A stretch of DNA of 36,235 nucleotides, from positions 1 through 36,235 of the forward strand of contig JAOPVZ010000082.1 of the NCBI GenBank assembly GCA_025965935.1. The letters are read 5' to 3'. Origin of the DNA: Frankiales bacterium. Lineage in GTDB: Bacteria > Actinomycetota > Actinomycetes > Mycobacteriales > SCTD01. Positions 1 to 36,235 of this stretch are shown here, piece by piece; position 1 is the stretch's first letter, and the number at the start of each line of letters is the position of its first letter. The notes below the pieces were generated by a model. The model was not told where the DNA came from. It was given only the letters and a program-made list of their open reading frames with translations, and searched no databases. Made by a program: the position numbers and the translations under genes.

Positions 1-2
1 GT

Positions 3-1511
3 GTGGCTGTCGCGAACCAGAACGTCGACTTCTACATCGCCGGTCGTAACGCTGGTCTCAACGGCCCGGCGACGCTCAACAAGACGACCGACGCCGCTGG
101 TAAGGCGACGCTCACGTACACCGACACCGGCGCGGCGGCCTCTACGGGCACCGACACCATCACCGCGGTGGCTGACGTCGACAACAACGACACCACGCAG
201 AACACCCCGCAGGGCACGGCCACCAACAAGTTCATCACCGAGCCGGCCACGGCCGCCACGGTGGACCTGGACGTCACTGGTGCCAGCTCCGCGACCTGCG
301 GTGTGGTTGCGACTGACCCGGCCAACGACGCCCAGGCATACGCTCCGGGCACGGCGACACACTCGGTCTGCGCCCTGGTGAAGACCGCTGGTGGGGCCCT
401 CCTCACCGGCAAGAACGTCACCTTCACCCTGACTGGTGTGGGCTCGTTCGCCAAGGCTGACGGCACTGCGCTGACCAGCCCGCAGACGGTCACCACCGAC
501 CAGAACGGTGTTGCCACCATCCTGGTCGTCTCGACCAAGTCCGGTGCGCAGAACCTCACCGCGACGATCGACGGCAAGAGCGACACCGGTACGGTCACGT
601 ACACGGCGGCCACGGTCACGGACGCTCGCAACATCGACCTGAAGCCCGACACCAGCACCATCTCTGCGGGTAAGTCGCAGGAGCTCACTGCTCTCGTGAC
701 CGACCGCTTCGGCAACCCGGTGCAGGGCATCACGGTCAACTTCACGGAGACCGGCGCTGGCTCGTTCTCGAACGGCACCTCGTCGACCTCCGGTGTCACC
801 GGTTCCACCGGCACCGTTACGGTCACCTTCACCTCGCCTGCCGGCTCCACCGGTACGGACGCGGTGACGGCCACCATCGGCAACGGCAGCACGCAGTGCG
901 CCAACGCCGCGGGTAACCCGGCTGGCACCACGGCAGGTAACTGCTCCGACACCAGCACCTACACGTTCCAGAGCAGCGCGGCCCCGACCATCACGGTCAG
1001 CCCGACTGCTCTGAACGTGGGCCAGTACGCGACCGTGGTCGTCCACGGCACCGCTGGCGACGCGGTGCAGCTGCTCGCCTACAGCCGCCCCAGCACGACC
1101 TACGGGGTTGTTCGCAACGGCACGATCGGCAGCAACGGGACCGTCACCTTCCAGGTCGGCCCGCGCACCAACACCCGCCTGTTCGCGAAGACCGCGGGCG
1201 GATCCAGCACCTCGGCCGTCATCTCGGTCCGTCCCGCTGAGTCCCTCTTCGGCACCGCGACTGGCAAGGTCGGCTCGTTCCACGGTGGCATCGTTCCTGG
1301 CCACTCCGGTGTGACGGTCCGCCTGTTCACGGTGAAGAACGGCGTGCGCTCCAGCTCGCCGGTCGGCACCGCCGTGACGGACGCCAATGGCAAGTGGACC
1401 TTCAGCCGCACCTTCGCGGCCACCGGTCCTGTGACGTTCATCAGCCAGACGCTGTCTGACCTGACGAGCCTCGCTGGCCAGTCCAACCGCATCACGGTCA
1501 CCTTCAAGTAG
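3..1511 (+). CDS. Ig-like repeat exported/surface protein, C-terminal part (5' truncated)
   Basis: This is the last 502 residues of a larger protein whose start lies left of the window; the frame is already open at base 3. The visible part is Thr/Ser/Gly/Ala-rich and built from beta-sandwich repeats of the bacterial Ig-like (Big_1/invasin-like) type. Recurring signatures are a GxVxFT(L/E)TGxGSF strand, a TDxxG(V/T)xT turn and a 'TATI(D/G)G' end strand. Cys pairs occur at about residues 99/122 and 299/313, which suggests disulphides and export. The last 180 residues change character (VRLFTVKNG, DANGKWTF) and may be an anchoring or cap domain. I see no LPXTG motif and no C-terminal membrane helix, so attachment is unknown. 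Codons use more GGT/GCT than neighbouring genes. Function is inferred only as adhesion or cell-surface structure. Ig-repeat identity is fairly sure; subfamily is not. Confidence 0.75.
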   Translation: MAVANQNVDFYIAGRNAGLNGPATLNKTTDAAGKATLTYTDTGAAASTGTDTITAVADVDNNDTTQNTPQGTATNKFITEPATAATVDLDVTGASSATCGVVATDPANDAQAYAPGTATHSVCALVKTAGGALLTGKNVTFTLTGVGSFAKADGTALTSPQTVTTDQNGVATILVVSTKSGAQNLTATIDGKSDTGTVTYTAATVTDARNIDLKPDTSTISAGKSQELTALVTDRFGNPVQGITVNFTETGAGSFSNGTSSTSGVTGSTGTVTVTFTSPAGSTGTDAVTATIGNGSTQCANAAGNPAGTTAGNCSDTSTYTFQSSAAPTITVSPTALNVGQYATVVVHGTAGDAVQLLAYSRPSTTYGVVRNGTIGSNGTVTFQVGPRTNTRLFAKTAGGSSTSAVISVRPAESLFGTATGKVGSFHGGIVPGHSGVTVRLFTVKNGVRSSSPVGTAVTDANGKWTFSRTFAATGPVTFISQTLSDLTSLAGQSNRITVTFK

Positions 1512-1520
1512 TCCGCCGGT

Positions 1521-1550
1521 TCCGGTGAGGGGCTGAGGCCCCTCACCGGA
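1521..1550 (+). terminator. 13-bp perfect hairpin after the Ig-repeat gene
   Basis: Arms 1521-1533 and 1538-1550 are perfect inverted repeats with a TGAG loop, starting 9 bases after the stop codon. There is no U-tract, which is common for actinobacterial intrinsic terminators. It is the first of two consecutive hairpins. Confidence 0.75.
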
Positions 1551-1567
1551 ACTCAGGACCGCAAGAA

Positions 1568-1606
1568 CGAAGAAGGCCCCGTCCCACTGGGACGGGGCCT
1601 TCTTCG
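1568..1606. terminator. 19-bp perfect hairpin, bidirectional terminator
   Basis: Arms 1568-1586 and 1588-1606 are perfectly complementary over 19 bp (core AAGGCCCCGTCCCA/TGGGACGGGGCCTT). The plus-strand arm ends in CCTTCTTCG and the minus-strand arm in CCTTCTTCG too, so each strand has a short pyrimidine run. It sits between convergent genes (stops at 1511 and 1616) and can serve both. Confidence 0.88.
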
Positions 1607-1615
1607 TGCCTGGGA

Positions 1616-2020
1616 CTACGTGCCCTCGGACACCTGGCCGATCGCGGCGAGCTCACGCAGGGCCGCATCGCGCTGGGCGGTCGTGGCGTCCGGAAGGATC
1701 TCCACCCGCAGCTTGCCGTCGACCAGCTTGGCCGACTGCACGCCGCTGATCGAAGCCACGGCGTCGAGCACGTCGTGCGCGTTCGCGGCGGTCAGCGCGG
1801 TGTGGGGAGCCACGACGTACTCGCCGATCGTCTGGGACAGCTTCATCACGTACGCCGGCACCGTGGCGACCGGCGACGGAACGGGCAGCAGGGTCGAGCT
1901 GGGGGCGGGCTTTGCCGCGGAGCTGGACCCGGAACAGCCGGTCAACAGCGCAGCGGCCGCGGCCCCGGCGAGCAGGCAGGAGGGGAGGGGGTTCTTCAGC
2001 ATGGGAGCAGGGTGCCCCAT
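1616..2020 (-). CDS. Small predicted lipoprotein
   Basis: The product is about 134 residues. A hydrophobic leader ends in a clear lipobox, Leu26-Thr-Gly-Cys29, followed by a Ser/Ala/Pro linker, so it should be lipidated at Cys29 and held on the outer face of the membrane. The remaining ~75 residues look like a small alpha/beta domain (DVLDAVASISGV, KLRVEILPDA); I do not recognise the family. Two ATG starts are possible: 2020, six bases after the upstream stop, or 2002, which gives a more typical 22-residue signal peptide. It is the last gene of a three-gene minus-strand unit with the SirB1-type and SH3-domain genes, and ends at the shared hairpin terminator. Lipoprotein status is well supported; role is unknown. 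Confidence 0.72.
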   Translation of the reverse strand: MGHPAPMLKNPLPSCLLAGAAAAALLTGCSGSSSAAKPAPSSTLLPVPSPVATVPAYVMKLSQTIGEYVVAPHTALTAANAHDVLDAVASISGVQSAKLVDGKLRVEILPDATTAQRDAALRELAAIGQVSEGT

Positions 2021-2026
2021 GCCGTC

Positions 2027-2758
2027 TCAGTTCAGTCGGGCACGTCCCATCCGGGCCTGTCGGCGCGCAAGGTCGGCCTCCTCCGGGGCCGCGTCCTCGA
2101 CGATCTCGGCGTAGGCCTCGAGGGCCTCAGCGCCCTGCGTGAACGAGCCGAGGCGGAGCAGCAGCTCGCCCTGCTCGCGGCGCAGGTCGACAGGGTGGCG
2201 GGGGAGCAGCAGCGACAGCTCGGTGGCCCAGAGCCGGGTGCGCGTGGTCTCCATCGACATGCCCTGCCGCGCCGTGAGCGCCCGGATGTTGGTGAGCACG
2301 CGCAGCAGCAGCGTCCCGGGATCGAGGACCGGCTCGTGTTGCGCGTGCACGATCGTGCCGCCGCCGAACGGATCCACGACGGTGTCGCCGACCAGCGTCA
2401 GGACGTGCCCGGGAAGCCCCAGCGAGACGGCCTCCAGACCCGCCCGGGAGGCGACCTCGCACCAGACGACCGACAGCAGGATCGGCAGCCCACGCCGACG
2501 CCTCAGCACCTCGTGCAGCAGCGAGGACCGCAGGTCGTCATAGTCCTCCGTCGATCCCGAGAACCCGTCGAGCGCCCGCTGCAGGCCACCGACGTCCTTG
2601 GAGGTGACCGTGGCCGCGAGGACGTCGAGCTCCACCAGCCAGTCGTTGACGGAGAGGTCAGGCTCGACCTCGCAGCCGATCAGCAGGCACGCCTCGGCTA
2701 CGTCCACCTCGGGCGAGCGGACCAGCTCCGCGAACCGCTCCCGCGAGGCCTCGCTCAC
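2027..2758 (-). CDS. SirB1/transglutaminase-like family protein
   Basis: This 243-residue protein matches the SirB1-type family (Transglut_core2, often followed by TPR-like helices). The diagnostic core is visible in order: a helical N-terminus, then LLHEVLRRRRGLPILLS, a Cys-containing helix (VVWCEVASRAGL), the PGHVL histidine and the VDPFGGG segment that carries the acid. A helical C-terminal third (about residues 190-243) fits the usual TPR-like tail. Biochemical function of the family is not established; it is unclear whether the Cys-His-Asp set is catalytic. The GTG start at 2758 overlaps the stop of the SH3-domain gene by 4 bases (GTGA), implying translational coupling. No export signal, so cytoplasmic. 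Confidence 0.8.
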   Translation of the reverse strand: MSEASRERFAELVRSPEVDVAEACLLIGCEVEPDLSVNDWLVELDVLAATVTSKDVGGLQRALDGFSGSTEDYDDLRSSLLHEVLRRRRGLPILLSVVWCEVASRAGLEAVSLGLPGHVLTLVGDTVVDPFGGGTIVHAQHEPVLDPGTLLLRVLTNIRALTARQGMSMETTRTRLWATELSLLLPRHPVDLRREQGELLLRLGSFTQGAEALEAYAEIVEDAAPEEADLARRQARMGRARLN

Positions 2759-2973
2759 CGGCGCTCCGGGGCCGGCGGGACCCGCTTGGCGGCGACGACG
2801 GTCTCCGACGGGACCTCGACCACCACGCCGTCCCGCCTCTCGATGCGCACGACCTCGGTCCAGGAGAGGAGCTGCCCGAGCACGTCGCCGTACCCGCCCT
2901 CCGGGAGCGCACGTCGCAGCGAAACCCGTACCCCTGAGTCGCCCGGACCCACGTCGCGGGTGTAGCGCACCAC
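2755..2973 (-). CDS. Stand-alone SH3-like domain related to Rv0428c-type acetyltransferase N-terminus
   Basis: The 72-residue product reads like the N-terminal SH3-like domain of actinobacterial Rv0428c-type histone/GNAT acetyltransferases: a VRVSLRRALPEGG beta start, DVLGQLLSW, VVRIERRDG and the closing VVAAKRVPPAP. In that family a GNAT domain usually follows; here the frame stops right after PPAPERR and overlaps the next gene by GTGA. It is divergent from fdxA. Start is GTG 2973 (a second GTG follows at 2970): a TAGTCT -10 lies seven bases upstream, so the transcript may be leaderless. Family assignment is from memory and moderately sure; whether it is a functional microprotein or a remnant is open. 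Confidence 0.62.
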   Translation of the reverse strand: MVRYTRDVGPGDSGVRVSLRRALPEGGYGDVLGQLLSWTEVVRIERRDGVVVEVPSETVVAAKRVPPAPERR

Positions 2974-2980
2974 GTCTGCG

Positions 2981-2986
2981 AGACTA
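2981..2986 (-). promoter_or_regulatory. -10 element (TAGTCT) for the SH3/SirB1/lipoprotein operon
   Basis: Read on the minus strand this is TAGTCT, seven bases before GTG 2973. The plus-strand TAGAGG (2985-2990), a weak -10 for fdxA, shares its TA. The two promoters would therefore overlap. Confidence 0.5.
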
Positions 2987-3022
2987 GAGGGGTCCGCAAC
3001 ACCTAGAAGGATGGCTGAGCAA

Positions 3023-3364
3023 GTGACCTACGTGATCGCCGAGCCCTGTGTCGACGTCAAGGACAAGGCGTGCATCGAGGAGTGCCCGGTCGACTGCATC
3101 TACGAGGGCAAGCGATCGCTCTACATCCACCCCGACGAGTGCGTCGACTGCGGTGCCTGTGAGCCGGTCTGCCCGGTCGAGGCCATCTACTACGAGGACG
3201 ACACGCCCTCGCAGTGGAAGGACTACTACCGCGCCAACGTCGACTTCTTCACCGAGACCACCTCGATCGGCAGCCCCGGCGGCGCGTCGAAGGTCGGTCC
3301 CGTCGACCTCGACCACCCCGTCGTCATGGCGGTCCCGGAGGGTCAGAACACCGAGGGCCAGTGA
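3023..3364 (+). CDS. fdxA: 7Fe (3Fe-4S/4Fe-4S) ferredoxin FdxA
   Basis: Soluble low-potential electron carrier. Both cluster motifs are complete: Cys9, Cys17, Cys21 and Cys25 in the first half, and CVDCGACEPVCP with Cys40, 43, 46 and 50 in the second. By analogy with 7Fe ferredoxins, Cys9, 17 and 50 hold the 3Fe-4S cluster and Cys21, 40, 43 and 46 the 4Fe-4S cluster. The sequence is close to Mycobacterium and Streptomyces FdxA, including the 'YYEDD' segment and the C-terminal tail. I chose GTG 3023 because family members start at M-TYVIAEPC and the AGAAGGA Shine-Dalgarno (3005-3011) cannot act on ATG 3011, which touches it; ATG 3011 would add four residues. It overlaps dapC by one base, an arrangement common in actinobacteria. 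Its redox partners are not in the window. Confidence 0.93.
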   Translation: MTYVIAEPCVDVKDKACIEECPVDCIYEGKRSLYIHPDECVDCGACEPVCPVEAIYYEDDTPSQWKDYYRANVDFFTETTSIGSPGGASKVGPVDLDHPVVMAVPEGQNTEGQ

Positions 3365-4467
3365 TGCAGGGCTGGGCGGCCCGCGCGCAGCTGCCGGTCT
3401 TCCCCTGGGACCAGCTCGTCCCGTACGGCGAGACGGCGCGGCAGCACCCTGACGGCATCGTCGACCTGAGCATCGGCACGCCCGTCGACCCGACGCCGGC
3501 CGTCGTCCAGGAGGCGCTGAAGGCTGCCGCGGACGCCCCCGGCTACCCCCTCACCATCGGTACGGCGGACTTGCGCGGCACCCTCGTCGAGTGGTCGCGC
3601 CGGCGGCTCGGCGCAGACGTCACCGCGGCGAACGTCGTCCCGAGCATCGGCTCCAAGGAGCTCGTCTCGCTGCTGCCCGTGCTGCTCGGGCTCACCGGTC
3701 GGCAGGTCCTCATCCCGGCGCTCGCATACCCGACCTACGACGTCGGCGCGCGCCTCGCCGGCTGCGAGCCGGTGCCGACCGACGACCCGACCGCGCACGA
3801 TGCCTCGAAGGTCGGGCTCGTCTGGGTCAACAGCCCGTCCAACCCGACCGGGCGGGTGCAGTCGGCGGAGGAGCTGAAGCGGGTCGTGGACTGGGGCCGA
3901 GAGCACGGCGTGCTGGTCGCCTCCGACGAGTGCTACCTCGAGCTCGACTGGGAGGCCTCGCCGGTCAGCGTGCTGCACCCGTCGGTGTCCGGCGGCTCGA
4001 CGGACGGCGTGATCGCCCTGCACTCGCTGTCGAAGCGCTCCAACCTCGCGGGCTACCGCGCCGGGTTCGCGGTCGGCGACGCCACCGCGATCGGGATGCT
4101 CATCGAGGCCCGCAAGCACATCGGCCTGCTGCCGCCCGCGCCGGTCCAGGCCGCCACCGTCGCGGCGCTGCGCGACGACACGCACGTCGCGGAGCAGAAG
4201 GAGCGCTACCGCGCGCGCCGCGACCTGCTCAAGCCGGCTGTCGAGAAGGCCGGCTTCCGGGTCGACCACTCCGAGGCGGGGCTCTACCTGTGGTGCACCC
4301 GCGACGAGGACTGCTGGGACACGGTCGCCTGGCTGGCGGCGCAGGGCGTCCTGGCGGCGCCTGGAGCCTTCTACGGGGCTGCGGGCTCCCGACACGTCCG
4401 GATGGCCCTCACGGCCACTGACGAGCGGATCAGCGCGGCGAGCGAGCGTCTCGCCACATCGGCGTGA
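3364..4467 (+). CDS. dapC: Succinyldiaminopimelate transaminase (PLP-dependent)
   Basis: This 367-residue class I/II aminotransferase matches actinobacterial DapC, which converts N-succinyl-2-amino-6-ketopimelate to N-succinyl-LL-diaminopimelate using glutamate. Visible family marks are the N-terminal FPWDQLVPYGETA, the substrate-loop NSPSNPTGR, the LASDECY-like region (VASDECYLEL) and the PLP lysine, Lys224, in HSLSKRSN. A C-terminal LYLWC segment precedes the carboxylate-binding region. ATG 3364 overlaps the fdxA stop (TGATG), so both are probably translated in a coupled way. dapD and dapE lie within 1.5 kb. The 3' end overlaps the convergent GNAT gene by 38 bases. Some actinobacterial homologues also work as glutamate-prephenate aminotransferases; sequence alone does not settle that. 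Confidence 0.92.
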   Translation: MQGWAARAQLPVFPWDQLVPYGETARQHPDGIVDLSIGTPVDPTPAVVQEALKAAADAPGYPLTIGTADLRGTLVEWSRRRLGADVTAANVVPSIGSKELVSLLPVLLGLTGRQVLIPALAYPTYDVGARLAGCEPVPTDDPTAHDASKVGLVWVNSPSNPTGRVQSAEELKRVVDWGREHGVLVASDECYLELDWEASPVSVLHPSVSGGSTDGVIALHSLSKRSNLAGYRAGFAVGDATAIGMLIEARKHIGLLPPAPVQAATVAALRDDTHVAEQKERYRARRDLLKPAVEKAGFRVDHSEAGLYLWCTRDEDCWDTVAWLAAQGVLAAPGAFYGAAGSRHVRMALTATDERISAASERLATSA

Positions 4468-5005
4468 TGACCGGGCAGCCGGCCGGGACCCGGAGGGGTT
4501 CGCGGTCCACGAAGCCGTGCCGTCGGTAGAACGGCAGGTTGCGCGGGTTCGAGCTCTCCAGGTACGCCGGCCAGCCGAAGGCGTCGCACACCGCGAGCGC
4601 CGGGGCCAGCGCGGCTGCACCCCTGCCCTTGCCCTGCACGGCCGCACCGACGTAGCCGAGGTAGGCGTGCGGCTCGTGCGGGTGCTGCCTCTCGATGGCC
4701 GCCGACATCCGCAGCAGCCGCAGCGTCCCGAGCCGGGCGATCGGTCCGACCTTCGGCGCGAGCCGAAGCGTCTCAGTCAACCCCAGCCGCCACTGACCCG
4801 GCGGATGCCACCAAGCAACCGCGTCCTCGCCCACCATCGTGAACTGCTCCGGGTGCCGCTCGCAGCCGTGCCGCGTGAGGGCCGCGACCACCGGTGCGGC
4901 GCGGTCGCCGACCAGCCACCGCCACACCGGGTCGTCCGCGAAGGCCGCGCCCAGCGTCGTACCCACCGCACGTGCATCTGCTGCTGTCGCCTGGCGCGCG
5001 TCCAT
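4430..5005 (-). CDS. GNAT-family N-acetyltransferase
   Basis: The 191-residue protein has a GNAT fold: N-terminal beta1/alpha1 (DARQATAADARAVGTTLG), a central strand HAYLGYVGAAV and the acetyl-CoA loop QGKGRGAAAL (Q-x-x-G-x-G), then LESSNPRNLPFYRRHGF, the usual alpha4/beta6 motif. The acceptor substrate cannot be read from the sequence. It starts two bases after the dapD stop, so it is very likely co-transcribed and coupled with dapD, and its 3' end overlaps dapC on the other strand. It is not the GNAT half missing from the SH3-domain gene at 2755-2973, because it lacks the sequence style of that family. Confidence 0.85.
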   Translation of the reverse strand: MDARQATAADARAVGTTLGAAFADDPVWRWLVGDRAAPVVAALTRHGCERHPEQFTMVGEDAVAWWHPPGQWRLGLTETLRLAPKVGPIARLGTLRLLRMSAAIERQHPHEPHAYLGYVGAAVQGKGRGAAALAPALAVCDAFGWPAYLESSNPRNLPFYRRHGFVDREPLRVPAGCPVITPMWRDARSPR

Positions 5006-5007
5006 GC

Positions 5008-5922
5008 CTAGTTGGCGTGCAGGGCGGCGTTGAGCTCGACGTTCTTCCCTGCGCGAGCACGGGCCTGCATGGCGCCGGTCACGCTGTCGCGGAGGAAGAG
5101 CAGGCCCGAGGAGCCGGACAGGTCGCGGCCCTTGACGACGCGGCCGTCCTCGAGCGTCACCTTCGTACCGGCCGTGACGTAACAGCCGGCCTCGACGACG
5201 CAGTCGTCACCGAGGCTGATGCCGGTCCCGGCATTGGCGCCGACCAGGCAGCGCTTGCCGATCCGGATGACCTCGGTCCCGCCGCCCGACAGGGTGCCCA
5301 TGACGGAAGCACCCCCGCCGATGTCGCTGCCGTCGTCGACCACCACGCCGGCGCTGATGCGGCCCTCGACCATCGACGCGCCGAGGGTGCCGGCGTTGAA
5401 GTTGACGAAGCCTTCGTGCATGACGGTCGTGCCCGGGGCGAGGTGGGCCCCGAGCCGCACGCGGTCGGCGTCGGCGATGCGCACGCCCGTGGGCAGCACG
5501 TAGTCGACCATCCGCGGGAACTTGTCCACGCTGAGCACCTGCATCGGCCCGGACGCCATCAGACGCAGTCGCGTCGCCTCGAAATCCTCGACAGCGCACG
5601 GTCCGCGCGAGGTCCAGACCACGTTGGCGAGCAAGCCGAACTGGCCCGACAGGTCGCAGCCGTGCGGCGCCACAATGCGGTGGGACAGCAGGTGAAGGCG
5701 CAGGTAGACGTCCGGCGCATCGACCGGTGGCGCGTCCAGGTCGATCGTCCGGGTGACCACCTCTCGGCGGACGCCACGGACGTCGTCGGTGGTGGCGAGC
5801 GCCGCCAGCCCCTCGGGAGCCGTGGCATCGGCACCGAGCCGGGGAGCGGGGTACCAGGTGTCGAGGACCTGGCCCTCGGGGGTGAGCGTCGCGAGGCCGA
5901 CGCCTGAGGCGGTGCGGGTCAT
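5008..5922 (-). CDS. dapD: 2,3,4,5-tetrahydropyridine-2,6-dicarboxylate N-succinyltransferase (actinobacterial type)
   Basis: DapD transfers succinyl from succinyl-CoA to tetrahydrodipicolinate in the succinylase branch to meso-DAP and lysine. The 304-residue length fits the actinobacterial clade (about 310-320). An N-terminal alpha/beta region is followed by a left-handed beta-helix built of hexapeptide repeats (about residues 165-265: [53 protein letters not shown]). Such enzymes form trimers. ATG 5922 was chosen because a TAGGCT -10 ends seven bases upstream and no good upstream start with conserved residues exists. It is divergent from dapE across only 23 bp. The GNAT gene follows two bases after its stop. 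Confidence 0.93.
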
Positions 5923-5929
5923 GGCCGTC

Positions 5930-5939
5930 AGCCTAGATT
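5930..5939. promoter_or_regulatory. Interlocked divergent -10 elements of dapD and dapE
   Basis: Plus strand 5934-5939 reads TAGATT, ending six bases before the dapE GTG. Minus strand 5935-5930 reads TAGGCT, ending seven bases before the dapD ATG. The two hexamers share the TA at 5934-5935. Both spacings predict transcripts starting at or next to the start codon, so neither mRNA would have a Shine-Dalgarno leader. Confidence 0.7.
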
Positions 5940-5945
5940 GCTCAC

Positions 5946-7007
5946 GTGGACCTCGACCTAACCGATCCGGTCGCGCTGACCGCACAGCTCGTCGACGTCG
6001 CCTCAGTCAGCGGCGACGAGCAGCGGCTCGCCGACCTCGTCGAGCAGGCACTGAAGCTGCCGCACCTGACGGTCGACCGGATGGGCAACAACGTCGTCGC
6101 CCGCACCGACCTCGGACGTGACCGGCGGGTGCTGCTGGCCGGCCACCTCGACACCGTCCCGGTCGCCGACAACCTGCCCTCGCGGCGCGACGGCGACCTG
6201 CTGCACGGCTGCGGCACCAGTGACATGAAGAGCGGCGACGCGGTGCTGCTGCACCTGGCCGCGACCCTCAGCAACCCCGGCTACGACGTCACCTACGTCC
6301 TCTACGACAACGAGGAGGTCGCCGCCGAGCGCAACGGCCTGGGCCACCTCGTCCGCGAGCACCGCGACTGGCTCGACGCCGACCTGGCCCTGCTCATGGA
6401 GCCGACCAACGGCCTCATCGAGGCAGGCTGCCAGGGCACCCTCCGCGTCGACATCTCGCTGGCGGGCAAGCGCGCGCACAGCGCTCGGTCCTGGCTCGGC
6501 GACAACGCGATCCACGCCGCCGCTCCCGTGCTCGCCGCGCTCTCGTCGTACCAGGCCCGGGACGTCGACATCGACGGCTGCGTCTACCGAGAGGGGCTGC
6601 AGGCGGTCGGCATCACAGGCGGTGTCGCCGGCAACGTGGTGCCCGACGCGGCCACGGTCACGGTGAACTTCCGGTTCGCGCCGGACCGCTCCGAGAGCCA
6701 GGCGCTGCAGCACGTCCGCGAGGTCTTCGACGGGTACGACGTGACGGTGACCGACTCCAGTCCGGGTGCCCTGCCGGGGCTGACCGCCCCGGCAGCCCGG
6801 CACTTCGTCGAGGCCGTCGGGGAGACGCCGGTCGCGAAGTACGGCTGGACCGACGTCGCCCGGTTCAGCGCCCTCGGGATCCCGGCGCTGAACTACGGGC
6901 CGGGCGACCCCAACCTCGCCCACACCCGCGAGGAGCACGTCGACGTCCGGCTCGTCGCCAAGGCAGCGGACCTGCTCCGGTCCTACCTGAGCCGGCCGCC
7001 GGACTGA
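5946..7007 (+). CDS. dapE: Succinyl-diaminopimelate desuccinylase
   Basis: Zn-dependent M20 hydrolase that removes succinate from N-succinyl-LL-DAP. The metal and catalytic residues are visible: AGHLDTVPV (His67, Asp69), GTSDMKSG (Asp93 bridging), NEE (Glu123 catalytic, Glu124 metal) and the late [12 protein letters not shown] histidine. A dimerisation lid region with [17 protein letters not shown] lies in the middle. The 353-residue length and motif style match the actinobacterial DapE group. The GTG start at 5946 fits the TAGATT -10 six bases upstream; no Shine-Dalgarno is present, consistent with a leaderless mRNA. Together with dapC and dapD this supplies three consecutive steps of the pathway. 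Confidence 0.94.
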
Positions 7008-7042
7008 TCAATGCGGGTGGTGACCGGCAGCGTTCGCGGTCG

Positions 7043-7075
7043 TAGCGTCGGGTCGTGCGGGGTCACCCGCCCCGC
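7043..7075 (+). promoter_or_regulatory. Probable -10 (TAGCGT) and 5'UTR hairpin before the NTF2-like gene
   Basis: TAGCGT at 7043-7048 would start a transcript near 7055. Immediately after lies a 6-bp GC hairpin (7057-7062/7070-7075). A GGGGGAGGA Shine-Dalgarno follows at 7082-7090. Confidence 0.4.
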
Positions 7076-7097
7076 CTGACCTGGGGGAGGACCCCAC

Positions 7098-7556
7098 ATG
7101 GCAGCCACGACACAAGAGACGAACACCCAACGGACCGCGCGCGCCTACGCCGCCTTCTCCGCCGGAGACCTCAACACGCTCTCCGAGTTCATCAGCCCCG
7201 ACTGCGTCTGGATCGTCGGCGGCGACAACCGGCTGACCGGCAACTACCACGGCCGGGACGCGACCTTCGACTACTTCGGCAAGCTCGTCGAGGCCACCGC
7301 CGGCACGTTCACCCTCTCCGTCCTCACCATCAACGAGGTCGTCCCCGACACGGTGATCGTCACCGCCCACGCGCAGGCGAGCGCCCGGGACCGGAAGTAC
7401 GACGAGGAGATCGTGCAGCAGCTCCACCTGCGCAACGGCCAGGTCATCGCGTGCCGCACGTTCGTGGAGAACGGGCACCTGTGGGATGCCCTCGTCGGTC
7501 GGGCGCAGATCACGCTGCCCGCCCAAGGCCCGCGCGAGAGCGTCAGCAGCGGGTAG
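7098..7556 (+). CDS. SnoaL/NTF2-like domain protein
   Basis: This 152-residue cytoplasmic protein has the NTF2/SnoaL cone fold pattern: a first helix (RTARAYAAFSAGDLNTLSEFI), then SPDCVWIVGG, a GNYHGRDATFDYFGKLVE segment, and three long strands ending in VVAHAQ-like, LHLRNGQVIACRTFVENGHLWDAL. Members are small-molecule isomerases, cyclases or ligand-binding proteins, and the fold alone does not give a substrate. ATG 7098 has a strong GGGGGAGGA ribosome site at 7-8 bases. It lies in the same direction as dapE but has its own likely -10, so it is probably a separate unit. Confidence 0.8.
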   Translation: MAATTQETNTQRTARAYAAFSAGDLNTLSEFISPDCVWIVGGDNRLTGNYHGRDATFDYFGKLVEATAGTFTLSVLTINEVVPDTVIVTAHAQASARDRKYDEEIVQQLHLRNGQVIACRTFVENGHLWDALVGRAQITLPAQGPRESVSSG

Positions 7557-7599
7557 CCGGGTATGGGGGGCTTCTGCACCCGACGCGAAGGAGCCCCCG

Positions 7600-8142
7600 A
7601 TGACCCTGTCCGGCAAGACCGTCGCCTTCCTGGTCGCCCCTGAGGGGATCGAGCAGGCCGAGCTGACCGAGCCGTGGAAGGCCGTCGAGGAGGCGGGCGG
7701 CACCCCGAGGCTGGTCTCGACCAAGACCGGTGAGGTGCAGGCGTTCAACCACCTCGACAAGGCCGACACGTTCCCGGTCGACGCCACGGTCTCGGACTCG
7801 GCCGACTACGACGCGCTCGTGCTCCCTGGCGGCGTGGCCAACCCGGACTTCCTCAGGACGCAGCCGGCCGCGGTGGCCTTCGCCAAGTCGTTCTTCGACG
7901 CGGGCAAGCCTGTCGCCGCGATCTGCCACGCCCCGTGGACGCTGATCGAGGCCGGCGTGGTCGGCGGCCGCAGGCTCACCAGCTGGCCCTCCCTGCAGAC
8001 CGACATCCGCAACGCAGGCGGGGAGTGGGTCGACCAGGAGGTCGTCGTCGACCTCACCGGCCCGTCGCCGTTGGTGACCAGTCGCAAGCCTGACGACCTC
8101 AAGGCGTTCAACGACAAGCTGCTCGAGGTCTTCGCCGGTTAG
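7600..8142 (+). CDS. DJ-1/PfpI family (type 1 glutamine amidotransferase-like) protein
   Basis: The 180-residue protein fits the PfpI/DJ-1 group, which includes deglycase and protease-like stress proteins. Seen in order: VAFLVAPEGIEQAEL with the conserved Glu, DALVLPGGVANPD, and the nucleophile elbow AAICHAPW with Cys-His, then the LTSWPSLQTDIRNAGGEWVD segment typical of bacterial YhbO-like members. No signal peptide. ATG 7600 was chosen because AAGGAG ends six bases upstream. Its stop codon TAG is also the first three bases of the TAGGTT -10 of the next gene. Which damage or substrate it handles is not shown by the sequence. Confidence 0.88.
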   Translation: MTLSGKTVAFLVAPEGIEQAELTEPWKAVEEAGGTPRLVSTKTGEVQAFNHLDKADTFPVDATVSDSADYDALVLPGGVANPDFLRTQPAAVAFAKSFFDAGKPVAAICHAPWTLIEAGVVGGRRLTSWPSLQTDIRNAGGEWVDQEVVVDLTGPSPLVTSRKPDDLKAFNDKLLEVFAG

Positions 8143-8145
8143 GTT
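8140..8145 (+). promoter_or_regulatory. -10 element TAGGTT built on a stop codon
   Basis: TAGGTT begins with the stop codon of the DJ-1 gene and ends seven bases before ATG 8153, predicting a leaderless transcript for the LOG-type gene. No Shine-Dalgarno is visible before that ATG. Confidence 0.6.
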
Positions 8146-8152
8146 CCTCGAC

Positions 8153-8956
8153 ATGGAGGAGACCAGGCGCGAGCACGAGCAGGAGTCCGTCGAGGCAAAC
8201 GCGGAGGCGCAGACCTCGGCACGGCAGGAGCGGCAGGAGGGGCCGGTCCGGCGCCGCGGGCTGCAGGTCCGGCACAGCACCACCGACCAGCGGTTGCTCG
8301 ACAACCGCGGGCCCTCGGACTGGGTGCACACCGACCCCTGGCGGGTCATGCGCATCCAGTCGGAGTTCGTCGAGGGCTTCGGCATGCTGGCTGAGCTCGG
8401 CAAGGCCATCACGGTCTTCGGCTCGGCTCGCACCAGACCGGATGACCCCTATTACGCGAAGGCAGAAGCTCTGGGGCGCAAGCTTTCCGAGGCTGGCTAC
8501 GCGGTCATTACCGGTGGCGGTCCCGGCATCATGGAAGCTGCCAACAAGGGCTGTCACGAGGCCGGCGGCACGTCGGTGGGGCTCGGCATCGAGCTGCCCT
8601 TCGAGCAGTCCATGAACGAGTACGTGGACCTGGGCATGGTCTTCCGCTACTTCTTCGCCCGGAAGACCTGCTTCCTCAAGTACTCCATCGGGTACGTCGG
8701 GATGCCCGGCGGCTACGGGACGCTCGACGAGATCTTCGAGGCCGTCACGATGATCCAGACGGGGAAGATCACGTCGTTCCCGCTGGTGCTCCTCGGCACC
8801 GACTACTGGAAGCCGATGATGTCGTGGATCACCGACACGGTGCTCGGCGACGGCAAGATCAGCCCGCCTGACGTCGAGCTGTTCACCCTCACCGACGATG
8901 TCGACGAGGTGGTGGAGCTCTTCCAGGAGGCCGAGCGGGACAGCTTCGGCACCTGA
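8153..8956 (+). CDS. LOG-family nucleoside 5'-monophosphate phosphoribohydrolase-like protein (1)
   Basis: This 267-residue protein is of the TIGR00730/LOG type, whose plant members release active cytokinins from their 5'-monophosphates and whose bacterial members cleave AMP-type nucleotides. Motifs are ITVFGSAR, the nucleotide loop TGGGPGIMEAANKG, and MPGGYGTLDEIFE, the PGGxGTxxE signature with catalytic Glu; RKTCFLKYS carries the upstream Arg. About 90 charged residues precede the Rossmann core, of which the first ~35 are Glu/Arg-rich and probably disordered. The start codon follows a TAGGTT -10 by seven bases. It overlaps the second LOG gene by one base. In mycobacteria a LOG gene also lies close to dapE. 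Substrate is inferred, not shown. Confidence 0.85.
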   Translation: MEETRREHEQESVEANAEAQTSARQERQEGPVRRRGLQVRHSTTDQRLLDNRGPSDWVHTDPWRVMRIQSEFVEGFGMLAELGKAITVFGSARTRPDDPYYAKAEALGRKLSEAGYAVITGGGPGIMEAANKGCHEAGGTSVGLGIELPFEQSMNEYVDLGMVFRYFFARKTCFLKYSIGYVGMPGGYGTLDEIFEAVTMIQTGKITSFPLVLLGTDYWKPMMSWITDTVLGDGKISPPDVELFTLTDDVDEVVELFQEAERDSFGT

Positions 8957-9558
8957 TGGCGGCGATCTGCGTCTTCTGCGGCTCCTCCGAGCGGATCTCG
9001 CGCTCCTACGTCCAGCTCGCGACCGACGTCGGGCACGAGCTGGCCCGCAGGCAGCACACCCTGGTCAGTGGCGGTGGGGCGCTGTCGATGATGGGCGCCG
9101 TCGCCCGCGCCGCCCGGTCCGGCGGGGCGCGGACGACCGGCGTCATCCCGCACGCGCTGCTCCAGCTCGAGGTCGGCGACCAGGACGCGGACGAGCTGCT
9201 CGTCGTGGACGACATGCGCACGCGCAAGGGCCTGATGGACGCCCGCTCGGACGCGTTCCTAGCCCTGCCCGGCGGGCTCGGAACGCTGGAGGAGCTCACC
9301 GAGGTCTGGACGTCACGGTTCCTCGGCATGCACGTGAAGCCCGTCGTGGCCCTCGACGTCGACGGCCTTTGGGAACCGCTGCGCGCACAGGTCGACCTGA
9401 TGATCGAGCGTGGTTTCCTGCGCACCGAGGCGGCTGCGACCCTGGCGTGGGCGACGACGGTCGAGGAGGCCTTCGAGCTGCTCGAGTACGGGCTGGCGCA
9501 CCCGGTGCGCGTGCTGCCGACCCTGGACGAGGCACTCGAGTCCGAACCGCCTGCTTGA
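8956..9558 (+). CDS. LOG-family nucleoside 5'-monophosphate phosphoribohydrolase-like protein (2)
   Basis: The 200-residue protein is a compact LOG-type enzyme: AAICVFCGSS at the N-terminus, the phosphate loop VSGGGALSMMGAVA, DDMRTRKGLMDARSDAF with the catalytic Arg, and LPGGLGTLEELTEV with the catalytic Glu. It lacks the acidic N-terminal extension of its neighbour. ATG 8956 overlaps the preceding stop (TGATG), so the two paralogues are translated together. The GALSMMG loop departs from the more usual GRVGLMG, which may alter specificity. The pair could act as a hetero-oligomer or on two substrates; this is inference. Confidence 0.87.
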   Translation: MAAICVFCGSSERISRSYVQLATDVGHELARRQHTLVSGGGALSMMGAVARAARSGGARTTGVIPHALLQLEVGDQDADELLVVDDMRTRKGLMDARSDAFLALPGGLGTLEELTEVWTSRFLGMHVKPVVALDVDGLWEPLRAQVDLMIERGFLRTEAAATLAWATTVEEAFELLEYGLAHPVRVLPTLDEALESEPPA

Positions 9559-9582
9559 GCCGTCTGTCGGCGCCCGGCATGA

Positions 9583-9588
9583 CACGAT
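9583..9588 (+). promoter_or_regulatory. Possible -10 (CACGAT) for the DivIVA-domain gene
   Basis: CACGAT ends six bases before GTG 9595. It departs from TANNNT at the first base, but the same hexamer stands seven bases before ATG 27371. No Shine-Dalgarno is seen. Confidence 0.4.
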
Positions 9589-9594
9589 GCGCGG

Positions 9595-10365
9595 GTGCTC
9601 ACCGTGCTCGTGATCCTCGCGGTCCTCGGCATCCTGTTCGGCGCTGCGGCCCTGGCGACCTACGAAGGCGACGTCCTGAAGGACCCGCACCCCGACGACC
9701 GGGCTGCCGGGCTGCCCGCGAGCTCCCTGCAGCCCGAGGATGTCACCGAGCTGCGCTTCGACATGGCGCTGCGCGGCTACCGGATGGCCGAGGTCGACGC
9801 CGCGCTCGAGAGGCTCGCTGACGAGCTGGCTGTCCGCGACCACCGGATCGCCGAGCTGGAGCGGGCCCTGGCCGAGGACGTCCAGCCGGTCGTCACCGCG
9901 CCCGAGCCTGTCGCTGTCACCGTGGTCGAGCAGCAGGACGCCGAGTCTGTGCTCGAGGAGGAGGAGCCGCCGCCCGCTGCTGTCGAGGCCTTCGAACCCC
10001 TCGAGCCGGCGACCGTCGCCCCCGCCGCGATCAGCGGCCCGCTCACCGCGACCACCTGGTGGACCGACCTCGCACCGGAGCCCGGTGCCGAGCCGGTCCA
10101 GGAGCCGCAGGAGCCCGAGGTCGTCGCGGAGGCGGCCGCTCCCGCCGTACCGGAGGAGACGTCGGCCCAGGAGGAGCAGGAGCCGGTTCCGCAGGCCGGG
10201 CCGGTCGAGCCCGAGGCGTTGACGCTGCCAGCCGCCGACGAGGCCTTCAGCTTCCCGGAGCTGCAGCCGCCCGACCCTGCCGCCGAGGAGCTCAATGAGG
10301 TCTCCGCCGAGTGGTGGACCGACCGGCCCGACCGCCCGGGTGCCGACAGCCCCCAGAGCCCCTGA
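9595..10365 (+). CDS. DivIVA-domain membrane protein
   Basis: The 256-residue protein has one N-terminal membrane helix (about residues 2-22, LTVLVILAVLGILFGAAAL), a short linker and a DivIVA-like segment (about 50-95): LRFDMALRGYRMAEVDAALERLADEL followed by a heptad-like coiled coil. The remaining 160 residues are dominated by Pro, Glu, Ala and Val and are probably disordered. Related short DivIVA-domain proteins with a membrane helix are common in actinobacteria, and are thought to bind curved membrane or polar/septal assemblies; a definite role is not known. It is followed after 7 bases by the SRPBCC gene, so both form one unit. Confidence 0.78.
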   Translation: MLTVLVILAVLGILFGAAALATYEGDVLKDPHPDDRAAGLPASSLQPEDVTELRFDMALRGYRMAEVDAALERLADELAVRDHRIAELERALAEDVQPVVTAPEPVAVTVVEQQDAESVLEEEEPPPAAVEAFEPLEPATVAPAAISGPLTATTWWTDLAPEPGAEPVQEPQEPEVVAEAAAPAVPEETSAQEEQEPVPQAGPVEPEALTLPAADEAFSFPELQPPDPAAEELNEVSAEWWTDRPDRPGADSPQSP

Positions 10366-10372
10366 GAGTGCC

Positions 10373-10825
10373 GTGACCGCCGCCACGCTCGCGCAGTCCG
10401 TGGACGTCGCGGCCCCCGTCGCGCAGACCTGGCGGGCCGCGGTCGACTGGGACAGCCAGGGCGAGTGGGTCCTCGGCACCCGGGTGCGTGGCACGGTCCA
10501 AGGTGGTGTGGGCGTCGGCGGCGGCATCGAGGCGTTCACCGGTCTCGGCCGGATCGGCTTCCTCGACACCATGCAGATCACGGTGTGGGACCCGCCGCAC
10601 CGCTGCGAGGTGGTGCACACCGGTCGTCTCGTGCGCGGCACCGGTGTGTTCCGGGTCGAGGAACGGCTCGGTGGCGGCAGTCGCTTCGTGTGGCTGGAGG
10701 TGCTCGACCTCCCCCTGGGCGCGCTCGGGCGGTTGGGATGGTCGCTGGTGCGGCCGGTGCTCGCGGTGGGGCTGAGGCTGTCCCTGAAGCGGTTCGCGCG
10801 CAGCGTGGAGCGGGCCGGGCTGTAG
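10373..10825 (+). CDS. SRPBCC-fold (polyketide cyclase-like) protein
   Basis: The 150-residue protein fits the START/SRPBCC ligand-binding fold: an opening strand and helix (TLAQSVDVAAPVAQTWRAAVDW), a middle set of strands (TMQITVWDPPHRCEVVHTG, FRVEERLGGGSRFVWLEVLD) and a long C-terminal helix (LGWSLVRPVLAVGLRLSLKRFARSVERAGL). It carries no catalytic motif that I can name, so lipid or polyketide binding is a family-level guess. GTG 10373 starts seven bases after the DivIVA-domain gene stop, which suggests co-transcription. Confidence 0.75.
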   Translation: MTAATLAQSVDVAAPVAQTWRAAVDWDSQGEWVLGTRVRGTVQGGVGVGGGIEAFTGLGRIGFLDTMQITVWDPPHRCEVVHTGRLVRGTGVFRVEERLGGGSRFVWLEVLDLPLGALGRLGWSLVRPVLAVGLRLSLKRFARSVERAGL

Positions 10826-10940
10826 ACCCTTTTCGACAGTCGAGCCGCTGATGCAGGAGAATGCTCAGCAAGCACCCGCGGACGTGACGGCTCTCGCTCG
10901 AGATGAGTCGCGTCCGCACCTGACTGATGGAGGTACGGCG

Positions 10941-11108
10941 ATGGCGGCGATGAAGCCGCGTACGGGCGACGGTCCGCTCGAGGTCACCAAGGAGGGCCGT
11001 GGCCTCGTCATGCGCGTCCCGCTCGAGGGCGGCGGGCGGCTCGTCGTGGAGCTCAACGCCGAAGAGGCCACTGCGCTGGCGGAAGCGCTGAAGGCGGTCA
11101 CCTCCTAG
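10941..11108 (+). CDS. DUF3117-family microprotein
   Basis: The 55-residue protein starts MAAMKPRTGDGPLEVTKEG, continues with RVPLEGGGRLVVELN and ends in an AEEATALAEALKAV helix. This is the single-copy DUF3117 microprotein found across actinobacteria; its function is unknown. ATG 10941 has GGAGG at seven bases. The 115-base gap before it holds a possible promoter (TCGACA at 10833-10838, 18-base spacer, GAGAAT at 10857-10862), which I rate as weak. pepA begins three bases after its stop, so the two are probably expressed together. Confidence 0.87.
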   Translation: MAAMKPRTGDGPLEVTKEGRGLVMRVPLEGGGRLVVELNAEEATALAEALKAVTS

Positions 11109-11110
11109 GA

Positions 11111-12589
11111 ATGGCAGTGCTTCCCGCTCTTGCCCTCGCCGGGGCCGTCCCCGGTGCAGCCGTCGTCGCCCTGCCCACCCGGCCGGGCGACGGCGACGGA
11201 CCTCCGCGCGTCCTCGGGCAGCCACCGGTCGAGGTGGCGGCCCTGCTCGAGCGCGAGAAGGCCAAGGGCGAGGCGGGCGAGATCCTCACCGTGCCCGTCG
11301 AGGACCGGGTGCTCCTGCTCGGCACCGGCGACGGCGGCCCGGCCGCCCTGCGCAAGGCCGGCGCCGCGATCGCGCGACGGGCCAAGCAGCAGGAGTCCCT
11401 GGCTCTCGACCTGCGCCGGCTCACCCTGACCGATGACAGCCTCCTTGCGCTGGCCGAGGGGCTGCTGCTCGGCTCCTACGGCTTCACCCTCAAGCCCTCC
11501 GCGGAGCCCCGCCCGCTCACCCGCATCACGGTCGTCGTGGCCAAGCCCGACGCGTTGAAGGCCGGCCTCGACCGGGCCCTCGCGGTGATCCGGGCGGTCG
11601 CCTCGGCCCGCGACCTGGTCAACACCCCACCGCTGCAGAAGAACCCCGTCTGGCTCGCCGCCCAGGCCCGCACCCTGCTCAAGGGGCTCGACGTGACGGT
11701 CCGCGACGACGCCCAGCTGCGGGACGAGGGCTGGGGCGGCGTCGTCGCCGTCGGCATGGGCTCCTCCCGGCCGCCGCGGGTGGTCGAGGCCAGCGTCGAC
11801 AACCGGGTCGGCGGCGTCGGACCGCACGTCGTGCTCGTCGGCAAGGGCATCACGTTCGACACCGGTGGCATCAGCATCAAGCCCAACGACAGCATGCTCA
11901 CGATGAAGATGGACATGGGCGGCGCCGCCGCCGTACTCGCGACGCTGCGCGCCGTCGCCGACCTGAAGCTGCCGGTCAAGGTGACCGCGATCGCCTGCGC
12001 CGCCGAGAACATGCCGAGCGGCAGCGCCCAGCGCCCCGGTGACGTCATCACCCAGTACGGCGGGACGACCGTCGAGGTCCTCAACACCGACGCCGAGGGC
12101 CGGCTCGTGCTGGCCGACGGCATCGCCTACGCCGACCAGGTCCTCGACGCCGACGTCATCGTCGACGTCGCCACCCTCACCGGCGCCATGCCGGTCGCCC
12201 TGGGCAAGAAGATCGCCGGGCTGTTCACCAACGACGACACGCTCTCCGGACAGCTCGAGAAGGCCGCCGAGGCCTCCGGCGAGCGGCTCTGGCGGATGCC
12301 ACTCACCCCCGACTACCGGCGGGCGCTGGAGTCCGAGACCGCCGACCTGCGCAACATCGGCGACGCCCGCCTCAAGCTCAACGGCGGCTCCATCACGGCG
12401 GCGCTGTTCCTGCAGGAGTTCGCCGGCGGCCGCCGGTGGGCCCACCTCGACATCGCCGGCCCTGCGTGGTCCGGAGGCGACGACGAGGAGCTCACGAAGG
12501 GCGGCACCGGCTACGGAGTACGCCTGCTGACCCGCTGGCTCGAGCAGCTGTCCGCGACCTCCGCGCGCAAGCGCGCCCGCGCTTCCTGA
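11111..12589 (+). CDS. pepA: Leucyl aminopeptidase (M17 cytosol aminopeptidase)
   Basis: M17 dinuclear metal aminopeptidase, normally a cytoplasmic hexamer that trims N-terminal residues during peptide turnover. The 492-residue length is normal. The N-terminal macrodomain-like part (1-165) is followed by the catalytic domain with GKGITFDTGGISIKP and the metal Lys/Asp set, MKMDMGGAAAV, and the family signature NTDAEGRL at residues 325-332. ATG 11111 is directly adjacent to its only Shine-Dalgarno (TAGGA, 11106-11110); GTG 11117, six bases from it, may be the true start and would drop two residues. The gene ends inside an inverted repeat shared with the convergent methyltransferase gene. Confidence 0.93.
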   Translation: MAVLPALALAGAVPGAAVVALPTRPGDGDGPPRVLGQPPVEVAALLEREKAKGEAGEILTVPVEDRVLLLGTGDGGPAALRKAGAAIARRAKQQESLALDLRRLTLTDDSLLALAEGLLLGSYGFTLKPSAEPRPLTRITVVVAKPDALKAGLDRALAVIRAVASARDLVNTPPLQKNPVWLAAQARTLLKGLDVTVRDDAQLRDEGWGGVVAVGMGSSRPPRVVEASVDNRVGGVGPHVVLVGKGITFDTGGISIKPNDSMLTMKMDMGGAAAVLATLRAVADLKLPVKVTAIACAAENMPSGSAQRPGDVITQYGGTTVEVLNTDAEGRLVLADGIAYADQVLDADVIVDVATLTGAMPVALGKKIAGLFTNDDTLSGQLEKAAEASGERLWRMPLTPDYRRALESETADLRNIGDARLKLNGGSITAALFLQEFAGGRRWAHLDIAGPAWSGGDDEELTKGGTGYGVRLLTRWLEQLSATSARKRARAS

Positions 12590-12656
12590 GCTCTCGCACG
12601 CCTGGCCGCGGCGTCCTCAGCGTGGGCGCGCGCCCTGCGGTGCGTCAGAGCTCAGG
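12585..12656. terminator. Long inverted repeat between pepA and the O-methyltransferase gene
   Basis: CCTGAGCTCT (12585-12594) pairs perfectly with AGAGCTCAGG (12647-12656); inside it CGCAC (12595-12599) pairs with GTGCG (12640-12644) across a 2-base bulge. The left arm includes the pepA stop. The rest of the 75-base gap contains no gene. It is a candidate bidirectional terminator for these convergent genes. Confidence 0.6.
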
Positions 12657-12664
12657 AAGAGCGT

Positions 12665-13288
12665 TCAGGGGGAGAGGACGGCCGCCAGGATGCCCGGGCC
12701 GACCGGGAGCAGGGCCGGCGTGAGCCGGTCCTCCTCGCGGACCGCCTTGGTGAGCTCGCGCAGGGCGACGGTCTCGTTGTCGCGAGCCGACGGGTCGGCG
12801 ACCCGGCCGTCGGCCAGCGCGCCCGCGAAGACCACCAGGCCGCCCGGGCGCAGCAGCCGCAGGGCAGCGGCCAGGTAGTCGAGGTTCTCGGAGCGTGCCG
12901 CGTCGCAGAACACCAGGTCGTAGGCGGCGTCGGAGAGCCGGGGAAGCACGTTGAGCGCCTCGCCGGCGATCAGGCGGACCCGGCCGGAGCCGTAGCCGGC
13001 CTCGTTGAGCGACTGCTTCGCCAGGCGCTGGTGCTCGGTCTCGGGGTCGACGGTGGTGAGGATGCCGTCCGGCGCCATGCCGCGGAGCAGCCACAGCGCG
13101 GACACCCCGGCGCCCGTGCCGAGCTCCACGACGGCCTTCGCGGCGCTCGTCGCGGCCAGCAGTCGCAGCAAGGACCCAGTCACGGGGTCCACGCACGGCA
13201 CGCCCACCTCGGCGGCCCGCGAGCGGGCCGCGGTGAGGGGGGCGTCCTCGGGGAGCCACGCGTCGAGCCAGCCCGTCAGGTCGGTCAT
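12665..13288 (-). CDS. SAM-dependent O-methyltransferase (class I, COMT/CCoAOMT-like)
   Basis: The 207-residue protein matches actinobacterial O-methyltransferase family 3 (the Rv1220c type, which also lies next to sigE in mycobacteria). Visible are the SAM loop AVVELGTGAGVSALWLL, the acidic end of beta2 (ILTTVDPETEHQ), GEALNVLPRL and YDLVFCDAARSENLDYL carrying the post-I/DxD-like metal region. The natural acceptor is unknown. ATG 13288 was chosen over the longer frame (13318) because a TAGGTT -10 ends seven bases upstream of it. It is divergent from sigE across 119 bp. Confidence 0.87.
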   Translation of the reverse strand: MTDLTGWLDAWLPEDAPLTAARSRAAEVGVPCVDPVTGSLLRLLAATSAAKAVVELGTGAGVSALWLLRGMAPDGILTTVDPETEHQRLAKQSLNEAGYGSGRVRLIAGEALNVLPRLSDAAYDLVFCDAARSENLDYLAAALRLLRPGGLVVFAGALADGRVADPSARDNETVALRELTKAVREEDRLTPALLPVGPGILAAVLSP

Positions 13289-13295
13289 GAGCGCG

Positions 13296-13301
13296 AACCT
13301 A
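13296..13301 (-). promoter_or_regulatory. -10 element TAGGTT of the O-methyltransferase gene
   Basis: On the minus strand TAGGTT ends seven bases before ATG 13288, predicting a leaderless mRNA. It lies only eight bases from the GGAAC of the divergent sigE promoter. Confidence 0.62.
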
Positions 13302-13309
13302 TCGCTCAA

Positions 13310-13335
13310 GGAACGCACCGACCGGATCCGACGTT
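13310..13335 (+). promoter_or_regulatory. Candidate ECF (SigE-type) promoter for sigE
   Basis: GGAAC at 13310-13314 and GTT at 13333-13335 are 18 bases apart. This resembles the GGAAC/GTT pattern of SigE-type ECF promoters and would give a leader of about 65 bases before ATG 13408. It suggests autoregulation. Short motifs such as this can occur by chance. Confidence 0.5.
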
Positions 13336-13407
13336 CTGACTGGGTGACAAGTGCGCTCGACCGGGCACGTACAGCGACCTCGCAGGAAGGTGGGGGAGAC
13401 TCGCCTC

Positions 13408-13995
13408 ATGGACGCGGTGCGGGCAATTGGTCCTGACGGTGCGGCGTGGATCGCGCCTAGCTGGGACGAGGTCGTGCGGGACCACTCGGCCCGCGTGTAC
13501 CGGCTGGCCTACCGCCTGACCGGCAACCGGCACGACGCCGAGGACCTCACGCAGGAGGTGTTCGTCCGGGTGTTCCGATCACTGTCCAGCTACACGCCCG
13601 GGACGTTCGAGGGCTGGCTCCACCGGATCACGACCAACCTGTTCCTCGACCTGGTCCGCCGCAAGCAGCGGATCCGGTTCGACGCGCTCCCGGAGGACAC
13701 CGAGCGGTTGCCCGGGCGTGAGCGCAGCCCTCAGCAGCTCTACGACGACACCCACTTCGACGGCGACGTGCAGGCTGCGCTGGACGCGCTGCCGCCGGAC
13801 TTCCGCGCCGCCGTGGTGCTCTGCGACCTCGAGGGGCTCTCCTACGAGGAGATCGCCGACACGCTCGGCGTGAAGATCGGCACCGTCCGCAGCCGGATCC
13901 ACCGCGGCCGCTCGCAGCTGCGCGAGGCCCTCGCGCACCGGGCACCCGGGCTGCCGGTCCTTGCCGATGCGCCTGTCGCGGAGCTCTCGGCGTGA
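13408..13995 (+). CDS. sigE: ECF RNA polymerase sigma factor SigE
   Basis: This 195-residue ECF sigma factor closely resembles mycobacterial Sig[34 protein letters not shown] and FVRVFRSL plus [17 protein letters not shown] form sigma region 2 (about residues 20-95), and [24 protein letters not shown] with the [15 protein letters not shown] helix-turn-helix form region 4 (about 130-185). The long N-terminal extension of mycobacterial SigE is absent. It should direct RNA polymerase to envelope-stress promoters. ATG 13408 has GGGGGAG nine bases upstream. Its stop overlaps the anti-sigma gene (GTGA), the classic sigma/anti-sigma coupling. Confidence 0.93.
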
Positions 13996-14486
13996 GCGCG
14001 CACCTGGGGCAGGCCGTCAACACCTTCGTCGACGGCGAGCTGGACCCGACGCGTGAGGACGAGGTGCTCGCGCACCTCGCCTGGTGCGGCAGCTGCCGCA
14101 CGGACGTGGCGACGCTGCGCGGCTTCAAGGCCGCCCTCCGCCAGACCGGCCCCCGGCTGCCGAGCGACCTGTCCGCCCGCCTCATGGCGGTGAGCACGTT
14201 CCCGACCACCCCGGTGAGGCACCCCCGGCGCCGGCCCACCGTCCACGTCACGCCGCACCTCAGCCCGCGGCTCCGTCGTACCGCTGTGTCCGGAGCCTTC
14301 GTGGTCCTCGGTCTGGGTGGCGCCCTCAGCCTGGCCGGCCCGCCGCCGAGCCAGCCGGTCGCGCCGGTCGACCCGACGAACGCCGGTTTCGTCGTCGACC
14401 ACGGCAAGGTGTCCGGTGAAGTGCCGTTCAGCACGATCGACTTCCTCCCTGCGTCAGCGCGGCGTTCGGCCAGCCCGGCGCCGTGA
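13992..14486 (+). CDS. rseA: Zinc anti-sigma factor, RseA-like, membrane-anchored
   Basis: The 164-residue protein carries a zinc anti-sigma (ZAS/zf-HC2) domain: His4 and the H28-x3-C32-x2-C35 motif in HLAWCGSC, followed by helical sequence that should clamp SigE. A single hydrophobic segment near residues 97-116 ([20 protein letters not shown]) can span the membrane and leaves a short exported tail. Mycobacterial RseA occupies the same place after sigE but is usually soluble, so the helix here would link the anti-sigma factor to an outside signal. It overlaps sigE by 4 bases upstream and rseB by 4 bases downstream, giving coupled and roughly equal output. Confidence 0.9.
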
Positions 14487-15517
14487 GCCGGCTCCGGCTC
14501 CTGCTGCTGCTCGGCTGCTTCGGAGCTCTCGTCAGCGGGGGCCCTGTGCTGGCGTGCGTCGCCCCCGACCCCGCTGAGCCGGCGACGTCGCCGGCCCGCT
14601 CCGCGACGGCGCTCGGGCTGCTGGAACGGGCCGCCACGGTCACCCGCAGCATGCCGTGGCATGGCACCCAGAACGTGCTGAGCACGCACGGCGACATGCC
14701 GAGCTTCGACATCCTGGACGTGGAGCACCACCCGGGTGCCGGCAGCACCGTCGTCGGCCTCGCCGACAGCTGGCGCACCGTCGCGCCCGACCTCATCGAC
14801 GACGCGCTGTTCGCGCTGCTGGCCCGCCACTACGACCTGACGGTGGTGGGTGCGCGGCTCTGCGGCGGCCGTCCGACCACGCTCGTCGAGGCCCGCAGGC
14901 CTGGCCAGACCGGGCCGAGCGCGGTGGCGGGCAGGTTCTGGATCGACAGTGCGACGCACATGGTGTGGCGGCGCGACGTCCTCGACGACGACGGCGCGGT
15001 CGTCGTGAGCAGCTCCTTCTCGGCGCTCGGCTTCATGAAGGGCAAGCACCCCGTCGAACCCACTGCCAGCACGCCGGCGACGTCCACGCACCTCGACGAC
15101 CACCAGGTCCAGCAGCTCATCGACGAGGGCTGGCCGATCGTCGACCACCTGCCGTCCGGGCTGGAGCTGTTCGACGCCCTGCTGCACCCCGACGGCGTCG
15201 TGCAGCTGTCGTACTCCGACGGCCTGTCCACCTTGTCGCTGTTCGTCCAGCAGGGCTCGCTGCCCGCCGGCACCGGCGGCCCGCAGCGCGAGGTCGGCGG
15301 CGAGATGGTCCACGTCGCGAGCAACGCTCCCGAGCAGCTGGTGTGGGCCGGCGGTGGCCGTACCTGGACGCTGGTCTCCGACGCCTCGGAGGCCACGATC
15401 GACCAGGCGGTCCTCGTGCTCCCGCACGCTGACCCGCCGAGCCCGCACGAGGGCATGGGCCGCCGGGTCTGGCGGGGCATGTCCAGGGTGGGCGCCTGGT
15501 TGAACCCCTTCGGCTAG
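14483..15517 (+). CDS. RseB/MucB-like sigma-E regulatory protein, exported
   Basis: The 344-residue protein begins with a signal peptide (RLRLLLLLGCFGALVSGGPVLA, with a Cys directly after) and then follows the MucB/RseB plan: an N-terminal LolA-like lipid-binding half (residues about 45-215: LLERAATVTRSMPWHGTQNVLS, FWIDSATHMVWRRDVLDDDG, FSALGFM) and a smaller C-terminal domain (about 230-320: PSGLELFDALLHPDGVVQLSYSDG, LSLFVQQGSLP). In proteobacteria RseB binds RseA and senses mislocalised lipid or lipopolysaccharide. The gene overlaps the anti-sigma gene by GTGA and precedes htrA, which fits such a sensor role. No RseB is present in the mycobacterial locus as I know it. A lipid-anchoring Cys25 is possible but its lipobox (VLAC) is modest. 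Confidence 0.75.
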   Translation: MSRLRLLLLLGCFGALVSGGPVLACVAPDPAEPATSPARSATALGLLERAATVTRSMPWHGTQNVLSTHGDMPSFDILDVEHHPGAGSTVVGLADSWRTVAPDLIDDALFALLARHYDLTVVGARLCGGRPTTLVEARRPGQTGPSAVAGRFWIDSATHMVWRRDVLDDDGAVVVSSSFSALGFMKGKHPVEPTASTPATSTHLDDHQVQQLIDEGWPIVDHLPSGLELFDALLHPDGVVQLSYSDGLSTLSLFVQQGSLPAGTGGPQREVGGEMVHVASNAPEQLVWAGGGRTWTLVSDASEATIDQAVLVLPHADPPSPHEGMGRRVWRGMSRVGAWLNPFG

Positions 15518-15518
15518 C

Positions 15519-15538
15519 GGGACACTGGTGTGTGTCCC
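15519..15538 (+). other. Small hairpin between rseB and htrA
   Basis: GGGACAC (15519-15525) and GTGTCCC (15532-15538) form a 7-bp stem with a 6-base loop. It occludes GTG 15532, supporting the downstream start of htrA, and could tune read-through within the operon. Confidence 0.4.
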
Positions 15539-15558
15539 CCTCGTCGAGGAGTCCTGCC

Positions 15559-16758
15559 GTGCCTGACCCGTTCCTCGCCCAGGAGACGCCGCCCACCCGC
15601 GCCCTGGCGTGGGGCTACCCGACCGAGATCCCGGGCCACCCCGGGGAGATCGGCCGCAGCCCCAGTCGCAAGGTGTTCGCGGCCACGGTCCTGGCGACCG
15701 CGCTGATCGCCGGTGGCGCCGGCGGCTGGGTCGGCTCGCGTGGCGATCACACGCAGGTCTACGACGGGTCCGTGTCGCTGGCTCCGCCAGCAGCCAGTAC
15801 GCCGGTCAGCCGGCCGGAGTCGTCGGTCGCCGGGATCGCCGCGAGGGTGCTGCGCAGCGTGGTCAGCATCCAGGTCGAGCGCGGCACCACCGGCGGCACC
15901 GGGTCCGGCGTCGTGCTGCGGTCCGACGGCTACGTCCTCACCAACAACCACGTGGTCGCGGACGCCGCGGTCGGCGGCACCATCACGGTGTCGTTCACCA
16001 ACGACAGCCTGACCGACGAGCACGCCCGGATCGTCGGCACCGACCCCGAGACCGATCTCGCGGTCATCAAGGTCATCGGCGGACCGCACCTCGTCCCGGC
16101 GACCCTCGGCACGTCCAGCGACCTGGTGGTCGGCGACCCGGTCATCGCGATCGGCTCGCCGCTCGGCCTCGCCGGCACCGTCACCGCGGGCATCATCAGC
16201 GCGCTCAACCGCACCGTGCAAGTGCCGTCGGAGTCCGGTACGGCCGCCCCACCGCTGTTCAACGCCATCCAGACGGATGCCGCCATCAACCCCGGCAACT
16301 CCGGTGGCGCGCTCGTCGACGGCGCGGGCCGGGTCATCGGCATCAACTCCGCCATCGCGACGCTCGGCAGTTCCGGCGTCGACAGCCAGTCCGGCTCGAT
16401 CGGCGTCGGGTTCGCGATCCCCGTCGACGAGGCCCGGTCCATCGCCGAGCAGCTCATCCGCACCGGGAAGGCGACCCACCCGTCGATCAGCGTCCTGGCC
16501 CGCACGGTCGGCGCCGACGGGAACGGCCCCCGCGGCGCCCGGATCATCTCCTTGACGAACGACGGTGCAGCGCACAGGGCAGGGCTGCGCCCCGGCGACA
16601 TCATCACCAAGGTCGCAGGTCGGACCGTGCACAGCGTCGACCAGCTCGTCGTCGACCTGCGCGAGCACAAGGTGGGGGAGAGCGTCGCCGTCACCTACCT
16701 GAGAGGCGGCTCCACCCGCACGGCCAAGGTTGTCCTGCAGGACAAGCAGTCCTCCTAG
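15559..16758 (+). CDS. htrA: HtrA/DegP-type membrane-anchored serine protease with PDZ domain
   Basis: The 399-residue protein has a cytoplasmic N-terminus of ~40 residues, a membrane helix (about 41-62, VFAATVLATALIAGGAGGWVG), a trypsin-like domain and one PDZ domain (about 310-395, GARIISLTNDGAAHRAGLRPGDII). The catalytic triad is intact: His131 in TNNHVV, Asp166 in ETDLAVIKV and Ser248 in NPGNSGGAL. It should degrade or refold damaged proteins outside the membrane and may take part in anti-sigma turnover. GTG 15559 has GAGGAG seven bases upstream; GTG 15532 is within a hairpin and has no ribosome site. It is in the sigE operon by order and orientation, as in mycobacteria. Confidence 0.92.
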   Translation: MPDPFLAQETPPTRALAWGYPTEIPGHPGEIGRSPSRKVFAATVLATALIAGGAGGWVGSRGDHTQVYDGSVSLAPPAASTPVSRPESSVAGIAARVLRSVVSIQVERGTTGGTGSGVVLRSDGYVLTNNHVVADAAVGGTITVSFTNDSLTDEHARIVGTDPETDLAVIKVIGGPHLVPATLGTSSDLVVGDPVIAIGSPLGLAGTVTAGIISALNRTVQVPSESGTAAPPLFNAIQTDAAINPGNSGGALVDGAGRVIGINSAIATLGSSGVDSQSGSIGVGFAIPVDEARSIAEQLIRTGKATHPSISVLARTVGADGNGPRGARIISLTNDGAAHRAGLRPGDIITKVAGRTVHSVDQLVVDLREHKVGESVAVTYLRGGSTRTAKVVLQDKQSS

Positions 16759-16761
16759 TCT
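16756..16761 (+). promoter_or_regulatory. -10 element TAGTCT on the htrA stop codon, for tatB
   Basis: TAGTCT starts with the htrA TAG stop. A transcript from about 16768 would carry the strong GGAGGAGG ribosome site (16773-16780), six bases before GTG 16787. tatB may thus have its own promoter within the operon. Confidence 0.5.
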
Positions 16762-16786
16762 GAGACTGGACCGGAGGAGGCACGAC

Positions 16787-17116
16787 GTGCTCGGAGGACT
16801 GGGCTGGCCGGAGGCGGCGGTCCTGCTGCTGCTCGGCCTGTTCGTCTTCGGTCCTGAGCGGCTGCCGGGCATCGCCGCCGACGCCGGCCGGACGCTGCGC
16901 AAGGTCCGCGCCTACCTCAAGGACATGACCGACGAGCTGAAGTCCGAGCTCGGCCCGGAGGTGGCCGACCTCGACCTGCGCTCCCTCCACCCCCGCGAGT
17001 TCGTGCGCAAGCACCTGCTCGAGGACGACCCGGACGAGCCCCTTCCCGCCGTACCCGGCAGGCGGGCAGCGCTGCTCCCCGGCGAGCCCGCCCCCTGGGA
17101 CCCGGACACCACCTGA
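16787..17116 (+). CDS. tatB: Sec-independent protein translocase protein TatB
   Basis: The 109-residue protein has the TatA/B shape: a short N-terminal membrane helix (GLGWPEAAVLLLLGLFVFGPERLP, with the FGPERLP hinge) and an amphipathic helix with acidic and basic faces (AGRTLRKVRAYLKDMTDELKSEL), then a Pro-rich tail. The Glu near the start of the helix and the longer tail favour TatB over TatA. TatB joins TatC to receive folded Tat substrates. GTG 16787 follows GGAGGAGG by six bases. The place after sigE, anti-sigma and htrA is the same as in mycobacteria, where tatB also follows htrA. Confidence 0.9.
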   Translation: MLGGLGWPEAAVLLLLGLFVFGPERLPGIAADAGRTLRKVRAYLKDMTDELKSELGPEVADLDLRSLHPREFVRKHLLEDDPDEPLPAVPGRRAALLPGEPAPWDPDTT

Positions 17117-17193
17117 CCGGCGTCAACCAGATGTCGGGTCCACTGCGTCCACTTCCGGCCCGTTTCGTCCGGCGCCGTGACCCCCGCGGCCCC

Positions 17194-17199
17194 TAGAGT
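17194..17199 (+). promoter_or_regulatory. -10 element TAGAGT for the small membrane protein gene
   Basis: TAGAGT ends eight bases before GTG 17208, compatible with a start of transcription one or two bases before the codon. No Shine-Dalgarno is seen. The rest of the 91-base gap after tatB shows nothing. Confidence 0.5.
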
Positions 17200-17207
17200 G
17201 CCGCCTC

Positions 17208-17657
17208 GTGAGTCGTCCCGTGAAGATCATCGTCGCCCTCGTCGTCGTCGCCGCTGTGGCGATCGGTGGCTTCTTCGTCTTCGAGTACTTCGACCACCGG
17301 GACAAGGTCCAGGCCGCCAAGCGCGCCTGCGGGTCGAGCCTCGTCCCGACGCCGGGCGTCGCGCTCCCAGCGGGGCTCGCGTTCACGCTGCCCTCCGGCC
17401 AGACGCTGCTGTCGGTCGCCAAGCAGGGCAAGACGGAGATCATCTTCGCGATCACTCCCGGCAACCGCCAAGACCTCGTGACGCTGCGCGACAAGGTGGT
17501 CTCGGACCTCAAGGGCCAGGGCTACACGGCGTCCGCGACGGACCAGGAGCCGACGTACGAGGCCGAGGGCCAGTTCAGCGGCAAGGCCAGCGGGACGATC
17601 CAGGTGCAGCCGGAGTGCGAGGGTTACAACCGGATCCGCTACAAGTTCAACCTCTAG
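17208..17657 (+). CDS. Small membrane-anchored protein of unknown function
   Basis: The 149-residue product has a short basic start and one membrane helix (residues about 6-27, IIVALVVVAAVAIGGFFVFEYF); the rest should face outside. This part has two cysteines, at about residue 41 (RACGSSL) and 138 (PECEGY), that could form one disulphide around an alpha/beta domain (TLPSGQTLLSV, LRDKVVSDLKGQGYTASATDQEPTYEAEGQF). I do not recognise a family. It faces mrp with the two stop codons exactly abutting (TAG 17655-17657, then CTA 17658-17660), so there is no intergenic DNA on that side. Its position next to tatB may be chance. Confidence 0.7.
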   Translation: MSRPVKIIVALVVVAAVAIGGFFVFEYFDHRDKVQAAKRACGSSLVPTPGVALPAGLAFTLPSGQTLLSVAKQGKTEIIFAITPGNRQDLVTLRDKVVSDLKGQGYTASATDQEPTYEAEGQFSGKASGTIQVQPECEGYNRIRYKFNL

Positions 17658-18806
17658 CTAGGCCTTCGCCGGCGTCAGCCCGAGCGACATGCCGGCCAGG
17701 CCGCGGGGCTTGCCGGAGATCCGCTCGGTGATGCTGAGCAGCTCCTTGCCGGCAACGCTGTCGGGGTCTGAGAGCACCAGCGGCACGCCGTTGTCGCCGC
17801 CCTCGCGCAGCCGCTTGTCGATCGGGATCTGACCCAGCAACGGCACCTCGGCACCGAGCAGCCGCGACAGTGAGGCCGCGACCGCCTCGCCGCCGCCGGA
17901 GCCGAACACGTCGACCGCCTCGCCGCAGTGCGGGCACGGCAGGTAGCTCATGTTCTCCACCACACCGGCGATCCGCTGGTGGGTCTGCAGCGCGATCGAC
18001 CCGGCCCGCGCCGCCACCTCGCGGGCAGCGATCTGCGGGGTGGTGACCACGAGGATCTCGGCGGTCGGGACGAGCTGCGCCACCGAGATGGCGATGTCGC
18101 CGTTGCCGGGCGGGAGGTCCATCAGCAGGTAGTCGAGGTCGCCCCAGTAGACGTCGGCGAGGAACTGCTGCAGCGCCCGGTGCAGCATCGGTCCGCGCCA
18201 CACCACGGGGGTGTTGTCTTTGGTGAACATCCCGATGCTGATGACCTTCACGCCATGCGCGGACGGCGGCATGATCATCTGCTCGACCTGCGTCGGGCGG
18301 TGCTCCACGCCGAGCATCCGCGGCACGCTGAAGCCGTAGACGTCGGCGTCGACGACCCCGACCCGCAGGCCCTTGGCGGCGAGCGCCGCGGCCAGGTTGA
18401 CCGTGACCGAGCTCTTGCCCACGCCGCCCTTGCCGGACGCCACCGCGAAGACCCGGGTGAGGCTGCCCGGCTGCGCGAACGGGATCTCGCGGGTCGGGTT
18501 GTCGCCGCGCAGCTGGGTCTGCAGCGCCTGGCGCTGCTCGGTGCTCATGACGTCGAGCTCGACCACGACGGAGGTGACACCCTCCAGGGCCTGTACGGCG
18601 GTGGTGACCCGCTCAGTCAGCGTCTCCTTCATGGGACAGCCGCTGACGGTGAGGTAGATGCCGATGCGCGCTGTGCCGTCGGGGTCGACCGCAGCGCCCT
18701 TGACCATGCCGATCTCGGTGATCGGCCGGCGGATCTCGGGGTCCTCGACGGTGGCGAGGGCGGCCAGGAGCTGGTCTTGCGAAGGTGTGGCTGTCTGGAG
18801 CGTCAT
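17658..18806 (-). CDS. mrp: Mrp/NBP35-type iron-sulphur cluster carrier ATPase
   Basis: The 382-residue protein has an N-terminal MIP18/DUF59 domain (residues about 8-85, VEDPEIRRPITEIGMV, TVSGCPMKETL) and a MinD-like P-loop ATPase domain. The deviant Walker A GKGGVGKS is at 125-132, the switch Asp in VVDADVYGFSVPRML follows, and the cluster-binding CPHC is at Cys291/Cys294. Such proteins carry Fe-S clusters to client apoproteins. ATG 18806 was chosen; a TAGGCT -10 ends ten bases upstream, so it may also be expressed with a very short leader, in addition to read-through from the lyase genes 26 bases upstream. mrp in this neighbourhood (near tatB/htrA and the MgtE-like gene) is also seen in mycobacteria. 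Confidence 0.92.
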   Translation of the reverse strand: MTLQTATPSQDQLLAALATVEDPEIRRPITEIGMVKGAAVDPDGTARIGIYLTVSGCPMKETLTERVTTAVQALEGVTSVVVELDVMSTEQRQALQTQLRGDNPTREIPFAQPGSLTRVFAVASGKGGVGKSSVTVNLAAALAAKGLRVGVVDADVYGFSVPRMLGVEHRPTQVEQMIMPPSAHGVKVISIGMFTKDNTPVVWRGPMLHRALQQFLADVYWGDLDYLLMDLPPGNGDIAISVAQLVPTAEILVVTTPQIAAREVAARAGSIALQTHQRIAGVVENMSYLPCPHCGEAVDVFGSGGGEAVAASLSRLLGAEVPLLGQIPIDKRLREGGDNGVPLVLSDPDSVAGKELLSITERISGKPRGLAGMSLGLTPAKA

Positions 18807-18832
18807 GATGCTTCTCAGCCTACGTGCGCCGG

Positions 18833-19681
18833 TCAGGGGTGGGGGGTGAGGGCCTGGATCTGGGAGGCGCTCTCGAGGATCCGGAGCGCGATGTCGCGGT
18901 GCAGGTTCTCCACCATCCGCCCGTCGACCGTGACGACGCCGCGGCCGTCGCGGGAGGCCTCCTCGAAGGCCTCGACGACCTTCTTGGCGTGGCTGATCTC
19001 GTCCTCGGAGGGCGCCCAGGTGTCGTTGGCGCCCTCGACCTGGGTCGGGTGGATGAGGGTCTTGCCGTCGAAGCCCAGCTCCTTGCCCTGCCGGCACTCG
19101 GCGAGGAAGCCGTCGAGGTCCTTCACGTCGTTGTAGACGCCGTCCAGGATCGCCTTGCCGGCCTCGCGTGCGCCCAGCAGTGCCGTGGCCAGGTGCGGCA
19201 GCAGCGGCGCGCGGCCGGGGACCATCGAGGCGCGGAGCTCCTTGACGAGGTCGTTGGTGCCCATCACGAGCACCGACACCTGCGGGAACGACGCGATCTC
19301 GCGGATCGCGAACAGTGCCGCCGGCGTCTCGACCATCGCCCACACCGGGGTGTCGCCGGTGACGGCGGTGATCTGCGCCAGGTGGTCGGGTCCGGACACC
19401 TTCGGTACGACCACAGCGGCCGGGCCGGCAGCGGTGGCCGCCTTGAGATCGGCTGCGCCCCAAGGGGTGTCGAGGCCGTTGCACCGGATCGTCAGCGTCT
19501 TCCCGCCGTACTCGCCGGACTGCACGGCGGCGACGGCGTTGCCACGGGCGGCGTCCTTGGCGTCGGGCGCGACGGCGTCCTCGAGGTCGAAGATGATCGC
19601 GTCGGCGGCGATCGTCTTGGCCTTCTCGAGCGCCCGCTCGTTGGAGGACGGCATGTAGAGGACCGACCGCAGGACCGTCAC
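18833..19681 (-). CDS. CitE-like CoA-ester lyase, (3S)-malyl-CoA thioesterase (Mcl2) type
   Basis: The 282-residue protein is a HpcH/HpaI-CitE TIM-barrel. It reads like proteobacterial Mcl2: [67 protein letters not shown], the long-range [12 protein letters not shown] and a C-terminal [10 protein letters not shown]. Mcl2 hydrolyses (3S)-malyl-CoA to malate and CoA after the lyase has joined acetyl-CoA and glyoxylate, in the ethylmalonyl-CoA pathway. The Mg-binding Glu and Asp and the LED region are present. GTG 19681 overlaps the stop of the Mcl1-like gene (GTGA), implying coupled production of both. Assignment between Mcl2 and a citramalyl-CoA lyase of similar length is by resemblance from memory. 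Confidence 0.8.
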
Positions 19682-20727
19682 AGCTGGTACGCCGCCTTCA
19701 GGTCGGCGTCGCGGGCGGCGAGCTGGGTGGCCAGCTCCAGCACCACCTTGCACTGCTTGAACGTCGCGTCGTCCTGCATCTTGCCGTCGATCATCACCGC
19801 GCCGCGGCCGTCCTCGCCCATCTCCTCGACCACACGCTTGGCCCAGGCGACCTCGGCGGGGTCGGGGGAGAAGACCTTCTTCGCGATGTCGATCTGCACC
19901 GGGTGCAGGGACCACGCGCCGACGCAGCCGAGCAGGTAGGCGTTGCGGAACTGGTCCTCGCAGGCGACGGTGTCCTTGATGTCGCCGAAGGGGCCGTAGT
20001 AGGCGTAGATGCCGTTGCTGGCGCAGGCGTCCACCATCCGGGCGACCGTGTAGTGCCACAAATCCTGCTGGAAGGTCGCCCGCGGCGCACTCTCGTCGGC
20101 TCCGGGGTCCTCGCGGACCAGGTAGCCGGGGTGGCCGCCGCCGACGCGGGTGGTCTTCATCCGGCGGTTGGCGGCGAGGTCGGCCGGGCCGAGTGAGATG
20201 CCCTGCATGCGCGGGGAGGCCGCGCAGATCGCCTCGACGTTGGCCATGCCCTGGGCGGTCTCCAGGATGGCGTGCACCTGCAGCGGTCGGCTGGTGCCGG
20301 CCTTGGCCTCCAGCTGCGCGAGCAGCCGGTCGACGTAGTGGATGTCGTCCGGGCCCTCGACCTTCGGGACCATGATGACGTCGATCTTCTCGCCGGCCTC
20401 GAGCACGAGGGTGGTGAGGTCGTCGAGGACCCACGGGCTGCCGAGGTCGTTCACCCGCGTCCAGAGCGCCGTCTCGCCGAGGTCCACCGAGTTGGCCACC
20501 TTCACCAGGCCCTCGCGCGCTGCCACCTTGTTCGACGCCTGGATCGCGTCCTCGAGGTTGCCGAGCAGCACGTCGACCTTCGGCGCGATGTCCGGGACCT
20601 TCGAGACCATCTTCTCGTTGGACGGGTCGAAGAAGTGGATCATCCGTGACGGCGTCCACGGGATCTCGCGCAGCGGGGCGGGCGCGCCGACCGCGAGCGG
20701 CCTGAAGAAGTCCTTCGCATTTCGCAC
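19678..20727 (-). CDS. Malyl-CoA/beta-methylmalyl-CoA lyase (Chloroflexus-like Mcl)
   Basis: The 349-residue protein strongly resembles Chloroflexus malyl-CoA lyase: [131 protein letters not shown] and [15 protein letters not shown]. These are Mg-dependent aldol-type lyases that split (3S)-malyl-CoA to acetyl-CoA and glyoxylate, and beta-methylmalyl-CoA to propionyl-CoA and glyoxylate. GTG 20727 fits a TAACGT -10 seven bases upstream (leaderless). The gene is divergent from marR, a likely regulator, and is coupled to the Mcl2-like gene. Which of the activities is used in the cell cannot be read from sequence. Confidence 0.87.
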
Positions 20728-20734
20728 GGGAAAG

Positions 20735-20766
20735 ACGTTACTCAGTGTTGCAGGTACAAGTAAGAT
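20735..20766. promoter_or_regulatory. Divergent mcl/marR promoter region with possible MarR operator
   Basis: The minus strand has TAACGT (20740-20735) seven bases before the lyase GTG, with TTACTT (20763-20758) 17 bases upstream of it. The plus strand has TAAGAT (20761-20766) six bases before the marR GTG. TTACT (20738-20742) and AGTAA (20759-20763) are inverted copies flanking the gap, and an imperfect TTG..CAA lies between (20748-20759). A MarR-type repressor could cover both promoters here. Confidence 0.55.
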
Positions 20767-20772
20767 TGGCCT

Positions 20773-21276
20773 GTGGTGATGAAGGCGACAGCCGAGCGGC
20801 TCACGGAACGTGAGCTCGGTGTCTGGCGGACTTTTCTCCGTGCGCACTCGCAGATCAATCGCAAGCTCGAGGCCGAGCTGGTCGCCGAGCACGACCTCCC
20901 GCTCGGCTCCTACGACGTGCTGCTGCAGCTCGCGGAGGCCGACGGGCGCCGGCTGCGGATGACCGAGCTCGCCGACCGGGTGCTGCTCTCGCGCTCCGGC
21001 CTGACCCGGCTGGTCGACCGGCTGGAGCGTGACGGTCTGGTCGAGCGGGTCGCCTGCGCCAACGACGCCCGCGGCACCCACGCGGTCCTCACCGAGGCCG
21101 GTCTCGGCCGGCTGCGCGGCGCCGCGCCGACGCACCTGCGCGGCATCTCCGAGCACGTGACGTCGCGGCTCAGCACCGATGAGCTCGACCAGCTCCAGCA
21201 CCTGATGCTCAAGCTCGCGGACGGGCCGCTCGAGCCGCCCGCCGGCGGTTGCGGTGCCGCCGAGGGCGTGCACTGA
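20773..21276 (+). CDS. MarR-family transcriptional regulator
   Basis: The 167-residue protein shows the MarR winged-helix plan: long N-terminal helix ([25 protein letters not shown]), a recognition region [34 protein letters not shown], the wing [16 protein letters not shown] and a C-terminal dimer helix. It should bind a palindrome, often near its own promoter, and release it on binding a small ligand. Here the divergent mcl operon is the obvious target, so the ligand may be a CoA ester or an acid from that pathway; this is inference. Three in-frame starts follow in a row (GTG 20773, GTG 20776, ATG 20779); the TAAGAT -10 spacing favours 20773. It overlaps azlC. Confidence 0.87.
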
Positions 21277-21941
21277 CCCAGACCGGCCGCGCGGACGACG
21301 CCGCCCGTCGCGAGGTGGTGCGCCGCGCCCTGTCGATCGGCGTCGCCGTCGGCCTCTACGGCGTCTCGTTCGGGGCCGCGGCAGCGGCCGCCGGCCTCTC
21401 GGTGCCGCAGGCCTGCGCCCTGTCCTTGCTGGTGTTCACGGGCGCTTCGCAGTTCGCGCTCGTCGGCGTGCTGGGTGCTGGTGGTGGAGTCGCCGCGGGC
21501 GTCGCGTCGGCCGTCCTGCTGGGCACCCGCAACGCGCTCTATGGCGTCGTGATGGCCGACCGCGTGCAGGTCCGCGGTCCCCGCCGGATCGCCGCGGCGC
21601 ACGTGACGATCGACGAGAGCACCGCGGTCGGGACCACTGCGCCGCCGCACCTGGCCGGCGTCGGCTTCTGGTGGGCGGGGCTCACCGTCTACGTCCTCTG
21701 GAACCTCTCCACCTTCATCGGCGCCCTGGGCGCGGCGGCGGTCGACACCAACGCGATCGGCCTCGACGGCGCCGTCGGCGCCGCGTTCCTCGGTCTGGTG
21801 TGGCCGCGGCTGACCGAGGCCCGTTGGGTGGCGCTCGGGGGAGCGGTGCTCGCCGCGATCGCGGTGCCGCTCACCCCTCCGGGCGTCCCGGTCCTCGTCG
21901 CCGGCGCGGCAGTGCTGCCCGCCTTGGTGCGTCGGAGGTGA
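21249..21941 (+). CDS. azlC: AzlC-family branched-chain amino acid exporter subunit
   Basis: The 230-residue protein is the large subunit of a two-part AzlCD/LIV-E exporter. It shows the AzlC marks: [42 protein letters not shown], and [17 protein letters not shown], then further membrane helices; five to six helices in all. The start is uncertain: TTG 21249 lies within marR, CTG 21273 overlaps the marR stop (CTGA) and GTG 21315 would leave the first helix nearly intact. Homologues usually have about 10-20 residues before the first helix, which fits 21273 or later. It is coupled to azlD downstream (GTGA). Confidence 0.85.
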
Positions 21942-22237
21942 TCTGGACCGCGGTGCTCCTCACGGCCGCCGGCTGCTTCGGGCTCAAGGTCGCTGGTTGG
22001 TCGGTGCCGTCGCGCGTGCTCGACGGCCCGGTCTTCCGTGTCGCCGCGACCCTGTTGCCGGTCGCGCTGCTGTCGGCACTCGTCGTGGTGCAGGTCTTCG
22101 GCCACGGCCGGTCGCTCACCGTCGACGCCCGCGCCGTGTCCCTCGCCGTCGCCGCGCTCTGCCTGTGGCGTCGGCTGCCGTTCATCGTGGTGGTGGTCGC
22201 GGCCGCTGCCGCGGCGGCCGCCGTCAGAGCGCTGTGA
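21938..22237 (+). CDS. azlD: AzlD-family exporter small subunit
   Basis: The 99-residue protein has three to four short membrane helices ([75 protein letters not shown]) and the usual size and order of AzlD after AzlC. GTG 21938 overlaps the azlC stop (GTGA) with CGGAGG just upstream. Its 3' end overlaps the convergent hydrolase gene by 14 bases. Known AzlCD pairs export branched-chain amino acids or analogues; transported substrate here is inferred. Confidence 0.85.
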   Translation: MIWTAVLLTAAGCFGLKVAGWSVPSRVLDGPVFRVAATLLPVALLSALVVVQVFGHGRSLTVDARAVSLAVAALCLWRRLPFIVVVVAAAAAAAAVRAL

Positions 22238-22988
22238 GGGCGGTGAGCGCAGCAGCCCAGGCGTCCGACGACGGGTCGAGGTGCGTGAAGTGCCCGCCGG
22301 GCACCCGCACCAGCCCCGTGGTCGGAGAGACTGCGACGTAGTCCTCGCTCTGGCTCATGGGCACGACGTCGTCGGCCGTGCCGTGCACGATGGTCGTCGG
22401 TACGCCGGAGGGGGCGAGCGACACCGGGTCGGCCACGGCATACCTCCCGGGTACGTCGGAAGGACCGCCGCCGAGCAGCGCGGCAACCGCGCCGTCGCCG
22501 AGCCCCAGAGCGTGGGCCTGGACGAGCGCGGCCACCGGCGCCTGCGGCACCGCCAGCTTCGGTACGACGTGGCTGCCCGCGCCCGGGGCGCCGGCTGCCA
22601 GCGCCGACCGGGAGGCGAGCCACAGCGCGAGGTGCCCGCCCGCTGAGTGCCCGACGACCGCCACTCGTTCCGGGTCGACCAGTCCGCCGTACCGGCCGTG
22701 GAAGGCGAAGTCGTAGGCCGCGGCAGCGTCCGTGAGCGTCGCCGGCCAGGGCGCGGTCGACGGTGCGTAGTCGACGTTCCAGACCAGGTGCCCCCGGCCG
22801 CAGAGGTCCGCCGCGACGGCGTCCTCGAGCGAGAGGTCGTAGCGGTCCCGCCAGTACCCGCCGTGCACGAGCACGACGAGGGAGCCGCGGTCCGTGCGAC
22901 CTGTCGGCAGCCACCACTCGCCCCGTTGCCGGGAGGTGCTGCCGTAGCTCTCGACGTACCGGACGGCAGGTTCGCCTGGGCCGCTCAT
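22224..22988 (-). CDS. Alpha/beta-hydrolase (kynurenine formamidase/BD-FAE-like)
   Basis: The 254-residue protein is an alpha/beta hydrolase of the esterase/lipase-like group with the HGGYW oxyanion motif (LVVLVHGGYWRDRYD), the nucleophile elbow GHSAGG, an Asp in HGTADDVVP and a His in PGGHFTHLDP. The NVDYAPSTAPWPATLTDAAAAYDF segment is typical of the kynurenine-formamidase/BD-FAE-like branch; I cannot name the substrate. No signal peptide. ATG 22988 overlaps the stop of the ATPase gene upstream by one base (TGATG), so it is translationally coupled to it and belongs to the same minus-strand operon. Confidence 0.85.
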   Translation of the reverse strand: MSGPGEPAVRYVESYGSTSRQRGEWWLPTGRTDRGSLVVLVHGGYWRDRYDLSLEDAVAADLCGRGHLVWNVDYAPSTAPWPATLTDAAAAYDFAFHGRYGGLVDPERVAVVGHSAGGHLALWLASRSALAAGAPGAGSHVVPKLAVPQAPVAALVQAHALGLGDGAVAALLGGGPSDVPGRYAVADPVSLAPSGVPTTIVHGTADDVVPMSQSEDYVAVSPTTGLVRVPGGHFTHLDPSSDAWAAALTALTAL

Positions 22989-25339
22989 CAGGTGGAGGCG
23001 CCGCCCACAGCGGTCGGCATGACGCGGGTCTCGCGGGTCAGCAGCGCCATCACGCGCTCCTCGAGCAGGACGGGCTCGACCGGCTTCGCGAGGAAGTCGT
23101 CGGCCCCGGCGTTGCGGGCCTCCCGCTCGACGTGCGACGACGAGGCGCCGGTGAAGAGGATGAGCGGCACCATCAGCGTCTTCGGGTCCGAGCGCACGAG
23201 TCGGATGAACTCGACGCCCGACAGGTCGGGCAGCGCGTTGTCGACGAGGACGCCGTCGAAGTGCTGGCTGCCGAGCAGCGTGAGACCGCTGTCCGAGTCG
23301 GCTGCGGTGACGACCTCGGCGGCGCCCGCGAGGGCCGCGGTCACGAACTGGCAGATGCTCTCGTCGTCGTCGACGACGAGCAGGCGTGGCATCTGCTGCG
23401 GGGCCTGGACCACCTCGCTGGCAGGACGGTCCACGGCGGTGCGGCACCACGGGCAGGTGCTCCACTCGTGGTCCAGCTGGCGGTCGCAGCCCTCGCAGCG
23501 GTCGCGCTGCACGAGGGCGCCGTCCCATGGGCAGCAGACCATGTCGTCGGCCAGGGCGCGGGCGCAGCTGGGGCAGCGCGGTCCGGAGACCGCGTCCACG
23601 TGGGTCGCCCGGAGGACCTCCTCGTAGGTCGTCTCGCCGCGGTGCGCCGCGGCCAGGGCGCTGGCCCGGAGGGTCGTCATGCCGTGCTCGCGGGCGGCCG
23701 CGCCGATGGCGGCCTCGGTGGGCGAGGTCAGCAGCACCTTGCGCAGTGCTGCGGTGACGGGCAGCACCTCGAAGATGCCGGTGCGGCCGCGGTACCCGGT
23801 GCCGCCGCACTCGCCGCAGCCCTTGCCGCGGGTCGGGGTGGCGCCCTCGAGGTCGGCGTCGGCCAGGCCGAGCAGCGACAGCGTGCGGGGCGACGGGACG
23901 TACTCGGCCGCACAGGAGGCGCAGGGCCGGCGGACCAGCCTCTGCGCCACCACGAGGGTCAGGGAGGACGCCACGAGGAAGGGCTCGACGCCCATGTCGA
24001 CGAGCCGGGTGACGGCGCTGACCGCGTCGTTGGTGTGCAGCGTGGTGAGGACGAGGTGGCCGGTGAGGGACGCCTGCAGCGCGAGCTCGGCGGTCTCCAG
24101 GTCGCGGACCTCGCCGACGAGGACGACGTCCGGGTCCTGCCGCAGCACCGACCGCAGGCCGCGGGCGAACGTCATGCCGGAGCGCTCGTGCACCTGCACC
24201 TGCGTGATGCCGGCGACCTGCACCTCGACCGGGTCCTCGAGGGTCACGATGTTGCGGTCGGGGGTGCTGACCTGCTGGATCGCGGCGTAGAGCGTGTTGG
24301 TCTTGCCGGAGCCGGTCGGGCCCGTGATGAGGACCAGGCCCTGGCTCTGGATCAGCGCGCTGCCGATCATCTCGAGCTGGGTCTGGGTCATGCCGGTCTT
24401 GTTGAGCAGCGGCACGTTCTCGGCCCGGGGGAGCAGCCGGACGACGACCTTCTCCCCGTGCAGGGTCGGGAGCGTCGAGACGCGGGCCTCGACCGTGAGC
24501 CCGTCGACGCTCAGCCGCGCGCGGCCGTCCTGGGAGCGGCGCCGCTCGGCGATGTCGAGACCCGACACGATCTTGATGCGGCTCACGGCAGCAGCGGTGG
24601 CGTTCTTCGGCACCGTCATCACGTCACGGAGCAGGCCGTCCACGCGGTAGCGGATCCGGAGCTCGCCGGCCTGCGGCTCGACGTGCACGTCGGAGGCGCG
24701 GGCCCGCACGGCGTCGGCCAGGATCACGTCGACGAGGCGGACGATGGGGGCGGAGTCGGAGCCGCCCTGCGCCAGCTCCTCGTTGGACTCCTGGTCCTCG
24801 TCGAGACCCTCGAACAGCGTGCTGACGTCGGCGCCGTCGTCGGACAGCGACCAGGCCCGGGCGAGCTGCTCGCGCACCTGGCTCTCGGTCGCGACGACGA
24901 TGGAGATCTCGGCGGCCCGCGTGTAGAGCTTCACGTCGTCGAGCGCGACGACGTTGGTGGGGTCGGAGGTCGCGACCCTCAGCCGGCTGCCCTCCTTGGA
25001 GAGCACCAGCACGTTGCTGCGCTCGGCGACCTGGCGCGGCAGCAGTCGGACGTGCTCGGGGATGACCATCGTCCGGCCGAGGTCCACCAGCTCCAGGCCG
25101 AGCGCCTCGGCCAGCGCCTCGGCGACCTGCGCCTCGGTGGCGTATCCCAGCTCGATGACGACGGTGCCGAGCCGCGGACGGGGCTGACCGGGCAGCACGT
25201 CGCGCTGCTTCGACAGCGCCTCGGTCAGCTGGGCGGTCGTGAGCAGCTCGTACCCGACCAGCACCTCGCCCAGGCGTCGCCTTGCGACGCCCGGTTGCGG
25301 GGACGTCGGGGAACCCTCAGCGGCAGGCACGGCAGTCAC
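22988..25339 (-). CDS. PilB/GspE-type ATPase fused to zinc ribbons and a C-terminal receiver domain
   Basis: The 783-residue protein has: (1) a GspE/PilB N-domain (about 20-165; RRRLGEVLVGYELLTTAQLTEAL); (2) a type II/IV secretion ATPase with Walker A GPTGSGKT (Lys346), Walker B DVVLVGEVRD, His-box LTTLHTNDA and the usual Cys pairs CASC/CGEC (about 473-510); (3) a second Cys-rich block (about 588-632) with CPSC, CC, CEGC and CPWC, a double zinc ribbon; (4) a full response-regulator receiver (about 650-780) with acidic Asp657-659, phospho-acceptor Asp700, Thr730 and Lys752. PilB/GspE motors extend pilins or secretion pseudopili. GTG 25339 has AAGAGG five to six bases upstream. It lies in the MgtE-like/DUF1003/hydrolase operon; no pilin, platform protein or histidine kinase is in the window. 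A receiver on the C-terminus is unusual. Confidence 0.9.
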   Translation of the reverse strand: MTAVPAAEGSPTSPQPGVARRRLGEVLVGYELLTTAQLTEALSKQRDVLPGQPRPRLGTVVIELGYATEAQVAEALAEALGLELVDLGRTMVIPEHVRLLPRQVAERSNVLVLSKEGSRLRVATSDPTNVVALDDVKLYTRAAEISIVVATESQVREQLARAWSLSDDGADVSTLFEGLDEDQESNEELAQGGSDSAPIVRLVDVILADAVRARASDVHVEPQAGELRIRYRVDGLLRDVMTVPKNATAAAVSRIKIVSGLDIAERRRSQDGRARLSVDGLTVEARVSTLPTLHGEKVVVRLLPRAENVPLLNKTGMTQTQLEMIGSALIQSQGLVLITGPTGSGKTNTLYAAIQQVSTPDRNIVTLEDPVEVQVAGITQVQVHERSGMTFARGLRSVLRQDPDVVLVGEVRDLETAELALQASLTGHLVLTTLHTNDAVSAVTRLVDMGVEPFLVASSLTLVVAQRLVRRPCASCAAEYVPSPRTLSLLGLADADLEGATPTRGKGCGECGGTGYRGRTGIFEVLPVTAALRKVLLTSPTEAAIGAAAREHGMTTLRASALAAAHRGETTYEEVLRATHVDAVSGPRCPSCARALADDMVCCPWDGALVQRDRCEGCDRQLDHEWSTCPWCRTAVDRPASEVVQAPQQMPRLLVVDDDESICQFVTAALAGAAEVVTAADSDSGLTLLGSQHFDGVLVDNALPDLSGVEFIRLVRSDPKTLMVPLILFTGASSSHVEREARNAGADDFLAKPVEPVLLEERVMALLTRETRVMPTAVGGAST

Positions 25340-25391
25340 CCTGACCTCTTCGACCGGATCTGGCCACAGGTGAAGCCCCGCCGGCGTGGCG

Positions 25392-26036
25392 TCACGCGGT
25401 GTCGGCCTCGCCGTCGAACGGCTCCGAGAGCTTCTGCGGGGGCGGCGAGGGCTCCTTCTCGGTGCGCCTGCGCTTGCGCTCGGCCCGCTTCTCGCGGTCC
25501 TCGCGCTGGAGCCGGGCCTGCTGGTCGTACACGCCCTCGCTGGTGCGCGCCACGACCTCTTCGGTGAGCTCCCTGAGCTGGTCGCGCAGGAAGTCGCGGG
25601 TCGCCGTCTCGCCGAGCGACAGCCGCAGGGCGGCCAGCTCGCGCGTGAGGTACTCGACGTCGGCCTGCAGCCGCTGGTTCTGCCCGCGATCCTCCTCGAG
25701 GGCAACCCGGTCGCGGTCGGCCTGCCGGTTCTGCGCGAGCAGGATCAGCGGCGCTGCGTACGAGGCCTGCAGGGACAGGATGAGGGTGAGCAGCGTGAAC
25801 TTGTTGGCGTAGCTGTCGAACTGCAGCTTCGGCGGCACCGCGAAGTTCCAGAGGATCCACAGCGCGCAGAACAGCGTCAGGTAGACGAGGAACCGGCTGG
25901 TCCCGAGGAACCGGGCGATCCGCTCGGAGGTCCGCCCGAAGGCCTCTGGGTCGTAGTGCGGGCGGGGGACCGTGCGCGGCGAGACCGGCTGGTCCAGCCG
26001 CGCCCGCGTCGACCGTCGTGGGGTGCGCTCAGCCAT
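25392..26036 (-). CDS. DUF1003-family membrane protein
   Basis: The 214-residue protein has a basic N-terminus, two membrane helices (about 46-67, RFLVYLTLFCALWILWNFAV, and about 80-101, FTLLTLILSLQASYAAPLILLAQNRQ) and the conserved helix-turn (QNRQADRDRVALEED), then a long charged coiled coil and a Lys/Glu tail. This is the DUF1003 family, unknown in function. In actinobacteria it is regularly next to an MgtE_N/CBS protein (for instance Rv1231c/Rv1232c), as here: its ATG 26036 overlaps the MgtE-like gene by 8 bases. The ATPase gene follows after 52 bases, so the three may be co-transcribed. Confidence 0.87.
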   Translation of the reverse strand: MAERTPRRSTRARLDQPVSPRTVPRPHYDPEAFGRTSERIARFLGTSRFLVYLTLFCALWILWNFAVPPKLQFDSYANKFTLLTLILSLQASYAAPLILLAQNRQADRDRVALEEDRGQNQRLQADVEYLTRELAALRLSLGETATRDFLRDQLRELTEEVVARTSEGVYDQQARLQREDREKRAERKRRRTEKEPSPPPQKLSEPFDGEADTA

Positions 26037-27270
26037 GGCGTCGCACCTGCCCCTCGCGCCAGTCCTCGGGCAGCACGTGGTCGAGGACGTCGTCGACGGT
26101 GACCGCCCCCAGCAGGTGGCCGTCGGAGTCGACGATCGGCACCGCGACGAGGTTGTACGTCGCCAGGTGCCGGGTGACGTCGTGCAGCGGGCACTCCGGC
26201 AGCAGCGGGTCGATGTCGGTCTCGATGACGGCGCCCAGCAGCGTCGAGGGCGGCTCCCGGAGCAGCCGCTGGAAGTGCGCGGTGCCCAGGTAGCGGCCGG
26301 TAGGCGTCTCGAACGGCGGCCTGACGACGTAGACCTGCGCGGCCAGGGACGGTGCCAGGTCCACGTGCCGGATCCGAGCGAGCGCCTCGGCGACGGTCGC
26401 ACCCGGCCCGAGGATCACGGGCTCGCTCGTCATGAGCCCACCGGCGGTGTCCTCGCCGTAGGCCAGCAGCTGCCGCACCGGCTCGGCCTCGTCCGGCTCC
26501 ATCAGCTCCAGCAGCCGCTCGGCGTCCGCCGGCTGCATCTCGCCGAGCAGGTCGGCGGCGTCGTCGGGTGCCATCGCCTCCAGGACGTCGGCCGCTCGCT
26601 CGTCGGCCAGGCCGGAGAGCAGCTCGACCTGCTCGTCCTCCGGCATCTCCTCGAGGACGTCGGCGAGCCGCTCGTCGTCGAGCGCCGCCGCGATCTCGCC
26701 GCGCCGCTTCTGGGACAGGTCGTGCAGCACACCCGCGAGGTCGGCGGGCCGCAGCTTCTCGAGCACGGCGAGCAGGTTGGCGGCGCCCTGCTCGTGCTCG
26801 GGGACGCCGAGGCCGGTGACCTCGTTCCAGTCGACGGTCAGCAGCTCGCTGCGCCGGCGCCCGCGGCCCTTGCGGACGGCGACCTTGGTCACGAGCCAGT
26901 CGGTGCGGGTCTGCTCCATCGCGACGTCGACGACGCTGGCCTCGCTGCCGTCCTCGTTCACCACGACCTGCCGGTCCAGCAGCTCGGCGAGGACGAGCGT
27001 CTCGCCGTCGCGCTGCTCGAAGCGGCGCAGGTTCAGGGAGCCCGACGAGAGGATGACGGCGTCGCTCTCGACGGACGTGAGGCGGCCCATCGGGACGAAG
27101 ATCCGGCGACGGCCCTGGATCTCCACGGTCAGGCCCAGGACGCGGGGTGCCTCGCTGCCGGCGCGCAGCGCGACGACCACGTCGCGCACCCGGCCCACCT
27201 GGTCGCCGTTGGGGTCGAAGACGGGCAGCCCGGCGAGTCGTGCCACGAAGACGCGACCGCCGGTGCTCAC
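26029..27270 (-). CDS. MgtE_N/CBS-domain protein lacking the MgtE membrane channel
   Basis: The 413-residue soluble protein has an N-terminal PRC-barrel-like part (about 1-130; FVARLAGLPVFDPNGDQVGRVRDVVV), an MgtE_N helical domain (about 150-260) with its repeated LADVLEEMPEDEQVELLSGLADERAADVLEAM pattern, and two CBS motifs (about 280-400; TAGGLMTSEPVILGPGATVAEAL, LVAVPIVDSDGHLLGAVTVDDVLD). The C-terminal membrane domain of Mg2+ channel MgtE is absent, so it cannot be a channel alone. It may sense Mg2+ or nucleotide and signal to its DUF1003 partner, which supplies membrane helices; this is inference. GTG 27270; GAGAGGTGGG lies upstream. A TAGCGT -10 may lie at 27322-27327 (minus strand). Confidence 0.87.
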   Translation of the reverse strand: MSTGGRVFVARLAGLPVFDPNGDQVGRVRDVVVALRAGSEAPRVLGLTVEIQGRRRIFVPMGRLTSVESDAVILSSGSLNLRRFEQRDGETLVLAELLDRQVVVNEDGSEASVVDVAMEQTRTDWLVTKVAVRKGRGRRRSELLTVDWNEVTGLGVPEHEQGAANLLAVLEKLRPADLAGVLHDLSQKRRGEIAAALDDERLADVLEEMPEDEQVELLSGLADERAADVLEAMAPDDAADLLGEMQPADAERLLELMEPDEAEPVRQLLAYGEDTAGGLMTSEPVILGPGATVAEALARIRHVDLAPSLAAQVYVVRPPFETPTGRYLGTAHFQRLLREPPSTLLGAVIETDIDPLLPECPLHDVTRHLATYNLVAVPIVDSDGHLLGAVTVDDVLDHVLPEDWREGQVRRHG

Positions 27271-27357
27271 GGCAGACCCACCTCTCGGCCCGGGTCCGCG
27301 CTCGCTCCAGTCACGTCCGGAACGCTACCGCCGGGAGGGGTCCTGGCAGCGGTACGG

Positions 27358-27363
27358 CACGAT
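27358..27363 (+). promoter_or_regulatory. Possible -10 (CACGAT) for the SDR gene
   Basis: CACGAT ends seven bases before ATG 27371 and includes the first bases of the alternative ATG 27362, which makes 27371 the more likely start. The same hexamer precedes GTG 9595. Confidence 0.38.
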
Positions 27364-27370
27364 GCCTGGC

Positions 27371-28141
27371 ATGCCAGCATCCACCGTCCCAGACCGCTTC
27401 TCCCTCTCCGGCAAGGTCGCCCTCGTCACGGGCGCCTCATCCGGGCTCGGCGTCGCCATCGCGCAGTGCCTCGCCGAGGCCGGTGCCGACGTGGTGCTCG
27501 GTGCCCGCCGCATCGAGAAGCTGGAGGAGACCAAGCGGCTCGTCGAGGCCACCGGGCGTCGCGCGCTCGCGGTGCAGACCGACGTCGTGGACCCGGCCCA
27601 GTGCACGGCCATGGTCGCGGCTGCGGTCGAGGCCTTCGGCAAGGTGAACGTGCTCGTCAACAACGCCGGCGTCGGCACCGCCGTCCCGGCCAGCAGGGAG
27701 ACGCCGGAGCAGTTCCGCAGCGTCATCGACGTCAACCTCAACGGCCAGTACTGGATGGCTCAGGCCTTCGGTCGCGCCGCGACCGAGGGCGGCTCGATCG
27801 TGAACATCTCGAGCGTGCTCGGGCTGCGGCCGGGCGGCATCCCGCAGGCCGCGTACGCGTCGTCCAAGGCCGGCCTGCTCGGCCTGACCCGCGACCTCGC
27901 CGCCCAGTGGACGGGTCGCAAGGGCATCCGGGTCAACGCCATCTGCCCGGGCTACTTCCCGAGCGAGATGACCGACGAGCTGGACGCTCGCGAGGGCGAG
28001 ATGGTCAAGATGATCACTCCGGCCGGCCGCTTGGGCGAGCCGTACGAGGTCGGGGACGCCTGCGTGTTCCTGGCCAGCGACGCGTCGTCGTACATCTCCG
28101 GCGTCTCGCTCTGCGTGGACGGGGGCCTGGTGATGCCGTGA
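27371..28141 (+). CDS. Short-chain dehydrogenase/reductase (classical SDR)
   Basis: The 256-residue protein is a classical SDR: Rossmann TGASSGLG near residue 22, NNAG at about 97, the catalytic SxnYxxxK with Tyr162 and Lys166 (AAYASSKAG) and a preceding NISS, then the NAICPGYFPSEMT and SGVSLCVDGG ends. ARRIEKLEE after the first strand suggests NADP(H) via the Arg pair. The alcohol or ketone substrate is unknown; the family-typical C-terminal GG and length fit 3-oxoacyl-ACP reductase-like or 2,3-diol enzymes. Its stop overlaps the PhzF-like gene (GTGA). The promoter seems to lie in the 100-bp gap facing the MgtE-like gene. Confidence 0.88.
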   Translation: MPASTVPDRFSLSGKVALVTGASSGLGVAIAQCLAEAGADVVLGARRIEKLEETKRLVEATGRRALAVQTDVVDPAQCTAMVAAAVEAFGKVNVLVNNAGVGTAVPASRETPEQFRSVIDVNLNGQYWMAQAFGRAATEGGSIVNISSVLGLRPGGIPQAAYASSKAGLLGLTRDLAAQWTGRKGIRVNAICPGYFPSEMTDELDAREGEMVKMITPAGRLGEPYEVGDACVFLASDASSYISGVSLCVDGGLVMP

Positions 28142-28983
28142 CCGGGCTGACGGTCGCCTTCGAGGTGGTCGACGTCTTCACCGACCGGCCCTACGCAGGC
28201 AACCCGCTCGCCGTCGTCCTCGACGCCGACGAGCTCGCCACCGAGCAGCTGCAGGCGATCGCCCGGGAGTTCAACCTGAGCGAGACCGCCTTCCCCCTCA
28301 AGGCTCCCGACGGCGCGACCTACCGGCTGCGCATCTTCACCCCGGCCACCGAGATGCCCTTCGCCGGCCACCCGTCGGTGGGGGCGGCCTGGGTGCTGCA
28401 CCGGCTCGGCCGCATCGACGCCGGCCCCAACGTGCAGGCCTGCGGCGCCGGCCTGCTCCCCGTCCACGTGACGCCGAACGGCGCCACCCTCACCGGCGGC
28501 ACCCCGTCGCTGAGCGAGCCGCTCGACCCGGCGCCGCTGCTCGAGGCCGTCGGCCTCGACCAGTCCGACCTCGCCGGTCCGGCGCCGCGGTGGGCCGGGG
28601 TCGGCATCGACTTCGGCTACCTCCTGGTACGACGGGAGGCGCTGTCCCGCGTCCGGGTCGACCCGGGACGGGTGGCGGCGCTGGGACGCAGCGGGATCGC
28701 GCTGGTGAGCTGGGACGGTGCCGTCGCGCGCAGCCGGGTGTTCCCCGGAGGCCTGGGGATCCCAGAGGACCCGGCGACCGGCTCCGCGGCGCTCGGCCTC
28801 GGCGTCTTCCTCGCTGAGAGCCTCGGTGACGGCGAGCACGCGTACGTCGTGGAGCAGGGCCACGAGATGGGCCGGCCCGCAACCCTGTCGTGCACCGTCG
28901 AGGTCGTGGCAGGTGCGGCGGTGCGCACGACCGTGACGGGTCAGGTGGTCCCGGTGTCCCGCGGTGAGATCCAGGTCCCCTGA
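28138..28983 (+). CDS. PhzF-family (diaminopimelate epimerase-fold) isomerase
   Basis: The 281-residue protein has the twin-barrel PhzF plan: VVDVFTDRPYAGNPLAVV, the catalytic-Glu motif FNLSETAF (Glu49), RIFTPATEMPFAGHPSVGAAWVL, and in the second half IPEDPATGSAALGLG. Family members isomerise small acids (for example DHHA in phenazine synthesis), but most bacterial homologues, like this one, lie outside phenazine clusters and have unknown substrates. It starts inside the SDR stop codon (GTGA), so the two enzymes are made together and may act in sequence. No signal peptide. Confidence 0.9.
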   Translation: MTGLTVAFEVVDVFTDRPYAGNPLAVVLDADELATEQLQAIAREFNLSETAFPLKAPDGATYRLRIFTPATEMPFAGHPSVGAAWVLHRLGRIDAGPNVQACGAGLLPVHVTPNGATLTGGTPSLSEPLDPAPLLEAVGLDQSDLAGPAPRWAGVGIDFGYLLVRREALSRVRVDPGRVAALGRSGIALVSWDGAVARSRVFPGGLGIPEDPATGSAALGLGVFLAESLGDGEHAYVVEQGHEMGRPATLSCTVEVVAGAAVRTTVTGQVVPVSRGEIQVP

Positions 28984-28987
28984 CTGA

Positions 28988-28993
28988 CAAGAT
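28988..28993 (+). promoter_or_regulatory. Possible -10 (CAAGAT) for the EamA gene
   Basis: CAAGAT, one base off TAAGAT, ends six bases before GTG 29000. Read-through from the PhzF gene, 16 bases upstream, is equally possible. Confidence 0.35.
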
Positions 28994-28999
28994 GGGACG

Positions 29000-29929
29000 G
29001 TGACTGTCGACGCGCTGGACCGGCAGGGCGTCACCCGCCCTCCCACCCGCGACCTCGGCATCATGGTCGTCGCCCTGCTGGCCGTCTCCACGTCAGGTCC
29101 GCTGATCGCGGCGACCGCGGCGCCCGCACTGGCCATCGCCTTCTGGCGCAACGCGATGGGTGGCGGTGTGCTGCTGCCGGTGGCACTGGTCCGCAACCGC
29201 GCCGAACTGCGAGGGCTGTCCAGCCGCGAGCGGGCGCTCGCCCTGCTGGCCGGGTTGCTGCTCGCGCTGCACTTCGCGACCTGGATCCCGTCCATCCGCT
29301 ACACCTCGGTCGCCAGCGCCACCGCGCTCGTCGCGACGCAGCCGATCTGGTCGGCGCTCATCGGCAAGGCGCGTGGCGAGCGGGTCGGTAGGCAGGTCTG
29401 GGTCGGCATCGTCGTGTCGCTCAGCGGAGCCCTGCTGCTGACGGGCGCCGACCTGCAGGTCTCCGGCAAGGCCCTGCTGGGAGACGGCCTCGCGCTGCTC
29501 GGCGGCCTGTTCGCGGCGGCCTACATGACCGCCGGCAGCGAGGTCCGGCGGTCGGTGTCGACCACCACCTACACCGCGGTCTGCTACTCGACGACCGCCC
29601 TGCTGCTGCTCGTCGCCTGCCTCGTCGGACGCCAGCGGCTGTCCGGCTACGACAGCAGCGACTGGGTCAAGCTGGTCGCGCTCACCGCGGGTGCGCAGCT
29701 GCTCGGGCACTCACTGTTCAACGTGGTCCTGCGCACGACCAGCCCGACCGTCGTGAGCCTCTCCATCCTGTTCGAGATCCCCGGCGCGGCCCTCGTCGCG
29801 GCGCTGTTCGTCTCGGGCCAGCACGTGCCCTGGCTCGCGGTCCCGTCCGCGGCCCTGCTCGTCACCGGCCTCGCCATCGTCATCCGCTCCGGCAGCCGCA
29901 CCACCGAACCCAGCGTTCCCGTCGAGTAG
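29000..29929 (+). CDS. EamA/DMT-superfamily transporter
   Basis: The 309-residue protein has about ten membrane helices in two EamA repeats: GIMVVALLAVSTSGPLIAA to ALHFATWIPSIRYTSVASATALVATQPIWSALIG in the first half and GDGLALLGGLFAAAYMTAGSEVR to VVSLSILFEIPGAALVAALFVSGQ in the second. The short cytosolic N-terminus and the Arg/Thr tail are as usual. DMT carriers export amino acids or other metabolites; the substrate is unknown. GTG 29000 has no clear ribosome site. The next gene starts 41 bases downstream. Confidence 0.9.
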   Translation: MTVDALDRQGVTRPPTRDLGIMVVALLAVSTSGPLIAATAAPALAIAFWRNAMGGGVLLPVALVRNRAELRGLSSRERALALLAGLLLALHFATWIPSIRYTSVASATALVATQPIWSALIGKARGERVGRQVWVGIVVSLSGALLLTGADLQVSGKALLGDGLALLGGLFAAAYMTAGSEVRRSVSTTTYTAVCYSTTALLLLVACLVGRQRLSGYDSSDWVKLVALTAGAQLLGHSLFNVVLRTTSPTVVSLSILFEIPGAALVAALFVSGQHVPWLAVPSAALLVTGLAIVIRSGSRTTEPSVPVE

Positions 29930-29932
29930 TCG

Positions 29933-29959
29933 AGCTCTTTGATGAAGCTCTTCTGATGA
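29933..29959 (+). repeat. Tandem imperfect direct repeat before the CoA lyase gene
   Basis: AGCTCTTTGATGA (29933-29945) and AGCTCTTCTGATGA (29946-29959) are near-identical and abut. The block is AT-rich compared with its surroundings, with a four-codon ORF (29942-29956, M-K-L-F-stop) whose stop overlaps ATG 29956. It could be an operator or leader. Confidence 0.55.
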
Positions 29960-29970
29960 GAGGAAGCCCC

Positions 29971-30891
29971 TTGCGCGCCAGGCGTTCCGTCCTTGCGGTC
30001 CCCGGCAACGACCCTCACAAGCTCGAGAAGGCCAAGGGCTTCACGAGCGATGCCGTCTTCCTCGACCTCGAGGACGCGGTGCCGCCGGCCGACAAGTCGC
30101 GTGCGCGCGGCCACGTCGTCGATGCGCTGACGTCCGGTGGCTGGGGCGACCGGGTGCGGACGGTACGGGTGAACGACCTGTCGACGAGGTGGACCTACCG
30201 CGACGTCATCGAGGTCGTCGAGGGCGCAGGGCGTCACCTCGACGCGATCGTGCTGCCGAAGGTGCAGGGTGCCGACCACGTCGTCTGGCTCGACCTGCTG
30301 CTCACCCAGATCGAGCTGACCATGGGCTACGAGTCGGGGGAGATCGGCATCGAGCCGCAGATCGAGTCCGCGGCCGGGCTGCTCTGGGCTGCGGACATCG
30401 CCGCGGCCAGCCCGCGCGTGACGTCGCTCGTCTTCGGCCCCGGCGACTTCGCGGCGGACCTCGGGATGTCCTCGCCCTTCGTCGGTGCCGAGCCGTTCAC
30501 CGGAGCCTTCGACTCCGCGCTGCTCACCATCCGGGCGGCGGCCACGACCGCTGACGTGCAGGCGATCGACGGGCCCTGGCAGCGGGTCGCCGACCTTGAC
30601 GGCTTCCGGGCCCGCGCCACTCGCAGCGCCGCGCTCGGGTTCGACGGCACCTGGGTCCTGCACCCGTCCCAGGTGGACATCGCGCACGAGGTCTTCAGCC
30701 CGACCCGGGAGGCCTTCGACCGGGCGCGCGAGGTGGTCGCCGTTGTCGACGAGGGTCGCGGGGTCGCGATGCTCGGCGACGTCATGGTCGACGAGGCCAG
30801 TCGCAAGCTCGCCGAGCGCACCGTGGCCCGCGGGCTGGCGGGAGGTCTGGGTGAGCAGTCTCACGCCCCCGAGGTGGCTACTGATCAGTAG
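29971..30891 (+). CDS. CoA-ester lyase, HpcH/HpaI-CitE family (third copy)
   Basis: The 306-residue protein is another Mg-dependent HpcH/HpaI-CitE lyase: RARRSVLAVPGNDPHKLEKA, DAVFLDLEDAVPPADK, DAIVLPKVQGADHV, EPQIESAAGLLWAADI, LVFGPGDFAADLGM, GFDGTWVLHPSQVDIAHEVFSPT and AMLGDVMVDEASRKLAER. It belongs to a branch different from the two at 18.8-20.7 kb (Mcl1-like). I chose TTG 29971 because relatives begin at M-RARRS and AGAGGA (29959-29964) ends six bases before it; ATG 29956 adds five residues but has no ribosome site. The acyl-CoA dehydrogenase gene follows, suggesting one degradative pathway for a branched or hydroxy-acid CoA ester. Which ester is unknown. Confidence 0.85.
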   Translation: MRARRSVLAVPGNDPHKLEKAKGFTSDAVFLDLEDAVPPADKSRARGHVVDALTSGGWGDRVRTVRVNDLSTRWTYRDVIEVVEGAGRHLDAIVLPKVQGADHVVWLDLLLTQIELTMGYESGEIGIEPQIESAAGLLWAADIAAASPRVTSLVFGPGDFAADLGMSSPFVGAEPFTGAFDSALLTIRAAATTADVQAIDGPWQRVADLDGFRARATRSAALGFDGTWVLHPSQVDIAHEVFSPTREAFDRAREVVAVVDEGRGVAMLGDVMVDEASRKLAERTVARGLAGGLGEQSHAPEVATDQ

Positions 30892-30935
30892 CCGGTGGGA
30901 CACTCTCCCGAAACGCTGAAGAGGGAGCACGCGCG

Positions 30936-32138
30936 ATGGGACGCCTGGCCAACACCGAGGGCCTCACGGAGATCCAGCAGGAGATCCTGTCGACCGTCCG
31001 CGGCTTCGTGGACAAGGAGATCATCCCCTACGCGACCGAGCTCGAGCACAAGGACGAGTTCCCTGAGGCGATCGTCGAGGGCATGAAGGAGATGGGGCTG
31101 TTCGGCCTCATGATTCCCGAGGAGTACGGCGGTCTGGGCGAGTCGCTGCTGACCTACGCGCTCGTCGTGGAGGAGATCGCCCGCGGCTGGATGAGCGTCT
31201 CCGGCGTCATCAACACCCACTTCATCGTGGCGTACATGCTCAAGCAGCACGGCACCCCCGAGCAGAAGGACCGGCTGCTGCCCAAGATGGCGACCGGCGA
31301 GATCCGCGGCGCCTTCTCGATGTCCGAGCCGCACTGCGGCTCCGACGTCGCCGCCATCAAGAGCAAGGCGGTCCAGGACGGCAGCGACTTCGTCCTCGAC
31401 GGCCAGAAGATGTGGCTCACCAACGGCGCCCGGGCGAGCGTCGTCGCGACCCTGGTCCGCACCGACGAGGGCAGCGACTCGGTCTACAAGAACATGACGA
31501 CCTTCCTCGTGGAGAAGGAGCCGGGCTTCGGCGAGACCGCCCCGGGCATCACGATCCCCGGCAAGATCGACAAGATGGGCTACAAGGGCGTCGAGACCAC
31601 CGAGATGGTCATGGAGGGCGCCCGTGTCCCCGCGACGTCGATCCTCGGCGGCGAGGAGGGCCGCGGCAAGGGCTTCTACCAGATGATGGACGGCGTCGAG
31701 GTCGGCCGCGTCAACGTCGCCGCGCGGGCCTGCGGCATCTCGATCCGGGCCTTCGAGCTCGCCATCTCCTACGCGCAGCAGCGGCACACGTTCGGCAAGC
31801 CGCTGACCGGCCACCAGGCCATCCAGTTCAAGCTCGCCGAGATGGCCACCAAGGTCGAGGCCGCGCACGCGCTCATGGTCAACGCCGCCCGCCTCAAGGA
31901 CGCCGGCAAGCGCAACGACGTCGAGGCCGGCATGGCAAAGCTGCTCGCCTCCGAGTACTGCGCCGAAGTCACCCAGGAGGCGTTCCGCATCCACGGCGGC
32001 TACGGCTACGCCAAGGAGTACGAGATCGAGCGCCTGATGCGTGAGGCCCCGTTCCTGCTCATCGGCGAGGGCACCAGCGAGATCCAGAAGACGATCATCA
32101 GCCGGGGCCTGCTCAAGGACTACCAGCTCAAGGGCTGA
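30936..32138 (+). CDS. Acyl-CoA dehydrogenase
   Basis: The 400-residue flavoprotein has the ACAD plan: helical N-terminal domain (ILSTVRGFVDKEIIPYATE, LFGLMIPEEYGGLG), FAD-binding middle (AFSMSEPHCGSDVAAIKSKA, KMWLTNGARASVVATLV) and C-terminal domain (VEVGRVNVAARACGISIRAFELAI, RHTFGKPLTGHQAIQFKLAEMA, IHGGYGYAKEYEIERLMREAP) with the catalytic-Glu motif IGEGTSEIQ near the end. It oxidises an acyl-CoA to its 2,3-enoyl form and passes electrons to ETF. Chain length is not readable. GAGGGAG lies eight bases before ATG 30936. It follows the third CoA lyase by 44 bases and is probably in its operon. It lacks the long N-terminal extension of methylsuccinyl-CoA dehydrogenase. Confidence 0.93.
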   Translation: MGRLANTEGLTEIQQEILSTVRGFVDKEIIPYATELEHKDEFPEAIVEGMKEMGLFGLMIPEEYGGLGESLLTYALVVEEIARGWMSVSGVINTHFIVAYMLKQHGTPEQKDRLLPKMATGEIRGAFSMSEPHCGSDVAAIKSKAVQDGSDFVLDGQKMWLTNGARASVVATLVRTDEGSDSVYKNMTTFLVEKEPGFGETAPGITIPGKIDKMGYKGVETTEMVMEGARVPATSILGGEEGRGKGFYQMMDGVEVGRVNVAARACGISIRAFELAISYAQQRHTFGKPLTGHQAIQFKLAEMATKVEAAHALMVNAARLKDAGKRNDVEAGMAKLLASEYCAEVTQEAFRIHGGYGYAKEYEIERLMREAPFLLIGEGTSEIQKTIISRGLLKDYQLKG

Positions 32139-32147
32139 CCCGGGCCC

Positions 32148-32225
32148 CTTCCCTGCTCGGGTTCGACCCCGCATGCCCTGCGTGAGCGTCGCTGCGGAAC
32201 CTCGGGTCGTACGTGGGCAGGGAAG
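32148..32225. repeat. Inverted repeat in the gap before the secreted hydrolase-like gene
   Basis: CTTCCCTGC (32148-32156) and GCAGGGAAG (32217-32225) are perfect 9-bp inverted copies; within the loop GGGTTCGACCC forms a small hairpin. The 170-base gap (32139-32308) holds no gene that I can support; these may mark the end of the acyl-CoA dehydrogenase transcript. Confidence 0.42.
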
Positions 32226-32308
32226 CAGCTGAAACGGGGACGGAGCGCGGCAGGAACGCGGTCCGGGCTGTCGAAGACGGCAGGCAACCGACGTACCCGG
32301 AGGTTGTC

Positions 32309-34450
32309 GTGCGCTTGTCCCGTGCCCTCGTCGCCCTGGCGGCCACGACCGCGGTGCTGCCGTTCGTGCCGAGCGCGTCCGCCGGCAGCGGCCACGTGGT
32401 CATCACCGTCCTGTCGAGCCGCGCCGACCTGGTCTCCGCCGGTGATGCGCTGGTCGCCGTCTCGGTACCGGCGGGCGCGCGCGGCCTGAGGGTCGAGGCG
32501 GGCGTCCGCGACGTGACGAGGGCGTTCGCGAAGCGCGCCGACGGGCAGGTGCGTGGCCTGGTCACGGGCTTGCCGCTGGGCAGCACGACGCTGACGGCGA
32601 CCGTGGCCGACGGACGCGGCGCGCGCATCACGCTCGTCGACCACGCCATCGGTGGCCCGGTCTTCGCCGGCCCGCAGATCCAGCCGTGGGCCTGCGCCGC
32701 CGGCACGCACGGCAAGCAGTGCGACGCGGCGCCGACCTACACCTACAAGTACATGCCGGGGGGACTGAACGGGACGCCGGGCCAGGCCGTCGGCAACCAG
32801 TCGCCGCTGCAGGACTACGACCCCGCCAACCCGCCGCCGGCCCCGCTCATCGCGACGACGACCACCCAGACCGGCGTGACCGTGCCCTTCATCGTGCGGA
32901 GCGAGACCGGCTACCTGGATCGCGACCAGTACTCGATCTCCGCGCTGTTCCAGCCGGGCAAGAAGTGGGACGGGACGACGCCGCAGCCGCAGTTCAACCA
33001 CAAGCTGGTGCTCACGCACGGCGCGAGCTGCGACACCGAGTACGAGACCGGAACCGCACCCGACACCCTGAACGTGGCCGCCCTTGGCGCCGGCTTCGTC
33101 GTCGCGTCGCACGCGCTCGACAACGCCGGTCACAACTGCAACCTCGCCGTGCAGGCCGAGGCCCTCGCGATGACGAAGGAGCGCGTCATCGAGCAGTACG
33201 GCACGCTCCGCTACACGATCGGCTCGGGCTGCTCCGGGGGCTCGCTGGTGCAGCAGCAGGTGGCGAACGCCTACCCCGGCATCTACCAGGGGATCTCGCC
33301 GCAGTGCTCGTTCACGGACGCGTGGAGCAGCGCCCAACAGTACGTCGACTACCTCATGCTGCTGAAGTACTTCCAGGACCCGTCGCGCTGGACCCCGGGC
33401 ACCACGTGGGACCCGGTCGCGATCAGCCAGGTGCTCGGGCACCCGAACGTCGGCAACCCCGTCACCTTCACGACCGTCATCCCCAACAGCTCCGACCCGT
33501 CGCGGTCCTGCCCCGGTGTCCCGGCCGGGCAGGTCTACGACCCTGCCAAGAACCCCAAGGGCGTGAAGTGCACGCTGCAGGACTACATGGTGAACATGTT
33601 CGGCAAGCGACCTGACGGGTTCGCCAACCGCGGGCTCGGCAACGTCGGCATCCAGTACGGCCTCGCCGGCCTTCGCAACGGGCTGATCAGCCCGGCGCAG
33701 TTCGCCGACCTCAACGCCCACCTCGGCGGGCTGGACATCAAGGGCGACATCTCGAAGCAGCGGCTCGCGGGCGACCCAGTGGGCCTGCAGCGGGCCTACT
33801 CCACCGGCGCGGTCGACAGCGCCAACAACCTCGACAAGGTCGCCATCATCGACCTGCGGGGCCCTGACCCGGGTGCCTTCCACGACGTCTACCGGACCTA
33901 CGCGCTGCGGGCGCGGCTGATGCGTGACTTCGGCACCGCCGCGAACCAGGTCCTCTGGCGCGGCCAGGTCCCGCTGCTCGGCGACGCCAACTACGTCGAC
34001 CAGGCGATCTTCGCCCTCGACACGTGGCTGGACCGGGTGTCCAAGGACGACCGGTCGGTCCCGCTGGCGAAGAAGATCATCGCGGACAAGCCGAGTGACA
34101 TCGGCGAGCGCTGCACCGACGGCGCCGGCCAGTCGCTGCCCGGCGAGGTCTGCGACGAGACGGTCGCCGCGTACGCCTCACCGCGGATCGCCGCGGGTGG
34201 TCCGCTGGCCGACGACGTCCTGCAGTGCCGGCTCAAGCAGCTTCGTCGCGACGACTACAACGTGACGTTCACCAGCGCGCAGTCGGCGGAGCTCAAGAGC
34301 GCGTTCCCGAAGGGCGTGTGCGACTACTCCCAGCCCGGCGTCGGACAGCGGGGTGCCACCTCATGGCTCACCTACCAGGACGCCGGCGGCAAGGTCGTCT
34401 ACGGCGGTACGCCGATGGGCCCGCCACCGGTCAGCACGCCCTTCTCCTGA
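32309..34450 (+). CDS. Secreted DUF6351-like protein with tannase-like Cys-Ser motif
   Basis: The 713-residue protein has a signal peptide (cut after ASA at about residue 25), then about 100 residues of Ig-like beta structure (VVITVLSSRADLVSAGDALV) and a large domain rich in paired Cys. It resembles actinobacterial DUF6351 proteins. The segment YTIGSGCSGGSLVQQQ (Cys308, Ser309) has the nucleophile-elbow shape with a Cys next to Ser, as in tannase/feruloyl-esterase enzymes, and VAIIDLRGPDPGAFHDVY could give Asp and His. I infer an exported alpha/beta hydrolase; the substrate is unknown. GTG 32309 has GGAGG five bases upstream. It stands alone between the ACAD gene and the SUFU-domain gene. Confidence 0.72.
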   Translation: MRLSRALVALAATTAVLPFVPSASAGSGHVVITVLSSRADLVSAGDALVAVSVPAGARGLRVEAGVRDVTRAFAKRADGQVRGLVTGLPLGSTTLTATVADGRGARITLVDHAIGGPVFAGPQIQPWACAAGTHGKQCDAAPTYTYKYMPGGLNGTPGQAVGNQSPLQDYDPANPPPAPLIATTTTQTGVTVPFIVRSETGYLDRDQYSISALFQPGKKWDGTTPQPQFNHKLVLTHGASCDTEYETGTAPDTLNVAALGAGFVVASHALDNAGHNCNLAVQAEALAMTKERVIEQYGTLRYTIGSGCSGGSLVQQQVANAYPGIYQGISPQCSFTDAWSSAQQYVDYLMLLKYFQDPSRWTPGTTWDPVAISQVLGHPNVGNPVTFTTVIPNSSDPSRSCPGVPAGQVYDPAKNPKGVKCTLQDYMVNMFGKRPDGFANRGLGNVGIQYGLAGLRNGLISPAQFADLNAHLGGLDIKGDISKQRLAGDPVGLQRAYSTGAVDSANNLDKVAIIDLRGPDPGAFHDVYRTYALRARLMRDFGTAANQVLWRGQVPLLGDANYVDQAIFALDTWLDRVSKDDRSVPLAKKIIADKPSDIGERCTDGAGQSLPGEVCDETVAAYASPRIAAGGPLADDVLQCRLKQLRRDDYNVTFTSAQSAELKSAFPKGVCDYSQPGVGQRGATSWLTYQDAGGKVVYGGTPMGPPPVSTPFS

Positions 34451-34467
34451 GCAGGGAAGCGGCTGGA

Positions 34468-34473
34468 TAGGTT
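34468..34473 (+). promoter_or_regulatory. -10 element TAGGTT for the SUFU-domain gene
   Basis: TAGGTT ends six bases before GTG 34480. No Shine-Dalgarno lies between, so the transcript would be leaderless. It drives the 34.5-36.2 kb three-gene unit. Confidence 0.6.
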
Positions 34474-34479
34474 GATCCG

Positions 34480-35040
34480 GTGGAACCGGACGAGCTGCTC
34501 ACGCTCGTCGAGGTCCACCTGGTCAACGTCCTCGGGCACGACAGCGGGCGGGCCTCCGTCAGCTTCCTCGGCACCGACCCGATCGACGTGCTGCGGTTCG
34601 GCCCGGACGCGGAGGGGCTGATCCGCTACGCCACCCTCGGGATGTCCCGCGCGCCGATGAGCGGTTCCTCCGAGCTCACCACCGAGGGCCCCCGCGCCGA
34701 GCTGCTGCTGTCGGTGCGCGGTGCCCAGGACAGCGTGCTCCGCCGGCTTGGGGTGCTCGCCGCCAGCCCGGGTGTCGAAGGGGTGGTCATCAGCGCCGGA
34801 GCGGGCCTCGACCTGGGGGAGCCGCTGTGGGACGGGGCGCGGTTCACCGCCGTGCTCGTCGGCGAGCCCGGTGGCCTCGTCTCGGACCTCGAGGGCGTGC
34901 AGTTCCTGCCGCTGCTCCCGATGACCCCGAACGAGGCGGCCTGGAAGCGGGTGCACGGCACCGAGGCCCTGCAGGAGCGGTGGCTGGCCCAGGGCTGCGA
35001 CCTCCGCGACCCGGCACGGCCGGAAGCCGACCTGAGGTGA
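34480..35040 (+). CDS. Suppressor-of-fused (SUFU) domain protein
   Basis: The 186-residue protein has the bacterial SUFU-domain marks: VEVHLVNVLGHDSG at the start, VLRFGPDAEGLIRYATLGMS, ELTTEGPRAELLLSVRG, the VLAASPGVEGVVISAGAGLDLGEPLW segment and the conserved end FLPLLPMTPNEAAWKRVHG. The bacterial members are of unknown function; animal SUFU is a Hedgehog regulator, and some bacterial ones are thought to be immunity proteins or scaffolds, which I cannot decide. It overlaps the DUF2332 gene by GTGA. No signal peptide. Confidence 0.85.
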   Translation: MEPDELLTLVEVHLVNVLGHDSGRASVSFLGTDPIDVLRFGPDAEGLIRYATLGMSRAPMSGSSELTTEGPRAELLLSVRGAQDSVLRRLGVLAASPGVEGVVISAGAGLDLGEPLWDGARFTAVLVGEPGGLVSDLEGVQFLPLLPMTPNEAAWKRVHGTEALQERWLAQGCDLRDPARPEADLR

Positions 35041-36065
35041 CCTCGTTCGGCGAGCGGATGCTGCTGCAGGCCGAGCAGTGCCGGCTGATGGGCAGCCCGC
35101 TCACCGGCGCCCTGCTCGAGGGGGCGGCTGCGGACCTTCGGGCCGGCGGGGTCGTCGCGGACGTGGTCGCGCCGTACCTCGACCTGCCGCCGGGCGCGGT
35201 CCCGTCACTGCGCTTCGCCGGCGCCCTGCACCGGCTGGTCCTCGAGCGCAAGGCTCCGCAGCTGGCTCTGCACTACCCCAGCGTCGGCGGCACGGCGCCG
35301 GTCGAGGAGGTCTGGCCGGTCGCAGCGCGCACGTGCCACGAGCACCTTCCCGAGCTGCGGCAGCTGATGGCTCGGCCTGTGCAGACCAACGAGGTCGGAC
35401 GTTCGGCGGTGCTGTTCGGCGCGCTCGGCATGATCGCGGGGCCGGTCCGGCTCCTCGAGGTCGGGGCCTCCGCAGGGTTGAACCTCCGCTGCGACCACTT
35501 CGCCTACACCGCAGGCGATCTCGTGCTCGGAGACCCGACAAGCCCGGTCGTCCTGCAGGACCCGTGGGAGAACCCGCCGCCCGTGCAGCACGGCGTCCAG
35601 GTCGTCGAGCGGCGCGGTTGCGACCCGAACCCGCTCGACCCGACCACCACCGACGGTCGATTGACGCTGACGTCCTACGTGTGGGCCGACCAGGTCGCCC
35701 GGCTGCAGCGGTTGCGTGGTGCGCTCGACATCGCGGCCCGCGTCCCAGCGCCGGTCGAGCGGGCCGGGGCCCTGGAGTTCCTCACCCGGGAGCTGGCGCG
35801 GCCCCGCGACGAGGTCACCACGGTCGTGTGGCACAGCGTCGTCTGGCAGTACGTCGAACCCGCCGAGCGGGCCGCCGTCGACCAGCTCCTCCAGCACGTC
35901 GGTCGACCGCTGGTGCGGATCAGCCTCGAGCCGGAGGCCGTCGACGGCAGCTACGTCTTCCGGGTGCACGCCACCTGCTATCCCTCCGGCCGTCGCGTCC
36001 ACCTCGCCGATGCCCTGGGCCACGGGCCGCCGGTCCGCTGGACCGGTGCGAGGATCGAGCCGTGA
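35037..36065 (+). CDS. DUF2332-family protein
   Basis: The 342-residue protein has the DUF2332 plan: an N-terminal helical part (RMLLQAEQCRLMGSPLTGALLEG, LRFAGALHRLVLERKAPQLALHYPS), then QTNEVGRSAVLFGALGMI, the SAM-dependent-like loop VRLLEVGASAGLNLRCD, a DPTTTDGRLTLTSYVWADQVARLQRLRGALD region and late VVWHSVVWQYV. The GASAGLN loop resembles a methyltransferase nucleotide loop but I see no proof of activity, and the family is uncharacterised. It overlaps both neighbours (GTGA at each end), so SUFU, DUF2332 and DCC genes are one unit. Confidence 0.85.
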   Translation: MTSFGERMLLQAEQCRLMGSPLTGALLEGAAADLRAGGVVADVVAPYLDLPPGAVPSLRFAGALHRLVLERKAPQLALHYPSVGGTAPVEEVWPVAARTCHEHLPELRQLMARPVQTNEVGRSAVLFGALGMIAGPVRLLEVGASAGLNLRCDHFAYTAGDLVLGDPTSPVVLQDPWENPPPVQHGVQVVERRGCDPNPLDPTTTDGRLTLTSYVWADQVARLQRLRGALDIAARVPAPVERAGALEFLTRELARPRDEVTTVVWHSVVWQYVEPAERAAVDQLLQHVGRPLVRISLEPEAVDGSYVFRVHATCYPSGRRVHLADALGHGPPVRWTGARIEP

Positions 36066-36235
36066 CCACCTTGGTGTACGACGGGGACTGCGCGTTCTGC
36101 ACCTCGTCCGTGCACCTGATGGAACGGCTCCGCATCCACGCCGACACCGTCATCCCTTGGCAGCAGGCGGATCTCGATGCCCTGGGGCTGACGGCCGAGC
36201 AGTGCTCGGCCAAGCTGCAGTGGGTCGGCGACAGC
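36062..36235 (+). CDS. DCC-family thiol-disulphide oxidoreductase (3' truncated)
   Basis: Only the first 58 residues are in the window. They carry the DCC signature, LVYDGDCAFCTSSVHLMERL, with the Cys-x-x-Cys at about residues 10-13, and the QQADLDALGLTAEQC helix that follows. The family (DUF393) is small thioredoxin-like proteins with a redox-active CxxC, substrate unknown. GTG 36062 overlaps the DUF2332 stop (GTGA). The gene continues beyond the right edge. Confidence 0.85.
   Translation, partial: MTTLVYDGDCAFCTSSVHLMERLRIHADTVIPWQQADLDALGLTAEQCSAKLQWVGDS

Follow-up and report, generated by a model that had tools for sequence, protein, structure and literature searches.

Can a gap of 23 bp serve two divergent genes as their common promoter, and if so, is the arrangement particular to the pathway that the two genes share? 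The window analysed here, a 36,235-bp stretch of DNA from a Frankiales bacterium, carries dapD and dapE, two genes of diaminopimelate (DAP) synthesis, which serves lysine and cell-wall formation, on either side of such a gap (5923–5945, GGCCGTCAGCCTAGATTGCTCAC). An earlier note on this DNA had proposed that interlocked −10 elements place the two steps in direct promoter competition. The gap itself, divergent dapD/dapE loci elsewhere and the genome-wide occurrence of the same layout support a different reading: the gap is probably explained by a compact class of leaderless bidirectional promoters, and a competition switch dedicated to DAP synthesis is unlikely.

Gene identities and the probable −10 elements of the gap

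Both gene products score above the curated cut-offs of their families, the dapD product with 494.6 bits against DapD_actino (cut-off 441.5) and the dapE product with 521.3 bits against dapE-gram_pos (cut-off 304.2). The start of dapE can lie no further upstream, since an in-frame TAG (5934–5936), four codons ahead of the GTG, falls inside the −10 element and is followed by no ATG, GTG or TTG before the GTG itself. The dapD frame continues without a stop as far as a GTG at 5985; in the relative L032 no start earlier than the dapD ATG is possible, and this ATG aligns to residue 1 of the window's dapD, an alignment that supports the assigned start. Elsewhere in the window (8153–9558), two adjacent ORFs on the same strand, 8153–8956 and 8956–9558, overlap by one base; the first belongs to the TIGR00730 family and the second is similar by eye.

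Table 1 Features of the dapD/dapE region, in window coordinates
Feature	Position	Strand	Remarks
dapD, tetrahydrodipicolinate N-succinyltransferase, actinobacterial type	5008–5922	−	TIGR03535; ATG at 5922
−10 element of dapD, TAGGCT	5930–5935	−	reads 5935–5930; 7 nt ahead of ATG at 5922
Core ANNNTANNNT (AGCCTAGATT)	5930–5939		TA at 5934–5935 common to both −10 elements
−10 element of dapE, TAGATT	5934–5939	+	6 nt ahead of GTG at 5946
Intergenic region	5923–5945		7 nt + 10-bp core + 6 nt; putative leaderless bidirectional promoter
dapE, succinyl-diaminopimelate desuccinylase	5946–7007	+	TIGR01900; GTG at 5946

The sequence of the gap confirms what had been read from it, TAGATT on the plus and TAGGCT on the minus strand, six and seven bases from the start codons and sharing two bases. 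With the base composition of the window, the pattern ANNNTANNNT has a chance of about 0.0004 of standing at one fixed place. Leaderless actinobacterial promoters were taken as those with a TANNNT ending 6–8 nt ahead of the start codon; here the hexamers end 6 and 7 nt from the two start codons, and there is no room for a Shine-Dalgarno sequence. Bidirectional promoters are defined by mapped transcription starts on both strands, 7–25 bp apart, and if both dapD and dapE transcripts begin at their start codons, the putative starts are 24 bp apart. The two −10 elements lie on opposite strands and overlap as in the 23-bp class, a configuration already known. By hand reading, dapD has C at position −18 from its start, where T would be favourable. 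A generic scan for sigma-70 promoters and terminators returned no match; it needs a −35 box, and its silence says nothing about actinobacterial promoters of the TANNNT kind. Elsewhere in the window (20725–20775), another divergent pair has a TANNNT at leaderless distance from each of its two starts, across a 45-bp gap in which the boxes do not overlap.

Relation to known promoter types

The available parts of PMC12825309 report that 18 bp is the commonest distance between the starts of bidirectional promoters, that distances of 10 and 23 bp are frequent too, and that two opposing polymerases cannot be bound at once. By our own arithmetic from these classes, TA-sharing −10 boxes correspond to 23 bp, and an additional base next to dapD would account for the 24 bp here. 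The shared −10 geometry, which the earlier note had not seen described, thus matches the 23-bp class, and its statement that only one polymerase can occupy the gap at a time is backed by the steric exclusion given in the same source. As far as the accessible text of PMC12825309 and PMC10268837 goes, the gap resembles the promoters studied by Warman, Grainger and co-workers in its symmetric −10 overlap, in starts about 23 bp apart and in exclusive binding. It differs from them in that the starts of dapD and dapE probably lie on the start codons, so that the promoter would be the whole gap and both mRNAs leaderless; the word "leaderless" is absent from the main text of PMC12825309.

TANNNT elements and leaderless mRNAs are common in Mycobacterium tuberculosis according to the passages available from PMC3898074 and PMC3160421, and the gap shares with the leaderless promoters treated there a TANNNT about 12 bp upstream of the first codon, the lack of a conserved −35 element and an ATG or GTG start. 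Those passages deal with single promoters, and a shared −10 is not described in them. Closely juxtaposed divergent promoters are also common in M. tuberculosis according to the part of PMC3898074 at hand, Rv1129c/prpD being a case with leaderless mRNAs. A search of the open-access literature, mostly at the level of titles and the beginnings of abstracts, found no description of leaderless mRNAs combined with bidirectional, divergent or overlapping promoters, and the available passages of PMC6448022, PMC3848588 and PMC5784534 do not describe a leaderless bidirectional combination. Within this partly accessible literature we found no account of divergent leaderless pairs that share a TA and form a class across a genome; the geometry itself is known.

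Leaderless signatures at divergent dapD/dapE loci

Loci of dapE, found by protein search, and of dapD were gathered, and removal of those identical around the dapE start gave 61 non-redundant divergent dapD/dapE loci. These actinobacterial loci resemble that of the window in gene pair, orientation and two-sided leaderless signature. At dapE, 52 of the 61 have TANNNT 5–8 nt upstream of an ATG or GTG in frame, and at dapD 56 do, whereas five control hexamers occur at the same position in 0–2 (dapE) and 0–5 (dapD) of 61; the signature is missing from nine dapE and five dapD starts. It is kept even where other sequence parts the two genes by up to ~2.3 kb. Because the signature persists in most of the 61 loci, widely separated pairs included, it is probably an old trait that the two genes are expressed without leaders; the proposal that both mRNAs of the window's pair are leaderless gains support as the probable case, and both of its −10 elements are probably real.

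Both −10 boxes are present at 47 of the 61 loci, and most loci differ from the window in having separate boxes and longer gaps. A TA common to both boxes was found at four loci only, those of the window, L032, L021 and the Geodermatophilaceae locus L073 (gap 24), and a 5-bp overlap at two more, the Micromonosporaceae loci L102 and L110 (gaps 18 and 19); a conservation of sharing across all dapD/dapE loci was therefore rejected. L056, with three solutions for the dapE start and −10, two of which overlap the dapD box, is ambiguous and was left out of the shared count. Since L073, L102 and L110 come from other families, overlapping boxes seem to have evolved repeatedly. The overlap in L102 and L110 (TANNNTA) has the geometry of the 18-bp bidirectional class.

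The locus in its own family

Among 24 genomes of the window's family, from which identical regions were dropped before divergent loci were counted, there are six distinct divergent dapD/dapE loci. Three of them (that of the window, L032 and L021) share the TA in a 7-10-6 layout with differing flanks. G005 and G007 retain the dapD −10 and have no TANNNT at leaderless distance from dapE, and in G008 the two genes are ~760 bp apart. Conservation of the gap in relatives, by which the earlier note had proposed to judge its reading, holds in part: core and spacing are kept in L032 and L021, and sharing is absent from G005, G007 and G008, so that TA sharing, judged from these loci, is not strictly maintained.

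The same loci bear on the alternative of a single active −10, most likely the dapD one, with a second hexamer that is fortuitous and a dapE transcribed from within dapD or by means of another sigma factor. The dapD box is present in all six distinct loci and the dapE TANNNT is lost in G005 and G007, as this alternative would have it; across the wider comparison, however, 52 of 61 loci have the dapE hexamer at leaderless distance, many of them with a distant dapD, and we regard a single active element as very unlikely.

DapD of the actinobacterial type occurs in seven of the 24 genomes (G000, G005, G006, G007, G008, G012 and G017; a weak match in G002, 5e-5, was excluded). A non-orthologous, PRK11830-type dapD lies co-directionally upstream of dapE in 16 (for example L031:2186-2998), within ~35 bp in nine genomes and further away in seven. 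Both types are present in G006 and G012, and neither in G004, G011 and G018. The divergent region of G012 is identical to the G017 copy, and contamination is a possible origin of it. In a DapE tree with several weakly supported forks, divergent and co-directional types are neighbours in several places: G000 stands beside the two copies of G006, G007 beside one of the G012 copies and G008 beside G015. This mixing suggests that the dapD partner was swapped repeatedly, by non-orthologous exchange, beside a dapE that seems to have stayed in place.

Shared-TA layouts across the genome

The genome that contains the window (G000; 3.07 Mb, 85% complete) was searched for the whole layout with start codons on both sides. 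The pattern CAY-N7-ANNNTANNNT-N6-RTG has eight matches, all between coding-like ORFs, and its reversed control none. With a spacing of six on both sides (CAY-N6-core-N6-RTG) there are nine matches and no control match, which makes 17 for the two spacings, dapD/dapE included, against controls of 0. Across the 24 family genomes, after identical matched strings had been removed, the 7-10-6 layout has 98 matches against 11 in the control and the 6-10-6 layout 60 against 6 (in total 158 against 17); the family sites that were fetched lie between coding-like ORFs in 32 of 36 and 13 of 18 cases.

The layout was also counted in two other ways. A part of G000 comprising 866,519 bases on 101 contigs, the window among them, was scanned for every core on a grid of left and right spacings from 0 to 15, which gave 13 matches, ten of them inside the 5–8 by 5–8 block and six of these at 6/6, where the grid peaks; for six rearranged motifs the block stayed empty and the whole grid held 0–3 matches. 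In 28% of the genome, divergent pairs were counted that have TANNNT at 6–7 nt from both starts and a gap of at most 150 bp. Eight of the 20 leaderless-like pairs have gaps of 22–23 bp (binomial P ~2e-9 against a uniform distribution over 0–150), a pile-up robust to changes in minimum ORF length and spacing range. In 400 kb of G124, one such pair was found among four.

Beyond the family the signal is weaker. Over 198 phylum genomes there are 1,197 matches against 845 in the control; the excess in G000 (17 against 0) is the largest among them, G000 having been reached through one such site. In 78 genomes chosen on the control of the other pattern, without G000, there are 69 matches against 44; a comparison restricted to genomes with few control matches is biased by that choice and carries no weight here. 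This modest phylum-wide excess over the reversed pattern, and a motif with just four fixed bases, would be in keeping with chance, small gaps in a high-GC genome yielding overlaps without function. Against this, the 17-to-0 count in G000, the 158-to-17 count in the family, the spacing peak of the grid and the conservation of the core amid changed flanks make chance an extremely unlikely explanation.

Partner genes at the other sites

Pfam domains were assigned at 15 of the 16 other G000 pairs; in one of these 15 the left ORF has only 50 codons and may be no gene. The partners include fumarase and a FUSC-type protein, a PdtaS-type kinase and an aminotransferase-fold protein, a Lon-substrate-binding domain protein and histidinol dehydrogenase, an FAD-binding protein and a class I tRNA synthetase, DUF2461 and NUDIX, an RNase II-type protein and alcohol dehydrogenase, an AsnC regulator and a short-chain dehydrogenase, a class IV aminotransferase and FUR, and an Fpg-type glycosylase and an NrtR-type regulator. 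A few pairs include a regulator, but most have no obvious common pathway.

Orthologous pairs were compared at 57 sites with at least 45 codons on either side. Across genera of the family they keep the core while the spacing shifts between 6 and 7, as at fumarase/FUSC in L196, L198, L283 and L287, at class IV aminotransferase/FUR in L180, L189 and L192, and at further pairs likewise. The matches in G000 and in the family make the shared-TA layout look like a recurring class in the genome and the family, and not like a device of one pathway. The fumarase/FUSC core (AGTCTAGGTTTG; L150, which is C288 of G000, with L196, L198, L283 and L287) is better conserved than that of dapD/dapE.

The other sites also bear on the idea that sharing of the −10 is maintained in order to make dapD and dapE anticorrelate and to balance the flux to DAP. 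The geometry does forbid simultaneous occupancy, on the principle set out in the available text of PMC12825309, the core is retained in three distinct family loci, and overlapping boxes recur in other lineages. Yet the 16 other G000 matches mostly join genes without an obvious link, divergent dapD/dapE pairs usually have separate boxes and may lie up to 2.3 kb apart, and 16 of the 24 family genomes carry the co-directional, non-orthologous dapD upstream of dapE. One pathway needs both products, and anticorrelation would bring no evident benefit; in E. coli, moreover, the tested bidirectional promoters are reported not to compete at basal activity (PMC12825309, available part). The special competition between two DAP steps that the earlier note had proposed is thus not borne out, and we judge it unlikely.

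Discussion

From the observed sequence, geometry, conservation and genome-wide enrichment we infer how a compact leaderless bidirectional promoter may work at dapD/dapE. The central TA of the core ANNNTANNNT would form the first two bases of the −10 on each strand, and RNA polymerase with the housekeeping sigma factor could bind in either orientation. RNA would begin at, or one or two bases from, the first base of each start codon, so that both mRNAs would be leaderless and their starts separated by about 24 bp. Polymerase bound one way would exclude the opposite orientation. The size of the resulting competition is expected to be small, because basal transcription was too low for competition at five of five bidirectional promoters tested in E. 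coli, where competition emerged once one direction was strengthened or activated (PMC12825309, accessible part); at ordinary activity there would be little interference, and the genes would be coupled only if one direction were strongly active. The class is probably retained because a palindromic TA gives two genes the smallest possible common promoter, which can be shared since leaderless genes need no 5′ untranslated region.

More tentatively, a sizeable share of the close divergent pairs in this lineage may be minimal two-way switches built on a gap-filling, leaderless 10-bp ANNNTANNNT core, in which the orientation of polymerase landing would couple expression and noise; dapD/dapE would be one of at least 17. 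Leaderless mRNAs and bidirectional promoters, each known already, come together in this one compact architecture, which can be counted from sequence alone. If it is confirmed, a change in the shared TA should affect both metabolic genes of a pair together, and such pairs would offer a clean natural test of interference between opposed polymerases. They may also aid gene finding, both start codons of a pair being readable from its promoter.

Follow-up and report, generated by a model that had tools for sequence, protein, structure and literature searches.

A second PilB-type motor ATPase fused to a double zinc ribbon and a complete receiver domain in Actinomycetota and Acidobacteriota

Type IV pilus motors are commonly described as being controlled by separate regulators and by second messengers. 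Does the locus that we analyzed encode a motor that carries its own response-regulator switch? The window, by which we mean the whole stretch of DNA that was analyzed, is 36,235 nucleotides from a Frankiales bacterium (contig JAOPVZ010000082.1 of assembly GCA_025965935.1). The original prediction was that one of its genes encodes a PilB/GspE-type ATPase ending in a double zinc ribbon and an intact receiver, and that a phosphorelay could switch a pilus or secretion motor directly. We see an even chance that the protein is an accessory extension-type motor ATPase of type IV pili (a second PilB, encoded away from the pilus operon) with its own response-regulator switch.

Genes in the window were called with a simple custom gene caller and annotated with Pfam (Table 1). 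The predicted boundaries and architecture of the motor gene were borne out, but the strand had to be corrected to minus: a single open frame of 783 amino acids begins with a GTG at 25339 and ends with the stop codon at 22990-22988. The plus-strand frame over the same interval is open too, but we rejected it as a shadow of the high G+C content, as the Pfam and PDB matches sit on the minus-strand reading. The choice of start codon is uncertain; conservation among relatives starts at about residue 20.

Table 1. Features of the window and the basis for each assignment (residue numbers refer to the motor protein)
Feature	Coordinates	Strand	Basis
Second-PilB motor gene (MshEN-type N-domain, T2SSE, double zinc ribbon, receiver)	22988..25339	-	783 aa frame, Pfam, relatives
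MshEN-type N-domain (residues 20-161)	24857..25282	-	Pfam MshEN 80-161; motif comparison with PMC5013675
T2SSE motor ATPase core (residues 195-577), Walker A/B, four-Cys C-module	23609..24757	-	Pfam, PDB matches, alignment, Foldseek
Double zinc ribbon (residues 589-632)	23444..23575	-	Alignment; Pfam DZR in homologues
Receiver (REC) domain, residues 651-768	23036..23389	-	Pfam, alignment, AlphaFold2
Receiver acidic triad Asp657-659	23363..23371	-	Sequence, alignment
Phospho-acceptor Asp700 codon	23240..23242	-	Sequence, alignment, AlphaFold2
Switch Thr730 codon	23150..23152	-	Sequence, alignment, AlphaFold2
Conserved Lys752 codon	23084..23086	-	Sequence, alignment, AlphaFold2
DUF1003 membrane protein, conserved upstream neighbour	25392..26036	-	Gene call, Pfam
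PRC-barrel/MgtE_N/CBS protein, conserved neighbour	26029..27270	-	Gene call, Pfam
Mrp/ApbC P-loop NTPase, most widely conserved neighbour of the second-PilB clade in Actinomycetota	17658..18806	-	Pfam, synteny
Sigma factor	13390-13992	+	Gene call, synteny
Anti-sigma position	13992-14486	+	Homology cluster and position; no Pfam match in window
RseB-like	14483-15517	+	Homology cluster and position; no Pfam match in window
HtrA	15559-16758	+	Gene call, synteny
TatB	16787-17116	+	Gene call, synteny

The Pfam T2SSE match (residues 195-577) scores 422.9 bits. The Walker A motif (GPTGSGKT, 340-347) and the Walker B motif (GEVRD, 409-413) are invariant among relatives, except for V411 of Walker B, and so is the zinc motif of the C-module (C473, C476, C508, and C511). 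With this T2SSE score and with the PDB matches, there is no doubt that the motor is of the PilB/GspE type, with its catalytic motifs intact. The nearest solved structures are the extension ATPases PilB and PilF, which lie far above PilT among the PDB matches; Foldseek also puts PilF and PilB first. The protein misses the NCBIfam cut-offs for PilB (TIGR02538; 558.7 vs. 675.65 bits), GspE (TIGR02533; 555.3 vs. 630.25 bits), and TfpB (NF053534; 419.4 vs. 850 bits).

The predicted ATPase stands, but an MshEN-type N-terminal domain with a degraded c-di-GMP site had been overlooked (Pfam MshEN, residues 80-161, 59.7 bits). The published c-di-GMP motif of MshEN domains consists of two 24-residue motifs joined by a 5-residue spacer (PMC5013675). 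In the window protein, a Gly of motif I is replaced by Glu, the final Gln of motif II is replaced by Ala, and the spacer has 10 residues instead of 5; neither the strict nor the relaxed form of the motif matched. Because the motif is degraded, binding of c-di-GMP by this domain is doubtful, and we downgraded c-di-GMP control as a candidate for the window's family. Several relatives are closer to the motif than the window protein is.

The double zinc ribbon is present as predicted, with C589/C592/C603/D606 and C615/C618/C629/C632 as its ligands. In the window's family, the first knuckle has Asp (CPWDG) as its fourth ligand, where other lineages have Cys. The seven ribbon cysteines are invariant in an alignment of 12 full-length copies, namely the window's and those of 11 relatives. 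The receiver follows (Pfam Response_reg, residues 654-763, 71.1 bits), and Asp657-659, Asp700, Thr730, and Lys752 are all at the predicted positions. D658, D659, D700, T730, and K752 are invariant in the same 12 copies, and the phosphorylation residues are retained in distant fusions as well. In the AlphaFold2 model (mean pLDDT 84 for the whole chain), the receiver forms a full (beta-alpha)5 fold with block pLDDT of 81-96; D700 ends beta3, T730 ends beta4, and K752 directly follows beta5. The domain thus has everything expected of a phosphorylatable receiver: the acidic pocket, the acceptor Asp, the switch Thr, the Lys, and the fold. The motor core of the model is PilB-like. The ribbon is modeled with low confidence (pLDDT around 60), and with a pTM of 0.59, the model leaves domain packing and the placement of the receiver on the motor unfixed.

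The source genome is a fragmented MAG (315 contigs, 85% complete), which makes it natural to ask if the fusion arose from a frame error, a misassembly, or a functionless chance fusion. In a search of 61 genomes, we found full-length copies in the genus and family that are 72-89% identical, and the fusion lies in one open frame in all 12 aligned copies, which come from separate assemblies. More broadly, the identical architecture occurs in about 20 independent assemblies from two phyla. Pairwise dN/dS (Nei-Gojobori) spanned about 0.06-0.23 in the ATPase, 0.11-0.43 in the receiver, and 0-0.53 in the ribbon, against about 0.3-2.4 in the short linker; single values are rough, given short stretches and high G+C content. 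Purifying selection acts on the receiver and the ribbon and leaves the linker free. The conserved one-frame copies and the pattern of dN/dS therefore exclude a sequencing or assembly fusion, and they show that the added domains are under selection. We consider an artifact or a chance fusion to be scarcely credible and already refuted by conservation. The original prediction had named two findings that would speak against it: a frame error joining two genes, which was not seen in any of these copies, and loss of the receiver residues in all relatives, which did not occur, even if the receiver or its residues are missing from some relatives.

The prediction had also proposed a search for GspE-receiver fusions, and we queried GTDB genomes with an alignment of the tail of the protein. 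Close relatives are from Frankiaceae/Frankiales MAGs, and the same architecture is found in Euzebyaceae, in two unplaced Actinomycetota, and in one acidobacterium. So, two phyla share an ATPase with intact catalytic motifs that is continued in frame by a double zinc ribbon and a complete receiver, and we no longer regard the receiver as a gain restricted to the window's family. Among 396 evenly sampled Actinomycetota genomes, six (including the window's own) have the full fusion and about seven have the ribbon only. For 297 genomes of Acidobacteriota sampled around the acidobacterium, the corresponding counts are two and about eight. In the open-access literature that we searched, we found no description of a PilB or GspE fused to a receiver; protein databases were outside that search, and it is likely that the MshEN-T2SSE-DZR-REC architecture has been annotated automatically before.

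Some relatives have only part of the tail. The ribbon occurs without a receiver in Kineosporia sp. A_224, G120, and others, and a receiver occurs without a ribbon in L153. In L047 and L158, the receiver is decayed and the phosphorylation residues are gone. L047:977-3241, from a member of the Frankiaceae, is a natural pseudo-receiver (VDSDP / VQHSLPD / LRTPVD) on an otherwise intact protein. In G219, the decayed copy L158 and an intact fusion are tandem neighbours: of these two second PilBs (L159:9682-11979 and L159:11999-14212), one has an intact ribbon and receiver and the other is ribbonless with a decayed receiver. Because several relatives have lost the receiver and two have only a decayed one, the motor can do without it. 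Lineages without the receiver would retain the second motor without a phospho-switch.

A quick tree of the ATPase groups the second PilBs of Actinomycetota in a single clade (SH-aLRT 99) and sets the canonical actinobacterial PilBs apart (99); the positions of two long branches, L057 and L150, are unsure. In the receiver tree, 22 of 24 fused receivers fall on one side, with modest support (SH-aLRT 82). With a careful tree and an AU test, one origin for all of the fused receivers was not rejected (p = 0.27). The sequences suggest a single origin of the fused receivers within Actinomycetota. On the simplest reading, the fusion is old and the receiver has been lost repeatedly; repeated gain is also compatible with the data.

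The genes around the motor run in this order: sigma factor, anti-sigma position, RseB-like, HtrA, TatB, Mrp, further genes, a hydrolase, the motor gene, DUF1003, and MgtE_N/CBS. The plus-strand stretch at 13390..17116 is the envelope-stress part of the locus. The original prediction was right about the MgtE-like, DUF1003, and hydrolase neighbours, but it overlooked that second PilBs of this kind are widespread and that their mrp/htrA/tatB/sigE locus is conserved. In most Actinomycetota, the second PilB adjoins mrp, and the locus comprises sigE, rseA, htrA, tatB, mrp, DUF1003, and MgtE_N. Because the arrangement of PilB beside Mrp, with HtrA and TatB nearby, is seen again in other families and classes, the position next to Mrp is old in the phylum. 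As had been noted, no pilin, platform, or histidine kinase gene is among the window genes that we scanned, and no pilin, platform, or conserved kinase gene was found beside the second PilB in other actinobacterial loci either. Three genes that flank the motor gene on both sides (18833-19681, 19678-21273, and 29956-30891) form one homology cluster; Pfam identifies the first and the third as HpcH/HpaI aldolase/citrate-lyase, and relatives have more copies in the same locus.

Kinase genes near the fusion are found mainly in acidobacterial relatives. In G704, a small soluble HisKA+HATPase gene lies about 150-200 bp downstream of the fusion on the same strand. The other acidobacterial genome with the fusion (L057) has a kinase within 1 kb and kinase and receiver genes within about 1-4 kb. 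As there is no conserved adjacent kinase in Actinomycetota, a partner in that phylum would have its gene at another locus. HD-GYP, kinase, and NarL genes next to single actinobacterial fusions were set aside as isolated cases. In G298, an HD_5/HD gene (HD-GYP-like; L163:1205-2554) lies directly before the fusion gene. Among the acidobacterial ribbon-bearing PilB genes, two are directly followed by DnaJ-domain genes (L057:10719-11522 and L189:9649-10506), and another meets, end against end, a gene for a protein with a zinc ribbon, a Ser/Thr kinase, and an FGE-sulfatase domain (L190:5843-8557).

Which machine would the motor serve? The original prediction left the choice between a pilus and a secretion motor. 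The PilB/GspE type holds, but the prediction missed that relatives have a separate canonical operon with PilB, PilT, PilC, and pilin. In a relative from the same family, this operon (Roadblock, DUF4388, MglA-like GTPase, PilB, PilT, PilC, and pilin) lies away from the second PilB; around the window gene, the PilT, PilC, and pilins of a canonical type IVa operon are absent. The leading Roadblock, DUF4388, and MglA-like GTPase genes (L132:5122-7390) recall the polarity modules of gliding bacteria. Strong PilC-type platform genes occur in 16 of 19 sampled genomes that have the second-PilB clade, vs. 194 of 377 that do not (Fisher p = 0.008, uncorrected for relatedness). For genomes that are at least 90% complete, the counts are 13/14 vs. 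150/286 (p = 0.004, also uncorrected). Because relatedness is uncorrected, this co-occurrence is support, not proof, for a link to pili. Also, in an acidobacterium, a ribbon-only homologue is encoded directly after a gene with N_methyl and T2SSG domains (type IV pilin-like). Both observations weigh against the idea that the motor serves another machine linked to envelope stress, such as one for secretion or envelope maintenance with its own platform, and we found no alternative platform gene conserved at the locus. On the other hand, the second PilB is syntenic with sigE, rseA, htrA, tatB, mrp, DUF1003, and MgtE_N across Actinomycetota, and not with pilus genes, which suggests that an envelope-stress or export role fits the conserved locus as readily as a pilus role. 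The fusion genome G105, which is rated 100% complete, has no platform genes other than Tad-like ones, and the window's own genome (an 85% complete MAG) gave no strong PilC match. Overall, we think that another machine is unlikely.

It is also conceivable that the receiver is a docking or localization module: its phosphorylation state, or its fold alone, would site the motor at the pole or the membrane or bind a regulator, and ATP turnover would be unchanged. Receivers that act via localization exist, as in FrzS and FimX-type proteins. A free linker and a poorly fixed ribbon suit a tethered module, and two relatives retain the domain after losing the phosphorylation residues. But all 12 aligned copies from the family have the phosphorylation set unchanged, and distant fusions keep it, which argues for phosphorylation in most lineages; localization that is controlled by phosphorylation is still compatible with this. 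We view docking without an effect on turnover as a rather unlikely account. As for the direct phosphorelay switch that was originally predicted, the invariant residues, the dN/dS of the receiver, and the soluble kinase in G704 all fit it, so the reading is partly supported, and a phosphorelay that directly switches the motor is plausible.

If the protein is indeed an accessory pilus motor with its own switch, then a histidine kinase would phosphorylate Asp700, and the changed face of the receiver might alter hexamer assembly, ATP turnover, or recruitment to a PilC platform that the second motor may share with the canonical PilB. Pilus extension could thereby track an environmental or envelope-stress signal. 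The ribbon may be a rigid or protein-binding connector between the motor and the receiver.

More generally, it is possible, if somewhat short of an even chance, that phosphorylation by a histidine kinase controls a force-generating pilus or secretion ATPase within one polypeptide, in an old family of second motors that spans Actinomycetota and Acidobacteriota and lies in an envelope-stress locus in Actinomycetota. A motor with its own receiver would make phospho-gating of a secretion ATPase directly testable. This family of second motors is uncharacterized, and it is found in monoderm bacteria, in which pilus regulation is poorly known.

Among known systems, the closest are PilB and PilF from Geobacter (5tsg/5zfr) and Thermus (5oiu/6f8l), which share the MshEN-type N-domain, the T2SSE core, the Walker motifs, and the zinc motif of the C-module. 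Their cores are 47-48% identical to the window motor, with TM-scores of up to about 0.9. The window motor differs by its extra double zinc ribbon and receiver and by its location outside a pilus operon. In Acinetobacter baylyi, TfpB is a second and phylogenetically distinct extension motor beside PilB (PMC8213720); no mention of a ribbon or receiver was found there, and the window motor scores far under the TfpB cut-off. MshE-type motors that are controlled by c-di-GMP (PMC5013675) have the same family of N-domain and also carry a fused signalling domain, but in the window protein, the c-di-GMP motif is broken and the signalling domain is a receiver at the C terminus. Finally, control of PilB, as reviewed in PMC11656802, includes response regulators that act in trans (PilG/PilH and PdeR-FimX-PilZ-PilB). 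These also bring two-component input to type IV pilus control, but there the regulator is a separate protein, and here it is within the motor chain.
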